DNA from: an uncultured Lachnospiraceae bacterium
GTDB lineage: Bacteria; Bacillota; Clostridia; Lachnospirales; Lachnospiraceae
Length of the DNA stretch: 64,000 nucleotides
Assembly: GCA_949502235.1 (NCBI GenBank)
Contig: CATBDC010000013.1
Coordinates: forward strand, 1 to 64,000
Reading direction: 5' to 3'
Positions within the stretch are counted from its first letter, which is position 1; each line of letters starts with the position of its first letter. The notes beneath the pieces were generated by a model. It was given only the letters and a program-made list of their open reading frames with translations. It was not told the DNA's origin and ran no database searches. This document shows, piece after piece, positions 1-64,000 of the stretch. The position numbers and the translations under genes are program-made.

Positions 1-617
1 TGTTCGTTAAAAACTTTACAAAAAACAATGTACTCGTTGATTATATTGTCCTTATCGCTCTCATATATGACTTTGGCTTTTATCTCAATATCAATATCCG
101 CACCGTTAAAAAATTCTTTGGACAACGATATTGTGTCAGGTTTTCTGCCCCTGTTGCCTGTGTATATCACATATAATTCGGGCTTTGGCATTTTTACTTT
201 CTTGCTCTTATATAGGCTCTGACTGGTTCGCTCAAAATATTCATGGTAACTCTGTGCTAAATACAGAAGTATTCTGATTAAAATATTTACCGTCCAACTG
301 GCTTGTGCCTCTAAAAGCAAAAGCAATCTGTTATTACCTACCATTATACCCAAATCATTATAGAGATTATCTGTCAGAACATTGTCTATCGTTACAATAT
401 CCAATGTGTCCTCTGTTGCGTCTGTATCCTCTGGGTGTAATGTTTTATACAGTTTCAGCAAATTCTTTTTATCTTGAAAAAGGTCTAAAAACACACTGTT
501 TTTTGCGGTACGCTTTGCCTTAACTTCCTGCGTCTGTTTTGTATCGTCTGACACCTTGCCACCTCGATTTCTAAAAATCTGTGACACAAGATACGATATA
601 TCCTGTTCCTGCCACAT
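1..617 (-). CDS. Rpn family recombination-promoting nuclease / putative transposase-like protein (partial, runs off left edge)
   Basis: Manual minus-strand translation with no stop to position 1: MWQEQDISYLVSQIFRNRGGKVSDDTKQTQEVKAKRTAKNSVFLDLFQDKKNLLKLYKTLHPEDTDATEDTLDIVTIDNVLTDNLYNDLGIMVGNNRLLLLLEAQASWTVNILIRILLYLAQSYHEYF...; resembles Rpn/PD-(D/E)XK proteins. Absent from ORF track because there is no stop inside the window. Start could instead be the downstream GTG (VSDDTKQ). Confidence 0.72.
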   Translation of the reverse strand, partial: MWQEQDISYLVSQIFRNRGGKVSDDTKQTQEVKAKRTAKNSVFLDLFQDKKNLLKLYKTLHPEDTDATEDTLDIVTIDNVLTDNLYNDLGIMVGNNRLLLLLEAQASWTVNILIRILLYLAQSYHEYFERTSQSLYKSKKVKMPKPELYVIYTGNRGRKPDTISLSKEFFNGADIDIEIKAKVIYESDKDNIINEYIVFCKVFNE

Positions 618-674
618 TTCAATTATACAAAAAAAAGCCTGTCTTTACAATACTTGTGAGTAAAAAAGGGACGG

Positions 675-751
675 CCGTTAGAAAGGGCATCTGAAAACTT
701 CCGTCCCTCGAAAATAACATTCCAACCGTACAGATGGAAAATTTATTTTTC
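675..751. repeat. Copy 1 of a structured intergenic repeat (second copy at 6742-6812)
   Basis: ccgttagaaagggcatctgaaaacttccgtccctcgaaaataacattccaaccgtacagatggaaaat matches the 6742 copy with few differences. Confidence 0.7.
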
Positions 752-844
752 GGCTATCTTTTTGGCTGTGTCAGTTGTTATTATATATAAGCGCGGAAAA
801 AATAAAGGAAAAGTTTTGTTATATATCAGGAGGGGGCAGCATAA

Positions 845-1351
845 ATGAGTCCGGACTTTTTACTGGTAGAGAAAATGAAAGCCGGTAACGGCAGGGCGGG
901 AGAACAGTTTGTAAGAAAACACTATCCTTCCATATATCAATATTGTTTTTTACATATCCATAACAGGGACTTAGCGGAAGATATGACCCAGGAAACCTTT
1001 CTGCGCTTTTTTGAAACTATAGATACGTACACGGAGCTGGGAAAAACGAAAAACTACCTATACTCTATTGCCGGAAACTGCATGAAGAATTATTACAAGA
1101 AGAAAAAGGAACTACTTCCGGGCGAGATGCCGGATATCCCGGAAGAAAACGCAGGCAGCATGGAGCTTAGGATGGATGTAGAACGGGCGGTGGACCGCCT
1201 GCCGGAGGATTTGAAGGAGGTTACGATTTTATTTTTCTTTCAGGGCTTAAAGCAGCGGGAGATTGCAGAGCTGTTAAATATAAATCTGCCGCTGGTAAAG
1301 TACCGTATCCGGGAAGCAAAGAAAAAATTATCGGAGTATTTAGGGAGGTGA
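845..1351 (+). CDS. RNA polymerase sigma factor, ECF (sigma-70) family
   Basis: ORF 168 aa; region 2 (DLAEDMTQETFLRFF) and region 4 (LPEDLKEVTILFFFQGLKQREIAELLNINLPLVKYRIREAKKKL). Confidence 0.9.
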   Translation: MSPDFLLVEKMKAGNGRAGEQFVRKHYPSIYQYCFLHIHNRDLAEDMTQETFLRFFETIDTYTELGKTKNYLYSIAGNCMKNYYKKKKELLPGEMPDIPEENAGSMELRMDVERAVDRLPEDLKEVTILFFFQGLKQREIAELLNINLPLVKYRIREAKKKLSEYLGR

Positions 1352-1357
1352 AAGACT

Positions 1358-2101
1358 ATGAGAAGGTATCAAAAGCAAATTAAGGAATACAGAAAACTGA
1401 TCCAAAAGAACTATATCCGGGAGGCTTCGCTTCTAAAGGTCATTGCCCAGTGTGAGCCTAAGATCGCAGACCAGGAAGACCGGCGGATCTCCTACTTTGA
1501 ATTTGTGTATGAACAGTCCCGTTACATTGAAAAAAAATGGTGGGCGCTGCAGGGCGCAGTCCTTCTGTTTCTCTGGTATCTGCTTAAAAACAATGGGATG
1601 AATCCGCTTATGCAGCGGATGACAGGGGGGCTTGCCGCGGTATTTGCAATCCTCATTATTCCGGAGATCTGGAAAAACCGGAGATACTCCTCTGTGGCTG
1701 TTGAAAAGGCATCCTACTATTCGCTGCGGCAGATCTGCGCCGCGAGAATCCTGCTCCTTGCAGCAGTTGATATGGCCATGGTTACAGTCTTTTTCGCGGC
1801 GGCAATGCAGGCCCTTCAGGTTATGGCGTACTGGCTGACAGTCAATTTCCTGCTGCCGCTCCTTATGTCCTGCTGTATCTGCTTCAGGCTGCTATGCAGC
1901 AGGCGGCAGGGGATGGAATATACAGCTGCTGCTATGTGTATGGTATGGAGCGCTGTCTGGCTGACTGTGATGATAAGCAGCGAGGTGTACGACAGAATTG
2001 CCGGGCCGGTATGGATGGGGCTGATTGTGCTCTTTTTGGGATATCTGATTTTCTGTATTAAGAAATCGCTGTTTAGCAGCGAAATGGTTTGGGAGGCGTA
2101 A
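1358..2101 (+). CDS. Multi-TM membrane protein, putative anti-sigma/ABC-associated
   Basis: ORF 247 aa, hydrophobic segments, sits between ECF sigma and ABC ATPase genes. Confidence 0.7.
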   Translation: MRRYQKQIKEYRKLIQKNYIREASLLKVIAQCEPKIADQEDRRISYFEFVYEQSRYIEKKWWALQGAVLLFLWYLLKNNGMNPLMQRMTGGLAAVFAILIIPEIWKNRRYSSVAVEKASYYSLRQICAARILLLAAVDMAMVTVFFAAAMQALQVMAYWLTVNFLLPLLMSCCICFRLLCSRRQGMEYTAAAMCMVWSAVWLTVMISSEVYDRIAGPVWMGLIVLFLGYLIFCIKKSLFSSEMVWEA

Positions 2102-2103
2102 GG

Positions 2104-2991
2104 ATGGAACTAGGTTTTAAAAATGTATCAAAAAATTATGGTGAAATATTTGCAGTCGATGACATTACTTACTCTATGGAAACAGGCGTGTACGGACTGC
2201 TGGGAGTAAACGGCGCGGGAAAAACCACACTGATGAAGATGCTGTGTACGGTAACCCGCCCCACCGCGGGACAGATTACATGGAACGGGGAGGATATCTT
2301 CCGGCTGGGAGAAAGCTACCGGGACCTTCTGGGATATCTGCCCCAGGATTTTGGGTATTATCCAAGTCTTTCCGTCTCTGATTATATGATGTATATTGCA
2401 TCCATCAAGGGAATCCGCCCGGGTCTTGCAAAAAAAAGAATGAAGGAATTGTTAGAAATGGTGGGATTGTCAAAATACCAAAACCGCAAGATGAAAGCCT
2501 TATCCGGCGGAATGGCAAGGCGTGTCGGGATAGCCCAGGCAATGCTGAACAATCCGAAGATCCTGGTGCTGGACGAGCCAACGGCAGGCCTTGACCCCAG
2601 CGAGCGGATCCGTTTCCGCAACCTGATAAGCGGGCTGGCTGAAGAGCGGCTGGTACTGCTTTCCACTCATATTGTATCGGATGTGGAATTTATCGCGGAA
2701 CAGATACTGCTGATGAAGGACGGAAAATTCTATTACACCGGGACCTCCGAAGGGCTTATCGCATCTATGGAGGAGGATGTCTGGCTTTTAACAGTGCCAA
2801 GACAAAAGGTAAACCAGTATTTACAGAAATACCCGGTGGGAAATGTAAAGCATGTTCCAGACGGCGCCGAGCTTCGGATCCTTTCAAAAACTCCCCCGGC
2901 AAAAAACGCGGTGCGCGCGGACACCACCCTGGAAGACGCATTTCTCTTATATTTTGGTCAGAAAGCAGGTGATGAGAATGTTGAAGTATGA
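2104..2991 (+). CDS. ABC transporter ATP-binding protein (ABC-2 type)
   Basis: Walker A GVNGAGKTT, signature LSGGMARRVGIAQAM, Walker B ILVLDEP. Confidence 0.93.
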   Translation: MELGFKNVSKNYGEIFAVDDITYSMETGVYGLLGVNGAGKTTLMKMLCTVTRPTAGQITWNGEDIFRLGESYRDLLGYLPQDFGYYPSLSVSDYMMYIASIKGIRPGLAKKRMKELLEMVGLSKYQNRKMKALSGGMARRVGIAQAMLNNPKILVLDEPTAGLDPSERIRFRNLISGLAEERLVLLSTHIVSDVEFIAEQILLMKDGKFYYTGTSEGLIASMEEDVWLLTVPRQKVNQYLQKYPVGNVKHVPDGAELRILSKTPPAKNAVRADTTLEDAFLLYFGQKAGDENVEV

Positions 2992-4195
2992 ACTAAAAAA
3001 GTTCTTTGCAAAAACAGCTAACAGGGTGATACTGACTGCCCTGATTTTAATAGCTGTGGTATACAGTCTCCTTGCGGCTGAAAGCATGAGCTACACGGAT
3101 ACTGACGGAAGTCACCTTTCCGGTATTGGTAAGATGACCGCCGGACGCAGGCTCGCGGCAGACAAGAACCGGCAGAAGGGAGAGCTGACAGCAGAAAAAA
3201 TTTCCGGCGCAGTGAAAAGCTATCAGGAATTAAAGCAGCAGTGCCAGGGAGAGCTTCCGGATACAGAGTTTGGAAAAACAGTACAGTCCTACTGGGATAT
3301 TTTAAATTTTACAGCTAATGTGTATACCGTGGAGCCCGCCTTTCTTCCGGATGTTATAACGCAGCTCACAGAAGAGGATACGGAGCATATCTATGACATC
3401 TACGCTGCTAACATGGACAAAATGGCAGAAGAATACGCAGAAACTCCCGCGCAGGAGGCATTTATAAAAAAACAGTATGAAAAAGTAAACATTCCCCTTG
3501 ATTATGAAGCGTACGATTCTTGGGAAACAATGGGCATGTATATACAAACCTATGTGATCATTCTAGCAGTTGCTATCGGTTTTATGGCTGCGGGAATCTT
3601 TGACGAAGAGTTTCGTAATCATGCTGAGCAGGTGTTTTTCGCCGCAAAATACGGACGGTCAAAGGCGGCCAGGAATAAAATCGCGGCAGGCATCATCACG
3701 GCATCCATTGTCTACTGGGCCGGGATCGGGCTGATGTCATTTATCTCCTTTGGAATTATAGGAGCCAGCGGTTTTCATACACCCTATCAGCTTTCCGATC
3801 CCTACAGTATCTATGTGATGACACAGGGACAGTATTATCTCCTGATTGTCCTTTGCGGCTATATTGCAAGCCTTCTGTCAGCCTCGGTAACCATGCTGGT
3901 AACAGCAAAAATGCGTACCGCAAAGGTAGCGGTCTGCCTTCCGTTTTTTATGTTCTGCGTCATGCTTTTTATCGCAAGATCCCTTTCGGAGGTTACCAGA
4001 ATCGTCTATTATACGACAGATGTGCTGACAAATGTGATTCAGGCTGTAAAGGTTCCCATCCTTTTCCAGGCAGGGGATGTGGTAATTCCCCAGCTCCCGC
4101 TTGTAATGGCACTGTATTTCGCGGTTTCTGTCATATTGCTGCCGTTTATATACCGGAGCTACTCCAGGTACGGGCTGGCAAAGTCAGGTAAATAA
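2972..4195 (+). CDS. ABC-2 type transporter permease
   Basis: ORF continues from 2852; likely start MRMLKYELKKFFAKTANRV overlapping the ATPase end; multiple TM segments. Confidence 0.8.
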   Translation: MRMLKYELKKFFAKTANRVILTALILIAVVYSLLAAESMSYTDTDGSHLSGIGKMTAGRRLAADKNRQKGELTAEKISGAVKSYQELKQQCQGELPDTEFGKTVQSYWDILNFTANVYTVEPAFLPDVITQLTEEDTEHIYDIYAANMDKMAEEYAETPAQEAFIKKQYEKVNIPLDYEAYDSWETMGMYIQTYVIILAVAIGFMAAGIFDEEFRNHAEQVFFAAKYGRSKAARNKIAAGIITASIVYWAGIGLMSFISFGIIGASGFHTPYQLSDPYSIYVMTQGQYYLLIVLCGYIASLLSASVTMLVTAKMRTAKVAVCLPFFMFCVMLFIARSLSEVTRIVYYTTDVLTNVIQAVKVPILFQAGDVVIPQLPLVMALYFAVSVILLPFIYRSYSRYGLAKSGK

Positions 4196-4217
4196 ATGAA
4201 TTTTTCCACCCACTCTC

Positions 4218-4246
4218 TTGACACAGACTTTCAGCAGTGTTAATAT
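4218..4246 (+). promoter_or_regulatory. Sigma-A type promoter for riboswitch leader
   Basis: TTGACA - 17 nt - TAATAT. Confidence 0.6.
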
Positions 4247-4260
4247 ATTCACAAGCAAAT

Positions 4261-4382
4261 AAAAGGGAGTAGCGAAACACTTACAGTGTATTTGAAACCG
4301 TCAAACCGATGCGAGAGCATCCGTATCAAATGAGATTGCAAGACTTTTATTATGGCAAATGGTCATAATGAAGGTCTTTTTT
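4261..4382 (+). promoter_or_regulatory. yybP-ykoY (Mn2+) riboswitch candidate followed by an intrinsic terminator
   Basis: Motif pieces AAAAGGGAGTAGCG...ACCGTCAAACC...GAGATTGCAAGACTTTT resemble the yybP-ykoY consensus (GGGGAGUAG / GCAAGACC); followed by hairpin AAGACTTTTATTATG...CATAATGAAGGTCTT and TTTTTT. Confidence 0.72.
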
Positions 4383-4410
4383 AGTAAGAGTTCAGCTATC
4401 AAAAAAGGAG

Positions 4411-4638
4411 GTGAAGAAAATGTTGACGCTCATATTTCTTGTTTTAATGATTACCATATTTGGCAAGATAATTGGCCTGGCGTGTAAGGCAACGTGGGGA
4501 TTGACAAAGATTTTATTCAGCGTGGTGCTGCTTCCAGTATTTCTGGTTGTTTTGGTTATTGCAGGACTTATGTACATTGCGCTGCCGGTTCTTGTTATTG
4601 TGGGAGCCGTTGTGATGATTTCAAAAGGGGGAAAGTAA
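4411..4638 (+). CDS. Small hydrophobic membrane protein (75 aa)
   Basis: ORF with good RBS (aaaggaggtgaagaaaatg) directly downstream of the riboswitch terminator. Confidence 0.7.
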   Translation: MKKMLTLIFLVLMITIFGKIIGLACKATWGLTKILFSVVLLPVFLVVLVIAGLMYIALPVLVIVGAVVMISKGGK

Positions 4639-4641
4639 AGG

Positions 4642-5112
4642 ATGAAACTCTTATTCAAGCAGAGGATTTTCTCCTGGTTTGACAGCTACGATATCTATGA
4701 TGAGCAGGAAAATACAGTCTACACCGTAGAGGGGCAGCTGTCCTGGGGGCATTGCCTGAAAATATTTGATACATACGGAAATGAAATCGGAACGGTGAAA
4801 GAACGTATTCTGACGCTCATGCCGAAGTTCGAGGTGTACTTAGGGAACCAGTATCTGGGATGTATTGAGAAGGAATTTACATTTTTTAAACCGAGATATG
4901 ATATCGATTATAATGGATGGCATATCGAGGGAGATTTATGGGAGTGGGACTATCGGATCACAGACAGAAACGGTGAGACGGTTGCCGCGATTTCCAAAGA
5001 GCTGTTCCACTGGTCGGACACCTATGTGATCGATGTGAAGAATCCGCGGGATGCGCTGTGCGCGCTGATGTTCGTGCTGGCGGTTGATGCAGAGAAATGT
5101 TCGAGAAATTAG
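4642..5112 (+). CDS. LURP-one-related / phospholipid scramblase-like family protein
   Basis: ORF 156 aa: MKLLFKQRIFSWFDSYDIYDEQENTVYTVEG..., typical LURP-one-related pattern. Confidence 0.75.
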   Translation: MKLLFKQRIFSWFDSYDIYDEQENTVYTVEGQLSWGHCLKIFDTYGNEIGTVKERILTLMPKFEVYLGNQYLGCIEKEFTFFKPRYDIDYNGWHIEGDLWEWDYRITDRNGETVAAISKELFHWSDTYVIDVKNPRDALCALMFVLAVDAEKCSRN

Positions 5113-5145
5113 CGGCCAGTAAATGCACAGACCTGTGAACAATAA
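5111..5145 (+). repeat. Right-end fragment of GTTACTGTTCAC-family structured repeat
   Basis: gccagtaaatgcacagacctgtgaacaataa, matches right end of the full copies (GCAGTAAATGC...CTGTGAACAGTAAC). Confidence 0.55.
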
Positions 5146-5167
5146 TCTTTAAAGTCTTACAGATTTG

Positions 5168-5203
5168 GCCCCACAAGCCCAGCGCCGCTGGCGCTTGTGG
5201 GGC
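5168..5203. terminator. Hairpin between convergent LURP and metY genes
   Basis: GCCCCACAAGC / GCTTGTGGGGC with nested CAGCGCCGCTG. Confidence 0.6.
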
Positions 5204-5225
5204 AGACACATATCCCCCGTAGGAT

Positions 5226-6536
5226 TTACTCCTGTTTCACTGCTTCAAAGGCAGTTTCCAGTGCGGCTATCAAGTCCTCTACTTTTTCAATACCTATGGA
5301 AAGGCGGATTGTATTGGGCTTAATTCCCTGCTCCAGGAGTTCCTCCTCCGTGCTCTGGCTGTGTGTTGTTGTAGCCGGATGAATTACCAGAGACTTCACA
5401 TCCGCCACATTTGCCAGCAGGGAAAAGATAGCCAGATTGTCAATAAACTTCTGTGCCGTTTTCGCATCTCCCCTGATCTCAAAGGTAAAGATAGAGCCTC
5501 CCCCATTTGGAAGATATTTCTTATATAATCCGTGGCTCGGCTCGCTTTCAAGAGACGGATGGTGCACTGCCTCTACCTGTGGGTGCTTTGCAAGATATTC
5601 TACAATCTTCAGTGCGTTGCCCACATGACGCTCCACGCGCAGAGACAAGGTTTCCAGACCCTGCAGGAACAAAAATGCATGGAAGGGGGAAAGTGTCGCA
5701 CCGGTATCCCTTAAAAGAACTGCACGGATATAGGTCACAAAGGCCGCCGCACCTGCCGCGTTCGCAAAGGAAACTCCGTGATAGCTCGGGTTCGCCTCTG
5801 AAATCCACGGATATCTCCCTGATGCCTTCCAGTCAAAATGACCGCTGTCAATGATCACGCCGCCAATAGCCGTCCCGTGTCCCCCGATAAATTTTGTTGC
5901 AGAATGAACTACAATATCAGCGCCATATTCAATGGGGCGGATCAGATAAGGGGTAGCAAAGGTAGAATCCACTACAAGCGGTATGCCATGCTTATGTGCA
6001 AGCTCTGCAAGACCCTCCAGGTCTGCTAGGTTAGAGTTGGGATTCCCTAATGTCTCTACGAAAATCGCTTTCGTGTTGTCCTGAATCGCTGCTTCAAAAG
6101 AGCCCTCCACTTCCGGATCTGCAAAGGTTGTGGTAATTCCTCCTGTCAGCGGAAGTGTATGTGCCAGCAGGTTATATGTACCGCCGTAGATTGTCTTGGC
6201 TGCTACAATGTGCTCGCCCGACTTTGCCAGCGCCTGGAAGGTATAGCTGATTGCCGCCGCGCCGGATGCCACTGCAAGAGCCGCCGCACCTCCCTCCAGG
6301 GAAGCGATACGCTGTTCAAAGACATCCTCCGTTGGATTGGTCAGCCTTCCATAGATGTTTCCCGCGTCCCGGAGTCCGAACCGGTCTGCCGCATGCTGTG
6401 AATCGTGGAACACATAAGAAGTAGTCGCATAGATCGGTACTGCCCTTGCGTCCGTAACCGGATCTGCCTGCTCCTGCCCGATATGCAGCTGCCTTGTCTC
6501 AAATCCCCAGTTCTTAGAATCCTTTATATTTGCCAT
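5226..6536 (-). CDS. metY: O-acetylhomoserine aminocarboxypropyltransferase / cysteine synthase (Cys/Met PLP enzyme)
   Basis: ORF 5226..6554; start trimmed to MANIKDSKNWGFETRQLHIGQ because the RBS (AAGGAGG) precedes that Met; PLP motif VVHSATKFIGGHG. Confidence 0.92.
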   Translation of the reverse strand: MANIKDSKNWGFETRQLHIGQEQADPVTDARAVPIYATTSYVFHDSQHAADRFGLRDAGNIYGRLTNPTEDVFEQRIASLEGGAAALAVASGAAAISYTFQALAKSGEHIVAAKTIYGGTYNLLAHTLPLTGGITTTFADPEVEGSFEAAIQDNTKAIFVETLGNPNSNLADLEGLAELAHKHGIPLVVDSTFATPYLIRPIEYGADIVVHSATKFIGGHGTAIGGVIIDSGHFDWKASGRYPWISEANPSYHGVSFANAAGAAAFVTYIRAVLLRDTGATLSPFHAFLFLQGLETLSLRVERHVGNALKIVEYLAKHPQVEAVHHPSLESEPSHGLYKKYLPNGGGSIFTFEIRGDAKTAQKFIDNLAIFSLLANVADVKSLVIHPATTTHSQSTEEELLEQGIKPNTIRLSIGIEKVEDLIAALETAFEAVKQE

Positions 6537-6569
6537 TTTTATTTCCTCCTTCATTGATTTCTATAATCA

Positions 6570-6582
6570 TACTAACATAGTA
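6570..6582. promoter_or_regulatory. Small palindrome upstream of metY (possible operator)
   Basis: TACTA-ACA-TAGTA, ~35 nt upstream of the start codon. Confidence 0.3.
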
Positions 6583-6608
6583 GGTTTTGTCTGTCTAATA
6601 CACAAAAA

Positions 6609-6647
6609 GAATACCTGGCTATAGGTTTTCCCTATAGCCAGGTATTC
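6609..6647 (-). terminator. Intrinsic terminator
   Basis: GAATACCTGGCTATAGG / CCTATAGCCAGGTATTC, 17-bp perfect stem; minus strand followed by TTTTTG. Confidence 0.75.
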
Positions 6648-6741
6648 TGATTATTTTTCGCCTGGTTCCGTATCTTCTAAAAGGATAGAATCAAATTCAT
6701 CCTCAAGTTCGCGGTTAGTTCGCCGGAGTGTTGCTTAAGTC

Positions 6742-6812
6742 TCCGTTAGGAAGGGCATCTTAAAACTTCCGTCCCTCGAATAACATTTCAACCGTACAGG
6801 TGGAAAATTCTC
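6742..6812. repeat. Copy 2 of the structured intergenic repeat
   Basis: ccgttaggaagggcatcttaaaacttccgtccctcgaataacatttcaaccgtacaggtggaaaat; cf. 675-751. Confidence 0.7.
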
Positions 6813-6839
6813 CGCCTTCAGGTTGATACATATTCTTTA

Positions 6840-6989
6840 TTACAACTTATCCTCATTGCACAATGTTTCGTATTTTCTTGTAAGTTCTTGAAACTCTTCA
6901 AGGGTTTTACAATCCTTCAGGTCGTTCAAAATACGGACTCTTTCGAGTTTTCTTGCTAAATTTTCTATCGTCTCGGCGTTATTTGGCAT
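6840..6989 (-). CDS. Small hypothetical protein (49 aa), likely mobile-element remnant
   Basis: MPNNAETIENLARKLERVRILNDLKDCKTLEEFQELTRKYETLCNEDKL* with RBS AGGGAGGGAGG; below ORF-track length cutoff. Confidence 0.6.
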   Translation of the reverse strand: MPNNAETIENLARKLERVRILNDLKDCKTLEEFQELTRKYETLCNEDKL

Positions 6990-7010
6990 TTTTCCTCCCT
7001 CCCTTAATAT

Positions 7011-7051
7011 AAAAAGCCTTTTGATATCCCCATTATATCAAAAGGCTTTTT
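7011..7051 (-). terminator. Intrinsic terminator downstream of the thiamine-precursor transporter operon
   Basis: AAAAAGCCTTTTGATAT / ATATCAAAAGGCTTTTT, 17-bp perfect stem. Confidence 0.85.
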
Positions 7052-7064
7052 GGGTGTAAAGGGT

Positions 7065-7799
7065 TTAAAGCCTCTCCAAAATCCGGCGCTTATATTCCAG
7101 AAACTCTTCCGTCAGATTAAATTCTCTTTTTCTGGGCCTTGGCTCCTCTATTACAATTTCCTCTGTCACCCGGCCCGGCTTCCCTGTCAGGAGATAAATC
7201 CGGTCTGACAAAAGAATCGCCTCGTCAATATCATGGGTAATGAAAAGAGTTGACAGATGAATCTTATCCATAACATCCAGATACCATCTGTGCATCTCAC
7301 TTTTTGTCAGAGTATCCAGAGCGCTGAACGGCTCATCCAGCAAGGCCACGTCCTTAGAAAACATATAGGTTCTAAGCAACGCCGCCCTTTGCCGCATGCC
7401 TCCGGAAAGCTGGCGCGGGTATTTTTTCTGCGTTCCTTCCAGTCCGAATTCTTCAAAGTAAGGCGACACTTTCTTCCGGGCCTCTTTTTTCTTCTCTCCC
7501 TTAAGCAAAAGGGGCAGGCTCACATTATCCTCTATAGTCCGGTAGGGCAGCAGCAGATCCTTTTGCATCATATAGCTTACCTGACCGGGACATCCTGTGA
7601 TATCCTTTCCATTTAAAGACACCTTTCCCTGCTGCGGCTTATGAAGCCCGGAGATGATGTGAAACAGAGTCGTCTTTCCGCATCCGCTGGCTCCTAAGAT
7701 ACTCACCAGCTCATGCTCATGAAGCGCCAGAGTCACATCCTCAAGAACGGGCGTTTCTTCATATGCAAAAGTGATTCCTGATACTTCTAGTTCAGCCAT
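7065..7799 (-). CDS. ABC transporter ATP-binding protein, thiamine-precursor (HMP) uptake
   Basis: Walker A GASGCGKTT, signature LSGGMRQRAALLRT; in TPP-riboswitch operon. Confidence 0.88.
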   Translation of the reverse strand: MAELEVSGITFAYEETPVLEDVTLALHEHELVSILGASGCGKTTLFHIISGLHKPQQGKVSLNGKDITGCPGQVSYMMQKDLLLPYRTIEDNVSLPLLLKGEKKKEARKKVSPYFEEFGLEGTQKKYPRQLSGGMRQRAALLRTYMFSKDVALLDEPFSALDTLTKSEMHRWYLDVMDKIHLSTLFITHDIDEAILLSDRIYLLTGKPGRVTEEIVIEEPRPRKREFNLTEEFLEYKRRILERL

Positions 7800-7804
7800 A
7801 ATTC

Positions 7805-8860
7805 CTACTCCAGATATTCGTTGGTGAATCCGGTATTCTCCGGAATCTCTTCTTCTGATAAGCCCTTCTCACTAATCCAGCTGTAAAATCCATTCCACCT
7901 CTCCGGATCAATGTATCCCCACTGGTCTGCCTCTGCTTTATACTGCTCTGCCATATATTCCTGGCTCGCCAGTACCATATCCTTATCCAGCTCCGGCGCT
8001 GCCTCACATAAAATATCCGCGGCTTCCTCCACATTTTCTATTGCAAATTCATATCCTTTTTTCACAGCTTTAAGAAATGCTTTTGCTGTCTCCGGGTTTT
8101 CCTTAAGCCAGTCCTGATTTCCGATAATCACAGGGGTATAGTAGTCAAACACAGGGTCTATATCACGAAAAGCAAAATAATCCGTCTCAAGACCCGCCTG
8201 CTCCGTAGCGATTCCGGCCCATCCATAGAAAATCCAGATGGCGTCCACCGACTCACTCTTAAGCGCCGACACTTCATCCGTTACGGTACTTGGGATTAAT
8301 TCCACCTTGTCGAAATCTCCCCCGTCCTTTTCCACCACCTGCTTTAGTGTTGCCTTTTCAATATCCAGATCCCAGGTAGCGTATTTCTTTCCTTCCAGTC
8401 CCTTTGGCCTGTCTATTCCCTCTCCTTTTCGCGACACGATTCCGGAGGTATTATGCTGGAGGACTGCCGCGACAGCTTCAATGGGAAGCGCGTTCTCTCC
8501 CGTCACCGCCGGCATCATGGTATCCTGAAAAGAGATGCCGAACTGGGCTTTTCCGGAAGCCACCAGCGCCTCCGCGCCGTCCTCCGGGGGCTGGACAATG
8601 TCTGCCTCAAGGCCCGCCTCTTTAAAATATCCCTTTGCCTGTGCCACATACAGCCCTGTATGGTTGGTGTTGGGGGTCCAGTCAAGAACCACCGTAAGCT
8701 TCTCCAGCTGGCTGTCTCCGTCACCTGAATCCTGATTCTCTGTACTGTCCTGATTCTCTGTATCGTCCTGAGCCGTTTTTTCTTCCTTGCCAGCCGCACA
8801 CCCGGCCATAGTTCCCATAAGAACTGCCGCTAAAAGCACGGCCAGTATTTTCTGCTTCAT
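7805..8860 (-). CDS. ABC transporter substrate-binding lipoprotein, NMT1/THI5-like
   Basis: Lipobox MGTMAGCAAG; LTVVLDWTPNTNHTGLYVAQAKGYFKEAGL typical of ThiY/THI5. Confidence 0.92.
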   Translation of the reverse strand: MKQKILAVLLAAVLMGTMAGCAAGKEEKTAQDDTENQDSTENQDSGDGDSQLEKLTVVLDWTPNTNHTGLYVAQAKGYFKEAGLEADIVQPPEDGAEALVASGKAQFGISFQDTMMPAVTGENALPIEAVAAVLQHNTSGIVSRKGEGIDRPKGLEGKKYATWDLDIEKATLKQVVEKDGGDFDKVELIPSTVTDEVSALKSESVDAIWIFYGWAGIATEQAGLETDYFAFRDIDPVFDYYTPVIIGNQDWLKENPETAKAFLKAVKKGYEFAIENVEEAADILCEAAPELDKDMVLASQEYMAEQYKAEADQWGYIDPERWNGFYSWISEKGLSEEEIPENTGFTNEYLE

Positions 8861-9624
8861 CTATGTTCCTCCTCCCACGGCATACTGATCCTCTGAAGCA
8901 AGTTTACACCCCACATCAAAAGGAGGCTGATTGCAGAAATCAGAAAGATCACCGCAAACATTTTATCAAAGGAAAATGCCTTCTTCACTCTTGTCATATA
9001 AACTCCTAATCCGTTAAATCCGCCCAGCCATTCCGAAATCACGGCGCCCACTACCGCATAGGACACGGAAATCCTTAAGCTCGCGAAAAAAGAGCTAAGG
9101 GCCCCCGGAAACTTTACATACCGGAAGATCTGCGCCCTCGAAGCCCCCATAGAACGCAGCAGGCTGATGGTATCCTGATCCGCCGCCCTGAATCCGTCTA
9201 AAAGGCTCACCGTAATCGGGAAAAATGTAACGATTACAATTAAAATTACCTTTGGGAGCATCTCGTACCCGAACCACAGCACTAACAGGGGGGCAATGGC
9301 AACAGTCGGTACTGTCTGCGTCAGCACAATCAGCGGGTAAACTGCACTGTACAGCCACGTGAAGCAGTCCATCAGTACTGCCGTCACGAATCCGATCAGG
9401 ATCCCCGCCGCCAGTCCGATAAAAGCCTCCAGAAGCGTCACCCAGGCATTGTCCATAAGTAACGGGAAATCCTCTGCGAATGCCTTCGCCACCTCAACCG
9501 GCGATGGCAGTAAAAACCCGGGAACCAACCCCGCAGTACTGGCCGTCTGCCAAAGCGCCAGAAGCAAAAGAACGGCTGCAGCCGGCAAAAGCTTACTGGT
9601 GATGCTTGGTGACTTTCTTTTCAA
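8857..9624 (-). CDS. ABC transporter permease (BPD_transp_1), thiamine-precursor uptake
   Basis: ORF 255 aa; EAA-loop-like SLLRSMGASRAQIFRYVKFPGAL. Confidence 0.9.
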   Translation of the reverse strand: MKRKSPSITSKLLPAAAVLLLLALWQTASTAGLVPGFLLPSPVEVAKAFAEDFPLLMDNAWVTLLEAFIGLAAGILIGFVTAVLMDCFTWLYSAVYPLIVLTQTVPTVAIAPLLVLWFGYEMLPKVILIVIVTFFPITVSLLDGFRAADQDTISLLRSMGASRAQIFRYVKFPGALSSFFASLRISVSYAVVGAVISEWLGGFNGLGVYMTRVKKAFSFDKMFAVIFLISAISLLLMWGVNLLQRISMPWEEEHR

Positions 9625-9889
9625 TGGTCAGCACGTCTCCTTCCGGTCTGTAGGTAACCTTAATATAGGCCGCAACCGAAGGTGCCCCCGCCCTGATGGC
9701 AATGTGCTGACATTCCTTTACGATATCCATCAATTCATCATAATCCCCTTCAATCGCCGTCTCAAACGGTCCCACATAATAATTCAGGCCTGTGCTTTTG
9801 ATATAGTCAATCACCTCATCTACAATCCTGATTAATTCCTCGTCATTTGCTGCCTCCGGCAGTGACTGAATAGCTACACTTGCGTTCAT
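9593..9889 (-). CDS. MTH1187-family thiamine-binding protein
   Basis: MNASVAIQSLPEAANDEELIRIVDEVIDYIKSTGLNYYVGPFETAIEG... Confidence 0.88.
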   Translation of the reverse strand: MNASVAIQSLPEAANDEELIRIVDEVIDYIKSTGLNYYVGPFETAIEGDYDELMDIVKECQHIAIRAGAPSVAAYIKVTYRPEGDVLTIEKKVTKHHQ

Positions 9890-9986
9890 TTTTTCTTCCT
9901 CCTGTTATATGATTATTTTTGCGAAAACTGATCCCTGTATCTTTGGAAGTTTTCCATTAGAATGTGCGCCCGATGGACGTATAAGG

Positions 9987-10016
9987 AAAGCCCTGCCAGA
10001 ACACCGGCAGGGCTTT
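9987..10016 (-). terminator. Expression-platform hairpin of TPP riboswitch
   Basis: AAAGCCCTGCC / GGCAGGGCTTT between aptamer and first gene. Confidence 0.6.
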
Positions 10017-10052
10017 TATATTCTTCTATGCATAAGGCATAAGTCTTCTGTA

Positions 10053-10146
10053 AGTTCCTACGCTGGCATTATCCAGATCAGGTATAAGAGTCAAAGAAGC
10101 ACTCCATTCTTTATCTCAGCCGGCTTGCCGCCAGCCCCTCTCTTAT
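10053..10146 (-). promoter_or_regulatory. TPP (thi-box) riboswitch
   Basis: Minus strand: GGGGCTGGCGGCAAGCCGGCTGAGAT...GACTCTTATACCTGATCTGGATAATGCCAGCGTAGGAA. Confidence 0.95.
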
Positions 10147-10246
10147 CTATTCAGTTTTCTGTGTACAGGCTTTAGTCTACACTCCCTGGGCAAAAATGTC
10201 AAGCGGGAAAAGAATTTTTCTCACCTTATCTGGCAACGTAACTAAG

Positions 10247-11053
10247 TTACTTTTCTTTCCCTGTCAGATGTTCTCCGGTGTGTCCATATTTCACAGCCAT
10301 AACCTCCGCAATAACAGCAACCGCGATTTCTTCGGGCGTCTCCCCTCCAAGGTCCAGGCCGACAGGAGTATACACCTTATCAAGCTGTTCCTGTGTAAAG
10401 CCTTTTTCTTTCAGCCTTCCAAACAATGCCTCAATCTTTTTTGAGCTTCCGATCATTCCGATATATTTTGCCTCTTTTGTTAAAATGGCGGCCAATGCTT
10501 CCCCGTCAAAGCTGTGTCCATGGGTTGCGATAAGATAATACGCATCCGGCCTGATATCCATGGCAGCAACCTCTTCCTCAAAGCCTTTTACACGTACAAA
10601 TCTGTCTGCCAGGGCAATCTTATCCGCAATTGCCGCCTCCTCCCTGTCATCAATGAGCAGAGTATCGAAGCCAACGAAGGAAGCCAGATGGAGAACGGCG
10701 CCTCCCACATGTCCGGCACCGCATACAACCAGAAGCGGACGGACAGCAAATGCCTCGATAAGGACAGTCATGCATCCCCCGCATGTCATTCCGGTTTCAG
10801 AGGAGGGAGAATTCAAATCATAGGTCTTAGCCAGATTTTCTCCTTTCCGTATACACTCTCTTGCGTCACGGATTGCCAGAAGCTCTACGGCGCCGCCTCC
10901 GATAGTCCCCTTCGTACTTCCGTCCGTGTATACGATCATCTTTCCCTTACTGCGGGGCGTAGAACCGTCAGCTTCTACAATAGTAACGACTGCGCAGCTT
11001 TTGCCTTCTTCATAAGCACGCATCTGTTCTTTCACAATTTCAATTACATTCAT
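10247..11053 (-). CDS. XdhC/CoxI family protein (molybdo/tungsto-enzyme accessory)
   Basis: MNVIEIVKEQMRAYEEGKSCAVVTIVEADGSTPRSKGKMIV...GGCMTVLIEAF...; upstream residues in track trimmed; 4-bp overlap with MATE gene. Confidence 0.88.
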   Translation of the reverse strand: MNVIEIVKEQMRAYEEGKSCAVVTIVEADGSTPRSKGKMIVYTDGSTKGTIGGGAVELLAIRDARECIRKGENLAKTYDLNSPSSETGMTCGGCMTVLIEAFAVRPLLVVCGAGHVGGAVLHLASFVGFDTLLIDDREEAAIADKIALADRFVRVKGFEEEVAAMDIRPDAYYLIATHGHSFDGEALAAILTKEAKYIGMIGSSKKIEALFGRLKEKGFTQEQLDKVYTPVGLDLGGETPEEIAVAVIAEVMAVKYGHTGEHLTGKEK

Positions 11054-12345
11054 GATCTTTCTCCTTTTCTTTTTATCATTAGCCAGCACACACTGACTGC
11101 CAGTGACACAATGTTACTTAACAAAAAGCCCATCCAGATGCCAGAGGCGCCAAAGCCATACCGCACAGACAGCCATGCCGCCGGAAGCTGGATACACCAC
11201 AGGCGTATTAGTGTAATAACCAAAGCCGGCATCCCGCACCCGCGCGCCTGTAAAATTCCGGTGATTGTCATCTCCAGTGCAATAAACAGATAGGCCGGCA
11301 GGCAGATCCGCCAGTATTCCACTCCTGCCGCCCTAAGAGCTTCATCCGGGGTGAGCATACTCCAGGCAGGTCCCGCAAGGCTTCCTGCCAGAATAATCAT
11401 GAAAAGTGTAGGCGTTACACTCCAAACGCAGAGTCTGCGGATAAGAGCAGTCGTGTCTCCATCTTCCTTATGCTGCGCAGTCAGTGTAATCGCCACAGAG
11501 CCCATAGCCATTGCAGGCAGATAGAAAAAGCCTTCCAGGCGGCCGCCCAGGCCGTTTACCCCTACATAGACAGAGCCGATGGAAAGAAGCAGTCCATTTA
11601 ACAGGGTATGTGCCGCAGGCCCGATCATTTTTGACAGGCTCACCGGAACGGCAAGTCTTAGAAAATCCCCGGCAAAGCCCTCTGGCAGCGACCCGTCCCC
11701 CGTATTCTCTGGCATGAATTTTCTTTTGTAATGGCATACACCGTACACACATCCGGCTGTTCTTGCAAGCAGCATGCCGTATCCCAGAGCCGGCAGGCCA
11801 AAGCTGGTATAAAAAAACCAGCTTAAAAAAAGCTGTACCGGTATGATCATGCAGGTCATATACATCCCTGTCCTGGAATCCTTAAACCCGCGCATCCCGG
11901 AGATCAGTGCATTAAAAAGAAGCATCACCGGGCTTCCAAAAAGGTAGGGCAGCATATATAAAAAACCAGCAGGCCTTAACTGAGGGGCTGACCGGAACGC
12001 CTGCATAAGCAGTAATATAGCGATAACCGACATGACAAATCCGGCCCCAAGAAGCAGACGCATGACAAAACGAACCGCCCTCCGGTGGCATTTCTCCCAA
12101 AGTCCCCTGCCCACAAGCTGTCCGGTCATGGAGTTAATTGCTATTCCAAGACCGTAGCTTACCGTATTAATTAAGGTAATATATGGCGAGCATATACTGA
12201 TAATGGCAAGCTCTTCTGCATGATTTACACTTACCAGAACTCCTTCAAATGCACTTCCAAGCTTCTGTACCAGTGTCAGCAGTACAATGGGCCAGAGCAT
12301 CTGCCAAATCTCTGTATCCAGTTTTCTTTTTTCTTTTTTTGTCAT
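11050..12345 (-). CDS. MATE family efflux transporter
   Basis: ORF 431 aa, 12-TM pattern, MATE-like N-terminus (IWQMLWPIVLLTLVQKLGSAFEGVLV). Confidence 0.85.
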   Translation of the reverse strand: MTKKEKRKLDTEIWQMLWPIVLLTLVQKLGSAFEGVLVSVNHAEELAIISICSPYITLINTVSYGLGIAINSMTGQLVGRGLWEKCHRRAVRFVMRLLLGAGFVMSVIAILLLMQAFRSAPQLRPAGFLYMLPYLFGSPVMLLFNALISGMRGFKDSRTGMYMTCMIIPVQLFLSWFFYTSFGLPALGYGMLLARTAGCVYGVCHYKRKFMPENTGDGSLPEGFAGDFLRLAVPVSLSKMIGPAAHTLLNGLLLSIGSVYVGVNGLGGRLEGFFYLPAMAMGSVAITLTAQHKEDGDTTALIRRLCVWSVTPTLFMIILAGSLAGPAWSMLTPDEALRAAGVEYWRICLPAYLFIALEMTITGILQARGCGMPALVITLIRLWCIQLPAAWLSVRYGFGASGIWMGFLLSNIVSLAVSVCWLMIKRKGERS

Positions 12346-13118
12346 TGACTTTTCCCCATGAGGTATCCCCCTGTATAGGAAAACAGCTCTATTTTCCCAT
12401 AAATCATAGATAATTTCTCCCTCACCTCATCCTCTGCGGCTGTCCGCATATCTGCCTCTGCAATCACAATACCTTTTTTCAGAAGCAGCAGACGGTCACA
12501 ATATGCCATGGCAAAATTAGGATCATGCAGTGTAATCAGGCCTGCCTTTCCCTCGCTCTTTACAACACTTCTGATCTTCTCAAGAACCATATGCCGGTTG
12601 CAAAAATCCAGTGCGCTGTCCGGCTCGTCCATAAGCATCACCGGAGAATTCTGAACCAAAGTCCGTGCAAGTATCACAAGCTGCTTCTGCCCCTGACTTA
12701 GCTGATGGAAATGCCGGTCTGCAAAATCCCCGATCTCCAGTCTCTTAAGCGCCGTTTTGGCGGCCCTGTAATGCTCCCCTTTCGGAGATTCTAAAAGTCC
12801 CAGATAGGGATTGGCTCCCATCAGTATTACCTCCATCACCGTTTTCCCCTGAATCGGGCTGCTGGTCTGAGGAATAAACGATAAATGCCTGGCACGTTCT
12901 CTTTCATTCATTTCCTTAAGGCTCCTGCCATCCACAAAAACCTGCCCGTTCATGGGAATCAGCCCGCAGACGGCCCTAAGCAGCGTTGTCTTTCCGCTTC
13001 CGTTAAGTCCCAGAAACGCGCACAGCTCTCCTCTTTCAAGAGACAGACTGACTCCGTGCACAATTTCCGTACTCCCATAGGAAACATAAGCGTTTTGTAC
13101 CTCAAACAGCACACTCAT
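12342..13118 (-). CDS. FecE-type ABC transporter ATP-binding protein
   Basis: Start trimmed to MSVLFEVQNAYVSYG; Walker A GLNGSGKTT, signature LSQGQKQLVILAR. Confidence 0.9.
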   Translation of the reverse strand: MSVLFEVQNAYVSYGSTEIVHGVSLSLERGELCAFLGLNGSGKTTLLRAVCGLIPMNGQVFVDGRSLKEMNERERARHLSFIPQTSSPIQGKTVMEVILMGANPYLGLLESPKGEHYRAAKTALKRLEIGDFADRHFHQLSQGQKQLVILARTLVQNSPVMLMDEPDSALDFCNRHMVLEKIRSVVKSEGKAGLITLHDPNFAMAYCDRLLLLKKGIVIAEADMRTAAEDEVREKLSMIYGKIELFSYTGGYLMGKSQ

Positions 13119-14125
13119 AATAAATTCTCCTTCTGTTGATACATAAAGTATACCAGAACCGGTACTCCAATAAAAGTGGTGAGTATACTGATGGGAATCT
13201 CTGCCGAATAAACACACCGCGCAAGGGTGTCGGAGATAACCATGACTACTGCTCCTATGAGTCCGCTCATTGCAGTGGCCGCAAAATTATTCCGTTTCAG
13301 CATCATGCGGGCAATATGGGGCGCAATCAGCCCGATAAAGGATATCAGTCCGGTAATGGATATGATAGACGCCACCATTAAGGTTGACAGCGCCAGGATC
13401 GTGATCCGTATCTGTGAAAGGCGCACCCCCAGCATACGACATTCATCCTCATTAAGAGACATCAGCTCGATCTGACGGCGCAGAAGAATCAGTCCTGCAA
13501 GGGAAAAAAAGAAAATGGGAAATATAGTTATTACCTTTCTGCTGGTAACACTTGCAAAGCTTCCCATTGTCCAGAATTCAATAGCGGCAAGCTCATTTGC
13601 CGGATCCGCAAAAAATTTTAATATCATAATAAATGCTTTGGAAACAGAGCTCATGACAATTCCGGCAAGTACATATGTAGCTGTTGTATTTCCCGGGAGC
13701 ACACGGACTAAAAGCATTACAAGAATAACAACCGCTATTCCTCCGGTAAATGCCCCTGACACCATAGCGACTGTAGACGCTCCCATAAATACGATGGCAA
13801 TTGCCGCTCCCAGATTAGCCCCCGGCGCCACTCCGATAATATCCGGAGAGGCAAGGGGGTTTTTAAAAATAGTCTGATATACGCTCCCGGCAATGCCAAG
13901 ACCGATTCCAGCCATAACTGCCATCAGGACACGGGGAAGCCGAAGCGTAAAAAACACCTTATAGCTCATCTCCCCCTTAAGCCCTCCTGTTATAATCTGC
14001 GCTATCTCCTCTGGTGAAATACTATACTGTCCAACGCATATGGATATGACTGCTGTAAAGATAAGGAATCCGATAACTGCCACAAACATAATAGTTTGTG
14101 GCAGTTTAGAGGTCTTATTATTCAT
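13115..14125 (-). CDS. FecCD-family ABC transporter permease
   Basis: ORF 336 aa; RLPRVLMAVMAGIGLGIAGSVYQTIFKNPLASPDIIGV, HIARMM motif. Confidence 0.95.
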   Translation of the reverse strand: MNNKTSKLPQTIMFVAVIGFLIFTAVISICVGQYSISPEEIAQIITGGLKGEMSYKVFFTLRLPRVLMAVMAGIGLGIAGSVYQTIFKNPLASPDIIGVAPGANLGAAIAIVFMGASTVAMVSGAFTGGIAVVILVMLLVRVLPGNTTATYVLAGIVMSSVSKAFIMILKFFADPANELAAIEFWTMGSFASVTSRKVITIFPIFFFSLAGLILLRRQIELMSLNEDECRMLGVRLSQIRITILALSTLMVASIISITGLISFIGLIAPHIARMMLKRNNFAATAMSGLIGAVVMVISDTLARCVYSAEIPISILTTFIGVPVLVYFMYQQKENLL

Positions 14126-14143
14126 ATTGGTTTGTTCCTCAAA

Positions 14144-15214
14144 TTAGTTTATAACTGAAGTATCTGCTTCGAAGCCGTAAAATTCACTGTAAAACTCAGC
14201 AGCATCTGTCCTCATCTGATCCATGGAATACAGATTACCATGAGCTGCAGCAAGCATCCATAAAGCGCCCAGCACACCTGAAGGAACCGGTGAATCCCAT
14301 GCTTCAAAATCCTTTGGCATAGCATATACTGCTCCGTTCTTTACGGCTGTAACTTCGGCAAGCTGCGCGTCATTTTTCACATCATCCGCCGTGTATTCTG
14401 CTTCTGACGGCAGAACAATAATATCCGGATTCATTGCAAGAATCTGTTCGTAGGAAAGATCTGTCCAGTAATCTCCGTCTATCTCTCCTGCTGCATTTAC
14501 TCCGCCCGCTTTCTCAATCAGTGTAGCCTGATACATATCCTTAGGCGCAGCTGACATATAAGAGGATACGCTTGCCATGTATATACTTGGCTTTTCCTCA
14601 TCGGAAAGCTCTGACGTAATCTTATCCATCTCATCAAACTTTGTATGATAATATTCAATAAGCTTATCCGCATTTTCCGGCTTTCCGCACAGCGTCGCAA
14701 TCATAACAAGCTGCTCCTCTAAGAGCTCCTGGCTCTCCGGATAGCAGATTGCAACCGGGATTCCTACTGCCTCAAAGCTTGAAGCCGTATCCTGAAGCTT
14801 CTTCGGAAGGAGAACCAAATCAGGCTCAAGGGCGATAGCCGCCTCTACATTAAATTCCTTCTGCGAGCCCACGTTCGGAAGCTCAAGAAACTCAGGTGCT
14901 GCCAGGCTATAAATGGGCCTTACATTTGCTTTTGCCTCCATACCTGCAAGCTTGTCTTTAAGCCCCAGAGCAATCATGGAATAGCTCTGCCCGTAAAAAC
15001 AGGTAACTATCTTCTCTGCCGGCTTCTCCAAGGTGACCGTATTGCCTGCCTGGTCTGTCACGGTGATCTCTGTGGATTCCTCTTCTGGCTCTTCCTCTTC
15101 CTCAGTCTGTACCTCTTTTTCTGGCTCCGGCGCTGCTTCCTCCTTACTGCCGCAGCCTGTAAGTAATGTAAAAACAAGGCTGGCAGTCAGTAAAATTGAT
15201 AACCACTTTTTCAT
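14144..15214 (-). CDS. FecB/BtuF-type metal/chelate substrate-binding lipoprotein
   Basis: Start trimmed to MKKWLSILLTASLVFTLLTGCGSKEE (lipobox); periplasmic binding domain. Confidence 0.9.
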   Translation of the reverse strand: MKKWLSILLTASLVFTLLTGCGSKEEAAPEPEKEVQTEEEEEPEEESTEITVTDQAGNTVTLEKPAEKIVTCFYGQSYSMIALGLKDKLAGMEAKANVRPIYSLAAPEFLELPNVGSQKEFNVEAAIALEPDLVLLPKKLQDTASSFEAVGIPVAICYPESQELLEEQLVMIATLCGKPENADKLIEYYHTKFDEMDKITSELSDEEKPSIYMASVSSYMSAAPKDMYQATLIEKAGGVNAAGEIDGDYWTDLSYEQILAMNPDIIVLPSEAEYTADDVKNDAQLAEVTAVKNGAVYAMPKDFEAWDSPVPSGVLGALWMLAAAHGNLYSMDQMRTDAAEFYSEFYGFEADTSVIN

Positions 15215-15346
15215 AGATTTCCCTCTTTTCTTAATAAAATTATCCAATTGTATAGACCTTTCTATTATACTATCCAATATAGAATTATACAAATTTATAT
15301 TTTTAATATACAGTAATAGAAAATAGATAACCTCTATAACAAGGAG

Positions 15347-16912
15347 CTACGCTTCAAAATACTGATATAGTACCTTTATGAATTCAGGAATATTCTTATG
15401 TACTTCCCCGCTTAGGCTTCTGTACTGATACTCGGTTTCCCGCTCAATACATTTCCCTGCATATTCAAGCATGCAAAGAAGCGAGACTTCCCTTCCCAGC
15501 CTGTCAGAGGCCATGGATGCCAGAAGCTCCAGCGCCTCCTGATTATTCAGGAGTGCAAAGGAGGAAAATATGCATATTCCCAGATTCTCAAGGAGAAAAA
15601 CCTGACGGTACAAAAGCTCCATATCGCTGATGTCATTAAGCTCCGGATAAAAGCGGCAAAGCTTTACCCTAAACTGTGACTCTCTAAAGGACGAAGGCCG
15701 GGTCACCTTATTGAGCAGGCCGGGTCTGTCTCTGTAAAGACTCGATACAGCCGGAGTACCGCTGCCAATCAGACGCCCTATGGCTGTTCCATTTTCTATC
15801 TCATCCATAAGGGAAAATAATTTTTCCTTTACCTTCGCGCCGTCTGCCGTCTTTTGGTTCAGCGCCTCAAAATACATGCCCGCTGTGTAGACAAATTCCG
15901 TTGTATTAAGGCCAATAGAAAATCCCCGTCTGTTAAGCTCCTTTGCAAAGGAAAACGAGCCATCGCCAAACTGATTTTCCAGTGCGGCCCGTACCTCTGA
16001 CTCCTCCGGGGCAGAATAAAATTCACTGTCATTGGCACTGTGGCGGTTTAAACACCCAATGACGCACATTGGCGCACAGCAGTAATTCATACGCCCTCCG
16101 CCCCGCTTTTTGTGTACCCCGGCAGTCCCTTTCACCTCCGGAAGCTCCTGATGGTTCTTAAGCAGATGTAAAAGTGTTATAGAGCCAAGACCCGGAAGAG
16201 CCCCGCCGCAGATCTCATTTTTTGTAATAAGAGATGTAAGCCTCCTGCCCTTCTCCTGGAAGGACAAAGCATTTACACAGGGAGCATCAAAATACTTCCC
16301 GCACTTTACGATAATTACCCTAAGGCCCTTGCTTCCCGCTACATCTCCAAAGCCGCTCCTGGGACAGTGAAATCTTGGCTCTCCCTCCGGATATGTAACA
16401 AAATACCCTGATAAGGGGAGCTGAAAATCTGCTGCCTTGCCGACACCCCACAAGGCACACTCCTTCCCGAAGTCTTCCCGAAGCTCGTCCACAATTTCCG
16501 GAATATACATTCCCTGAAGCTTCGGCATACTCTCGATCCGTACACCCTCCCGGTCAATCAGTACCGCGGCATTGCCTTCGGCATATTTTCCGGTAATGAC
16601 CAGCGCCGCGATATTAAGAGACGCCAGCTTTTGCGGAAAATCTCCCGTAAAATTTGATACGGCCAGGCCCCGCACCCCTTCCCCTTTAGCCATAAGAACT
16701 GCCCGGCCGGCACACGGCGCCCGGTTTCCGGCAAAAAGACCCGGGGCAATGACCAGCGCATTATTCTCATCCAGCCGTCCTTTAGAGGAGCCCGTGTATT
16801 TTTCAAGAAGCTCCATGGCAAGGCCTCGTCCATAGTGGCCGCCTTCCGAATAGTTATAGTTTTCTTCATTTATGGTTTTCTGCGTCAGATTTACAATAAC
16901 TATTTTTGACAT
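15347..16912 (-). CDS. Aldehyde:ferredoxin oxidoreductase (AOR)-family-like protein, divergent
   Basis: 521 aa; N-terminal AOR-like GRGLAMELLEKYTG..NALVIAPGLFAG..APCAGRAVLMAKG..; divergent Cys motif CCAPMCVIGC in place of CxxCxxxC. Confidence 0.75.
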   Translation of the reverse strand: MSKIVIVNLTQKTINEENYNYSEGGHYGRGLAMELLEKYTGSSKGRLDENNALVIAPGLFAGNRAPCAGRAVLMAKGEGVRGLAVSNFTGDFPQKLASLNIAALVITGKYAEGNAAVLIDREGVRIESMPKLQGMYIPEIVDELREDFGKECALWGVGKAADFQLPLSGYFVTYPEGEPRFHCPRSGFGDVAGSKGLRVIIVKCGKYFDAPCVNALSFQEKGRRLTSLITKNEICGGALPGLGSITLLHLLKNHQELPEVKGTAGVHKKRGGGRMNYCCAPMCVIGCLNRHSANDSEFYSAPEESEVRAALENQFGDGSFSFAKELNRRGFSIGLNTTEFVYTAGMYFEALNQKTADGAKVKEKLFSLMDEIENGTAIGRLIGSGTPAVSSLYRDRPGLLNKVTRPSSFRESQFRVKLCRFYPELNDISDMELLYRQVFLLENLGICIFSSFALLNNQEALELLASMASDRLGREVSLLCMLEYAGKCIERETEYQYRSLSGEVHKNIPEFIKVLYQYFEA

Positions 16913-16930
16913 TTTCCTGTACTCCTAAGA

Positions 16931-16996
16931 CATTACTATTCACTCCTGAATCACTTTCTTACGGTCTGTGCAGTAAATGCACAGATGTGTGTAAAC
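16931..16996 (+). repeat. Short/degenerate copy of GTTACTGTTCAC-family repeat
   Basis: cattactattcactcctgaatcactttcttacggtctgtgcagtaaatgcacagatgtgtgtaaacc; hairpin TCTGTGCA-GTAAA-TGCACAGA retained. Confidence 0.6.
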
Positions 16997-17088
16997 CATA
17001 CTTCTTTTGTTATAGAATAATCATACCACGTAATAAAGTGTTGTAAAAGAGAAAATATATGATATAATCACCTTGACCTTATTAAATC

Positions 17089-17221
17089 GTTACTGTTCAC
17101 TCCGTTCACAGCAACCTTCGCAAATCCATTTAAAATTCGCTTCGCGAATGGGATTTGCTCACGCCTGAATCATTTTCTTACGGACTTTGCAGTGAATGCA
17201 AAGTCCTGTGTGAACAGTAAC
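17089..17221 (+). mobile_element. MITE-like structured repeat, copy A (133 bp)
   Basis: GTTACTGTTCAC...GTGAACAGTAAC termini; internal stems GCAAATCCATT/AATGGGATTTGC and GGACTTTGCA-GTGAA-TGCAAAGTCC; flanked by 8-bp ATTAAATC (17081-17088 and 17222-17229). Confidence 0.85.
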
Positions 17222-17229
17222 ATTAAATC

Positions 17230-17375
17230 ATTACTGTTCACACCCTACGGGCGCTCCAGTAACGGCATCCGGCCACCTAAAAGTCACCTTCGGTGAGGGG
17301 CCGGATGCCCGATGGCCACTACTTCTTTGGCCGGACACCGTGCAGCGTGAAGCACGGTGCCGTGTGAACAGTAAC
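17230..17375 (+). mobile_element. MITE-like structured repeat, copy B (146 bp, divergent core)
   Basis: Termini ATTACTGTTCAC...GTGAACAGTAAC; stems GGCATCCGGCC/GGCCGGATGCC and CACCGTGC/GCACGGTG; followed by a third ATTAAATC (17376-17383). Confidence 0.75.
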
Positions 17376-17415
17376 ATTAAATCTTATATATTCAATGAAA
17401 GGACGGACAATAAGT

Positions 17416-18402
17416 ATGGATAAAATCAGGATAGGTATTGTTGGATACGGTAATATCGGGCGGGGAGTGGAACGCGCGGTTCTTAGGAATGAGGATATGG
17501 AGCTTAAAGCAGTATTTACGAGGAGAGACCCTTCTTCTGTAAAAATCGAAACAAGCGGCGTTTCTGTAAAGCATATGGATGAGCTTTCCTCCATGAAGGG
17601 CGAAATTGACGTCATGATACTGTGCGGCGGTTCTGCAACAGATCTCCCTGTCATGGGGCCGCAGCTTGCTGCAGATTTTAACACCATCGACAGCTTTGAC
17701 ACCCACGCCAGAATACCTGAGTATTTTGCCGATATGGATAAAGCAGCAAAGGACGGCGGGAACGTCAGCATTATCTCCGTTGGCTGGGATCCGGGAATGT
17801 TTTCACTTAACCGCTTATATGCAGAATCTATTCTGCCCCAGGGAAGCACCTACACCTTTTGGGGAAAGGGCGTAAGCCAGGGACATTCCGATGCGATCCG
17901 CCGTGTGGAGGGTGTAAAAAATGGAATTCAGTATACTGTTCCGGTTGATATGGCAGTAGAGCAGGTGCGAAGCGGAAATGAACCAGCGCTGACGACAAGA
18001 GATAAGCACCTTCGTGAATGTTATGTAGTACCAGAAGAAGGGGCAGACTTAAAGGCAATTGAAAAGGCAATTAAGACAATGCCTAACTATTTTGACCAGT
18101 ACGACACAACAGTCTCATTTATTACAGAGGAGGAATTAAAGGAAAAGCACAGCAGAATGCCTCACGGCGGCTTTGTAATCAGGAGCGGCGAAACGGGCAG
18201 CGAAGGGAATAAGCATATTATTGAGTATTCCCTTAAGCTTGATTCCAACCCGGAATTTACGGCAAGCGTGTTAGTCTGCTATGCAAGGGCGGCCTGCCGT
18301 CTGTCTGAAGCAGGTGATACGGGTGCGAAGAGCGTATTTGATATTGCACCAGGACTCTTGTCTATGAAAACAGCAGAAGAATTAAGGAAAGAAATGCTGT
18401 AG
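17416..18402 (+). CDS. ddh: meso-diaminopimelate dehydrogenase
   Basis: MDKIRIGIVGYGNIGRGVERAV...ISVGWDPGMFSLNRLYAESILPQGSTYTFWGKGVSQGHSDAIRRVEGV. Confidence 0.93.
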   Translation: MDKIRIGIVGYGNIGRGVERAVLRNEDMELKAVFTRRDPSSVKIETSGVSVKHMDELSSMKGEIDVMILCGGSATDLPVMGPQLAADFNTIDSFDTHARIPEYFADMDKAAKDGGNVSIISVGWDPGMFSLNRLYAESILPQGSTYTFWGKGVSQGHSDAIRRVEGVKNGIQYTVPVDMAVEQVRSGNEPALTTRDKHLRECYVVPEEGADLKAIEKAIKTMPNYFDQYDTTVSFITEEELKEKHSRMPHGGFVIRSGETGSEGNKHIIEYSLKLDSNPEFTASVLVCYARAACRLSEAGDTGAKSVFDIAPGLLSMKTAEELRKEML

Positions 18403-18415
18403 AAAAAGCACAAAA

Positions 18416-18530
18416 GAGACAGTTGGGGCAGTTGGGGACAGGGTAAGGGCGAATCGGGGACGGAGTAAAATGAATTTTACTCCGTCCCCGATTCGCCCTT
18501 ACCCTGTCCCCAACTGCCCCTGACTGTCTC
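18416..18530. repeat. Long GGGGAC-type palindrome between convergent ddh and metG (bidirectional terminator-like)
   Basis: GAGACAGTTGGGGCAGTTGGGGACAGGGTAAGGGCGAATCGGGGACGGAGTAAAAT and its near-perfect reverse complement. Confidence 0.9.
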
Positions 18531-18531
18531 T

Positions 18532-20460
18532 CTAGCAGATTTCTGCCCCAGCCGGCATATCTTTTTCGGGTGTTATAAGCGCAAGCCTGCCGTCTGCGTC
18601 CTCTGCGCACAAGAGCATCCCTTCAGACAGCACGCCTGCGAGCTTTGCAGGCTTTAGGTTAACAAGCACCATAACCTTTTTGCCTACCATCTCTTCCGGT
18701 GTATAATGTGCCTTAATCCCTGACACGATCTGCTTTACCTGACTCCCGATTTTCACCTGTGAACACAAAAGCTTCTTCGACTTCTTTACTTCCTCGCACG
18801 CGATAATCTCGCCTACCTGAAACTGCATTTTTCCAAATTCTTCAAAGGTAATCTCCGGCTTCGCTTCAATGTCCACAACTGCCTCGGGCTTCTCTGTACT
18901 GCCCTCCCCGTCTGACGGGCTTTCCGGTTCTTCTACAGGCGGATGCAGCTCTTCTACCTTTTTAAGCACTTCCTCAATATCCAGCCTTGCGAAAAGAATC
19001 TCCGGCTTTTCTGCTACTTTTCCATCTCCTATCTGTTCCAGAATCTTCTGGGATGTCTCCGGCATAAACGGCTCTAAAAGCCTTGCACCTGCTTTAATGC
19101 TTTCCTGCAGATTATAAAGCACTGTCTCCAGACGGTCTTTGTTCTTATCATCCTTTGCCAGCACCCAGGGAGTTGTCTCGTCAATGTATTTATTGCAGCG
19201 CTTAAACAGGTTAAATATCTCGGTAATAGCGTCTGCCACCCGAAGTCCATCCATCTTCTCATCTACAGCCTTCGGTGTATTTGAAACCACTGCCTTAAGA
19301 TCCGCGTCCACATCCCCGGCCGCACCCTTATCTGTTACTGTACCGCCAAAATATTTATTTGTCATGGAAATGGTTCTGTTAACCAGATTTCCCAGCGTAT
19401 TTGCAAGGTCCGCATTCATGCGCTCTACCATGAGCTCCCAGGTGATTGTCCCGTCATTGTCAAATGGCATCTCGTGAAGCACAAAATAACGCACTGCATC
19501 TACCCCGAAGAAATCCACCAGCTCATCCGCATAGAGCACATTTCCCTTGGACTTGCTCATCTTTCCATCGCCCTGAAGCAGCCATGGATGGCCGAACACC
19601 TGCTTCGGAAGGGGAAGTCCCAGTGCCATCAAAAAAATCGGCCAGTAAATGGTATGGAAACGGATAATATCCTTTCCTATCAAATGTAGGTCTGCCGGCC
19701 AGTTCTTCTTAAACTGCTCCGTACCCTCACCGCCGCACTCGTATCCGATCCCGGTAATATAGTTCGTCAGTGCGTCCAGCCACACATACACTACATGCCT
19801 GTCGTCAAAATCTACCGGAATTCCCCACTTAAAGGAGGTTCGTGACACGCACAGATCCTGAAGGCCCGGCAGAAGGAAATTATTCATCATCTCATTTTTC
19901 CTTGATACCGGCTGGATAAATTCCGGATGAGCGTTAATATGCTCAATCAGGCGGTCTGCATATTTACTCATTTTAAAGAAATATGCCTCCTCCTTTGCCG
20001 GCTTCACCTCCCGCCCGCAGTCCGGACATTTGCCGTCTACAAGCTGGGACTCTGTCCAAAAGGATTCGCACGGCGTACAGTAAAGTCCTTCATAGGATCC
20101 CTTGTAAATGTCTCCCTGCTCATACAGCTTCTTAAAAATCTTCTGGACCTGCTTCTCATGATAATCGTCCGTTGTGCGGATAAATTTGTCATAGGAGGTA
20201 TTCATAAGATCCCAGATGCGTCTGATTTCCCCTGCCACATCATCTACAAATGCCTTTGGCGTTGTACCGGCCTCCTCTGCCTTTAATTCAATCTTCTGTC
20301 CATGCTCGTCTGTGCCGGTCTGAAAAAACACGTCATATCCCTGGCTTCTTTTGTACCTTGCTATTGCATCCGCAAGAATAATCTCATACGTGTTTCCAAT
20401 GTGCGGTTTTCCTGATGTGTAGGTAATCGCTGTTGTAATGTAATACTTTTGCTTTTCCAT
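18532..20460 (-). CDS. metG: Methionyl-tRNA synthetase with C-terminal tRNA-binding domain
   Basis: Start trimmed to MEKQKYYITTAITYTSGKPHIGNTYE; KMSKSKGN motif; zinc CxxC pairs. Confidence 0.96.
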   Translation of the reverse strand: MEKQKYYITTAITYTSGKPHIGNTYEIILADAIARYKRSQGYDVFFQTGTDEHGQKIELKAEEAGTTPKAFVDDVAGEIRRIWDLMNTSYDKFIRTTDDYHEKQVQKIFKKLYEQGDIYKGSYEGLYCTPCESFWTESQLVDGKCPDCGREVKPAKEEAYFFKMSKYADRLIEHINAHPEFIQPVSRKNEMMNNFLLPGLQDLCVSRTSFKWGIPVDFDDRHVVYVWLDALTNYITGIGYECGGEGTEQFKKNWPADLHLIGKDIIRFHTIYWPIFLMALGLPLPKQVFGHPWLLQGDGKMSKSKGNVLYADELVDFFGVDAVRYFVLHEMPFDNDGTITWELMVERMNADLANTLGNLVNRTISMTNKYFGGTVTDKGAAGDVDADLKAVVSNTPKAVDEKMDGLRVADAITEIFNLFKRCNKYIDETTPWVLAKDDKNKDRLETVLYNLQESIKAGARLLEPFMPETSQKILEQIGDGKVAEKPEILFARLDIEEVLKKVEELHPPVEEPESPSDGEGSTEKPEAVVDIEAKPEITFEEFGKMQFQVGEIIACEEVKKSKKLLCSQVKIGSQVKQIVSGIKAHYTPEEMVGKKVMVLVNLKPAKLAGVLSEGMLLCAEDADGRLALITPEKDMPAGAEIC

Positions 20461-20529
20461 TGTATATCCTCTCCCTTCTGCAAATTTTAAATAAAGAATG
20501 TGCCTTGGCATATTCTTCTATTATAAAAA

Positions 20530-20815
20530 AAACTCCGATCCTTCCATTGCGGAAAAATCAGAGAAGACGGGATAAATCCCGTGTTACCACTTCTATTCGC
20601 CCCATGCCTCACGGCAGAAGCCTTCGCAGGTGTCAGATAAACACCTTCCGCTATAAAGGGCGGTCCCTTTGCATGCTCACATCATGGCTCACACGCACCG
20701 CTCAGAAGCCATCTTCCGTCTGCTTCCTGTCCGTCCCTCTCAGCGTATCCCGGGACTTCTCTGTAGAACCTCCGCAAACCTACTCTCTTCGTCACAGCGT
20801 TTTCTTATTTGTTTC
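20530..20815 (-). promoter_or_regulatory. T-box leader of metG
   Basis: T-box sequence AGTGGTAACACGGG with antiterminator/terminator region ending CTCCGATC..GGATCGGAGTTTTTTTT; candidate ATG specifier in GGAAGATGGCTTC. Confidence 0.88.
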
Positions 20816-20873
20816 TGTAATGAATCGTAGCACATTCTCAATGAATATGTCAAGATAGAAATATTTACTCACA

Positions 20874-20928
20874 CCTGAATCATTTTCTTAGGTTTGTGCA
20901 GTAAATGCGCAGATCTGTGAACAGTAAC
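20874..20928 (+). repeat. Partial GTTACTGTTCAC-family repeat (right half)
   Basis: actcacacctgaatcattttcttaggtttgtgcagtaaatgcgcagatctgtgaacagtaac. Confidence 0.65.
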
Positions 20929-20956
20929 AAATATACAAATCAATTTAACAAATCTC

Positions 20957-20985
20957 TTGAAAATGTCAGTCAATACTGCTATAAT
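20957..20985 (+). promoter_or_regulatory. Sigma-A promoter of PPIase/ABC operon
   Basis: TTGAAA - 17 nt - TATAAT. Confidence 0.65.
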
Positions 20986-21055
20986 GATTTTATTCACCGT
21001 AACACGTTACGTACATGTTACGCTTTAAAATTTGTAAGTAAGGAGGTGAAAAATA

Positions 21056-21676
21056 TTGAATCCTATCATGCATATTGAAATGGCAGAGGGCGGCATGATA
21101 GACATTGAATTGTTCCCGGATGTTACGTGCAATACAGTCCGCTCGGTTATCTGGCTGGCGAACCAGGGATTCTATGACGGCCGTGATTTTTACCGTGTTG
21201 TAAAAGATTTTGTACTGCAGACGGACTGCGATATACGCCGCGGGATTTATGAAACCGGCTGTGATTATATCATTGACGGGGAGTATCTGCACAGCGGTTA
21301 TACTGTAAAGCAGCCTGCTTTTGGTAAGTATATGGTCGGAATGGCAGGACATGGAAAGGACTCTAATATTTCCAGTGGTTCTTCCTTCTTTATTCAGACA
21401 AGCGCCGATAGCAGTCTTGACGGAGATTTTGCAGTAATCGGACAAGTAATTCATGGATTTGAGATTGTAGACCGAATCAATAACACACCATGCAACCAAA
21501 AGCTTTTCCGGGAAAAAATAAGCTTTCATACACCCAAAAAGCCGCAGCGTATTAAACGGCTTTGGATTGATACTTATGGGAAATTCTACGAACCGCCAAA
21601 AACAAAGAAACCATCCGAAGAATATCTGAAAAGAGAAAAAGAACTGGATAAGTTAATTGATTTTTATCGTGATTAA
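21056..21676 (+). CDS. Cyclophilin-type peptidyl-prolyl isomerase
   Basis: TTG start after RBS; NQGFYDGRDFYRVVKDFVLQ ... GSSFFIQT ... FAVIGQVIHGFEIVDRIN. Confidence 0.88.
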   Translation: MNPIMHIEMAEGGMIDIELFPDVTCNTVRSVIWLANQGFYDGRDFYRVVKDFVLQTDCDIRRGIYETGCDYIIDGEYLHSGYTVKQPAFGKYMVGMAGHGKDSNISSGSSFFIQTSADSSLDGDFAVIGQVIHGFEIVDRINNTPCNQKLFREKISFHTPKKPQRIKRLWIDTYGKFYEPPKTKKPSEEYLKREKELDKLIDFYRD

Positions 21677-21711
21677 TTTTACGCGATAAACCCTTTTGAA
21701 AGGAGAAGTTT

Positions 21712-23238
21712 ATGAAAAAAACACGTTTATTAGCATTATTACTTACTTTATGTCTGCTTTTAGCCGGCTGCAGCTCTTCAGATAATAGCAAAGAGAAAAA
21801 TGCGGACTCTGAAAGCTCTGAAAGCAAGGACAGCCTTACAATTGTTGTTCCTACGGATGTTGGCAAATTCAGTCCGCAATATACTATGACACATGCAGAC
21901 ATTTTCCTCGGCTATCAGATTTACGAGCATCTTGTACATTATGTAGACGGCGAATGGAAAGGACAGCTGGCAGACAGCTGGGAATTTAGTGATGACAAAT
22001 TAACTGTAACCTTCCATCTAAGGGAGGATGCTACCTTCCACAGCGGGGACCCGGTAACAGCGGAAGACGTTAAGTATTCTATGGATACAAATTTAGAAAG
22101 GCCGGGCATGGCTGCTAACCGCCAGAAGATCCTGGATATCTCCGTTGTAGACGACCATACGGTGTCCTTAAAATTAGCTTACCCAATGGAAAGTATTCTG
22201 TTTGAGCTTGCCACTCCTACATGGGGGATCATGAATAAAGATTACTGCGAAGAAAACGGCGAAGATGCTTTTATCAATCCGGACGGCTCTGGAGCATACA
22301 AGCTCAAAAGCTGGAATAAAGGTTCTTCTATTGAATTGGAAGCTTACGAGGACTACACCGGAGAACGAGGAAATATTAAAAATCTGAAATTTGAAATTAT
22401 TCCGGACCAGTCCACGGCAGTTATTGCTTTAGAAAACGGTACGGTCGATTTGATTGTTAATGCTACTGCGGCAAATGTAACTCTTCTTCAGGATAATGAT
22501 GATATAGAAATTACTTCCGGCCCTTCGCACACAGCAAGTAAATTATTTATGAATGTCCGCAGCGGCCAGACTGCCAATAAGGAGCTTCGTCAGGCAATTG
22601 CCTATGCCATTGACCGGACAGCCATCAATACAGTAGCCTATGAAGACCGCGGAGAGATTTCCACCGGAATTTTCAGTGATTTCATGTATTATTCCGGGAT
22701 TGATTTTTCCTATGAATATAACCCGGAAAAAGCAAAAGAACTCCTAAAAAGCTCCGGCCTTTCTGATGTAACTCTTACAATAAAAACAAGTGAAAATTAT
22801 GGAAGCGAGGTTCCCACTCTGATTCAGGAAAATCTTTCCGCAATCGGTATTGAGCTTAAGGTGGAAAGTCTTGAGTCAAGCGCACATTCCGATGATTATC
22901 TAAACGGAAATTATGAATTGTGGTATACGGCAAATTCCCAGGTTCTTCCTGATGTTAGTGAAATGATGTATGTAAATTATCACACTCCGGAAAATGTTGA
23001 TAAATATTTTGCTCCGGAAACTGATTTTATTAATGAAAAGCTTGAAGCTGCAAGACTGGAAAGTGATGCAGATAAAAAGACGGGGCTTTATGATGATATT
23101 CTAATGGATGTAAAAGACAACGCCGGCCAGTTAGATTTAGTAAATGCACCTTCGAACCTTGTATATAGAAAAGGTCTGCAGAATGTTTACCTTGACCCTA
23201 ACGGTATGATATACTGTTATCAGTATTTTAACTGGTAA
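21712..23238 (+). CDS. Oligopeptide/nickel-type ABC substrate-binding lipoprotein (SBP_bac_5)
   Basis: Lipobox LLLAGCSSS; DSWEFSDDKLTVTFHLREDATFHSGDPVTAEDVKYSMD. Confidence 0.93.
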   Translation: MKKTRLLALLLTLCLLLAGCSSSDNSKEKNADSESSESKDSLTIVVPTDVGKFSPQYTMTHADIFLGYQIYEHLVHYVDGEWKGQLADSWEFSDDKLTVTFHLREDATFHSGDPVTAEDVKYSMDTNLERPGMAANRQKILDISVVDDHTVSLKLAYPMESILFELATPTWGIMNKDYCEENGEDAFINPDGSGAYKLKSWNKGSSIELEAYEDYTGERGNIKNLKFEIIPDQSTAVIALENGTVDLIVNATAANVTLLQDNDDIEITSGPSHTASKLFMNVRSGQTANKELRQAIAYAIDRTAINTVAYEDRGEISTGIFSDFMYYSGIDFSYEYNPEKAKELLKSSGLSDVTLTIKTSENYGSEVPTLIQENLSAIGIELKVESLESSAHSDDYLNGNYELWYTANSQVLPDVSEMMYVNYHTPENVDKYFAPETDFINEKLEAARLESDADKKTGLYDDILMDVKDNAGQLDLVNAPSNLVYRKGLQNVYLDPNGMIYCYQYFNW

Positions 23239-23257
23239 GCACACGGCCTGTACAGCA

Positions 23258-23284
23258 CAGCACTCAGAGGGGCTCTGAGTGCTG
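23258..23284 (+). terminator. Intra-operon hairpin after substrate-binding protein gene
   Basis: CAGCACTCAGA/TCTGAGTGCTG; weak U tract (partial terminator or mRNA-stabilising stem). Confidence 0.55.
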
Positions 23285-23335
23285 TATTACTAAATATATC
23301 ACTTTCAAACCTTAATCATATAAGGAGGTAAGATT

Positions 23336-24268
23336 TTGACACGATATATATTAAAACGTTTACTCATGATGGTTCCCATAATTCTCATCGTATCTTTTAT
23401 CGTATTTACGATCCTAAGCCTTACTCCTGGTAATCCCGGACAAATCATTTTAGGAGCAACGGCTGAAAAGGAAGATGTTGACGCGCTGAATCATGAATTA
23501 GGCTATGACCGTCCGTTCTTAGAGCGCTATGTGAACTATATTATAAATGCATTACATGGAGATTTTGGTTTATCCTACAGCAATCAGCGGCCTGTGTTTG
23601 AGGAAATCTTTCTTGCTTTTCCTATATCACTAAAGCTGTCGCTCCTTGCTATTTTGACCGCAGTACTTATCGGTATTCCTCTGGGTGTGCTTTCAGCAGT
23701 AAAGCAGTACTCTCTTATTGATAATATCTGTACAGTGCTTGCTATGGTATTTGCCTCTGTACCAGGATTCTGGTTAAGCCTTATGCTGATTTTGCTATTC
23801 TCCCTCAGGCTTGAATTACTGCCGTCACATGGTATGGATACACCGCTGCATTATATCCTTCCGGTATTTACAATGAGCGTATCGTCCGCAGCCTCCTTTA
23901 TGCGGCTGACGCGCACCTCCATGCTGGAGACTATCCGCCAGGACTATGTACGTACAGCGCGTTCTAAGGGTGTCCCTGAAAATGTTGTTATTACCAGATA
24001 CGCTTTAAAGAACGCTCTTCTTCCCGTCATTACTGTTATAGGCTCTTATTTCGGTATTCTTCTTGGCGGTACGGTACTCACGGAATCCGTGTTTGCCCTT
24101 CCCGGACTGGGAACCCTGATTCTTCAGGCTATCCGGATGAAAAATGTTCCAATGGTGATGGGCGCCACAATCTTTCTTGCCGGTATGTTCAGTATCATTA
24201 TACTAATTACCGATATTGTATGTGCCTTTGTAGACCCTCGTGTCCGGGCCATGTATTCAAATAAATAA
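23336..24268 (+). CDS. DppB-type ABC permease
   Basis: TTG start; MTRYILKRLLMMVPIILIVSFIVFTILSLTPGNP. Confidence 0.93.
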   Translation: MTRYILKRLLMMVPIILIVSFIVFTILSLTPGNPGQIILGATAEKEDVDALNHELGYDRPFLERYVNYIINALHGDFGLSYSNQRPVFEEIFLAFPISLKLSLLAILTAVLIGIPLGVLSAVKQYSLIDNICTVLAMVFASVPGFWLSLMLILLFSLRLELLPSHGMDTPLHYILPVFTMSVSSAASFMRLTRTSMLETIRQDYVRTARSKGVPENVVITRYALKNALLPVITVIGSYFGILLGGTVLTESVFALPGLGTLILQAIRMKNVPMVMGATIFLAGMFSIIILITDIVCAFVDPRVRAMYSNK

Positions 24269-24279
24269 GGAGGTACAGC

Positions 24280-25200
24280 ATGACAGGTAATTTAAATTTA
24301 AGTAAGGAAATCCTGGCTGAATATTTCGGAGATGATGAACAGGATTTTAAGAAAAGAAATCAGATAGGCGAAGTCTGGCGCAGAATGAGAAAAAACAAAA
24401 CCGCAATGCTGGGACTTGCCGTTATTATAATCTTTGCATTACTGGCAATATTTGCCGGTTTTATCTGTGATTATGATACAATGGCAATAAAGCAGAATGT
24501 AAGTATCCGCTTACAGACCTCCTCTGCCGAACACTGGTTTGGAACTGATACATATGGCCGGGATGTATTTGCACGTGTTATACACGGCGGACGCATATCC
24601 TTAAGTGTCGGGTTTATTTCTGTTGCCATTTCTGCACTGATTGGCGGACTTCTGGGCGCCACTGCAGGATTATATGGAGGCAGGGTCGATAATATGATTA
24701 TGCGTTTTATGGATGCTATTGTTTCTATCCCAAGCATGCTGCTTACTCTTGCCCTGGTAGCCGCTCTTGGACATGGCATACGGAACCTTTTAATCGCTAT
24801 TACGATTGGGCAGATTCCTGCCTTTACCCGTGTAGTACGTGCTTCTGTCCTCTCGGTTACAGGGCAGGATTTTGTTGAGGCCGCACGCTCTTATGGAACT
24901 GGCACCTTCCGGATTATTTACAGGCATATTATTCCAAATGCCATAGGACCTATCATCGTGCAGGCGACTATGAGCATAGCAGGTACGATACTTCAGATTT
25001 CCGGTTTGAGCTTCCTTGGCATGGGTATTGAGGCGCCTGCTCCTGAATGGGGAAGCATGCTGGCAGAAGCCCGGCCGATTATGCGTTCATCGCCCCATCT
25101 GGTTATCTTTCCGGGTATGGCAATCGTATTGGCAACTCTTGCAATGAACCTTATCGGTGATGGCCTTCGCGATGCTTTAGACCCCAAATTAAAGGACTAG
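24280..25200 (+). CDS. DppC-type ABC permease
   Basis: HWFGTDTYGRDVFARVIHGGRISLSVG signature. Confidence 0.93.
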   Translation: MTGNLNLSKEILAEYFGDDEQDFKKRNQIGEVWRRMRKNKTAMLGLAVIIIFALLAIFAGFICDYDTMAIKQNVSIRLQTSSAEHWFGTDTYGRDVFARVIHGGRISLSVGFISVAISALIGGLLGATAGLYGGRVDNMIMRFMDAIVSIPSMLLTLALVAALGHGIRNLLIAITIGQIPAFTRVVRASVLSVTGQDFVEAARSYGTGTFRIIYRHIIPNAIGPIIVQATMSIAGTILQISGLSFLGMGIEAPAPEWGSMLAEARPIMRSSPHLVIFPGMAIVLATLAMNLIGDGLRDALDPKLKD

Positions 25201-25212
25201 GGAGGTATTCAT

Positions 25213-26196
25213 ATGGAATCATTATTAAAGATAGAAAATCTGACCGTGGAATATCACGCAAACCGGGAGATCGTTCACGCTGTAACAGATGTTAATTTAG
25301 AAATTAAAAAGGGAGAAAGCCTGGGCCTGGTAGGAGAAACCGGGGCCGGAAAGACAACAACTGCCCTTAGCATCCTGCGCCTCCTTCCAAACCGGACTGC
25401 AAAGATTTTATCCGGAAAAACTATTTTCCAGGAGAGGAATCTTCAGGAATTAACGGAAGAAGAGATGCGCGCTGTGCGCGGAAGCGGGATCAGTATGATT
25501 TTTCAGGATCCAATGACGTCTTTAAATCCGGTTAGTACTGTCGGCCAGCAGATTTATGAGGTATTATATTATCATAATTATGAGAATAAGAAACGGGATG
25601 AATTAAATAAAAGAGTTGATGAGCTCATGGAACTGGTGGGCATCCCCGCAGAGCGAAAAAGTGAATACCCCCATCAGTTTTCAGGCGGCATGAAACAGCG
25701 TATCGGCATCGCCATTGCTTTAGCATGCGAGCCTGCACTGCTAATTGCTGATGAACCTACTACAGCCCTTGATGTTACCATTCAGGCACAGGTTCTTGCC
25801 CAGATATCTGAATTGCGCAAAAAGCTTAATACCTCTGTGCTCCTGATTACTCATGACTTAGGCGTTGTTGCAAAAATGTGCGACAATGTAGCTATCATGT
25901 ACGCAGGTGAAATTATTGAATATGGAAGTGTTTATGACATCTATAAGGGCCGCCGTCATCACCCTTACACAGAAGGCTTATTCGGCTCCATTCCAAAACT
26001 GACTGATAAAACGGAACGGCTTAACGCCATTCCCGGGCTGATGCCGGATCCTACACGGGTGGTGCGCGGCTGCAGCTTTTTCCCGCGATGTCCGAAGTGC
26101 AGCGAAGCCTGTGCCCTGAAGAAACCGGAAGCCGTCTGGAATGGCACCCATATGCTGCGCTGCCATTTATTTGCAGATACGAGAGAGGAGGAATAA
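25213..26196 (+). CDS. DppD-type ABC ATP-binding protein
   Basis: Walker A GETGAGKTT; FSGGMKQRIGIAIAL; C-terminal oligopeptide extension with Cys motif. Confidence 0.94.
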   Translation: MESLLKIENLTVEYHANREIVHAVTDVNLEIKKGESLGLVGETGAGKTTTALSILRLLPNRTAKILSGKTIFQERNLQELTEEEMRAVRGSGISMIFQDPMTSLNPVSTVGQQIYEVLYYHNYENKKRDELNKRVDELMELVGIPAERKSEYPHQFSGGMKQRIGIAIALACEPALLIADEPTTALDVTIQAQVLAQISELRKKLNTSVLLITHDLGVVAKMCDNVAIMYAGEIIEYGSVYDIYKGRRHHPYTEGLFGSIPKLTDKTERLNAIPGLMPDPTRVVRGCSFFPRCPKCSEACALKKPEAVWNGTHMLRCHLFADTREEE

Positions 26197-26197
26197 T

Positions 26198-27169
26198 GTG
26201 TCCGAAATACTTCTTGAGACAAAAAATTTAAAAAAATATTTTCCAGTTGGTTCAAAGCGTCTGCTCCACGCAGTTGACAATGTAAATTTCCAAATAGAAA
26301 CCGGAAAAACCCTGGGTGTAGTAGGCGAATCCGGCTGCGGAAAAAGCACTCTTGGACGGCTTATCCTCCGCCTTATTGAGCCGACAGAAGGAGAAATCCT
26401 TTTTAAAGGCAAAAATATCTTGAAATATACGAATACACAGATGAAAAAAATACGTCAGGACATGCAGATCATTATGCAGGATCCTTATTCCTCATTGAAT
26501 CCGCGTATGACGGTATTTGACCTTATTGCAGATACTTTAAAAGTAAATAATACTCTAAAGACGAAAAGTGAACAGGAAAAAAGAATATTTGAGTTGATGG
26601 ATATTGTAGGCATTGCCAAAAGACTGACCTATGCCTATCCTCATGAGCTGGACGGAGGGCGCAGGCAGCGTGTCGGAATTGCAAGGGCCATTGCTTTAAA
26701 TCCTTCTTTCATTGTCTGTGATGAACCGGTTTCGGCTCTGGATGTATCTATACAGGCACAGACATTAAATCTATTGATGGACCTGCAGCGTGATCTGGGG
26801 CTTGCGTATATGTTTATTACACATGACCTAAGTGTGGTAAAACACATTTCCCACCGGATTATGGTTATGTACCTCGGACAGTCCGTAGAAGCTGCGTCAT
26901 CCGATGAATTGTTTTCAAATCCGATGCATCCCTACACCCAGGCGCTTTTAAAAGCAATTCCAATGCCTGATCCTGAATTTTACAAAAACAATGATTTGGA
27001 AATTATTAAAGGCGAGGTAGCCTCACCGATTGACCCCAAGCCCGGATGCCGGTTCGCAGTAAGATGTCCGTATGCAACGGATGCATGCACACAGCAGGAA
27101 ATTCCATTAGTGGAAAAAGCGCCGGGGCATTTTGTTGCATGTATCCATAGTCAGATGATTCAGTTTTGA
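26198..27169 (+). CDS. DppF-type ABC ATP-binding protein
   Basis: GTG start VSEILLETKNLKKYFPVG; Walker A GESGCGKST; DGGRRQRVGIARAI. Confidence 0.94.
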   Translation: MSEILLETKNLKKYFPVGSKRLLHAVDNVNFQIETGKTLGVVGESGCGKSTLGRLILRLIEPTEGEILFKGKNILKYTNTQMKKIRQDMQIIMQDPYSSLNPRMTVFDLIADTLKVNNTLKTKSEQEKRIFELMDIVGIAKRLTYAYPHELDGGRRQRVGIARAIALNPSFIVCDEPVSALDVSIQAQTLNLLMDLQRDLGLAYMFITHDLSVVKHISHRIMVMYLGQSVEAASSDELFSNPMHPYTQALLKAIPMPDPEFYKNNDLEIIKGEVASPIDPKPGCRFAVRCPYATDACTQQEIPLVEKAPGHFVACIHSQMIQF

Positions 27170-27186
27170 AAGGGAATGGTTAAATT

Positions 27187-27825
27187 ATGCCAAGCACAAC
27201 TTTTTACAATTTAAAATATGCAAAGCAAAAAGAAATGCTCGATTCTGCAATCCTTCTTTTTGCTAAAAAAGATTTTGATGAGCTGAGCGTCCGCTCTATC
27301 TCTAAAGAGCTGGGAATTACAACCGGCGCTTTTTACCGGTATTTCGGGGCAAAAGAAGAATTTTACGTTTTCATGGTAGACTATACTTTAGAACAATACT
27401 GGGAAAGGCAAAAACAGCTTATGGAAGAATCCGGACATCCGGTGAGTATGCAGGATGTTTTTGAAAAAGACCCTGTGCAGGCAGATTTCTGGAAAAATTT
27501 TTACCGTTCATCTTTAGAGATTCGTTTAAAATATTATTTTAGGACAAAGGATAATCCTCTTTACAAACGTAAGCTGCAGGATATCTGTGCACTTAAGATG
27601 GCAGACACCTATAGCCAGGAGGAAAAAGAGGTGGCCGCCTTTGCCGTTTCTGTTCTTCAATATGTAGTTACCAGTTTTAAATACTTAGAGCATCGGAATT
27701 TCGATGATGAAGAAATGTTTCAGGTTCTTAATAAGATGCTGTTAAATGGATTCAAACTGGGAAAGCCAGAAGAGGAACCTCATCTTGAGCACCAGTCACC
27801 CGTTTCCGGTGATTTTGATGAGTAG
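27187..27825 (+). CDS. TetR family transcriptional regulator
   Basis: HTH DELSVRSISKELGITTGAFYRYFGAKEEFY. Confidence 0.88.
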   Translation: MPSTTFYNLKYAKQKEMLDSAILLFAKKDFDELSVRSISKELGITTGAFYRYFGAKEEFYVFMVDYTLEQYWERQKQLMEESGHPVSMQDVFEKDPVQADFWKNFYRSSLEIRLKYYFRTKDNPLYKRKLQDICALKMADTYSQEEKEVAAFAVSVLQYVVTSFKYLEHRNFDDEEMFQVLNKMLLNGFKLGKPEEEPHLEHQSPVSGDFDE

Positions 27826-27830
27826 ATAAA

Positions 27831-27860
27831 GGCCGGGGTATTTTAAAGAATACCCCGGCT
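27831..27860. terminator. Bidirectional terminator between convergent genes
   Basis: GCCGGGGTATT / AATACCCCGGC. Confidence 0.8.
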
Positions 27861-27869
27861 CTGTTAAAA

Positions 27870-28982
27870 CTAGTTTGTAATTGTCTTCTCTGTCTCTTTG
27901 TCAAATACGTGAATCTTGTTAGCATCAAGAGCAAACTTAACTGTATCGCCTGTTCTTGCCTTTGTTGTAGGCTCAACTCTTGCTGTCATGCTTGCGCCCT
28001 CATAATCAAAGTATAAGAATACTTCTGCACCAAGCATCTCGTATACACGAATCTTAGCTTCGATAACTGTGTCAGGTGACTTAGCAAGGAAGTCAGGCTC
28101 GTCATGTACATCCTCAGGACGAATACCAAGAACAACTGTCTTTCCGTCATACTTGCCTTCGATAAGCTTCTTAGCCTTGTCAGCAGAAAGCTTAATCTCT
28201 GAAGGACCAGCTACAAGGTATACATCATTTCCTTTTACCTTACATGTAGCGTCAACAAAGTTCATCTGCGGTGATCCAATGAATCCTGCTACGAACAGGT
28301 TGCACGGATGATCGTATAATGTCTGAGGTGTATCTACCTGCTGTACAATACCAGCGTTCATAACTACGATTCTTGTACCAAGTGTCATAGCCTCTGTCTG
28401 GTCATGTGTTACGTAGATGATTGTTGTGCCCAGTCTCTGATGAAGTCTTGAAATCTCAACACGCATCTGTCCACGGAGCTTAGCATCCAGGTTTGAAAGA
28501 GGCTCATCCATAAGGAATACCTTCGGGCTTCTTACGATTGCACGTCCCATAGCAACACGCTGTCTCTGACCACCGGAAAGAGCCTTCGGCTTACGGTCTA
28601 ACAGAGCTTCCAGGTCGAGGATTCTTGCTGCCTCGCGAACCATCTTGTCGATCTCATCCTTCGCTACTTTTCTTAACTTAAGACCGAACGCCATGTTATC
28701 ATATACTGTCATGTGAGGATACAGAGCGTAGTTCTGGAATACCATCGCGATATCTCTGTCCTTAGGCTCAACATCGTTAACCAGCTTGTCACCAATATAT
28801 AATTCACCGGAAGAAATATCCTCAAGACCTGCAACCATACGAAGTGTTGTAGATTTACCACATCCTGAAGGTCCTACGAAGATGATAAATTCCTTGTCAG
28901 CGATTTCAAGATTGAAGTCTTTAACTGCTTCAAATCCGTTTGGATATTTCTTATTAATGTGTTTTAAAGATAAACTAGCCAT
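27870..28982 (-). CDS. Sugar ABC transporter ATP-binding protein (MalK/UgpC/MsmK family)
   Basis: GPSGCGKST, LSGGQRQRVAMGRAIVRSPKVFLMDEPLSNLDAKLR. Confidence 0.95.
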   Translation of the reverse strand: MASLSLKHINKKYPNGFEAVKDFNLEIADKEFIIFVGPSGCGKSTTLRMVAGLEDISSGELYIGDKLVNDVEPKDRDIAMVFQNYALYPHMTVYDNMAFGLKLRKVAKDEIDKMVREAARILDLEALLDRKPKALSGGQRQRVAMGRAIVRSPKVFLMDEPLSNLDAKLRGQMRVEISRLHQRLGTTIIYVTHDQTEAMTLGTRIVVMNAGIVQQVDTPQTLYDHPCNLFVAGFIGSPQMNFVDATCKVKGNDVYLVAGPSEIKLSADKAKKLIEGKYDGKTVVLGIRPEDVHDEPDFLAKSPDTVIEAKIRVYEMLGAEVFLYFDYEGASMTARVEPTTKARTGDTVKFALDANKIHVFDKETEKTITN

Positions 28983-29077
28983 TTCTAAATTCCCTCCTAA
29001 AATAATGTACTTAATTCCGAAACGTTTCTTACGTCCTGTTAAAGAGTATATAAAAAAAAAGTGCTTTCGGGTATACC

Positions 29078-29122
29078 CAAGTTGAACAATCTTTCAAAAT
29101 AATTTTATACAAGTTGAACAAT
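29078..29122 (-). promoter_or_regulatory. Direct repeat CAAGTTGAACAAT x2 upstream of the MalK-like gene
   Basis: caagttgaacaat at 29078-29090 and 29110-29122. Confidence 0.45.
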
Positions 29123-29138
29123 TTGCTAAAATGAAACC

Positions 29139-30017
29139 CTATTCCTGCCCAAGAAGTGCGCTGTAGACCTCCCGCCTGCTGATGCCCCTGTCCTTTGCGA
29201 CCCGTTTCATTGCGTCTTTTCTATTGATTCCCTGCTCCTCATAATACCGCATATGCTCTTCTATACTCATTATTTCCCAGGAGGCTATCTCCTCTGCTTC
29301 TATCTCCCGTCTGCTTTTTCCTTCGATGACAAGCACACATTCCCCCTTTGGCTCATGCTTCTCATAATGGGAAACCGCACCGGAAATGGTAGAGACAAAT
29401 ACTGTCTCATGCTTCTTCGTAAGCTCCCGGCAGACACGCACCTTCCTCTCTCCAAGCTCCTCCCATAAAAGCTTTAAAGTCCTTAGAAGCCTGTGGGGCG
29501 CTTCATAAAGCACAATTGTACGTGTCTCCTCCTTCAGCTCCTCAAGCACCGCCTGGCGCTCCTTCTTGTCCGATGGCAGGAAAGCCTCAAAAGCAAATCT
29601 CCTCGTAGACAGGCCCGATAATGTAAGTGCAGTTATACATGCCGCCGCCCCCGGAACAGCTGTCACAGGGATCCCCTCTTCCTGGCACATCTTAACCAGC
29701 TCCTCCCCGGGATCAGAGATGCCCGGCGTGCCTGCGTCCGTAATAAGAGCAATATTTTCACCCTTAAGAAGACGTTCCACCAGCTTGTGCCCTTTCTCTA
29801 TCTTATTATACTCATGATAGCTTGTCATAGGCGTTTTTATTTCAAAATGATTCAAAAGCTTTATACTGTTGCGGGTATCCTCCGCCGCAATTAAATCCGC
29901 CTCCTTCAGTATCCTGACCGCGCGGAATGTCATATCCTCTAAATTTCCAATTGGAGTCGCGCACAGATACAATGTACCTGATGCATGCCTCTTCTCCACC
30001 TGTTCCATCCACAGCAC
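29139..30017 (-). CDS. rsmI: 16S rRNA (cytidine1402-2'-O)-methyltransferase
   Basis: GTLYLCATPIGNLEDMTFRAVRILKEADLIAAEDTRNS; ALITDAGTPGISDPGEELV. Confidence 0.95.
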   Translation of the reverse strand: MLWMEQVEKRHASGTLYLCATPIGNLEDMTFRAVRILKEADLIAAEDTRNSIKLLNHFEIKTPMTSYHEYNKIEKGHKLVERLLKGENIALITDAGTPGISDPGEELVKMCQEEGIPVTAVPGAAACITALTLSGLSTRRFAFEAFLPSDKKERQAVLEELKEETRTIVLYEAPHRLLRTLKLLWEELGERKVRVCRELTKKHETVFVSTISGAVSHYEKHEPKGECVLVIEGKSRREIEAEEIASWEIMSIEEHMRYYEEQGINRKDAMKRVAKDRGISRREVYSALLGQE

Positions 30018-30050
30018 CTCCTTCTCATGGGGACAGGGTAAAATAAATCT

Positions 30051-30082
30051 GGGACGGGGTATTTCTAGAAATACCCCGTCCC
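30051..30082. repeat. GGGGAC-family palindrome between rsmI and murA
   Basis: GGGACGGGGTATTTC-TA-GAAATACCCCGTCCC, perfect 15-bp arms. Confidence 0.85.
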
Positions 30083-30093
30083 CACTTAAAAAA

Positions 30094-31398
30094 TTAGCTT
30101 ACCTTCAGCTTAAATTTTTGTATCTCTCTTTCTGTAGAAACCTTTTCGATAATCCCGCCGATACTGCGGAGCTTCTCTTCAAATCTCTCATATCCCCTCT
30201 GGATATATACGATATCATCTACAATGGTAATCCCGTCTGTGGCAAGCCCCGCAATGCAAAGAGCTGCTCCGGCGCGGAGATCCGGCGCGCTCACCCGCGC
30301 AGCGGAAAATCTTTTCACACCTTCAATGGTTGCGGAATTGCCTTCGACCTTAATATTGGCCCCCATTCTCGCAAGCTCGTCAAGATATTTGAAACGGTTT
30401 TCAAAAATACTCTCTGTAATCGTACTTGTCCCCGAGCATAAGGCAAGCGTAACGCCGATCTGCGGCTGCATATCTGTCGGAAAGCCCGGATACGGCAGTG
30501 TCTTTACATGTGTGCTTCTAAGTCCTCCTTTAGAAACAACCCTCACTGCATCATCGAACTCTTCAACCTCACACCCTATCTCTGAGAGCTTCGCAACGGT
30601 CGCCTCAAGATGCTTTGGAATCACGTTAAGCACTGTAACATCGCCTCTTGTGGCCGCCGCGGCAAACATAAATGTTCCTGCCTCTATCTGATCCGGAATC
30701 ACAGCGTATTCTGTGCTGTGGAGTCTCTGTACTCCGCGGATCTTAATCACGTCAGTTCCTGCGCCCCTGATATTTGCGCCCATGCTGTTTAAAAAGTTGG
30801 CCACATCAACTACATGAGGCTCCTTGGCCACATTTTCCATAATCGTAAGGCCCTCTGCCATGGTCGCGGCCATCATAACATTGATGGTTGCACCTACACT
30901 TACAACGTCAAAATAAATATGCCTGCCTCTTAAGTGGTCTGCCTCAGCAATAATCTTGCCATGCTCAATATCCACATCTGCTCCCAGGGCACGGAAACCT
31001 TTCAAGTGTTGGTCTATAGGGCGGCTTCCGATATTACAGCCTCCGGGAAGCGCCACCTCGGCATGCTTGTATTTGCCGAGCAGGGCTCCGAGAAGATAAT
31101 AAGAAGCCCTGATTTTTTTAATATAATCATACTCAATACTAATGTCATGGATCCTTCTGCCGTTAATCTGGACCGTATGGCGGTCCACGCGGTGGACACT
31201 GCCGCCGATGCCCGAAATCGCATCCAGCAATACATTAATGTCATTTACGTCCGGAAGGTTATCTATGCGAACAGTTTCATCTGTCATAATCGCTGCCGCC
31301 AAAATTGCAAGTGCCGCATTTTTCGCGCCGCCAATCTCAACCTCTCCTACAAGAGGATGACCGCCTTTAATTATATATTGTTCCATATTACACCTCAA
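30094..31398 (-). CDS. murA: UDP-N-acetylglucosamine 1-carboxyvinyltransferase
   Basis: MEQYIIKGGHPLVGEVEIGGAKNAALAILAAAIMTDE; PGGCNIGSRPIDQHLKG. Confidence 0.96.
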   Translation of the reverse strand: MRCNMEQYIIKGGHPLVGEVEIGGAKNAALAILAAAIMTDETVRIDNLPDVNDINVLLDAISGIGGSVHRVDRHTVQINGRRIHDISIEYDYIKKIRASYYLLGALLGKYKHAEVALPGGCNIGSRPIDQHLKGFRALGADVDIEHGKIIAEADHLRGRHIYFDVVSVGATINVMMAATMAEGLTIMENVAKEPHVVDVANFLNSMGANIRGAGTDVIKIRGVQRLHSTEYAVIPDQIEAGTFMFAAAATRGDVTVLNVIPKHLEATVAKLSEIGCEVEEFDDAVRVVSKGGLRSTHVKTLPYPGFPTDMQPQIGVTLALCSGTSTITESIFENRFKYLDELARMGANIKVEGNSATIEGVKRFSAARVSAPDLRAGAALCIAGLATDGITIVDDIVYIQRGYERFEEKLRSIGGIIEKVSTEREIQKFKLKVS

Positions 31399-31528
31399 TA
31401 TTAATATATTTAATCCCTCAAACCCCTATATACAAATCTTATTTCATAATGCATATCTAATAGTATACCATAAATCTTCAATTTGTAAAACATTTTTTAC
31501 AAACGCGTAACCATTTCGTAATATTTAG

Positions 31529-31661
31529 GTTACTGTTCACTCCGTTCACAGTAACCTTCGCAAATCCATTTAAAATTCGCTTCGCGAATGGGATTTGCTC
31601 ACACCTGAATCACTTTCTTACGTACTTTGCAGTAAATGAAAAGTACTGTGTGAACAGTAAC
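31529..31661 (+). mobile_element. MITE-like structured repeat, copy C (133 bp)
   Basis: GTTACTGTTCAC...GTGAACAGTAAC; flanked by 8-bp ATATTTAG (31521-31528 and 31662-31669). Confidence 0.87.
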
Positions 31662-31669
31662 ATATTTAG

Positions 31670-31731
31670 GTTAAAGTTCACAGGTGTGCGCGTTTACTGC
31701 GCAAGACCATGAGAAAGTGATTCAGGTGTGA
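31670..31731 (-). repeat. Inverted right-half copy of the GTTACTGTTCAC family, overlapping the 3' end of aroK
   Basis: Minus strand ctcacacctgaatcactttctcatggtcttgcgcagtaaacgcgcacacctgtgaactttaac. Confidence 0.7.
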
Positions 31732-32218
31732 GCCGCTCCATTATACGGTCAACGGTTTCCTCCAGATCAAGCCCGTCCTCGCAGATCGTCACGTCCGCGT
31801 ATTTTTCAAAGAGCGCTGTTCTCTCTTCATATAAGTCCTTAAAGGTCTGTCTGTTCTTAAGCACAACTCCGCGTTTTTTTGCGTTCTTAAGTCTACTATT
31901 TATTATGTCAAATGATATCTGCAAATATACGACTGTTCCAATTTCTTTATAATGCTTCATCGCATTTTCACAATACACAACACTTCCGCCTGGAGCAATT
32001 ACTGCGCGGCTTACATCTATTTCTGCATTTACCCTGTCTTCTATCTCAAGAAATCCTTCAATTCCTTTTTCCGCGATAATATCCTTTAAAAGCTTTCCTT
32101 CCTTTTCCTGTATCAATATATCCGCGTCTACAAAACGATATCCCAGCCGTTTCGCAACAATAACGCCTACTGTACTTTTTCCTACTGCCGGCATCCCGAT
32201 AAAAATAATGTTTTTCAT
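31694..32218 (-). CDS. aroK: Shikimate kinase
   Basis: MKNIIFIGMPAVGKSTVGVIVAKRLGYRFVDADILIQEKEG; upstream residues trimmed. Confidence 0.87.
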   Translation of the reverse strand: MKNIIFIGMPAVGKSTVGVIVAKRLGYRFVDADILIQEKEGKLLKDIIAEKGIEGFLEIEDRVNAEIDVSRAVIAPGGSVVYCENAMKHYKEIGTVVYLQISFDIINSRLKNAKKRGVVLKNRQTFKDLYEERTALFEKYADVTICEDGLDLEETVDRIMERLTPESLSHGLAQ

Positions 32219-32302
32219 ATCAGAACACTCCTTCATTCGTAATGCTGACAATTATTTTAACATATTTATACTAATTCGTCCACCCATAAGTGTTCTCGCA
32301 GG

Positions 32303-32473
32303 GTTACTGTTCACTCCGCTTGTTACTGTTCACTCCGCTTGTTACTGTTCACTCCGTTCACAGTAACCTTCGCAAATCCATTTAAAATTCGCTCCGCGAA
32401 TGGGATTTGCTCACACCTGAATCATTTTCTTACGGACTTTGCAGTAAATGCAAAGTCCTGTGTGAACAGTAAC
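32303..32473 (+). mobile_element. MITE-like structured repeat, copy D, with 19-bp tandem duplication of its left end
   Basis: GTTACTGTTCACTCCGCTT at 32303 and 32322, then the 133-bp element 32341-32473; perfect stem GGACTTTGCA-GTAAA-TGCAAAGTCC. Confidence 0.85.
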
Positions 32474-32510
32474 CACTGCGCAGACCAGTAAGAAAATAAT
32501 CCTTCCACCC

Positions 32511-32870
32511 TCAATAATACAGACGTTTCCTCACATTTCTATGCTCGTGCCGTCTTTTTAGCAGCTCCTGATAGGCCATAACCTCAATCAAATCGCCAAG
32601 CCATTCTCCCGGGTCTTCCTCCGCCTCCTTCGCCTGATCGTAGATTCTCCTGCACATCAGCCTAAGTCCCAGCCGGTCAGGATACTCATCATACATCATA
32701 CTTCCGTCATATTCCAGCCGGTCACATTCCTCCTCTATGAACGGCAGAAGACGCTTGGCTGTGTCCGGGTATACACTCTTCATATACTCATAGTCTCTCC
32801 GGTCCGTGCGGCCATCATCATACATAAGCGGCATCGGATATTTCATATAATAAGGCAGCCTGTTATCCAT
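32511..32870 (-). CDS. Hypothetical protein (acidic, ~119 aa)
   Basis: MDNRLPYYMKYPMPLMYDDGRTDRRDYEYMKSVYPDTAKRLLPFIEEECDRLEYDGSMMYDEYPD...; start trimmed. Confidence 0.7.
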   Translation of the reverse strand: MDNRLPYYMKYPMPLMYDDGRTDRRDYEYMKSVYPDTAKRLLPFIEEECDRLEYDGSMMYDEYPDRLGLRLMCRRIYDQAKEAEEDPGEWLGDLIEVMAYQELLKRRHEHRNVRKRLYY

Positions 32871-32904
32871 ACAAAAACACTCCCAAAAACAAATATATGC
32901 TACA

Positions 32905-33576
32905 TTATATGCCCGATTTCCCGCAGCGTGAAAGATCCATAACAGGCTTTGCCACATGCACCTTAAAAAACTGAATAAGCGGCCCGTTAAATAATGCATT
33001 ACAAATAGTCCCGATGCCGATAATCAGCCAGAGATTCCCGCCGGACAGCAGGCAGAATATGACGCCCACAATAACCACTGTAACATCGCTTAACACCCTT
33101 GCATACTGGAACGGAATCCTTCCCTTCGTTACCTTTTCGATAATAACCGCCACACTGTCATAGGGTGCGATTCCCATTTCAGCTGTCATATAAAGGGACA
33201 CTCCAAGCCCCGCAAACATACATCCGATAAAAAGAGCCCCAAGCCTTAGCGGCAGCGTCATTTCCACCTTGAGAACCTCCTGGAACAGCCAGCAGATAAA
33301 GTCCGCCATATAGCCCACGCCCACCATATTTACAATCGTTCCGGCTCCGATACACTGGCGGACCGTGAAGAATACCACCACAAGAATAGCCCCATTCATA
33401 ATAAGCTGCCAGGTTCCAAAGGTCATATGAAGGAAACCGCTGATTCCCAGATTCATACATGTAAACGCATCGACCCCAAAGGCACTAAGCCTGTATGCGC
33501 CTACGCAGATACCGATAAACAGAATCCCTGTAAGCATCATAATACAACGTACTAAAAGTGAGTTTTCATTTTTCAT
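32905..33576 (-). CDS. YczE/YyaS/YitT-type membrane protein
   Basis: ORF 223 aa; GVDAFTCMNLGISGFLHMTFGTWQLIMN, GIAPYDSV motifs. Confidence 0.8.
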   Translation of the reverse strand: MKNENSLLVRCIMMLTGILFIGICVGAYRLSAFGVDAFTCMNLGISGFLHMTFGTWQLIMNGAILVVVFFTVRQCIGAGTIVNMVGVGYMADFICWLFQEVLKVEMTLPLRLGALFIGCMFAGLGVSLYMTAEMGIAPYDSVAVIIEKVTKGRIPFQYARVLSDVTVVIVGVIFCLLSGGNLWLIIGIGTICNALFNGPLIQFFKVHVAKPVMDLSRCGKSGI

Positions 33577-35831
33577 AATCCAATTTCTCCTTGTCCGGCA
33601 TCATTCTTACGTACTGCCTTAAGTACATATAACCTGGAATCAAAGTCGCCATATTCTCCCTTAATTTCCTCCACCTGGCCGCACATTCCGTCTGTGGTAA
33701 TCAGTCCGATATTCATAAGCTCGTCACCGAAATATGTGTTCTTCGAATTCTGCTCTTCATAGCAGAAGTCAGGATTCAAGCCATGAAGCCTCACCCTCGT
33801 ATAGGGCATGTTTGCATGGCTTAAGGTACGATACCAGCCCACAACCGCCTCGGTCCGCTCTTCATTCACCGTCATCCAGCATGTAATATTGCCGTCAAAG
33901 GGACTCTTAAGCCTGTAAAATGTACCGAACTGCAGAAGCTCTCTGTATTCCTTCATAAATGCAATCTGTTTCTTAACCGTCTCCTGTTCCTCCTCTGTCA
34001 GCTTATTAAGATCCAGCTCATAGCCAAAGGTTCCGAAATATGCTACATTTGCCCTTGTATTAAGAGGGGTGATGCGGAATACCTGGTGATTCGGCACGGC
34101 AGATACATGGCTTCCGATACTGCTGACGGGATAACAAAATGAGGTTCCGTACTGTATTTTCAAACGCTCTACCGCGTCAGAGTCATCACTTGCCCACCCC
34201 TGGGGCGCATAGTAAAGGATTCCCGGGTCAAAGCGGCCGCCCCCGCTTGCACAGGACTCAAAAAGGATATGCGGAAAATTCGTATTCAGGCGCTCATACA
34301 GGTCATACACCCCCAGAATATAACGGTGAAATACCTCCCCCTGCCGCTCTGGCGGGAGCGCAGCCGAATAACACTCCGTAATGCTGCGGTTCATATCCCA
34401 TTTGATATAGGAAATCTTTGCCCCGCTTAATATTTCCGCCATCATCCCATAGATGCAGTCAACGACCTCTTTTCTGGAAAAGTCAAGCACATACTGGTTT
34501 CTCCCGTGGGATACGCTTCTGCCGGGCGTGGAAAGTATCCAGTCCGGATGAGCCCGGTAAAGCTGCGAATCCTTATTTACCATCTCCGGCTCAAACCAGA
34601 GGCCAAACTTCATGCCCAGCTCCTCGATGCGCTCTGAAAGTCCGGCAATCCCCCTGGGCAGACGCTTCGGATTTGCCACCCAATCGCCGAGGCCCGCATG
34701 GTCATTGCTTCTCTCACCAAACCAGCCGTCATCCAGTACAAACAGTTCCACGCCGCACTCCTTCGCCTTGCCGGCAATTTCCACAAGCCTGTCCTCAGTA
34801 AAATCAAAATATGTGGCCTCCCAGTTATTATTAAGAATCGGCCTTGCCTTATCCCGCCAGTATCCCCTCGCAAGCCTCTTTTGATAAAGACGGTGGAAGG
34901 TCTGGCTCATGCCGTTTAACCCTTGTTCCGAATAAACCATCACTGCCTCCGGAGTCTGAAAGCTCTCACCTTCCTCAAGCTTCCAGTCAAAGCCCATAGG
35001 ATTGATTCCCATCAGCACTCTTGTTGTATCGTGAGTATCCACCTCTGCCTGGGCAAGAAAATTACCGCTGTATATCAGGCTGAAGCCAATCACCTCCCCC
35101 TGAAACTCATCCGCCTCCGGACGTTTCAGTACAATAAACGGATTGTGCTCATGAGAAGAATTGCCTCTCCGGCTGTCCACCGCCTGTATCCCCTGCTCAA
35201 GCCTTCTCACCTTAAGATGCCGTTCTCTTGCCCATGCACCGGAAAACTGGAGCCATTCATAATCATAATCCGGCAGATCCATGCAAAGACTCATGGCCGT
35301 AGTCAGGTGAAGCTCCTCCTTCCCTTTATTCGTAATCCTTGCACTTCTTGCGAGGATGCAGCCCTGCGCAAAAATCGTATATAGCAGCTCCAGAACCGCC
35401 CCAGTAAGTGGATCCTCTAAGGTAAGGCAAAGTGTCTGAGCCTCCTTTTCATTTTCCGTGTAGGTAGCCGGAAGCCCGGCAAGGCCCGGTTTCCCATCCA
35501 TAATCTCGTGTGCCTTATATCTGAAGTCACAGATTCTGCTCCCATTTGGCTGAAGAATCTCTACCGCAGGCCGGCGGTAATCTGTCGTACCATATACTCC
35601 GTACTCCTGCTTCACATGCTCCAAAGAAAAGCTTGTATCATCCTCATACACATACGAGGTCATAGGCCGGAATATAGTTTCATACAAATACAAATAGTCT
35701 TCCTTATGATGAACCCTCTTTCCAAAATAAAGCTGTCCCATATGTCCATTAGGCAGAACTGTCATAATATAGCTGATTTCCTGGTTATACAGATGAAATG
35801 TTTTTGTGCTTTCATTAAATATAATACTCAT
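33573..35831 (-). CDS. Alpha-galactosidase, GH36
   Basis: 752 aa; FVLDDGWFGERSNDHAGLGDW, YIKWDMNRSITE, SCASGGGRFDPGILYYAPQGWASDDSDA. Confidence 0.95.
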   Translation of the reverse strand: MSIIFNESTKTFHLYNQEISYIMTVLPNGHMGQLYFGKRVHHKEDYLYLYETIFRPMTSYVYEDDTSFSLEHVKQEYGVYGTTDYRRPAVEILQPNGSRICDFRYKAHEIMDGKPGLAGLPATYTENEKEAQTLCLTLEDPLTGAVLELLYTIFAQGCILARSARITNKGKEELHLTTAMSLCMDLPDYDYEWLQFSGAWARERHLKVRRLEQGIQAVDSRRGNSSHEHNPFIVLKRPEADEFQGEVIGFSLIYSGNFLAQAEVDTHDTTRVLMGINPMGFDWKLEEGESFQTPEAVMVYSEQGLNGMSQTFHRLYQKRLARGYWRDKARPILNNNWEATYFDFTEDRLVEIAGKAKECGVELFVLDDGWFGERSNDHAGLGDWVANPKRLPRGIAGLSERIEELGMKFGLWFEPEMVNKDSQLYRAHPDWILSTPGRSVSHGRNQYVLDFSRKEVVDCIYGMMAEILSGAKISYIKWDMNRSITECYSAALPPERQGEVFHRYILGVYDLYERLNTNFPHILFESCASGGGRFDPGILYYAPQGWASDDSDAVERLKIQYGTSFCYPVSSIGSHVSAVPNHQVFRITPLNTRANVAYFGTFGYELDLNKLTEEEQETVKKQIAFMKEYRELLQFGTFYRLKSPFDGNITCWMTVNEERTEAVVGWYRTLSHANMPYTRVRLHGLNPDFCYEEQNSKNTYFGDELMNIGLITTDGMCGQVEEIKGEYGDFDSRLYVLKAVRKNDAGQGEIGL

Positions 35832-35924
35832 AAATACCTCCGGTGCTTATTTTTATGAGTTAATTGTATATGATAAATGCCAAAACGCCTATAGCCATTT
35901 GTAGGCCGAAAATGTCCAAATGTT

Positions 35925-35966
35925 GGTTGGGGACAGGCACTTTTTAAGAATACTCCGTCCCCAACC
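35925..35966. repeat. GGGGAC-family inverted repeat
   Basis: GGTTGGGGAC...GTCCCCAACC. Confidence 0.7.
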
Positions 35967-35976
35967 CGCAAGTCAG

Positions 35977-36852
35977 CTACAGCTTTTCTAATGTATCCTT
36001 ATGGTTTTCCAAATATTCCTTCCTCTCACTGCGGCTTTTTTTCCGGTATTTCACCGGGGTAATTCCCTGTTTTGCCTTAAAAGCCTTCCCAAAGGAATAT
36101 GCGTTCTGATATCCGCAGGACAGGGCAATCTCTCCCAGAGTAAGCTCCGTAAGTGTCAGAAGCTCTGCTGCCCTTGTAAGCCGGTAATTTGTCAGATACC
36201 CCTGGGGAGAAACACCCAGGTATCTTCTGAACAGCTCATAGAGATACGTACGGTCAACACAGACATAGCTGGCAATATCCGTTACACGTATGGGGTTAAA
36301 ATAATTATTTCGGACATATTCTACCGCACGCTGGATATGTATATTCTCTCCATTCTGTTCTCTCGGAATACTGATATTAATATTTTGAGATAAAATAGAA
36401 AAAAATGCATATAAAAGACTCTGTCTCTCATACTGGCTGCTGATAGTTCCTGTCGTATTCTTAAGCATCTCCAGTACTATACGCTTAAGCTGCGGGGCAT
36501 AGCTGCTGCTGAAAATAAGCTGTCTGCTATTAAGGCCGACATCCCTTAAGTACTCTTTTACGTTGGTGCCGTTAAAGCCAACCCACAGATATTCCCACGG
36601 TTCCTCTGCATCAGCCTGATAAAAGGTAAGTATATTCGGCTCGATCAAAAATCCCTGCCCTGCTTCTAGTGAATATTGGCTTTGCGAGACGCAGTACCTG
36701 CCCTTTCCTTTTAAAATGTAATGAATGATGTAATCCGGACGAACCGCCGGGCCAAAGCTGTGCAGCGGCTCACATTTGCTGTAGCCGCAGAAGCATAAAT
36801 AAAGATCCGAAAATTTCCGATTTGTTAACTGCAGTACATATGCATCTTCCAT
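35977..36852 (-). CDS. AraC family transcriptional regulator
   Basis: C-terminal double HTH: IRVTDIASYVCVDRTYLYELFRRYLGVSPQGYLTNYRLTRAAELL...GYQNAYSFGKAFKAKQGITPVKYR. Confidence 0.93.
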   Translation of the reverse strand: MEDAYVLQLTNRKFSDLYLCFCGYSKCEPLHSFGPAVRPDYIIHYILKGKGRYCVSQSQYSLEAGQGFLIEPNILTFYQADAEEPWEYLWVGFNGTNVKEYLRDVGLNSRQLIFSSSYAPQLKRIVLEMLKNTTGTISSQYERQSLLYAFFSILSQNINISIPREQNGENIHIQRAVEYVRNNYFNPIRVTDIASYVCVDRTYLYELFRRYLGVSPQGYLTNYRLTRAAELLTLTELTLGEIALSCGYQNAYSFGKAFKAKQGITPVKYRKKSRSERKEYLENHKDTLEKL

Positions 36853-36993
36853 GAGGTTTTTCCTCCCTCATATAAATTATAGTTTTCTTCATTATACACC
36901 AATTTCTCTGACAAACCTGCAGTAAATGCAAAGAAGTCCCTTTAACCCAGATTTCCCGCACCGTCTGATAATAGATTTCTATTCAAAATTTCA

Positions 36994-37034
36994 AAACTGC
37001 TGCTTTCCAATTCCTGAAAAGCAGCAGTTTCCCA
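36994..37034 (-). terminator. Terminator of V-ATPase operon
   Basis: AAACTGCTGCTTT / AAAAGCAGCAGTTT. Confidence 0.75.
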
Positions 37035-37040
37035 TTTTAT

Positions 37041-37700
37041 TTATTCTCTTTCACTATAATGATGTGCCTCTTCAAGCATCATATCCTTTACCTTCATCAG
37101 ACGAATCTGTGAGCTTCTTTCATTCTCATCCAGCTTCATCGTGATATATTTAATCGTTTCCTGAGCTTCCGGAATCGTCACGTGCTCCAGCGCGTTAACA
37201 CGGCGTCTGGTCTTCTCGATCTCAGCCGCCATAAGCTGGCACGCTTTTTCTGTCTCCGCCAGTTTCAGCATATCCGGCAGAATATCTGCCAGAGATTTTA
37301 CCGCACCATCTAAGTCACTGGAGGTAAACGCAAAACCATAGGAATAAATATCATTTGCATCCGCAGTTCTTGTCTTAGTCTCAAAAACAGGGATATTAAC
37401 GCTCATAACATTCTTCTCTCCCACGGAAAGGCTTACTTCCTGCTTCGGCGCCATAAGTGCTGTATTCAGTGTCGCCTCGTCCATTCCGGCCTTAGCTATG
37501 ACAAAATTCTTATTTGCAGAGAGGATTCCGGCTTCTACCTTCTGGCGAAGTGCCATATTCTCCTTAACCAGCTCAAGGAACTGACGCATTAACTCGTCAC
37601 GCTTATCCTTCAGGAGCTTGTGGCCCCTTCTGGCAGTGACAAGCTTTCTCTTCGTCTTAGTCAGCTCCATACGGGTAGGAGTGATCTGCTTAGATGCCAT
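37041..37700 (-). CDS. V-type ATP synthase subunit D
   Basis: MASKQITPTRMELTKTKRKLVTARRGHKLLKDKRDELMRQF. Confidence 0.94.
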   Translation of the reverse strand: MASKQITPTRMELTKTKRKLVTARRGHKLLKDKRDELMRQFLELVKENMALRQKVEAGILSANKNFVIAKAGMDEATLNTALMAPKQEVSLSVGEKNVMSVNIPVFETKTRTADANDIYSYGFAFTSSDLDGAVKSLADILPDMLKLAETEKACQLMAAEIEKTRRRVNALEHVTIPEAQETIKYITMKLDENERSSQIRLMKVKDMMLEEAHHYSERE

Positions 37701-37703
37701 GCT

Positions 37704-39077
37704 TTACTCCTTTCCGTAGTACTCGTCTAAGAATTTATCGTCAATACGCTTCAGCTCTGCTCTTGGGAGCATGGACAGAAGCTTCCAGCCGATTGCCAGT
37801 GTTTCTTCGATAGAGCGGTCATTGTTGTAGCCCTGGGATACATATTCTTTTTCAAATGCCTCTGCGAACTCTGCATACTTAAGATCTATCTCTGTAAGCG
37901 CAGCCTCGCCTAAGATGGTCATAAGCTCTTTTGCATCTTTACCGCGGGAGTAAGCTGCAAACAACTGGTTCATGGTATTGGAGTGGTCTGCTCTTGTCTT
38001 GCCCTCGCCGATACCTTTATCTTTCAGACGGGAAAGTGAAGGCAGTACATCGATTGGCGGCTGTAAGCCCTTACGGTATAACTCACGGCTTAAGATTACC
38101 TGTCCCTCTGTGATATACCCGGTAAGGTCAGGAATCGGGTGAGTCTTATCATCCTCCGGCATGGTCAGAATCGGAATCATGGTAATACTTCCGTTCTTTC
38201 CTCTCTGACGGCCCGCTCTCTCATACATGGTCGCAAGGTCTGTATACATATATCCCGGATAGCCGCGGCGGCCCGGAACTTCCTTTTTGGCTGCGGAAAT
38301 CTCACGGAGAGCGTCCGCATAGTTTGTAATATCTGTCAGGATAACAAGCACGTGCATATCCTTTTCAAATGCAAGATACTCTGCCGCGGTCAGCGCCATA
38401 CGCGGTGTGGAAATACGCTCAACCGCCGGGTTATTTGCCAGGTTGATAAACAATACGGTTCTGTCAATGGCTCCCGTCTCCTTAAAGGACTCAATGAAAT
38501 AGTTTGACTCCTCAAAGGTAATACCCATTGCGGCAAATACAACGGCAAAGTTCTCATCGGTTCCGCGAACCTTCGCCTGTCTTGCTATCTGAGCCGCAAG
38601 CTGTGAATGGGGCAGACCGGAGCAGGAGAAGATAGGAAGCTTCTGTCCGCGGACCAGTGTATTCAGGCCGTCAATGGCTGATACGCCGGTCTGGATAAAC
38701 TCCTCCGGGTATACACGGGCCGCCGGGTTCATAGGCAGACCGTTAATATCTCTTCTTTCCTCCGGCAGAATCTCAGGACCATCGTCAATGGGACGTCCAA
38801 GCCCGTCAAATACACGGCCCAGCATATCGCCGGAAACTCCAAGCTCCATGCTCTTTCCGAGGAAACGTACTTTACTGTTGCTTAAGTTAATACCGCTGGC
38901 ATTTTCGAAAAGCTGTACGACAACATCGCTTCCGTCTACCTCCAGTACCTTGCAGCGGCGTCTTTCGCCGCTGGCAAGCTCGATTTCACCAAGCTCGTCA
39001 TATGCGACTCCCTCTACGCCCTTTACCATCATAAGCGGTCCGGCAACTTCCTGTATGGTTCTATATTCCTTTGGCAT
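37704..39077 (-). CDS. V-type ATP synthase subunit B
   Basis: 457 aa; [36 protein letters not shown]. Confidence 0.97.
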
Positions 39078-39079
39078 AA

Positions 39080-40849
39080 TTAGAAGTCCTCCTTCCCAAA
39101 CGCACCTGCAATCTCTGCGTTTAATTCACTCTTAATCTTTTCATATTCTGTCTCAATATTTTCAGCTGTCGTATATTTATAACGTCCGATTCTCTCTCTT
39201 ACTTCCATTCCAAGAAGCGCTTTCATGGAAGCACCCTTAGACAATGCTTCGGAAGACTGCTCATAGAATGCGAGAACCAGCTTCATCATCAGGTACTGCT
39301 TCCTAAGCGGCGTATAAGTATCCACCTCATGGAAGGAGTTCTGATGCAGGAAGTCCTCACGGATAGAGCGGGCTGCTTCCATCTTCAGACGGTCAATGGG
39401 TGACAGCGCATCCATACCTACCATCTGAACGATTTCTTCCAACGCTGCTTCTTCTGTCAGAAGGCTCATCATCTTCTGGCGTCCCTCCATCCAGTCCTCG
39501 GAAACGGTTCCGTTAAACCAATCCTGCATATTGTCAAGATACAGAGAATAACTTGTCAGCCAGTTAATAGCCGGGAAATGCCTCTTATATGCAAGGGCAG
39601 AATCCAGTCCCCAGAATACCTTTACAATACGAAGTGTTGCCTGTGATACCGGTTCAGAGGTATCACCGCCCGGAGGAGACACAGCGCCGATAACAGACAG
39701 CGCGCCCTCTCTTCCCTCTTTTCCAAGAGAAATAACGCGCCCTGCTCTCTCGTAGAACTCTGCAAGTCTTGATCCAAGGTATGCAGGATAACCTTCCTCA
39801 CCAGGCATTTCCTCCAGACGTCCGGACATCTCACGCAGAGCCTCTGCCCAGCGGGATGTGGAATCTGCCATAAGCGCTACGGAATATCCCATATCACGGA
39901 AATACTCTGCAATTGTAATACCTGTATAAATAGAAGCCTCACGGGCTGCAAAAGGCATATCGGAGGTATTTGCAATCAGAACTGTTCTTTCCATAAGAGA
40001 ACGTCCGGTCTTCGGATCCTTAAGCTCCGGGAACTCGTTAAGAACGTCTGTCATCTCATTTCCGCGCTCTCCGCAGCCGATATATACTACAATATCAGCC
40101 TCTGCCCATTTTGCAAGCTGATGCTGGATAACTGTCTTGCCGCTTCCGAATGGTCCCGGAACTGCCGCAACACCGCCCTTTGCAATAGGGAAGAACATAT
40201 CTACAACTCTCTGGCCCGTAACAAGCGGTGCGTCAAGAGGAAGCTTCTTTACATACGGACGTCCTTTACGTACCGGCCATCTCTGCATCATGGTAAGCTC
40301 TCTAATGCCGTCCTTTGTCTCCACAACTGCCACGGTCTCTTCTACGGTAAACTCTCCTGCCTTAATCTCCTTCACTGTTCCTGACACGCCGTAAGGAACC
40401 ATAATCTTCTGCTCTACAACTGCAGTCTCCTGAACAGTACCAATGATATCGCCGGCCTCTACCTCTTCGCCTGCCTTCACTGCAGGAACAAATTCCCACT
40501 TCTTATCTCTTTTAAGGGAAGCAACCTCAACACCACGCTGCAGGTTATTTCCTGAAATCTTCATAATATCATCAAGAGGACGCTGGATTCCATCATAAAT
40601 GCTTGTGATAAGACCAGGCCCAAGCTCCACGGACATAGGAGCGCCTGTAGACTCTACCGGCTCGCCGGGGCCAAGTCCTGATGTCTCCTCATATACCTGA
40701 ATGGATGCCTCGTCTCCGTGCATCTCGATGATTTCTCCAATCAGACGCTGCTTACTTACACGTACAACGTCAGACATGTTCGCATCGCGCATGCCGGACG
40801 CGATAACCAGCGGTCCTGCTACTTTTTTTATCGTACCTGTACTACTCAT
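39080..40849 (-). CDS. V-type ATP synthase subunit A
   Basis: 589 aa; Walker [18 protein letters not shown]. Confidence 0.97.
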
Positions 40850-40876
40850 TTGGACGAATCACCTTACCTTTCCTTA

Positions 40877-41197
40877 TTATTCCTGCGAAAATAGAATATC
40901 CGAGCCTACCGCTACCTCTACCGATTTCTTAACTCCTGCAATACCTGCCCCGGTATTTCCTGCAATACCTGGAATCTGGATAATGGCCGGAGTAAGCTGC
41001 TCCTGATATCTCTCTATCTCATGTTTCAGCTCCAAAGCCCAGTTCTCCGTGATATAGATAATCCCATATTCTCCGGATGCAAGCCCTGCAAGCTTATCTG
41101 TAGCTTCTTCACGGGTACTTACCGGAAATATATCAAGACCCAGTGCAGCGAAGCCGTAAATACTGTCATAATCGCCTAGTACCGCAATCTTATACAT
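40877..41197 (-). CDS. V-type ATP synthase subunit F
   Basis: MYKIAVLGDYDSIYGFAALGLDIFPVST... Confidence 0.92.
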   Translation of the reverse strand: MYKIAVLGDYDSIYGFAALGLDIFPVSTREEATDKLAGLASGEYGIIYITENWALELKHEIERYQEQLTPAIIQIPGIAGNTGAGIAGVKKSVEVAVGSDILFSQE

Positions 41198-42158
41198 ACA
41201 TCTCCCTTACCCTTTCCCGGATAGAATCCTCCGGCAGATCATTAAGCTTTCCGGAAAGAATGATTCGCACCGTTTTTATTTCATTCTGTCTTGCAATTAC
41301 ATAGGCTATTACAGGACCTATGGTAAATGCTTTATATTTCTGCGGACTGATAGTCTGAATAATGCGGTTGTCACACCAGCGTTCAAACGCGGACGGAGAC
41401 TCTGAAAGCGCCTCGGCGCCCTCTGCATATGCCGTTCCCATAAGATATTCCTTTATGGCGTCCATCCCGTTAAGCGCTGCCTTTGAAAGCTGGGACACAC
41501 TCACACTGTCACATTCTGCCATCGCCCTTGTCATAAATTCTAATGACTTCGCGGTTTTCTGCGAACGCACAGCAATCTTGATGTCTGCCACGGCTACAGT
41601 AGATTCGGCATAATCCCGGATAATCGCATCCTTTGCCACCCTTCCTGCCGCGTACACTGCATCAAGCGCCGCCCTGTCTATAATTACATCGCACAGCTGA
41701 CCGTCTCTCGTATGAAGCATTGCCTCATATGCCTCTTCTGCTGCATGCTGCATGTTCGGGGGAAGCTTTCCGAACTCCTTTTCTCTGACGATTTCAAGCA
41801 TCGTCTCACCGGGAATCGACACATCCTCATAGAAAATATGTCTGTCCTGTTCCCCTGCACATACATCCTTAATCGCTGCCTTCAGGTTATGGAAAAGCTT
41901 TGGATAGGACAGCACGTCAAATTTCTCCATATCTACGTGAAGATCCTTTACTACCTCCCAAATCTTTTCCTCCTCTCTGGTCAGTATGGCCTCCGCCTCT
42001 GCCGGGGTATCACTGTCCCCCCAGCCCTTTTCTGAAAGGAACTGCAGACACTGGTCATAGTCAGAGCATGCAATCAGCTGGTCAATAGCTGCATTTGAAA
42101 ATAATGCAACCTCCAGAGCACGTATGCGCGCAACCGCGTAGGTATATTGTTCACTCAT
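41190..42158 (-). CDS. V-type ATP synthase subunit C
   Basis: MSEQYTYAVARIRALEVALFSNAAIDQLIA...; start trimmed. Confidence 0.92.
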   Translation of the reverse strand: MSEQYTYAVARIRALEVALFSNAAIDQLIACSDYDQCLQFLSEKGWGDSDTPAEAEAILTREEEKIWEVVKDLHVDMEKFDVLSYPKLFHNLKAAIKDVCAGEQDRHIFYEDVSIPGETMLEIVREKEFGKLPPNMQHAAEEAYEAMLHTRDGQLCDVIIDRAALDAVYAAGRVAKDAIIRDYAESTVAVADIKIAVRSQKTAKSLEFMTRAMAECDSVSVSQLSKAALNGMDAIKEYLMGTAYAEGAEALSESPSAFERWCDNRIIQTISPQKYKAFTIGPVIAYVIARQNEIKTVRIILSGKLNDLPEDSIRERVREMYV

Positions 42159-42194
42159 GTTACTCCTCCTGCTTACGTTTCCTTGCTGCTGCAC

Positions 42195-42788
42195 TTACAC
42201 AAATAATAATTCTCTAACCTTGTCGGATAGTTTTTCTCTCTTCTCATCGAACATAGCCCGAAGTGTACAGTTCTCTTCAATACCGCCATAAGCAAGAACA
42301 AATCCATTCTCAATGTTTCTTCCTGTCTCTGAAACCGCAAGGCTTCCGCCTCTGCTTTCGGCCGCCTTTTTAACCTCTGCCTCAAATCCAGCCGGCATTC
42401 TCTTAAGGTCTGCGAATGAGAAATAGATCTCTCCCTTCTGGGGCAGCGCATATTTTTCAAGCAGACGAAGCAGCATATCAAAATATTTATCTGCCTCCAT
42501 GTCTGTGAGTGACATGTAAGCCTTATCCAGAATCTCGCTGATAAGCTCCTGCTTCGCAGAAAGAATCCTTGTTCTCTTCTGGAGATCAATCGAGGATAAA
42601 ACTCTCTCTTTGTAATTCGCCACCTCTGTCTCAGATTTGCGGGAAATGCTCTCTGCTGTTCTGGCCGCTTCTTCATTTGCTTCACTGATCATCTCTTCTG
42701 CCTTCGCAGATGCTTCCGCAGTTTTAGCTTCCGCAGCTGCCTTTGCTTCTTCGAGAATCTGTCTCGTCATTTTATCTATTCCAGCCAT
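42195..42788 (-). CDS. V-type ATP synthase subunit E
   Basis: MAGIDKMTRQILEEAKAAAEAKTAEASAKAEEM... Confidence 0.9.
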   Translation of the reverse strand: MAGIDKMTRQILEEAKAAAEAKTAEASAKAEEMISEANEEAARTAESISRKSETEVANYKERVLSSIDLQKRTRILSAKQELISEILDKAYMSLTDMEADKYFDMLLRLLEKYALPQKGEIYFSFADLKRMPAGFEAEVKKAAESRGGSLAVSETGRNIENGFVLAYGGIEENCTLRAMFDEKREKLSDKVRELLFV

Positions 42789-42830
42789 TGCTTACGCACT
42801 CCTTTTCCTAATCTTTTTACTCCTGTCATC

Positions 42831-45334
<2,504 letters not shown>

Positions 45335-45369
45335 AGCCGCATCCCTCCTTTTCTACATATTTTCTGTTT

Positions 45370-45678
45370 TTAGACAAGCTCAGCAATAACTGCCGATATT
45401 ACTTCGCTTTCTTTTGCTCTTGCCTGTTCCTTCAAGACCGAAATTTCACTTTCTACTCCTGCAAGAGCATCCTGTATGGATTTTTCCCCAGCCTGTTTCT
45501 CCATATCAAGGGCTGCCTGTGCCTTGTTCTTTGCATCAGTTTCCGACTGTTTTTTTAGACTGTCAGCCTCCTGCCTGGCATCCTCCAGAATAGCAGCACA
45601 CTTCTCGTCAGCTTCCTTTAGAATTCTTTCAGCTTCACTTTCTGTCTCCTTGATAGTCTTGATGGTTTCCTCTACCAT
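45370..45678 (-). CDS. V-type ATP synthase subunit G/H-like
   Basis: 102 aa coiled-coil MVEETIKTIKETESEAERILKEADEKCAAILEDARQEAD; operon 5' end. Confidence 0.82.
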   Translation of the reverse strand: MVEETIKTIKETESEAERILKEADEKCAAILEDARQEADSLKKQSETDAKNKAQAALDMEKQAGEKSIQDALAGVESEISVLKEQARAKESEVISAVIAELV

Positions 45679-45830
45679 TCCTTCACCACCTTTCTTTCAG
45701 TTCCTACTTTACAAATTATAAACTTTTTTTACTGGAAAGTCTAGAAATTTATGGTTTTTTCATATTATATATCATATGTCGTTAAATTATTTCCTCTTTT
45801 ATTATCAAATCTCGCCAAAATCCCCCTGTT

Positions 45831-46322
45831 TTACCATGAAAGCCGGTGAAGCTGCCCTGTAAGGTTCATGCCCGAAAACTGATTCTGCCTTAATGCCTCA
45901 TAAAGGACAATGGATACAGAATTGCTTAAATTTAAGGAGCGGATATCGCCTGACATGGGTATCCTGATACATTCTTCCTTATGCTGCACTAAAATTTCCT
46001 CCGGTATTCCCGCACTTTCCTTTCCAAACATAATATATGCGTCCGGTTCATAGCTCACCTCTGTGTAAATCTTCGGCGCCTTTGTGGTGGCCATGTAAAT
46101 CTTTGCTTTGGGATTTCGTTTTAAAAAATCCTCATAGTCAATATATGTTGTTACATCCAGCTTATACCAGTAATCCATTCCCGCCCGTTTAAGACTCTTT
46201 TCATCCAGACGGAAGCCCAGCGGCTCGATAAGATGCAGCCTTGCGCCTGCCGCCACGCAGGTGCGGCCGATGTTTCCAGTGTTGGCCGGGATCTCCGGCT
46301 CGTGTAAGACGATGTTAAGCAT
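45831..46322 (-). CDS. trmL: tRNA (cytidine(34)-2'-O)-methyltransferase
   Basis: MLNIVLHEPEIPANTGNIGRTCVAAGARLHLIEPLGF. Confidence 0.95.
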   Translation of the reverse strand: MLNIVLHEPEIPANTGNIGRTCVAAGARLHLIEPLGFRLDEKSLKRAGMDYWYKLDVTTYIDYEDFLKRNPKAKIYMATTKAPKIYTEVSYEPDAYIMFGKESAGIPEEILVQHKEECIRIPMSGDIRSLNLSNSVSIVLYEALRQNQFSGMNLTGQLHRLSW

Positions 46323-46346
46323 GGTGTTTTCCTCCCCCTTGATCTA

Positions 46347-46374
46347 AAAGGACTGTCCTTTCGGGCAGTCCTTT
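46347..46374 (-). terminator. Terminator between rpoN and trmL
   Basis: AAAGGACTG / CAGTCCTTT plus U run on minus strand. Confidence 0.7.
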
Positions 46375-46485
46375 CGCTCCATCACTTTCCTGACCTGTAT
46401 TTATCATATAAAGCATCCTCTGTTCCGTCAAGATTTTTTTCATTTGCATATTGTACAAATTTTTGATGAAAACGGCATGCTCTCT

Positions 46486-47763
46486 TTAAAAAGCACGTCG
46501 TTCGAAGCTTCCCTTAATCCCCATTTCCTCTCTGTACTTTGCAACAGCGCGTCTGGAAAGCCTGATATCCTCCTCCTTAAGAAGGTTCACAAGCATCTGG
46601 TCGCTGTAAGGCTTCCTGCTGTCTTCTGATGCAATAAATTTTTTTAAATATTGTTTTACAAGCATAGGCGTAATATTTCCTTCTTCCTGCCGTGAAACCG
46701 GAGCCGTAAAAAGATTTTTAATAAGGGTACTTCCATTTGGATACTGAAGATATTTTCCCTTAAGCGCCCTGCTGACTGTTGATGTATGAATACCGGCAAT
46801 GTCCGCAACCTCTGTCATCGTCATCGGCGCCAGAGGCTTTCTCCCCTCCAGAAACTCTTTCTGTTTCTCCATAATAATGTTTGAAACAGCCAGAATCGTC
46901 TTTCTGCGCTGTTCAATACTTTGAAAGATAAAATTAACCCTTGCAAGCCTGTCCCGGAAATATTCCGTAAGCTCTTCGTCCTTAGAGCTGTTCATCATCT
47001 TTATATAGTAATCATTCAAATGATAGTTTTCAATCCAGTTGTCATTCAGTACAGCTGTCCACTCTCCATCTTCCTTTTTAAAAATAATATCCGGAATAAT
47101 ATAGCTGCTGTTCCCTGTATGAAACCCCGAAAGCGGACGGGGATTCAGATGTGAAATGATTTCGATACTTTTCCGGACTTCCACCGTAGGTACATGCAGG
47201 CTCCTGGAAATATTACTTATTTTCCCATCTGCAATATCCTGAAGGTGAGAGCAAACCATACACGTCAGAATTTCCGAATTCATATCCAGTGCATCCAGCT
47301 GGCAGAGCAGACATTCCTGAATATTTGCTGAAAAAACTCCATAAGGCTCCAGCCCTTTTAATACACTTAATGACTGATGCACCATTCTTTCAGGCACATG
47401 CAGCTTCTGGCTCACCTCCTCTGGCGGCATTGTGAAAAATCCGCTGTCGTCAAGGCATCCTGTCAGGTAAGAAAACAGCTGCCACTCCTGCCTGGAATAC
47501 AGCTTCATATCCAGCTGTGAAAGGATATAATCGCTGATAACATTCTCCTGGGGCGCCCGAAGTTCCTTTGTACGCCCATTTTCCTCTCTGGCAAAAATAT
47601 TTTCCCCAACAGATTTTTCATTGTGATCCATAAGTGGATTTTCCAGGTATTCATTTTTCATAAGCTGATTCAGTTCCATATTGTCCATTGAAAGAATTTC
47701 CAATGACTGAATCTGTGACTGGGAAAGCTGTTGGCGCTGTTGGATTTCCAGGTTCATGTCCAT
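46486..47763 (-). CDS. rpoN: RNA polymerase sigma-54 factor
   Basis: LEIQQRQQLSQSQIQSLEILSMDNMELNQ; RpoN-box-like ISRRAVAKYREEMGI. Confidence 0.94.
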   Translation of the reverse strand: MDMNLEIQQRQQLSQSQIQSLEILSMDNMELNQLMKNEYLENPLMDHNEKSVGENIFAREENGRTKELRAPQENVISDYILSQLDMKLYSRQEWQLFSYLTGCLDDSGFFTMPPEEVSQKLHVPERMVHQSLSVLKGLEPYGVFSANIQECLLCQLDALDMNSEILTCMVCSHLQDIADGKISNISRSLHVPTVEVRKSIEIISHLNPRPLSGFHTGNSSYIIPDIIFKKEDGEWTAVLNDNWIENYHLNDYYIKMMNSSKDEELTEYFRDRLARVNFIFQSIEQRRKTILAVSNIIMEKQKEFLEGRKPLAPMTMTEVADIAGIHTSTVSRALKGKYLQYPNGSTLIKNLFTAPVSRQEEGNITPMLVKQYLKKFIASEDSRKPYSDQMLVNLLKEEDIRLSRRAVAKYREEMGIKGSFERRAF

Positions 47764-47825
47764 AATATGTATACCTCCGGCCCTGTCATCAGAAAAGTCG
47801 TCAAGGAGGCCATTTCCCCAAAAAA

Positions 47826-47845
47826 CATTAAAGTAGACTTTAATG
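47826..47845. promoter_or_regulatory. Palindrome in rpoN/glycosyltransferase divergent region
   Basis: CATTAAAG-TAGA-CTTTAATG. Confidence 0.6.
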
Positions 47846-47945
47846 GATAGATTTTCAGTCGAAAATATGCTCTTCTTTTATGAATATATTATATGATTTT
47901 GTCTCAATATGTCAATATTTTTCTCGAAATATGCAACACTTCAGG

Positions 47946-47973
47946 TTTCCAATAAAGTCTGCTTTATTGGAAA
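47946..47973. promoter_or_regulatory. Second, related palindrome
   Basis: TTTCCAATAAAG-TCTG-CTTTATTGGAAA, 12-bp perfect arms. Confidence 0.65.
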
Positions 47974-48023
47974 GTTTAATTCAAAACTCTTCGTAAATTC
48001 AGGCTTTGAAAGGAATGAAGACA

Positions 48024-49130
48024 ATGCTGCAATTAAAACAGGGAAGTTTAACAGATATTTTTAATACATACTCCAGAGTGGTGCTGTTCGGAGCAGGTTC
48101 TGTAACCAATATCATGTTCGAGGCTTATAAGGAGCTGGGATTTGAAAAGAAAGTAGACTACATTATTGATAACGATCCGAATAAAGACGGATACATAATA
48201 CAGGTTAATAAAAAAGAGATTCATCTGGTTTCTATTAAAAGCTTTTGTCACCTGCACTATAAGAATTATGCTTTGATTATTATGCCGGTCTTTTTCCTGG
48301 ATATCGTTAAACAAATCGATGTCCTTGAGCCATTTAGCAATGTTCCGGCTTACACTTATCCATTTCTCATGAATGCAGACAGCAGTATAGATTATCAAAT
48401 CAGGCACACCCGGGAAATGAAAATCCCCAAGATGATCCATTATTGCTGGTTTGGAGAAAATCCCCTGCCTGATAAATATAAGAAAAATATTGAATCATGG
48501 AAAAAATATTGCCCCGATTATGATATTATCGAATGGAATGAGACAAATTATGATATAAAGAAAAATAAATTCATGTATCAGGCATATAAGAAAAAGCGGT
48601 GGGAATACGTCTCGGATTATGCCCGAAAGGATATTATATATCATTATGGCGGAATCTATTTTGATACAGATGTTGAAGTCATAAAGCCTTTAGATGATTT
48701 GTTATATAATGATTCTTTTATGTGTATAGACGATATTGCAAATATTGCTACGGGGGCAGGCTTTGGTGCAACGAAACAAAATGGACTGATAAAAGAATTC
48801 CGGGATGATTATGATAGATTTTCGTTTGTGGATGACAGCGGAACGATTATAGGAAAAGCGTGCGGTAACTACGAAACCCCCTTGATGGTTAAACATGGCT
48901 ACAGGCCGGAGAATACATTTCAGCTTAGAGATGGAAATGCGATATTCCCGCGAGAGGTGTTATGTCCGATTAGCTGGATGGGGCTGCCAGACAGGTATAC
49001 AGAAAATACATTGACAGTACATAAGTATGATGAACTGCTTATTGATATTTATGGCAAAAAGAATGCAGACATCAAACGGCGGGAAATAGAAGAACTGATA
49101 AGGCGGGCAGAAAAGGGACGCAGCGAATAG
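48024..49130 (+). CDS. Glycosyltransferase with DXD motif (capsular/polysaccharide type)
   Basis: IPKMIHYCWFGENPLPDKYKKNIESWKKYCPDYDIIEWNE; DYARKDIIYHYGGIYFDTDVEVIKPLDDLL; start may be 48006. Confidence 0.88.
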   Translation: MLQLKQGSLTDIFNTYSRVVLFGAGSVTNIMFEAYKELGFEKKVDYIIDNDPNKDGYIIQVNKKEIHLVSIKSFCHLHYKNYALIIMPVFFLDIVKQIDVLEPFSNVPAYTYPFLMNADSSIDYQIRHTREMKIPKMIHYCWFGENPLPDKYKKNIESWKKYCPDYDIIEWNETNYDIKKNKFMYQAYKKKRWEYVSDYARKDIIYHYGGIYFDTDVEVIKPLDDLLYNDSFMCIDDIANIATGAGFGATKQNGLIKEFRDDYDRFSFVDDSGTIIGKACGNYETPLMVKHGYRPENTFQLRDGNAIFPREVLCPISWMGLPDRYTENTLTVHKYDELLIDIYGKKNADIKRREIEELIRRAEKGRSE

Positions 49131-49247
49131 ATTCAGAGTGCTTACGAAAAACCTTATGTCTGCAATAGGAATCTTCTACATATATTGAGACGCTGAAAGT
49201 TATAAGTCCCTCAGCGTCTCCCTTAATAACTTAATTAATTATAAAAA

Positions 49248-49684
49248 CTATCCTTTTACACGATAAATCATATTATTGGTATTGCCCTCTGCTCCGACAG
49301 CACCTAGATCAACTAAAATCTGCATATACCTCCATGCAGTAGTTCTTGATTTTTTAGATATTGCCATCACTTCCTGAATAGTAATCTCATCTTTCTTTGT
49401 CAATTCTCCAATAACTAACTTTAATTTTCTAAAGTCCTTTGGTTTCAAAACTTGTTTCATACTTGTTTCAAAACTTGTTTTGGTTTTCTCTGTACCTTCT
49501 TGCATATTTAAAAATGCCGGATGAATAGGAATCCTTATTCTCATAGCCCTTCTATCTTCATCTGTAAAAAATCCCGCTCGTGGTGGACCGTTTTTCTGCA
49601 GCTCTCCTTGTATCGTAGGAATACCTGATGAATGCCCCTCCGACAAATCTAATTCTTTCAAAAACTCTCCCAACCTTCTATTGC
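49248..49684 (-). pseudogene. C-terminal fragment of an AlbA_2/Schlafen-type ATP-binding transcriptional regulator
   Basis: Reading YYRNRRLGEFLKELDLSEGHSSGIPTIQGELQKNGPPRAGFFTDEDRRAMRIRIPIHPAF... preceded directly by an in-frame stop, so 5'-truncated. Confidence 0.7.
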
Positions 49685-49691
49685 GGTAATA

Positions 49692-49967
49692 TCAGGAACC
49701 AAACCTTTTCCCTTCAGCTAGTTCCTCTGGTGAAATCAGAGAAAAAAGCTCTTCCCTTGTTATCATTCCTTTTTCATACAGATAATAGCTCTCTAGCTTT
49801 CCTTCTTCTTTCAAATAATAATATGCAATTCGTGTTTCTATTGTCCTTGATGCATGTATATTCATTTCCACATGTGCTATGGGTTGGTATCCGCTTTGTA
49901 TGAATCCTTCAGAAAGTCCTCCGGCACCAGCAAAGAGAGCAATATAACTTAAACCGTTACTATTCAT
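49692..49967 (-). pseudogene. N-terminal fragment of a DNA (cytosine-5) methyltransferase
   Basis: MNSNGLSYIALFAGAGGLSEGFIQSGYQPIAHVEMNIHASRTIETRIAYYYLKEEGKLESYYLYEKGMITREELFSLISPEELAEGKRFGS*; motif I present, catalytic PC motif missing. Confidence 0.75.
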
Positions 49968-50404
49968 AATTATCCTACCTAACCATCTCATATTTGCTGT
50001 ACCATTTTCTTTACTTCATATTATCATTATGTATTTTTCTCTTTACCTCTTCTAACCTGGTAAATTCCATAATATCACCTATGTTACATTCCAATTCGGC
50101 ACAGATTTTCTCTAATATTGATATCGCAACCATTTCCTCATTTGTCATCTTCGCCATGGTACTGCTACTGATTTTCACACTCTTACGCAGCTCACTTTTA
50201 TTTATTTTTTTGTCAAGTATGAAACCAGATAAGGATAAAACTAAAATTGTACATGAAAATAATGAACAAAGATATCCTTTTCGGATGTAAAAATAGATAT
50301 TCACTATACAAGAGGATTGTCATGAGGTCAGTGTCCACAGAAATAGCGAGCATCGGATTGCAATAGCCACAATCCCAAGAAAAAAGCTTCGGAAAAATGT
50401 TACA

Positions 50405-50429
50405 AGAATATCGGATAGTATGCTATAAT
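50405..50429 (+). promoter_or_regulatory. Toxin mRNA promoter (approximate)
   Basis: TTACAA - ~18 nt - TATAAT upstream of 50475. Confidence 0.55.
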
Positions 50430-50474
50430 CTATGTGTTGCTCACCGATACCCGCAACAGGGAGGAGGTGTTCAC

Positions 50475-50573
50475 ATGGAGTTATTTGCATCCTTTTTAAT
50501 CGCCGTTATGGCTGGTGTAACTTGCCACTACATCATCAAATGGTTAGACGGTGACGACAAGAGCAACAGATAG
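50475..50573 (+). CDS. Fst/par-like type I toxin peptide (32 aa)
   Basis: MELFASFLIAVMAGVTCHYIIKWLDGDDKSNR*: one TM helix plus charged WLDxDD-K tail like Fst; strong RBS GGGAGGAGG. Below ORF-track length cutoff. Confidence 0.75.
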   Translation: MELFASFLIAVMAGVTCHYIIKWLDGDDKSNR

Positions 50574-50604
50574 CCTAGCGGGTGCTTTGCCGCTATAAAA
50601 AGAA

Positions 50605-50690
50605 AAGAAGAATCCCCGGACTGTGGTGCAACACAATCCGGGGATTCATTCTTTGTTCACATGGAACTTTTGCATCTCTTTTGCCTAATG
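50605..50690 (-). ncRNA. Candidate antitoxin RNA of par-like type I system
   Basis: Minus-strand promoter TTGAAT-17-TATAAT (about 50695-50723) reads towards the shared terminator across direct repeat gttcacatggaacttttgcatc (50655-50676), the counterpart of gttcacatggagttatttgcatc at the toxin start (50469-50491). Confidence 0.6.
50610..50647. terminator. Bidirectional terminator shared by toxin mRNA and antisense RNA
   Basis: GAATCCCCGGA...TCCGGGGATTC with T-rich tracts on both strands. Confidence 0.75.
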
Positions 50691-51091
50691 GCATTATAGC
50701 ATATGCAGAAAAGTTATTCAATATGCTTTTGTTTAAAAAATTTATCCTTATCTGGTATCGGTCAATCATTAATTTCCATAAATTATTGTATGAAACTGCC
50801 ATAATATCCTCCGTACTAATAGCAAAATTCATCTTCCATTCACATTACATTATAAATATTTTTCTCTACTTTGTAAAATATTTTATTCGATTTCTCAAAT
50901 CTTCCTCTGAATTACTTTCCAATTCAACCTAAATTGTTTCGATCTTTAGCGTATATACATTAATATGTAGGTGGATAACTTATAGTTTTCTTCTATACCT
51001 TATATCTTTCATTATATTTTTCAATTATCCAGAATCCCCCGCAAATGTTATGATAGATTACAACAGCAACAACACAAGGAGGAACCATTTT

Positions 51092-52243
51092 ATGGAAATT
51101 ATTAAAGATTTACCAGAAGTATTTGAGGAATTTGCCGAGCAGCGCAAGAATTCCTTTCTGGGTGTAAAGAAGTTAAAGGATGCCGGCGTACCGGTTATCG
51201 GCTCCTACTGCACCTATTTCCCGCAGGAAATCGCGACAGCTATGGGAGCCGCATCCGTAAGCCTCTGCTCCACATCAGACGAGACAATCGCGGTTGCGGA
51301 AAAAGATCTTCCAAAGAATCTGTGCCCGCTCATTAAATCCAGCTATGGATTTGCAATCACGGACAAATGTCCTTTCTTTTATTTTTCTGATGTGGTAGTC
51401 GGCGAGACAACCTGTGACGGAAAGAAGAAGATGTATGAATATATGTCAGAATTTAAGGATGTATATATCATGGAGCTTCCAAACACCCAGCGGGAGGATG
51501 CTCTCATACTGTGGAAGAATGAAATTATCCGGTTTAAAGAGTATTTAGAGAAAAAATTTGACATTACCATAACAGAAGACGCTATACGGGAAGCAATTAA
51601 AATCAACAACGATGTAAGACGTTCCCTCAAAAATATGTATGAGGTCATGAAAAATGACCCCGCGCCGATTAAGGGTCAGAATCTTTTCAAGGTTTTCTAT
51701 GGCAGCACCTTTAAGTTTGATAAAAAGGCAATTCCAGCCGAGGTTGATGCTCTTGTAGCAAAGATTAACCAGGAATACGCAGAAGGCAAGATGGAAGAAA
51801 AGAAGCCCCGTATCCTGATTACCGGATGTCCTATCGGCGGAGCTACGGAAAAGGTAATCCGAGCGGTAGAGGATAACGGCGGCATTGTTGTTACATACGA
51901 AAGCTGCTCCGGCGCGAAATCCATCGATAAGCTTGTGGATGAGGATAATCCGGATGTATATGACGCACTTGCAAGACGTTACTTAAATATCGGATGCTCC
52001 GTCATGACCCCGAATCCCAACCGTCTTGAGCTCCTCGGGAGACTGATTGACGAGTATAAGGTAGACGGCGTTGTAGAGATGACACTCCAGGCCTGCCATA
52101 CGTATAATGTGGAGACACGGGCAATACGAAAATTTGTGAATGAAGAAAAGAATATTCCATATATCAGCGTGGAAACCGACTACTCACAGGCAGATGTAGG
52201 ACAGCTCAATACACGGATCGCGGCATTTATTGAGATGCTGTAA
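51092..52243 (+). CDS. Double-cubane-cluster-containing anaerobic reductase (2-hydroxyacyl-CoA dehydratase/BcrC-HgdB superfamily)
   Basis: MEIIKDLPEVFEEFAEQRKNSFLGVKKLKDAGVPVIGSYCTYFPQEIATAMGAA...ITDKCPFFYFSDVVVGETTCDGKKKMYEYM. Confidence 0.9.
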   Translation: MEIIKDLPEVFEEFAEQRKNSFLGVKKLKDAGVPVIGSYCTYFPQEIATAMGAASVSLCSTSDETIAVAEKDLPKNLCPLIKSSYGFAITDKCPFFYFSDVVVGETTCDGKKKMYEYMSEFKDVYIMELPNTQREDALILWKNEIIRFKEYLEKKFDITITEDAIREAIKINNDVRRSLKNMYEVMKNDPAPIKGQNLFKVFYGSTFKFDKKAIPAEVDALVAKINQEYAEGKMEEKKPRILITGCPIGGATEKVIRAVEDNGGIVVTYESCSGAKSIDKLVDEDNPDVYDALARRYLNIGCSVMTPNPNRLELLGRLIDEYKVDGVVEMTLQACHTYNVETRAIRKFVNEEKNIPYISVETDYSQADVGQLNTRIAAFIEML

Positions 52244-52259
52244 CCCTCCGGGTATTCTT

Positions 52260-52337
52260 GGGGACAGGGTAAATGCAAATCGGGGACGGAGTAAAATTCA
52301 TTTTACTCCGTCCCCGATTTGCATTTACCCTGTCCCC
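52260..52337. repeat. GGGGAC-family palindrome, perfect 38-bp arms
   Basis: GGGGACAGGGTAAATGCAAATCGGGGACGGAGTAAAAT-TC-reverse complement. Confidence 0.95.
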
Positions 52338-52339
52338 GA

Positions 52340-53914
52340 TTAAAAAAAACCTGTCCCCAAGAGCCGATATATGACATACACCGCCGCTACCGCCGCCAAT
52401 GCAATAATCTGTGCCATCATTATACGTTCCCGCTTCACATCCCGGGGCTTTTCTTCTTTTTTCTCTCTCCTGCCCTCCGGCCTTAAAAGCTGTCCCCAGA
52501 TGCTGTATTTTTGCAGGTTCACGAGGAGGTCTTTGCGTTCTTCTTCTCCGATAGACTTCAGGAATTCCCGCCAGTTTTTTTCTAAAAGCAAAAGGCCTCT
52601 TTTTAAGTCCTCTTCCATGCTTAGGTTTTTTCCAGCCCCATGAAAGAATCCGGCCTGCTCCGAATAGGCGGCCTGCCTGCGGTAAGCCTCATCGTTTTTC
52701 TTTTCCAGGAACTGCTTATAGGCATATTCCAGTCCTTCCTCCATAGCCTTTTGGGCGCTTTTTGTACGCTCATATACATTTGTTGTGTAATAGTAGGTTT
52801 TGTACACGCCCTTCTGGCTTAGATAATAGTCGATAAACTGATTGAGGGCATTTTTAACCGGAGACTTCACCGTATTGTCTCTGCCTGCGTTTTCTGCATA
52901 AACCTGCCCTTTTATGGCGGTAACTGCCGCAAGGTATCCCGTCACCTCATCATTTTTAGCAGTAATTTCTGTGCTTTTTAAAAGGTTTCCGCTCCCTGTC
53001 ACATGACTTGCAAACCGGTTGGCTGCCTGAAGCTCCTTCCCTGTGTACGTAACGCTCCGGGTGGGAAAGCTGCCGCCGGATTCTTTTCCTGAAGCACCGC
53101 TTAAAACGGAATTTCTCCGGCTTATCTGCTGCTCTCCAGTATATTTGAAAGTACGGAATTCCTCGCTGACCTGCACATTTCTGCTGCCTGTCCGTTTATA
53201 AAGCACGCCTGTTTCTTCTCTCCCCGCTGCAGCTGCTGTCTCCGGCATAAAGAAACGGGTGCTTCTCGCCGGGCTCATGCTTCCCCGGGATATAAATGCA
53301 CTGGCTGCCCGGCCGGAAACATTTTCGCCGGTAGTCTGCTTATACACACTTGCCTTAATCATATCCAGCGTCTCCGTCTGCCCGGCTTCCTCTAGCATGG
53401 TAATAATTTCCTTCAAATCTGCGTCAAGAAGGAGGCTTAGCTTCTGCGCCAGCATTTGGTCTAAGAGCTGCTTTTGTGCCGTCTGGGCATCTCCCATTGT
53501 ATGGGTCAGTATTGCTTCTAAGAGCGCGAGATACAGCCTGGACAGCTCCTCAAGCTGCGCGAAAAGAGGAATTTCTTTATCAGGCAGCCAGTTTAATAAT
53601 GCCTTCCAGATTTCCTCCTCCATTGTGAGATCCCACTTGATGTTTTCCTGCTCCAAAAGCTTTCCCTCCGTGGCAAACCATTTACTCTGCTTCGAAAGCT
53701 CGGGGGTATCTCTGTGAGAATATTCCGTTCTCTCCTGGCTTTTTTCCTCCTGCCTCTGCTCCAGTTCCTTTTTCTCTTTTTCACTCTGCTTCACTGCTGC
53801 CGTAAGAAGTGCCTGCCCAGCCTCTGCCTCCGAAGCCTTCTGCGCTGCTCTTACCCCGGCCTCTGCGGCAAATGCGGCCGAGGCGCCTTCGCTCATTCCT
53901 TTTACCTGTGCCAT
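52340..53914 (-). CDS. Hypothetical protein with Ala-rich N-terminus and C-terminal TM tail (524 aa)
   Basis: Long ORF with ordinary composition; C-terminal MMAQIIALAAVAAVYVIYRLLGTGFF; no family recognised. Confidence 0.75.
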   Translation of the reverse strand: MAQVKGMSEGASAAFAAEAGVRAAQKASEAEAGQALLTAAVKQSEKEKKELEQRQEEKSQERTEYSHRDTPELSKQSKWFATEGKLLEQENIKWDLTMEEEIWKALLNWLPDKEIPLFAQLEELSRLYLALLEAILTHTMGDAQTAQKQLLDQMLAQKLSLLLDADLKEIITMLEEAGQTETLDMIKASVYKQTTGENVSGRAASAFISRGSMSPARSTRFFMPETAAAAGREETGVLYKRTGSRNVQVSEEFRTFKYTGEQQISRRNSVLSGASGKESGGSFPTRSVTYTGKELQAANRFASHVTGSGNLLKSTEITAKNDEVTGYLAAVTAIKGQVYAENAGRDNTVKSPVKNALNQFIDYYLSQKGVYKTYYYTTNVYERTKSAQKAMEEGLEYAYKQFLEKKNDEAYRRQAAYSEQAGFFHGAGKNLSMEEDLKRGLLLLEKNWREFLKSIGEEERKDLLVNLQKYSIWGQLLRPEGRREKKEEKPRDVKRERIMMAQIIALAAVAAVYVIYRLLGTGFF

Positions 53915-54002
53915 ATTTTCCCTCCATACCTGGTATAACCCGATTTAAATAACCTTAAGAAAGGTATTTAAATCGGGTTATACCAAGGAATTTCCAACGG
54001 CT

Positions 54003-55169
54003 TTACCGGTTTCTCATCCTGTCGATGAACCTCCCTAATCTTCCGATTGCTTCCTTCAGATCCTCCAGGGAATACGCGTAAGACACTCGTATAAAGCCTT
54101 CTCCGCTTTCTCCGAAGGCGCTTCCCGGAACAACCGCCACCTTTTCCTCTTCAAGAAGCCTTGTAGCAAATTCCTCAGAGCTCATGCCAAATTCCTGTAT
54201 ATTGGGAAATACGTAAAAAGCGCCGAAGGGTTCAAAGCAGTCAAGCTGCATCCTCTTAAACTCATGCATCAAAAACCTCCGCCTCTGGTTATAGGCCGTG
54301 CGCATTTCCTGCACCTCATCATCACAGTGCCTAAGCCCCTCTATGGCCGCATACTGGCTGTTCGTGGGGGCACACAGAATCGCGTACTGGTGAATTTTAA
54401 GCATCTGCTTCGCTATCTCCCCCGGGGCACATACATAACCAAGTCGCCATCCGGTCATGGCAAAGCTCTTTGAAAATCCATTAATAACCAGCGTCCTTTC
54501 CTTCATTCCGGGGAGGGATGCAATAGAAACATGGTTATCCTTATAGGTAAGCTCTGAATATATTTCATCGGAAAGCACGAAAATATCATGCTCCTTTACA
54601 ACCTCCGCAATAGGCTCCAAATCTTCCTTTGTCATAACCGCACCTGTGGGATTATTGGGAAACGGCAGCACGAGGATTTTCGTCCTCGGAGTAATAGCCG
54701 CCTCAAGCTCGTCCCTTGTAAGCCTGAACTCATTTTTTTCCTGAAGGGGAATGGGCACCGGCTTTCCGTCCGCCAGCACGGCACACGGAAGATAGGAAAC
54801 GTAGCTGGGCTGGGGAATCAGCACTTCATCCCCCGGGTCAAGCATGGCGCGGAAGGCAATGTCAATCCCCTCGCTTCCCCCCACCGTTACAATGATCTCC
54901 TTATCAGGGTCATAGGCCACATCTATCTTTCTTTTCAGGTATTTGCTGATCTCAATCTTTAAGTCCTTAAGCCCGGCGTTAGAGGTGTAAAAGGTACGCC
55001 CCCTCTCCAGAGAGTAAATTCCCTCTTCTCTGATTCTCCAGGGTGTGTCAAAGTCAGGCTCCCCCACGCCAAGGGAGATTGCATCCGGCATTTCGCTGAC
55101 CACATCGAAAAATTTACGGATTCCTGACGGTTCAATCTCAACTATTTTTTTTGATAACGGATTTCTCAT
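54003..55169 (-). CDS. Class I/II PLP aminotransferase
   Basis: MRNPLSKKIVEIEPSGIRKFFDVVSEMPDAISLGVGEPDFDTP; PLP Lys motif NGFSKSFAMTGWRLGY. Confidence 0.95.
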   Translation of the reverse strand: MRNPLSKKIVEIEPSGIRKFFDVVSEMPDAISLGVGEPDFDTPWRIREEGIYSLERGRTFYTSNAGLKDLKIEISKYLKRKIDVAYDPDKEIIVTVGGSEGIDIAFRAMLDPGDEVLIPQPSYVSYLPCAVLADGKPVPIPLQEKNEFRLTRDELEAAITPRTKILVLPFPNNPTGAVMTKEDLEPIAEVVKEHDIFVLSDEIYSELTYKDNHVSIASLPGMKERTLVINGFSKSFAMTGWRLGYVCAPGEIAKQMLKIHQYAILCAPTNSQYAAIEGLRHCDDEVQEMRTAYNQRRRFLMHEFKRMQLDCFEPFGAFYVFPNIQEFGMSSEEFATRLLEEEKVAVVPGSAFGESGEGFIRVSYAYSLEDLKEAIGRLGRFIDRMRNR

Positions 55170-55669
55170 TAGGGCGTCACCGCCATTCTCTCAGGCTTGC
55201 TCTTTTTCATAAGCACCGTGCCGTGGTCTTTGTATTTCTTTAGTATAAAATGGGTTGTAGTGCTGATAACCGCATCAATCGATGACAGCTTTTCAGACAC
55301 GAACCTGGACACCTCAAGAAGCGTCTTCCCATCCAGTGTAACAAGAAGATCATAGGCTCCTGAAATAAGGTATACCGCATTAACTTCCGGATAATTACAG
55401 ATTCTCTCCGCCGTCTTTTCAAATCCTCTCTCCCTCTGGGGCGTAACCCGCACCTCAATAAGCGCATTTACACGGTCATCTCCCGCCTTTTCCCAGTTGA
55501 TCAGCGTGTGGTAGCCGCAAATGATTCCTTCCTTCTCCATATCCGCAATCTCATTGGCAGCCTCCGCCTCCTCACAGCCTAAAAGCACCGACAGCTCTCC
55601 TAAGTCTGCCCGGCTGTTTGTCTCTAAATACTTTAGTATCTGTTTCCTAATATCCTTCATCCTTATCAT
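55169..55669 (-). CDS. Lrp/AsnC family transcriptional regulator
   Basis: HTH plus RAM domain; 166 aa, overlaps aminotransferase start. Confidence 0.92.
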   Translation of the reverse strand: MIRMKDIRKQILKYLETNSRADLGELSVLLGCEEAEAANEIADMEKEGIICGYHTLINWEKAGDDRVNALIEVRVTPQRERGFEKTAERICNYPEVNAVYLISGAYDLLVTLDGKTLLEVSRFVSEKLSSIDAVISTTTHFILKKYKDHGTVLMKKSKPERMAVTP

Positions 55670-56549
55670 CCTCCATAAATATTCGATTCAGTTCATCCGG
55701 AGCCGGACGGTCAATATAACGCCGGTCCTCTCCGTTCCTTATTATCTTATCATTGTTATCCGTAAGCCGCCCAATCAGGGAAGCCTTTATGCCTTCTCTC
55801 TGAAGCATGTCTAAAAGAAGATTTCCATTATCAGTAACCATAAGAATACTTCCCGCCGAGGCAAGCTGGTAAGGATTCATGTGAAGATACTCACACACCT
55901 CTATGGTTTCCTGCAGCACAGATATTTTCTTCAGCTCCGCCTCAAGTCCTGTATGCGCCTCCTTAGAAAGCCTCCAGAGGGCAGCGAAAATCCCTCCTTC
56001 GCCCACCTCCTGCATAAAGGATACTCCCGCGTTTTTTCCAATATTGATCTCTTTTAGAGCCAAAAGCTCCTCTCTAAAGCCCTCTATCTGCCTTAGAAAG
56101 GCCGGGGCAAATCTTTTGCTAAGCGCTTCCTTCCTTTCCTCCGCGGCCTTAATCATTCCTTCCATACCGGCCCATTTTGTAACGACGATATGCTGTCCGG
56201 CTCGCATGGTCTCCCTGTACCATTCCTGCTCCTTCGGAGAAAGACTTGCCCCTGTCACAACCGCCATATGCCTTGATATGCCTGCCTGCAGCTCCGCTTG
56301 AAAATCATCCAGATGGATCCCACTCTCCCGGCATACCTGCTTTATCCTCTTTCCTGCAGCATACATAGAATCCTTTTTAGCCCCCCAGGGAAGAAGAAGC
56401 TTCACGCTTACATGAAAATCTGTCCCTCCCCCTGCCGCCAGCTCATTCACAACAGATATCAGCGCATAGACTCCTATATTTTCGGACTGCCCGAAAGCAG
56501 TCCGCGTCTTATAAATCATCTGGTTTCTGTTCATATTATTCTTATTCAT
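55647..56549 (-). CDS. AIR synthase-related (HypE/ThiL-like C-terminal) protein
   Basis: FMQEVGEGGIFAALWRLSKEAHTGLEAELKKISVLQETIEVCEYLHMNPYQLASAGSILMVTDNG. Confidence 0.8.
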   Translation of the reverse strand: MNKNNMNRNQMIYKTRTAFGQSENIGVYALISVVNELAAGGGTDFHVSVKLLLPWGAKKDSMYAAGKRIKQVCRESGIHLDDFQAELQAGISRHMAVVTGASLSPKEQEWYRETMRAGQHIVVTKWAGMEGMIKAAEERKEALSKRFAPAFLRQIEGFREELLALKEINIGKNAGVSFMQEVGEGGIFAALWRLSKEAHTGLEAELKKISVLQETIEVCEYLHMNPYQLASAGSILMVTDNGNLLLDMLQREGIKASLIGRLTDNNDKIIRNGEDRRYIDRPAPDELNRIFMEDDKDEGY

Positions 56550-56582
56550 ATATAAATCCTCTAAAGATAAGTCGTAATTTGT

Positions 56583-58172
56583 TCACTGTGCAGCTCCGAT
56601 AGCCGCATATATCTGCGCTTCGTCCTGCGTGGCAATTGCATTTTGCACCAGCGCCACAGCGTCCGGATTATCAGACATGATTCCCACGGCATAAATAGTA
56701 TCTGCTGCCTGATACGAGCTGCTGTTAAACATCTCCCGGCTTACCTCTTCCCCATTCTGATACACAACCTTCCAGAGCATGGCGTCCGTACCCATATGGG
56801 CGCTTGATACGGCCTGTATGGTTCCGAGAGGAAGCTCGCTGTTGGCCTCATAGGTAACCCCCGGCTCCTCTGTAGAAATAATCTCTGATTCATACTCTAC
56901 AGTTCTGCCTTCCTCTCTTGTATCCTTCCCGTAGATTTTGAAATAAAGCTGGTTTGCCTCATCAATCCCTCCGGCAATATAAATAGGCGTGTCATAATTA
57001 TTTTTGAACTTAAAGTCCAGATACCCTTCCGCCACAGCCGCATCTCTTGAGGGCTTGACATAATCTACAATCATAGAATGTGGATACCGCTCCACAATTT
57101 CAAGCTCCGCATAAATAACCGCGTTATATAAGGTTGTAGAAACCTGGCAGAGACCGCCTCCATATGTCTCCACAACTCTGCCCCCTTCATAGGAGCCGCC
57201 CATAACATAACCGTTCTCCGGGGTATATGGCTTTGTCCTGTCCTCCACAGACAGCACCTCCCCTGGCATAAGTACAATATTGCTCAGCTTTTCGACACCT
57301 GTCTTTAAATTCTGAATTCTTTCCCCGCTTCCTGCGTCCGTTGAAAATGCTCCCAGCTCATCCTGGATGCTTTCCAAATCTGACGCGGTAACCGTGGGCT
57401 TCTCCTTGACTACATCGGCAGTAACCGAAAATGTCTTGTGATCCCAGCTGTCGTTTAAATGCTCCTCTATTTTCACAAGAGAATCTTCTATATTAACTGT
57501 CTCACCCTCCTGCTCCTTCTCAATTTTAAATCCTGAACCGTCCTGGGTGATTGACGCATTTTTTGCCCGGTCTGTAAGAGAATCTGTACGGGTCACAAGA
57601 ACCTCTGCTCCCGCCTTCTTATCTATAGCCAGCTTCTCCTCTATCACAACTCCTCTTCTGGAGGCTCTGCGAAGCTTCCAGTACCTGCTAAAGAGGCTTC
57701 CCTTCTTCCCGTAGTCCATCGCCTTATCGACCGCTTTATTAACCCCTTTATATTTCAGGCCCAGCTCTTCGAGTGTTCCTTCCGCCGTTCCACTTTCCGT
57801 CTGTATAGACACAGTAAGGGCCCTGTCTGCCGCCAGCTGTTTTTCCACAGCGGCCTTAGCCTCTTTTTTACTCATTCCCGATACATCTACTGCCCCGATA
57901 AAAATATTTTTACAAATGACATCATCCGGATATTTGGAAACTGCTTTGTGCAGAATCATATTAAAAATGCCTAAAACTAAAACAACGCATGAAAAAATAA
58001 GACCAATAAGAATCCGTCTTTTCCTTCGCCTAAGCCTCGCCCGCTGCGCAAGAGTCCTTCTCCGCCTGCCCTGGCTGTTCTGACTGCTCTGGCTGTTCTG
58101 GCCGTTTCTTCCCCTGCTCTGACTTCCCCTGTTCTGGCTTCCCCTATGAACCTGCTGTCCCATACCGCGCAC
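56583..58172 (-). CDS. VanW family protein with peptidoglycan-binding-like repeats
   Basis: LKTGVEKLSNIVLMPGEVLSVEDRTKPYTPENGYVMGGSYEGGRVVETYGGGLCQVSTTLYNAV. Confidence 0.93.
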   Translation of the reverse strand: MRGMGQQVHRGSQNRGSQSRGRNGQNSQSSQNSQGRRRRTLAQRARLRRRKRRILIGLIFSCVVLVLGIFNMILHKAVSKYPDDVICKNIFIGAVDVSGMSKKEAKAAVEKQLAADRALTVSIQTESGTAEGTLEELGLKYKGVNKAVDKAMDYGKKGSLFSRYWKLRRASRRGVVIEEKLAIDKKAGAEVLVTRTDSLTDRAKNASITQDGSGFKIEKEQEGETVNIEDSLVKIEEHLNDSWDHKTFSVTADVVKEKPTVTASDLESIQDELGAFSTDAGSGERIQNLKTGVEKLSNIVLMPGEVLSVEDRTKPYTPENGYVMGGSYEGGRVVETYGGGLCQVSTTLYNAVIYAELEIVERYPHSMIVDYVKPSRDAAVAEGYLDFKFKNNYDTPIYIAGGIDEANQLYFKIYGKDTREEGRTVEYESEIISTEEPGVTYEANSELPLGTIQAVSSAHMGTDAMLWKVVYQNGEEVSREMFNSSSYQAADTIYAVGIMSDNPDAVALVQNAIATQDEAQIYAAIGAAQ

Positions 58173-58192
58173 CTGCCCTGTCTAAAAATCTT

Positions 58193-58219
58193 GTTACTGT
58201 TCACTCCGCTCACAGTAGC
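58193..58219 (+). repeat. Solo left-end hairpin of GTTACTGTTCAC family
   Basis: GTTACTGTTCACTCCGCTCACAGTAGC. Confidence 0.7.
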
Positions 58220-58264
58220 AAAATATGATCTGTGTGATACACTACTATAAGCATATCGGCACAA

Positions 58265-58369
58265 TTACCCCATAATATAAGGTATAATTGTTGTCGCAAC
58301 CATAGCCGCAATCACTACGAGAATAATTATAGCAACAATCCTTCTGGTTCTTTTATCATGAAAATTCAT
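58265..58369 (-). CDS. Small single-TM protein (34 aa)
   Basis: MNFHDKRTRRIVAIIILVVIAAMVATTIIPYIMG*; below ORF-track cutoff. Confidence 0.55.
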   Translation of the reverse strand: MNFHDKRTRRIVAIIILVVIAAMVATTIIPYIMG

Positions 58370-58370
58370 T

Positions 58371-60146
58371 TTATCTGCCCTTTCTTATATATAAATCCTT
58401 TTTTATCATACACGTTCTTGCCTCTTGATTCAACGGATTTCTACACTTGTAATCAAAAAGTAACATTTTTTGCAAAATAGTAAAATTTTCTATATGTGTC
58501 ATTTTACGCATCTGATTCCTGTCATATTCCTTATATTCAGGAAGGTATCTGTGTTCCCTTGACTCTTTTTCGTAAAACTCCCGCAAGAATTCCTTTTCCA
58601 CCGTGTACTCTCCTGCAAATCCCGGACGAGTCTTTGCATTTTCCCTTAAATAATAGTCATAAACAAGAAGCTCCCGGAATTTTTCTGCTTTTTCAGGAAC
58701 ACGCTTCTTAATAAATTCCAGAAGAATCTCATATCTGGCGCTTCTTTTATGCTGAACATCCAGATAATTTCCCCTCTCATAATATTTCCACAGCTTCATA
58801 TAAAGCTGCCAGGGGGAAGAAAACTCCTCTGACAGGGCATCCAGGGTGTGGGAAAACTGTCCACTGTTATAGTACACCTCCACCATCTCCTCCACGCCCT
58901 TTAGCTTTAGCACATCATCATAGGAAAGCCATTTTGTAGACAGTACCTCATAGGGCGGGGCATCCTTAAAAACAAGCCCGTAAGCCTTTCTGTTTTCCTC
59001 CATATAAGAACCTTTAAGCACCTTTAAAAAACCAAGCTGCAGCTGGTCCGGACGCAGCGCATAAACCTCGTCAAAGGATCTGGCAAAGCTCTTCCTGTCT
59101 TCAAAAGGAAGACCTGCTATCAGATCCAGATGACAGTGAACATTTCCGCTGCTCCTGATATATGTGACATTCTTTTTTATCCGCTCAAATACAGCCGCCC
59201 GGCGGATTTCCTTAAGTGTATCCAGATTCGTTGACTGCACGCCGATTTCAAGCTGGATGAGCCCCGGCCGCATGGTTCGTATAAGGGCAAGCTCCTCTTC
59301 ATTTAATAAATCCGCCGCTATCTCAAAATGGAAATTCGTAATCCCGTTATCATGCTCTATAAGATAACGCCATATCTCCAGTGTTCGCTCATGCTTTAAA
59401 TTAAAGGTTCTGTCCACAAACTTCACCTGGGGCACCTTTTGATTAAGAAAAAATTGAAGCTCCCTCTTTACAAGGGGAAGGCTTCTGAACCTTACCCTCC
59501 TGTCAATTGACGACAAACAATAGCTGCAGGAAAAAGGACATCCACGGCTTGCCTCATAATAGAGAATCTTATGCTCAAAATTTCCCATATCAGCCATATT
59601 TCCCGTATTCTGCGTATCCTCGTAGACAAAAGGAACATCGTCAAGCTCTAAAGGCTTCTGCGGAATATTAGCCTGAATCCGTCCATCCGGCTGCCTGTAG
59701 GTAATTCCTGCCATTCCCGCCAGCTCTTCCAAATTTCGTCCCATATAAATCCTGCACAGATCCGCAAAAGTCCTTTCTCCCTCTCCCCGCATAACACCCT
59801 TCACCGATGGAAGGCGCTCAAGTACCTCTCCAGCATCATAAGACACCTCCGGCCCTCCCAGCCAGATGTCCGTATCCGGAAGAAGCTTGTGAATTTCCTT
59901 CACAATTCCCTCCACATAAGACATGTTCCAGATATAGCAGGAAAAACACAGGAGATCCGGAGATTTTTTGTAAATGCTCCGCAAAATATCATCCGGCTGC
60001 TGATTAATCGTATACTCCGCGATATCAATCCTAAGCTCCCCCGGAGCATATACGCCGGAACACTTTCTGGCATAGGCCTTCAGTGTATATACGGCAAGAT
60101 TAGAATGTATATATTTTGCATTAAAGGCAACCAGCAAAACCCTCAT
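58371..60146 (-). CDS. B12-binding-domain radical SAM protein (DUF4080-type C-terminus)
   Basis: 591 aa; CxxxCxxC = CPFSCSYCLSS. Confidence 0.92.
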   Translation of the reverse strand: MRVLLVAFNAKYIHSNLAVYTLKAYARKCSGVYAPGELRIDIAEYTINQQPDDILRSIYKKSPDLLCFSCYIWNMSYVEGIVKEIHKLLPDTDIWLGGPEVSYDAGEVLERLPSVKGVMRGEGERTFADLCRIYMGRNLEELAGMAGITYRQPDGRIQANIPQKPLELDDVPFVYEDTQNTGNMADMGNFEHKILYYEASRGCPFSCSYCLSSIDRRVRFRSLPLVKRELQFFLNQKVPQVKFVDRTFNLKHERTLEIWRYLIEHDNGITNFHFEIAADLLNEEELALIRTMRPGLIQLEIGVQSTNLDTLKEIRRAAVFERIKKNVTYIRSSGNVHCHLDLIAGLPFEDRKSFARSFDEVYALRPDQLQLGFLKVLKGSYMEENRKAYGLVFKDAPPYEVLSTKWLSYDDVLKLKGVEEMVEVYYNSGQFSHTLDALSEEFSSPWQLYMKLWKYYERGNYLDVQHKRSARYEILLEFIKKRVPEKAEKFRELLVYDYYLRENAKTRPGFAGEYTVEKEFLREFYEKESREHRYLPEYKEYDRNQMRKMTHIENFTILQKMLLFDYKCRNPLNQEARTCMIKKDLYIRKGR

Positions 60147-60160
60147 ACCACACCCCCTTA

Positions 60161-60245
60161 GGTTGGGGACGGAGTAAAATGAATTTTACTCCGTCCCAGA
60201 TTAAAAAAAGCCTGTCCCAAATTGAAAAAAACGTGTCCCCATCTA
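60161..60245. repeat. GGGGAC-family palindrome plus GTCCC(A) half-sites
   Basis: GGGACGGAGTAAAAT-GA-ATTTTACTCCGTCCC followed by cctgtccc, cgtgtcccc. Confidence 0.85.
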
Positions 60246-60319
60246 AAAATAGTCAAAAACCCTCGCGGGAATAAAAAAAGGAAATCTGCTGTTACAGGTT
60301 CCCTTTCACCGTAATTCTT

Positions 60320-60592
60320 TTTTTCGTGCGTTACGCTTCGAACGAAAATTCATGAACGTTACCTTGACAGTTAACTCAGCCCAGGCACCCTTACGGCACC
60401 CGGAAGGTTCTACTTAGTGCTGCTCTGTTCCCAGCCTGACACGGTTCATAGATTTCCGTCGCGTAAGACCCGGACATCAACGCCACTTATCAAGGGCAGC
60501 TTCACAAACATAGGCCCTCCGCGTAACATCACCCCTGCTATAGCGGATTGCAGGTACAAGGTACCGCTAACACCCCGGCTGCACGAGAATAT
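60320..60592 (-). ncRNA. ffs: Bacterial signal recognition particle RNA (large, ~270 nt)
   Basis: Minus strand TCGTGCAGCCGGGGTGTTAGCGGTACCTTGTACCTGCAATCCGCTATAGCAGGGGTGA...GAACCGTGTCAGGCTGGGAACAGAGCAGCACTAAG...GCACGAAAA; termini pair. Confidence 0.9.
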
Positions 60593-60623
60593 ATTTTAAC
60601 GTATTTTAGAACGAATGTCAATG

Positions 60624-60704
60624 TGGGGACAGGGTTTTTTTAGTCTGGGACATGGTTTTTTTAATCTGGGACGGAGTAAAATTCATTTTACTCCGTCCCC
60701 AACC
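60624..60704. repeat. GGGGAC-family palindrome with half-sites
   Basis: GGGGACAGGG...GGGACATGG...GGGACGGAGTAAAAT-TC-ATTTTACTCCGTCCC. Confidence 0.85.
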
Positions 60705-60705
60705 T

Positions 60706-62004
60706 TTAAAAGACGGTTTGTTTTTCTATGTCGGTAGATAATGCTCCAAGTGCTTTTGTTACTAATTCTTTTCTCACCCGGAATTCGTCTTTTTTTGACA
60801 GCTCCGGATTGCCGACTGGGTATGGGATCCCGACTGCCGGCACGATTCTGTTTGCACCTACTGCTTCTGAAATTGGAACGATTGAGCAGATGTGTACTGC
60901 CGGAATACCAAAGCTTTCTATTTCTTTCACCATCGTTGCGCCGCAACGTGTACATGTCCCTCAGTTTGATGTCAAAATGACTGCCTGGACATTATTGCGG
61001 AGCAGATCCTGCGCAATCTCTTCGGCGAATTTTTTTGCGCTGCTTACTGCGGTAGTGTTTCCTACGGTGCTGTAATATCTTCCGAACAGTTCCCCGATCC
61101 CTCCTTCTTTTTCTATTTCCCGGACCGCGTCCAAGGGGAGTACTCTGTCTGGATCCTCGGTTGCATATACCGGATCATAGCCACCGTGAACAGTCATGTA
61201 GTCCTGCCCGGTCAGATCATCACATTCGGAAATGTCATATATCCCGAAAGTTCCTGCGTTTGCAGAGGGAATGTGATCCGGATTGCCCTGGGGCACGATT
61301 CCGCCGGAGGTGACTAAGGCTATCCTTGCGTGCGCCATATCCTTTACTGCCGGAGCAGGCTTTACCCTGTCGAACACGGGCATAGGAAGCTCCGTGACAA
61401 AGGGTTCTCCCTTAAGCTTCTTTATTAGCATATCCACACCGCGCTCTGCCCCGTTTTTTTCTGTATGCACATTTACCCGGAAGCCCTGGGGAATGTATCC
61501 TTCCTCCTCTGGAAAGCCGATTTCTTTACCGTTAAGTAATTTTAAAGCCAGCGATGCCATCACCGGCAGCGTTTTTCGCATACTGCCTGCGGAAATACCT
61601 GTTTCTACGATATATATTCTGCTATGGAACATTTCCGCTCCCGGATTTTCCGGATATAATGCTGTTAATACCGGAATCGAAAACCTTTTTTTCACTTCAT
61701 CGCATATTGTCCCGCAGGCAAGTCCGTAGCGCCCGGCATTAAATCCTGGTCCGGCGATTACCATATCCGGACCCATTTCCTCTATCATTGCTAAAATCTC
61801 ACCCAGCGCTTCGCTCTGGTTGTCAGCAAAATAATTGTCTCCGCAGATAACTGTCGCGGTAATCTCTGCCTGTCCGCCAAGCAGAGCCGAAAGTCCTATC
61901 CCCGGTCCCACTGGGCCTTCCCGCAGCAGGGGCTTTTGTCCGGCAGCTTCCTCTGCGCCGATCTGCCCGTAAAACTGATTTATATAATGTACTATTTTTT
62001 TCAT
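60706..62004 (-). CDS. Glycine/sarcosine/betaine reductase protein B, GrdB/GrdF/GrdH-type selenoprotein (UGA = Sec at 60961-60963)
   Basis: ORF 62004-60961 ends ...AQDLLRNNVQAVILTSN-UGA and continues in frame GTCTRCGATMVKEIESFGIPAVHICSIVPISEAVGANRIVPAVGIPYPVGNPEL...KQTVF*, the canonical UxxCxxC region; 432 aa. Confidence 0.93.
60934..60948 (-). promoter_or_regulatory. bSECIS stem-loop candidate downstream of the Sec codon
   Basis: CGTTGC-GGC-GCAACG perfect 6-bp stem starting 13 nt after the UGA. Confidence 0.6.
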
Positions 62005-62018
62005 TCTACGCCTCTCTC

Positions 62019-63305
62019 CTATCTCAAACGTGTCATCATGTGTTCATACCCCATCTCGCAGCATGAACCCATAATAGCCGCAATCTCAACAGACAGACTT
62101 CCATCCTCACCGATGCTGTCTGCATTTCCGCCGGTAATTATGCGCACTGTCTCCACATCGCCGATAACCTTGTCCATTTTAGGCAGAACTACAAACTGGT
62201 TGCCGTTGCCGTTTGTCACCACTGCATCCGCCTCCGGCGTCACATCCGCAAGGCCCTGGGATGCACCATCGCGCCCGCAGTACTCATCTGTAACCAGAAC
62301 TGTTTTAATCCCCTTCTTCTCATGGAATTTACAGTTCAGCATCAAATCTGTCTCCGGATTGCCCCCGCCCTCTTCGCTGATAATCATACCGTCCACACCT
62401 AAAAGGGAGGACAAATTGCTTGTATAATAGGCGGCTCTTTTTTTCTCCTTAAGCATAGCGCTCTCGTTACTTAAGAGCACTCCGACAAAGCAGAGTTCCT
62501 TTCCGTGCCTGCGCAGAAGACTTTCAATAATCGGATTATTTTCATGATGTATCGTTGCATTTTTATGCCCCGGAGCCGCACAGTTTCCGCTGATAATAGC
62601 CCCGTCCAGCACCTCAAGAGGCCCTATCATTGTCGAGAGAATCCCCTTTACATTCAGTCCATATACATATGTATCATGCATCAGGCCCTGGCATTGCACC
62701 ATATCGACATATACAACCTTCGGCAGATCCGGGTATTTCCGCGCCATCTCAAGGATCGTCTCATGTTCAAAGGCTTCCTTTTCGTCTGGCTCCTGCCCTA
62801 AGGTTGTCTTTGCCATAAATGCCGCTGTCTTAAGCCCTGCAATGCGGACCGTAGCCTCATGAGTGTGCTTGTCAAGCCCCTCTATGGGATAAATCAGCGG
62901 CACTAATATATTCATTTTCGAAAAGCTGTTAAATTCAGCGCCCGGGCCGCTCATGTCAATAATCCCCTCTTGGAAAGCCACAATCTTCCCGGAGGTGGCT
63001 ACGGCACAGTCCTCTAAGACATTCGTTTCCCCATTTCCAACTGTTTCCACATCTCCAACGAATCCGGGAAATATCTGTCCCGTCCCACTCTGCTTATATC
63101 TGGGCTGGATGACATCCTTAATCGGAATAATCCTTACCGATTCCCCCGGTCTTGCAATATCAAAATCCACGCTTTCTATATTTGTATCTTCCATCAAATA
63201 TTCCGCCAGCTTTTTTTTGCTTACGTATAATATCCCGTTTTCAAAGCTGTCTGCTTGTGCAAACTGAATATCCTTAACGTGGAATTTATTCAGCGTTAAT
63301 TTCAT
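62019..63305 (-). CDS. Glycine/sarcosine/betaine reductase protein B alpha/beta proprotein (GrdE/GrdG/GrdI family)
   Basis: 428 aa; ISGN-CAAPGHKNATIHHENNPII holds the Asn-Cys expected for pyruvoyl-generating self-cleavage (C242 by my count). Confidence 0.92.
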   Translation of the reverse strand: MKLTLNKFHVKDIQFAQADSFENGILYVSKKKLAEYLMEDTNIESVDFDIARPGESVRIIPIKDVIQPRYKQSGTGQIFPGFVGDVETVGNGETNVLEDCAVATSGKIVAFQEGIIDMSGPGAEFNSFSKMNILVPLIYPIEGLDKHTHEATVRIAGLKTAAFMAKTTLGQEPDEKEAFEHETILEMARKYPDLPKVVYVDMVQCQGLMHDTYVYGLNVKGILSTMIGPLEVLDGAIISGNCAAPGHKNATIHHENNPIIESLLRRHGKELCFVGVLLSNESAMLKEKKRAAYYTSNLSSLLGVDGMIISEEGGGNPETDLMLNCKFHEKKGIKTVLVTDEYCGRDGASQGLADVTPEADAVVTNGNGNQFVVLPKMDKVIGDVETVRIITGGNADSIGEDGSLSVEIAAIMGSCCEMGYEHMMTRLR

Positions 63306-63329
63306 TTATAATTTCCTCCTGAAATTCAT

Positions 63330-63728
63330 TTATCTGTTCATCTGCGCAACCTCAAGCGCGCGTTCAATAATGGATAAATCAACAAGCTGGAAATCCTTTT
63401 TCGCCGCATCATTCCATCGCTTATAAACAGGCACCTCCCGCAGGCCATATAAATCCCCGGCATAGCGGATGGCTTTTTCAATAAGTCCCTCTGATTCCCC
63501 GTCCCTTTCCTTTTCTGCCCTGGCAGACAAAAGCACGGTTTTATACGGCGTAATATCCGGACGAATACTTCCGGAAAGGGGGTGGGTAAGAAGTTTATAT
63601 CCTGCCTCCACCTCACTTTTCACAAGATGGAAAAGCCCCAGCACATCCGTATCATAATATTCAAGCTCCCAAAATCCCCGTTCCTTAACAAGCGGATTAT
63701 TTGTGATGCAGCGAAATGAATTTCCCAT
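63330..63728 (-). CDS. GrdX family protein
   Basis: ITNNPLVKERGF...IRYAGDLYGLREVPVYKRWNDAAKKDFQLVDLSIIERALEVAQM; located just upstream of the GrdE-like gene. Confidence 0.85.
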   Translation of the reverse strand: MGNSFRCITNNPLVKERGFWELEYYDTDVLGLFHLVKSEVEAGYKLLTHPLSGSIRPDITPYKTVLLSARAEKERDGESEGLIEKAIRYAGDLYGLREVPVYKRWNDAAKKDFQLVDLSIIERALEVAQMNR

Positions 63729-63734
63729 CCTTTA

Positions 63735-64000
63735 TTACTCCTTCAAGGTTTTTACAAGCTCTACAGCTTCTTCCCCGTAAAGCTCTGTAAGCTCTGGCCA
63801 CACAGATTTCTGACATTCATCGTAAAAGTTCTGAAGCTCCTCGTCCGTAAATTCTATAATCTCAATACCATAGTCTTTTAGCTTTTCCTCATATTCGGCC
63901 GTCTGCTCCGGGGCAACCTTCCACCGCTCATCCTCAAGCTTATTTGCCGCTGCCTGAAGCGCCTCCTGCTGTTTTTCGCTCATCTCATTCCAAGTATCAA
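63735..64000 (-). CDS. TRAP transporter substrate-binding protein DctP-type, C-terminal part (continues past window edge)
   Basis: In-frame reading from the edge: DTWNEMSEKQQEALQAAANKLEDERWKVAPEQTAEYEEKLKDYGIEIIEFTDEELQNFYDECQKSVWPEL. Confidence 0.8.
   Translation of the reverse strand, partial: DTWNEMSEKQQEALQAAANKLEDERWKVAPEQTAEYEEKLKDYGIEIIEFTDEELQNFYDECQKSVWPELTELYGEEAVELVKTLKE

What the first reader, a model, noticed from the sequence alone, without database searches (positions are those of the whole stretch)
17081..17383. Two tandem MITE-like elements with the same architecture but different core sequences, separated and flanked by the same 8-bp repeat
Layout is ATTAAATC - element A (133 bp) - ATTAAATC - element B (146 bp) - ATTAAATC. 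Both have GTTACTGTTCAC/GTGAACAGTAAC ends, a long stem enclosing a short TTCG-type hairpin, a linker, and a second stem, yet the stems differ (GCAAATCC/GGATTTGC vs GGCATCCGGCC/GGCCGGATGCC; GGACTTTGCA/TGCAAAGTCC vs CACCGTGC/GCACGGTG). Conservation of fold without sequence suggests selection on structure. The repeated 8-mer is best explained by target-site duplication with a second insertion into the same target.
Basis: partly seen in the sequence, partly recalled or inferred. Interest (0 to 1): 0.8.

Follow-up and report, generated by a model that had tools for sequence, protein, structure and literature searches.

The report
Nested IS66-linked bacterial mini-transposons
Two small non-coding jumping DNA elements of one large family, most likely moved by the enzyme of an IS66-type insertion sequence, landed one after the other in the same eight bases in front of a lysine-pathway gene; they belong to a hairpin-rich, modular repeat family found in many gut Lachnospiraceae.

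Summary
The layout is real: ATTAAATC (17081-17088), element A (17089-17221, 133 bp), ATTAAATC, element B (17230-17375, 146 bp), ATTAAATC. Both are MITEs. The related species G001 has the uninterrupted site with one target copy, and most well-preserved copies elsewhere carry 8-bp duplications. Own genome: 353 terminus matches against 15 for the reversed control. A-like copies occur in 5 of 6 genomes searched in the genus and in 25 of 200 from the family.

The probable source of the transposase is a ~2.25-kb IS66-family, ISBst12-type insertion sequence with the same ends and perfect 8-bp duplications. The window's genome holds only cut or broken copies.

A-family stems covary strongly: 18 of 24 pairs change on both sides. 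But G-T and A-C mismatches are equally frequent (13 and 15), unlike a TPP riboswitch control (31 and 5; weaker by distinct event). Fold conservation is confirmed; RNA-level selection is not.

New beyond the finding: interchangeable modules, at least four core types, 27-bp duplication-flanked remnants, and preferential insertion at existing element ends, which explains the tandem. A new, elaborate variant of a known kind.

The parts
17041..17068 (+). promoter-like TTGTAA-16-TATAAT (TG before the second hexamer); the -10 part is conserved upstream of the orthologous gene in G001; both elements inserted just downstream of it
17081..17088 (.). target site duplication, copy 1 (ATTAAATC)
17089..17221 (+). 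MITE A, 133 bp; letter-for-letter identical copies at four other places in the own genome
17089..17115 (+). 5' module of A: terminal repeat GTTACTGTTCAC plus inverted partial copy ACAG(C/T)AAC; the same 27 bp also occurs alone with duplicated flanks
17120..17158 (+). A stem 1 (GCAAATCC/GGATTTGC) enclosing apical hairpin ATTCGC-TTC-GCGAAT; covarying
17182..17206 (+). A stem 2 (GGACTTTGCA/TGCAAAGTCC); covarying, while the linker before it is conserved
17210..17221 (-). right terminal repeat of A (GTGAACAGTAAC)
17222..17229 (.). target site duplication, copy 2, shared by A and B
17230..17375 (+). MITE B, 146 bp; about 12 relatives in the own genome and one at 94% in another genus (G062)
17264..17309 (+). 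B stem 1 (GGCATCCGGCC/GGCCGGATGCC) with apical TTCG hairpin
17336..17359 (+). B stem 2 (CACCGTGC/GCACGGTG)
17376..17383 (.). target site duplication, copy 3 (ATTAAATC)
17395..18402 (+). diaminopimelate dehydrogenase-like gene downstream of the insertions
   Evidence: PF16654, 264 bits
16932..16996 (+). degenerate short relative (A linker plus stem 2 between TIR-like ends, no stem 1)
31529..31661 (+). another A copy in the window, duplication ATATTTAG, followed directly by a second partial element after the same 8 bp
32341..32473 (+). another A copy, preceded by extra 19-bp repeats of its own first bases (32303-32340)
58193..58219 (+). solo 27-bp hairpin remnant, flanks match at 6 of 8
20870..20928 (+). 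solo 3' module (A linker, stem 2, right terminus)

Best explanation
A and B are non-autonomous mini-transposons (MITEs) moved in trans by the DDE transposase of an IS66-family, ISBst12-type insertion sequence, which recognises the shared 12-13-bp ends and makes an 8-bp staggered cut. One element (probably B, since A is identical to four other copies and B has an imperfect end) inserted into ATTAAATC in the presumed leader of a diaminopimelate dehydrogenase gene. The second then inserted into the same 8 bp, because insertions of this family are biased to sites at or within 6-9 bp of existing element ends. Inside the elements, hairpin modules are exchanged between copies and stem arms change together. 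This keeps the DNA palindromic, most likely by template switching between hairpin arms and/or a constraint on the DNA fold. Deletion between the internal ACAGTAAC and the terminal ACAGTAAC would leave the 27-bp hairpin seen alone at many sites. Shown: insertions, duplications, empty site, shared ends with the insertion sequence, covariation, chimeras, adjacency bias. Inferred: the trans-acting enzyme, the order of insertion, the deletion route, and the cause of covariation.
For: Three exact 8-mers. G001 has the uninterrupted site with a single target copy. 8-bp duplications with at most 1 mismatch at 53 distinct sites (examples). 353 termini in the own genome against 15 reversed. Insertion sequences with GTTACTGTTCAC(A/T) ends, six distinct ones with perfect 8-bp duplications, 1984-2358 bp. 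Their transposase matches PF03050 at 76.7 bits (cut-off 23.1). The own genome carries relatives of this transposase beside GTTAC(T/A)GTTCACAGG ends on contigs C37 and C54. Adjacent elements: 9 of 12 spacers within 40 bp are 6-9 bp, 4 exactly 8; 4 of 53 duplications lie inside the terminal repeat itself, p = 2e-4. Covariation 0.283 against 0.091 shuffled and at most 0.059 slid. Solo 27-28-bp hairpins with matching flanks: 13 of 36 against 0.8 expected.
Against: No complete insertion sequence is assembled in the window's genome: one copy ends at a contig edge and the other is interrupted by a tyrosine recombinase gene. The transposase is below NCBIfam's IS66 cut-off (157.8 against 180). The MITEs share only the outer 12-14 bp with the insertion sequence, so mobilisation in trans is inferred. 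The adjacency count is small (12 pairs) and comes mostly from loci chosen for having a copy.
Confidence: 0.85

Rival explanations
1. The elements are kept for their RNA: once inserted in gene leaders or between genes, their transcripts fold into a regulatory or stabilising structure, and selection on that RNA causes the covariation.
For: Strong covariation with conserved linker and loop. A and B lie just after a promoter-like sequence, in the presumed leader of a gene. Sites tend to be upstream of genes (16 divergent, 5 convergent) with an orientation bias in tandem contexts (16 opposite, 5 same; p = 0.027).
Against: G-T and A-C mismatches are equally common in core stems (13 and 15 cells; 10 and 12 distinct events), while TPP riboswitches in the same genus give 31 and 5 cells (7 and 3 distinct events). 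No Rfam family matches. The site is empty in G001 and the gene is still there.
Confidence: 0.15
2. A and B moved together as one composite A-8bp-B unit, rather than by two insertions.
For: One block with three identical 8-mers; tandem pairs occur elsewhere.
Against: The spacer equals the local target here (ATTAAATC) and another local target elsewhere (ATATTTAG at 31521-31669). A and B each occur alone with their own duplications. A composite would carry a spacer from its donor site.
Confidence: 0.03
3. The elements are REP/BIME-like palindromes moved by a single-strand (Y1/RAYT-type) transposase.
For: Short, hairpin-rich, mostly intergenic, hundreds of termini.
Against: 8-bp target duplications and terminal inverted repeats shared with a DDE element. 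Y1 transposition does not make target duplications (established knowledge).
Confidence: 0.02

Closest known systems
IS66 family, ISBst12 group (ISDge4 of Deinococcus geothermalis, PMC12898284)
   Same: Single large transposase ORF of the IS66 family; 8-bp direct repeat; ends of the form GT(A/T)ACTG.TCA (ISDge4: GTAACTGCTCAGCA; here GTTACTGTTCAC, variant GTAACTGTTCAG).
   Different: No MITE of this group was found in the papers searched; here non-autonomous copies hugely outnumber the insertion sequence, which also has a 54-aa ORF upstream of the transposase.
Pneumococcal BOX elements (PMC3049150)
   Same: Modular, hairpin-rich, high-copy MITEs with TIRs and target duplications, often bunched or inserted into one another (PMC10969869).
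   Different: Modules here are a TIR hairpin, stem 1 and stem 2, not tandem boxB arrays; 8-bp duplication and an identified IS66-type partner. No sequence comparison with BOX was made.
Other bacterial MITEs (MITEPsy1, PMC3189936; QMITE2 of Coxiella, PMC10969869)
   Same: Short, ends like a resident insertion sequence (MITEPsy1); QMITE2 has 7-9-bp duplications and a strongly folding transcript.
   Different: MITEPsy1 is linked to an IS5-like element with 4-bp duplications; none of the papers read ties a MITE to IS66 or to Lachnospiraceae.

Membership tests
MITE (non-autonomous DNA transposon) | terminal inverted repeats | tested here: met
   12-13 bp
MITE (non-autonomous DNA transposon) | target site duplication and empty site | tested here: met
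   8 bp at many copies; empty site in G001
MITE (non-autonomous DNA transposon) | many copies, no transposase gene, ends shared with an autonomous element | tested here: met
   elements of 133 and 146 bp
MITE (non-autonomous DNA transposon) | mobilised in trans by that element | not testable with these tools
   needs a transposition assay
IS66 family (the partner insertion sequence) | DDE_Tnp_IS66 domain | tested here: met
   PF03050 76.7 bits, cut-off 23.1
IS66 family (the partner insertion sequence) | NCBIfam NF033517 curated cut-off | tested here: not met
   157.8 bits against 180: a divergent member or sister group
IS66 family (the partner insertion sequence) | 8-bp duplication | tested here: met
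ISBst12 group | single large ORF without tnpA/tnpB | tested here: met
   L114: 557-aa ORF and a 54-aa ORF on the transposase strand in 2248 bp; the 54-aa ORF was not scanned against families
BOX elements | boxA/boxB/boxC sequence modules | not tested
   compared with the description in PMC3049150 only; no alignment to BOX sequences was made
Rfam structured RNA | match to a curated family | tested here: not met

The most novel reading that the evidence does not exclude
The hairpin fold is itself required for mobility or copy number: the transposition machinery, or an intermediate, acts on the folded single strand, and the 27-bp terminal-repeat-only hairpins are the smallest mobile units of the system rather than deletion scars.
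Probability: 0.12. Interest if true: 0.8.

Novelty: new variant of a known kind. Interest (0 to 1): 0.5.

Why it matters
It identifies a probable enzyme for a hairpin-rich repeat family found across many Lachnospiraceae genera, so the family can be annotated, tracked between strains and tested. Comparing G-T with A-C mismatches gives a simple test for telling RNA-level selection from DNA-level palindrome maintenance in other bacterial repeats, where conserved folds are often read as RNA function. The insertion bias towards element ends explains shared-duplication tandems and bunched copies. The copies also lie at several contig ends of this draft genome, so they probably break assemblies.

Tried and rejected
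IS256 (PF00872) as the partner: absent from the own genome, and no suitable ends were found beside the two G001 copies. Classical IS66 copies in the genus do not carry these ends; only the weak matches on C37 and C54 do. Phage and plasmid collections: two short partial matches and none. Exact scans of viral contigs for the 27-bp hairpin and for the insertion-sequence end: none. Literature search for the terminus: no paper. A first TPP control had wrong strands and was redone. A single event inserting A-8bp-B was rejected because spacers match the local targets.

Full report
OBSERVATION. The sequence at 17081-17383 is as described: three exact ATTAAATC copies around two elements of 133 and 146 bp with shared termini. 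The only correction is that B begins ATTACTGTTCAC. Both strands of both elements fold much better than dinucleotide-shuffled sequence (z -5.4 to -8.2).

COPIES. The own genome (3.78 Mb in 101 contigs) has 46 matches to the 303 bp, about three quarters A-like and one quarter B-like. The 12-bp terminus with at most one mismatch occurs 179 times forward and 174 reverse, against 6 and 9 for the reversed pattern. A-like copies are in 5 of 6 genomes searched in the genus, the window's own included, and in 25 of 200 genomes of the family at this sensitivity. B is rarer: own genome and one other genus among 200, at 94% identity, which suggests recent transfer.

INSERTION. Most well-preserved copies are flanked by perfect or near-perfect 8-bp repeats (53 distinct sites with at most one mismatch). 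At the locus itself, G001 has the same gene (diaminopimelate dehydrogenase, PF16654) and an alignable upstream region that reads straight through the target with one copy. The insertions are therefore real. The first target base lies 13 bases after the end of a promoter-like sequence whose -10 region is conserved in G001, so the elements sit in the presumed leader of the gene. A is letter-for-letter identical to four other copies in the genome, while B has an imperfect left end and no identical copy among the loci in hand; I infer that B came first.

THE PARTNER. Searching for transposases with 8-bp duplications led to weak IS66 matches on contigs C37 and C54 next to GTTAC(T/A)GTTCACAGG ends. 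Relatives of that protein in 40 loci of named genomes and in other family members include insertion sequences of 1984-2358 bp with GTTAC(T/A)GTTCA ends at both sides. Six distinct ones have perfect 8-bp duplications (L114, L115, L125, L128 with its near-copies, L131, L161). The L114 transposase (557 aa) matches PF03050 over positions 29-276 and reads HTD, VHD and NNLAER at places that fit the catalytic residues of this family (my reading, not a test). It is below the NCBIfam IS66 cut-off, so it is a divergent member or sister group. A single ORF, an 8-bp repeat and GTAACTGCTCAGCA-like ends are reported for ISDge4 of the ISBst12 group (PMC12898284), the closest described element. L161 has ends close to those of B. 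In the own genome the C37 copy stops at a contig edge and the C54 copy is interrupted by a stretch with a tyrosine recombinase gene (PF00589).

WHY THEY ARE IN TANDEM. Among loci in hand, 11 or 12 pairs of neighbouring element ends lie within 40 bp depending on how overlaps are counted (the table sums to 11); 9 of the spacers are 6-9 bp, and 4 are exactly 8. In several of the shorter ones the duplication takes in the last one or two bases of the neighbour's terminus. Four of 53 duplications match the terminal repeat itself (L016, L185, L234, L240; chance 0.0055 per site, p = 2e-4). So insertion is biased to existing ends, and the finding is one case of a general habit. A second case lies in the window at 31521-31669.

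MODULES. The elements are built from a 5' module (terminus plus inverted partial copy), a stem 1 module with apical TTCG-type hairpin, a linker with stem 2, and the right terminus. Other core types share this plan: type C in G141 and G107 (142-143 bp, L251, L252, L255) and type D (L016:1690-1836), which has A's linker but different stems. Chimeras exist: L251:1926-2069 joins A's stem 1 to C's stem 2, and L207 has a B-type 5' module on an A core. In L071, L072, L075 and L076 the terminus begins GTAA at the left end and the internal copy changes with it; in three of the four the right end changes too.

COVARIATION. On 55 distinct A-type sequences, 95.7% of stem cells are standard pairs, 18 of 24 pairs have two-sided changes, and the covariation score is 0.283 against 0.091 in shuffles and at most 0.059 when slid. 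The 5' hairpin also covaries. But G-T and A-C mismatches are equal, 13 and 15 cells (10 and 12 distinct events). These are complementary on the two strands, so selection on RNA from one strand should favour one of them. In TPP riboswitches of the same genus the counts are 31 and 5 (Fisher p = 0.001 on cells), though only 7 and 3 as distinct events, and cells are not independent. The evidence therefore leans towards DNA-level palindrome maintenance or template switching between hairpin arms, but does not settle it.

REMNANTS. The 27-28-bp 5' module occurs alone at 36 sites examined; 13 have flanks matching at 6 or more of 8 bases, against 0.8 in shuffles, and one in another genus is perfect (L242). 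Only one of the 13 own-genome cases is perfect, so they look old. A contains ACAG(C/T)AAC both at the end of this module and at its right end; deletion between these direct repeats would leave exactly this scar. I prefer that to independent mobility of a 27-bp element.

CONTEXT. With a crude gene call on joined flanks, 42 of 52 scored sites are intergenic, with more divergent than convergent sites (16 and 5) and an orientation bias in tandem gene pairs (16 and 5, p = 0.027). This is weak and may reflect intergenic lengths.

VERDICT. The finding is correct in substance and is best described as two MITEs of a large, modular, IS66(ISBst12)-linked family, nested by end-directed insertion. I found no description of this family in Rfam or in the literature searched.

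Noticed in passing
window 32303-32352: Three head-to-tail starts of the A element (GTTACTGTTCACTCCGCTT, 19 bp) before a full copy: end-proximal slippage or repeated end-directed events.
   Followed up: no
L016:1690-1836: Type D element (147 bp, GTTACTATTCACGG ends) inserted with 8-bp duplication ACTGTTCA inside the terminal repeat of another element; shares A's linker but has different stems.
   Followed up: partly
L251:1501-1643, L252:1501-1642, L255:1501-1643: Type C elements in other genera (G141, G107), same 5' module and duplications, different core; G141 has many copies of the 5' module.
   Followed up: partly
L071, L072, L075, L076: Terminal repeat variant beginning GTAA, changed together in the left terminus and internal inverted copy (and at the right end in three of four), suggesting co-evolution with a different transposase.
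   Followed up: partly
G000 contig C54 (L104, L113): Copy of the insertion sequence interrupted by a stretch of about 3.4 kb that includes a tyrosine recombinase gene (PF00589); could be another mobile element.
   Followed up: no
G062:C2:39869-40012 (L289): B-type copy at 94% identity in another genus although B was not found in the other 198 genomes sampled: probable horizontal transfer.
   Followed up: no
window 60923-60960 and 10038-10151: SECIS_4 element and TPP riboswitch at Rfam gathering thresholds; unrelated to the finding.
   Followed up: no
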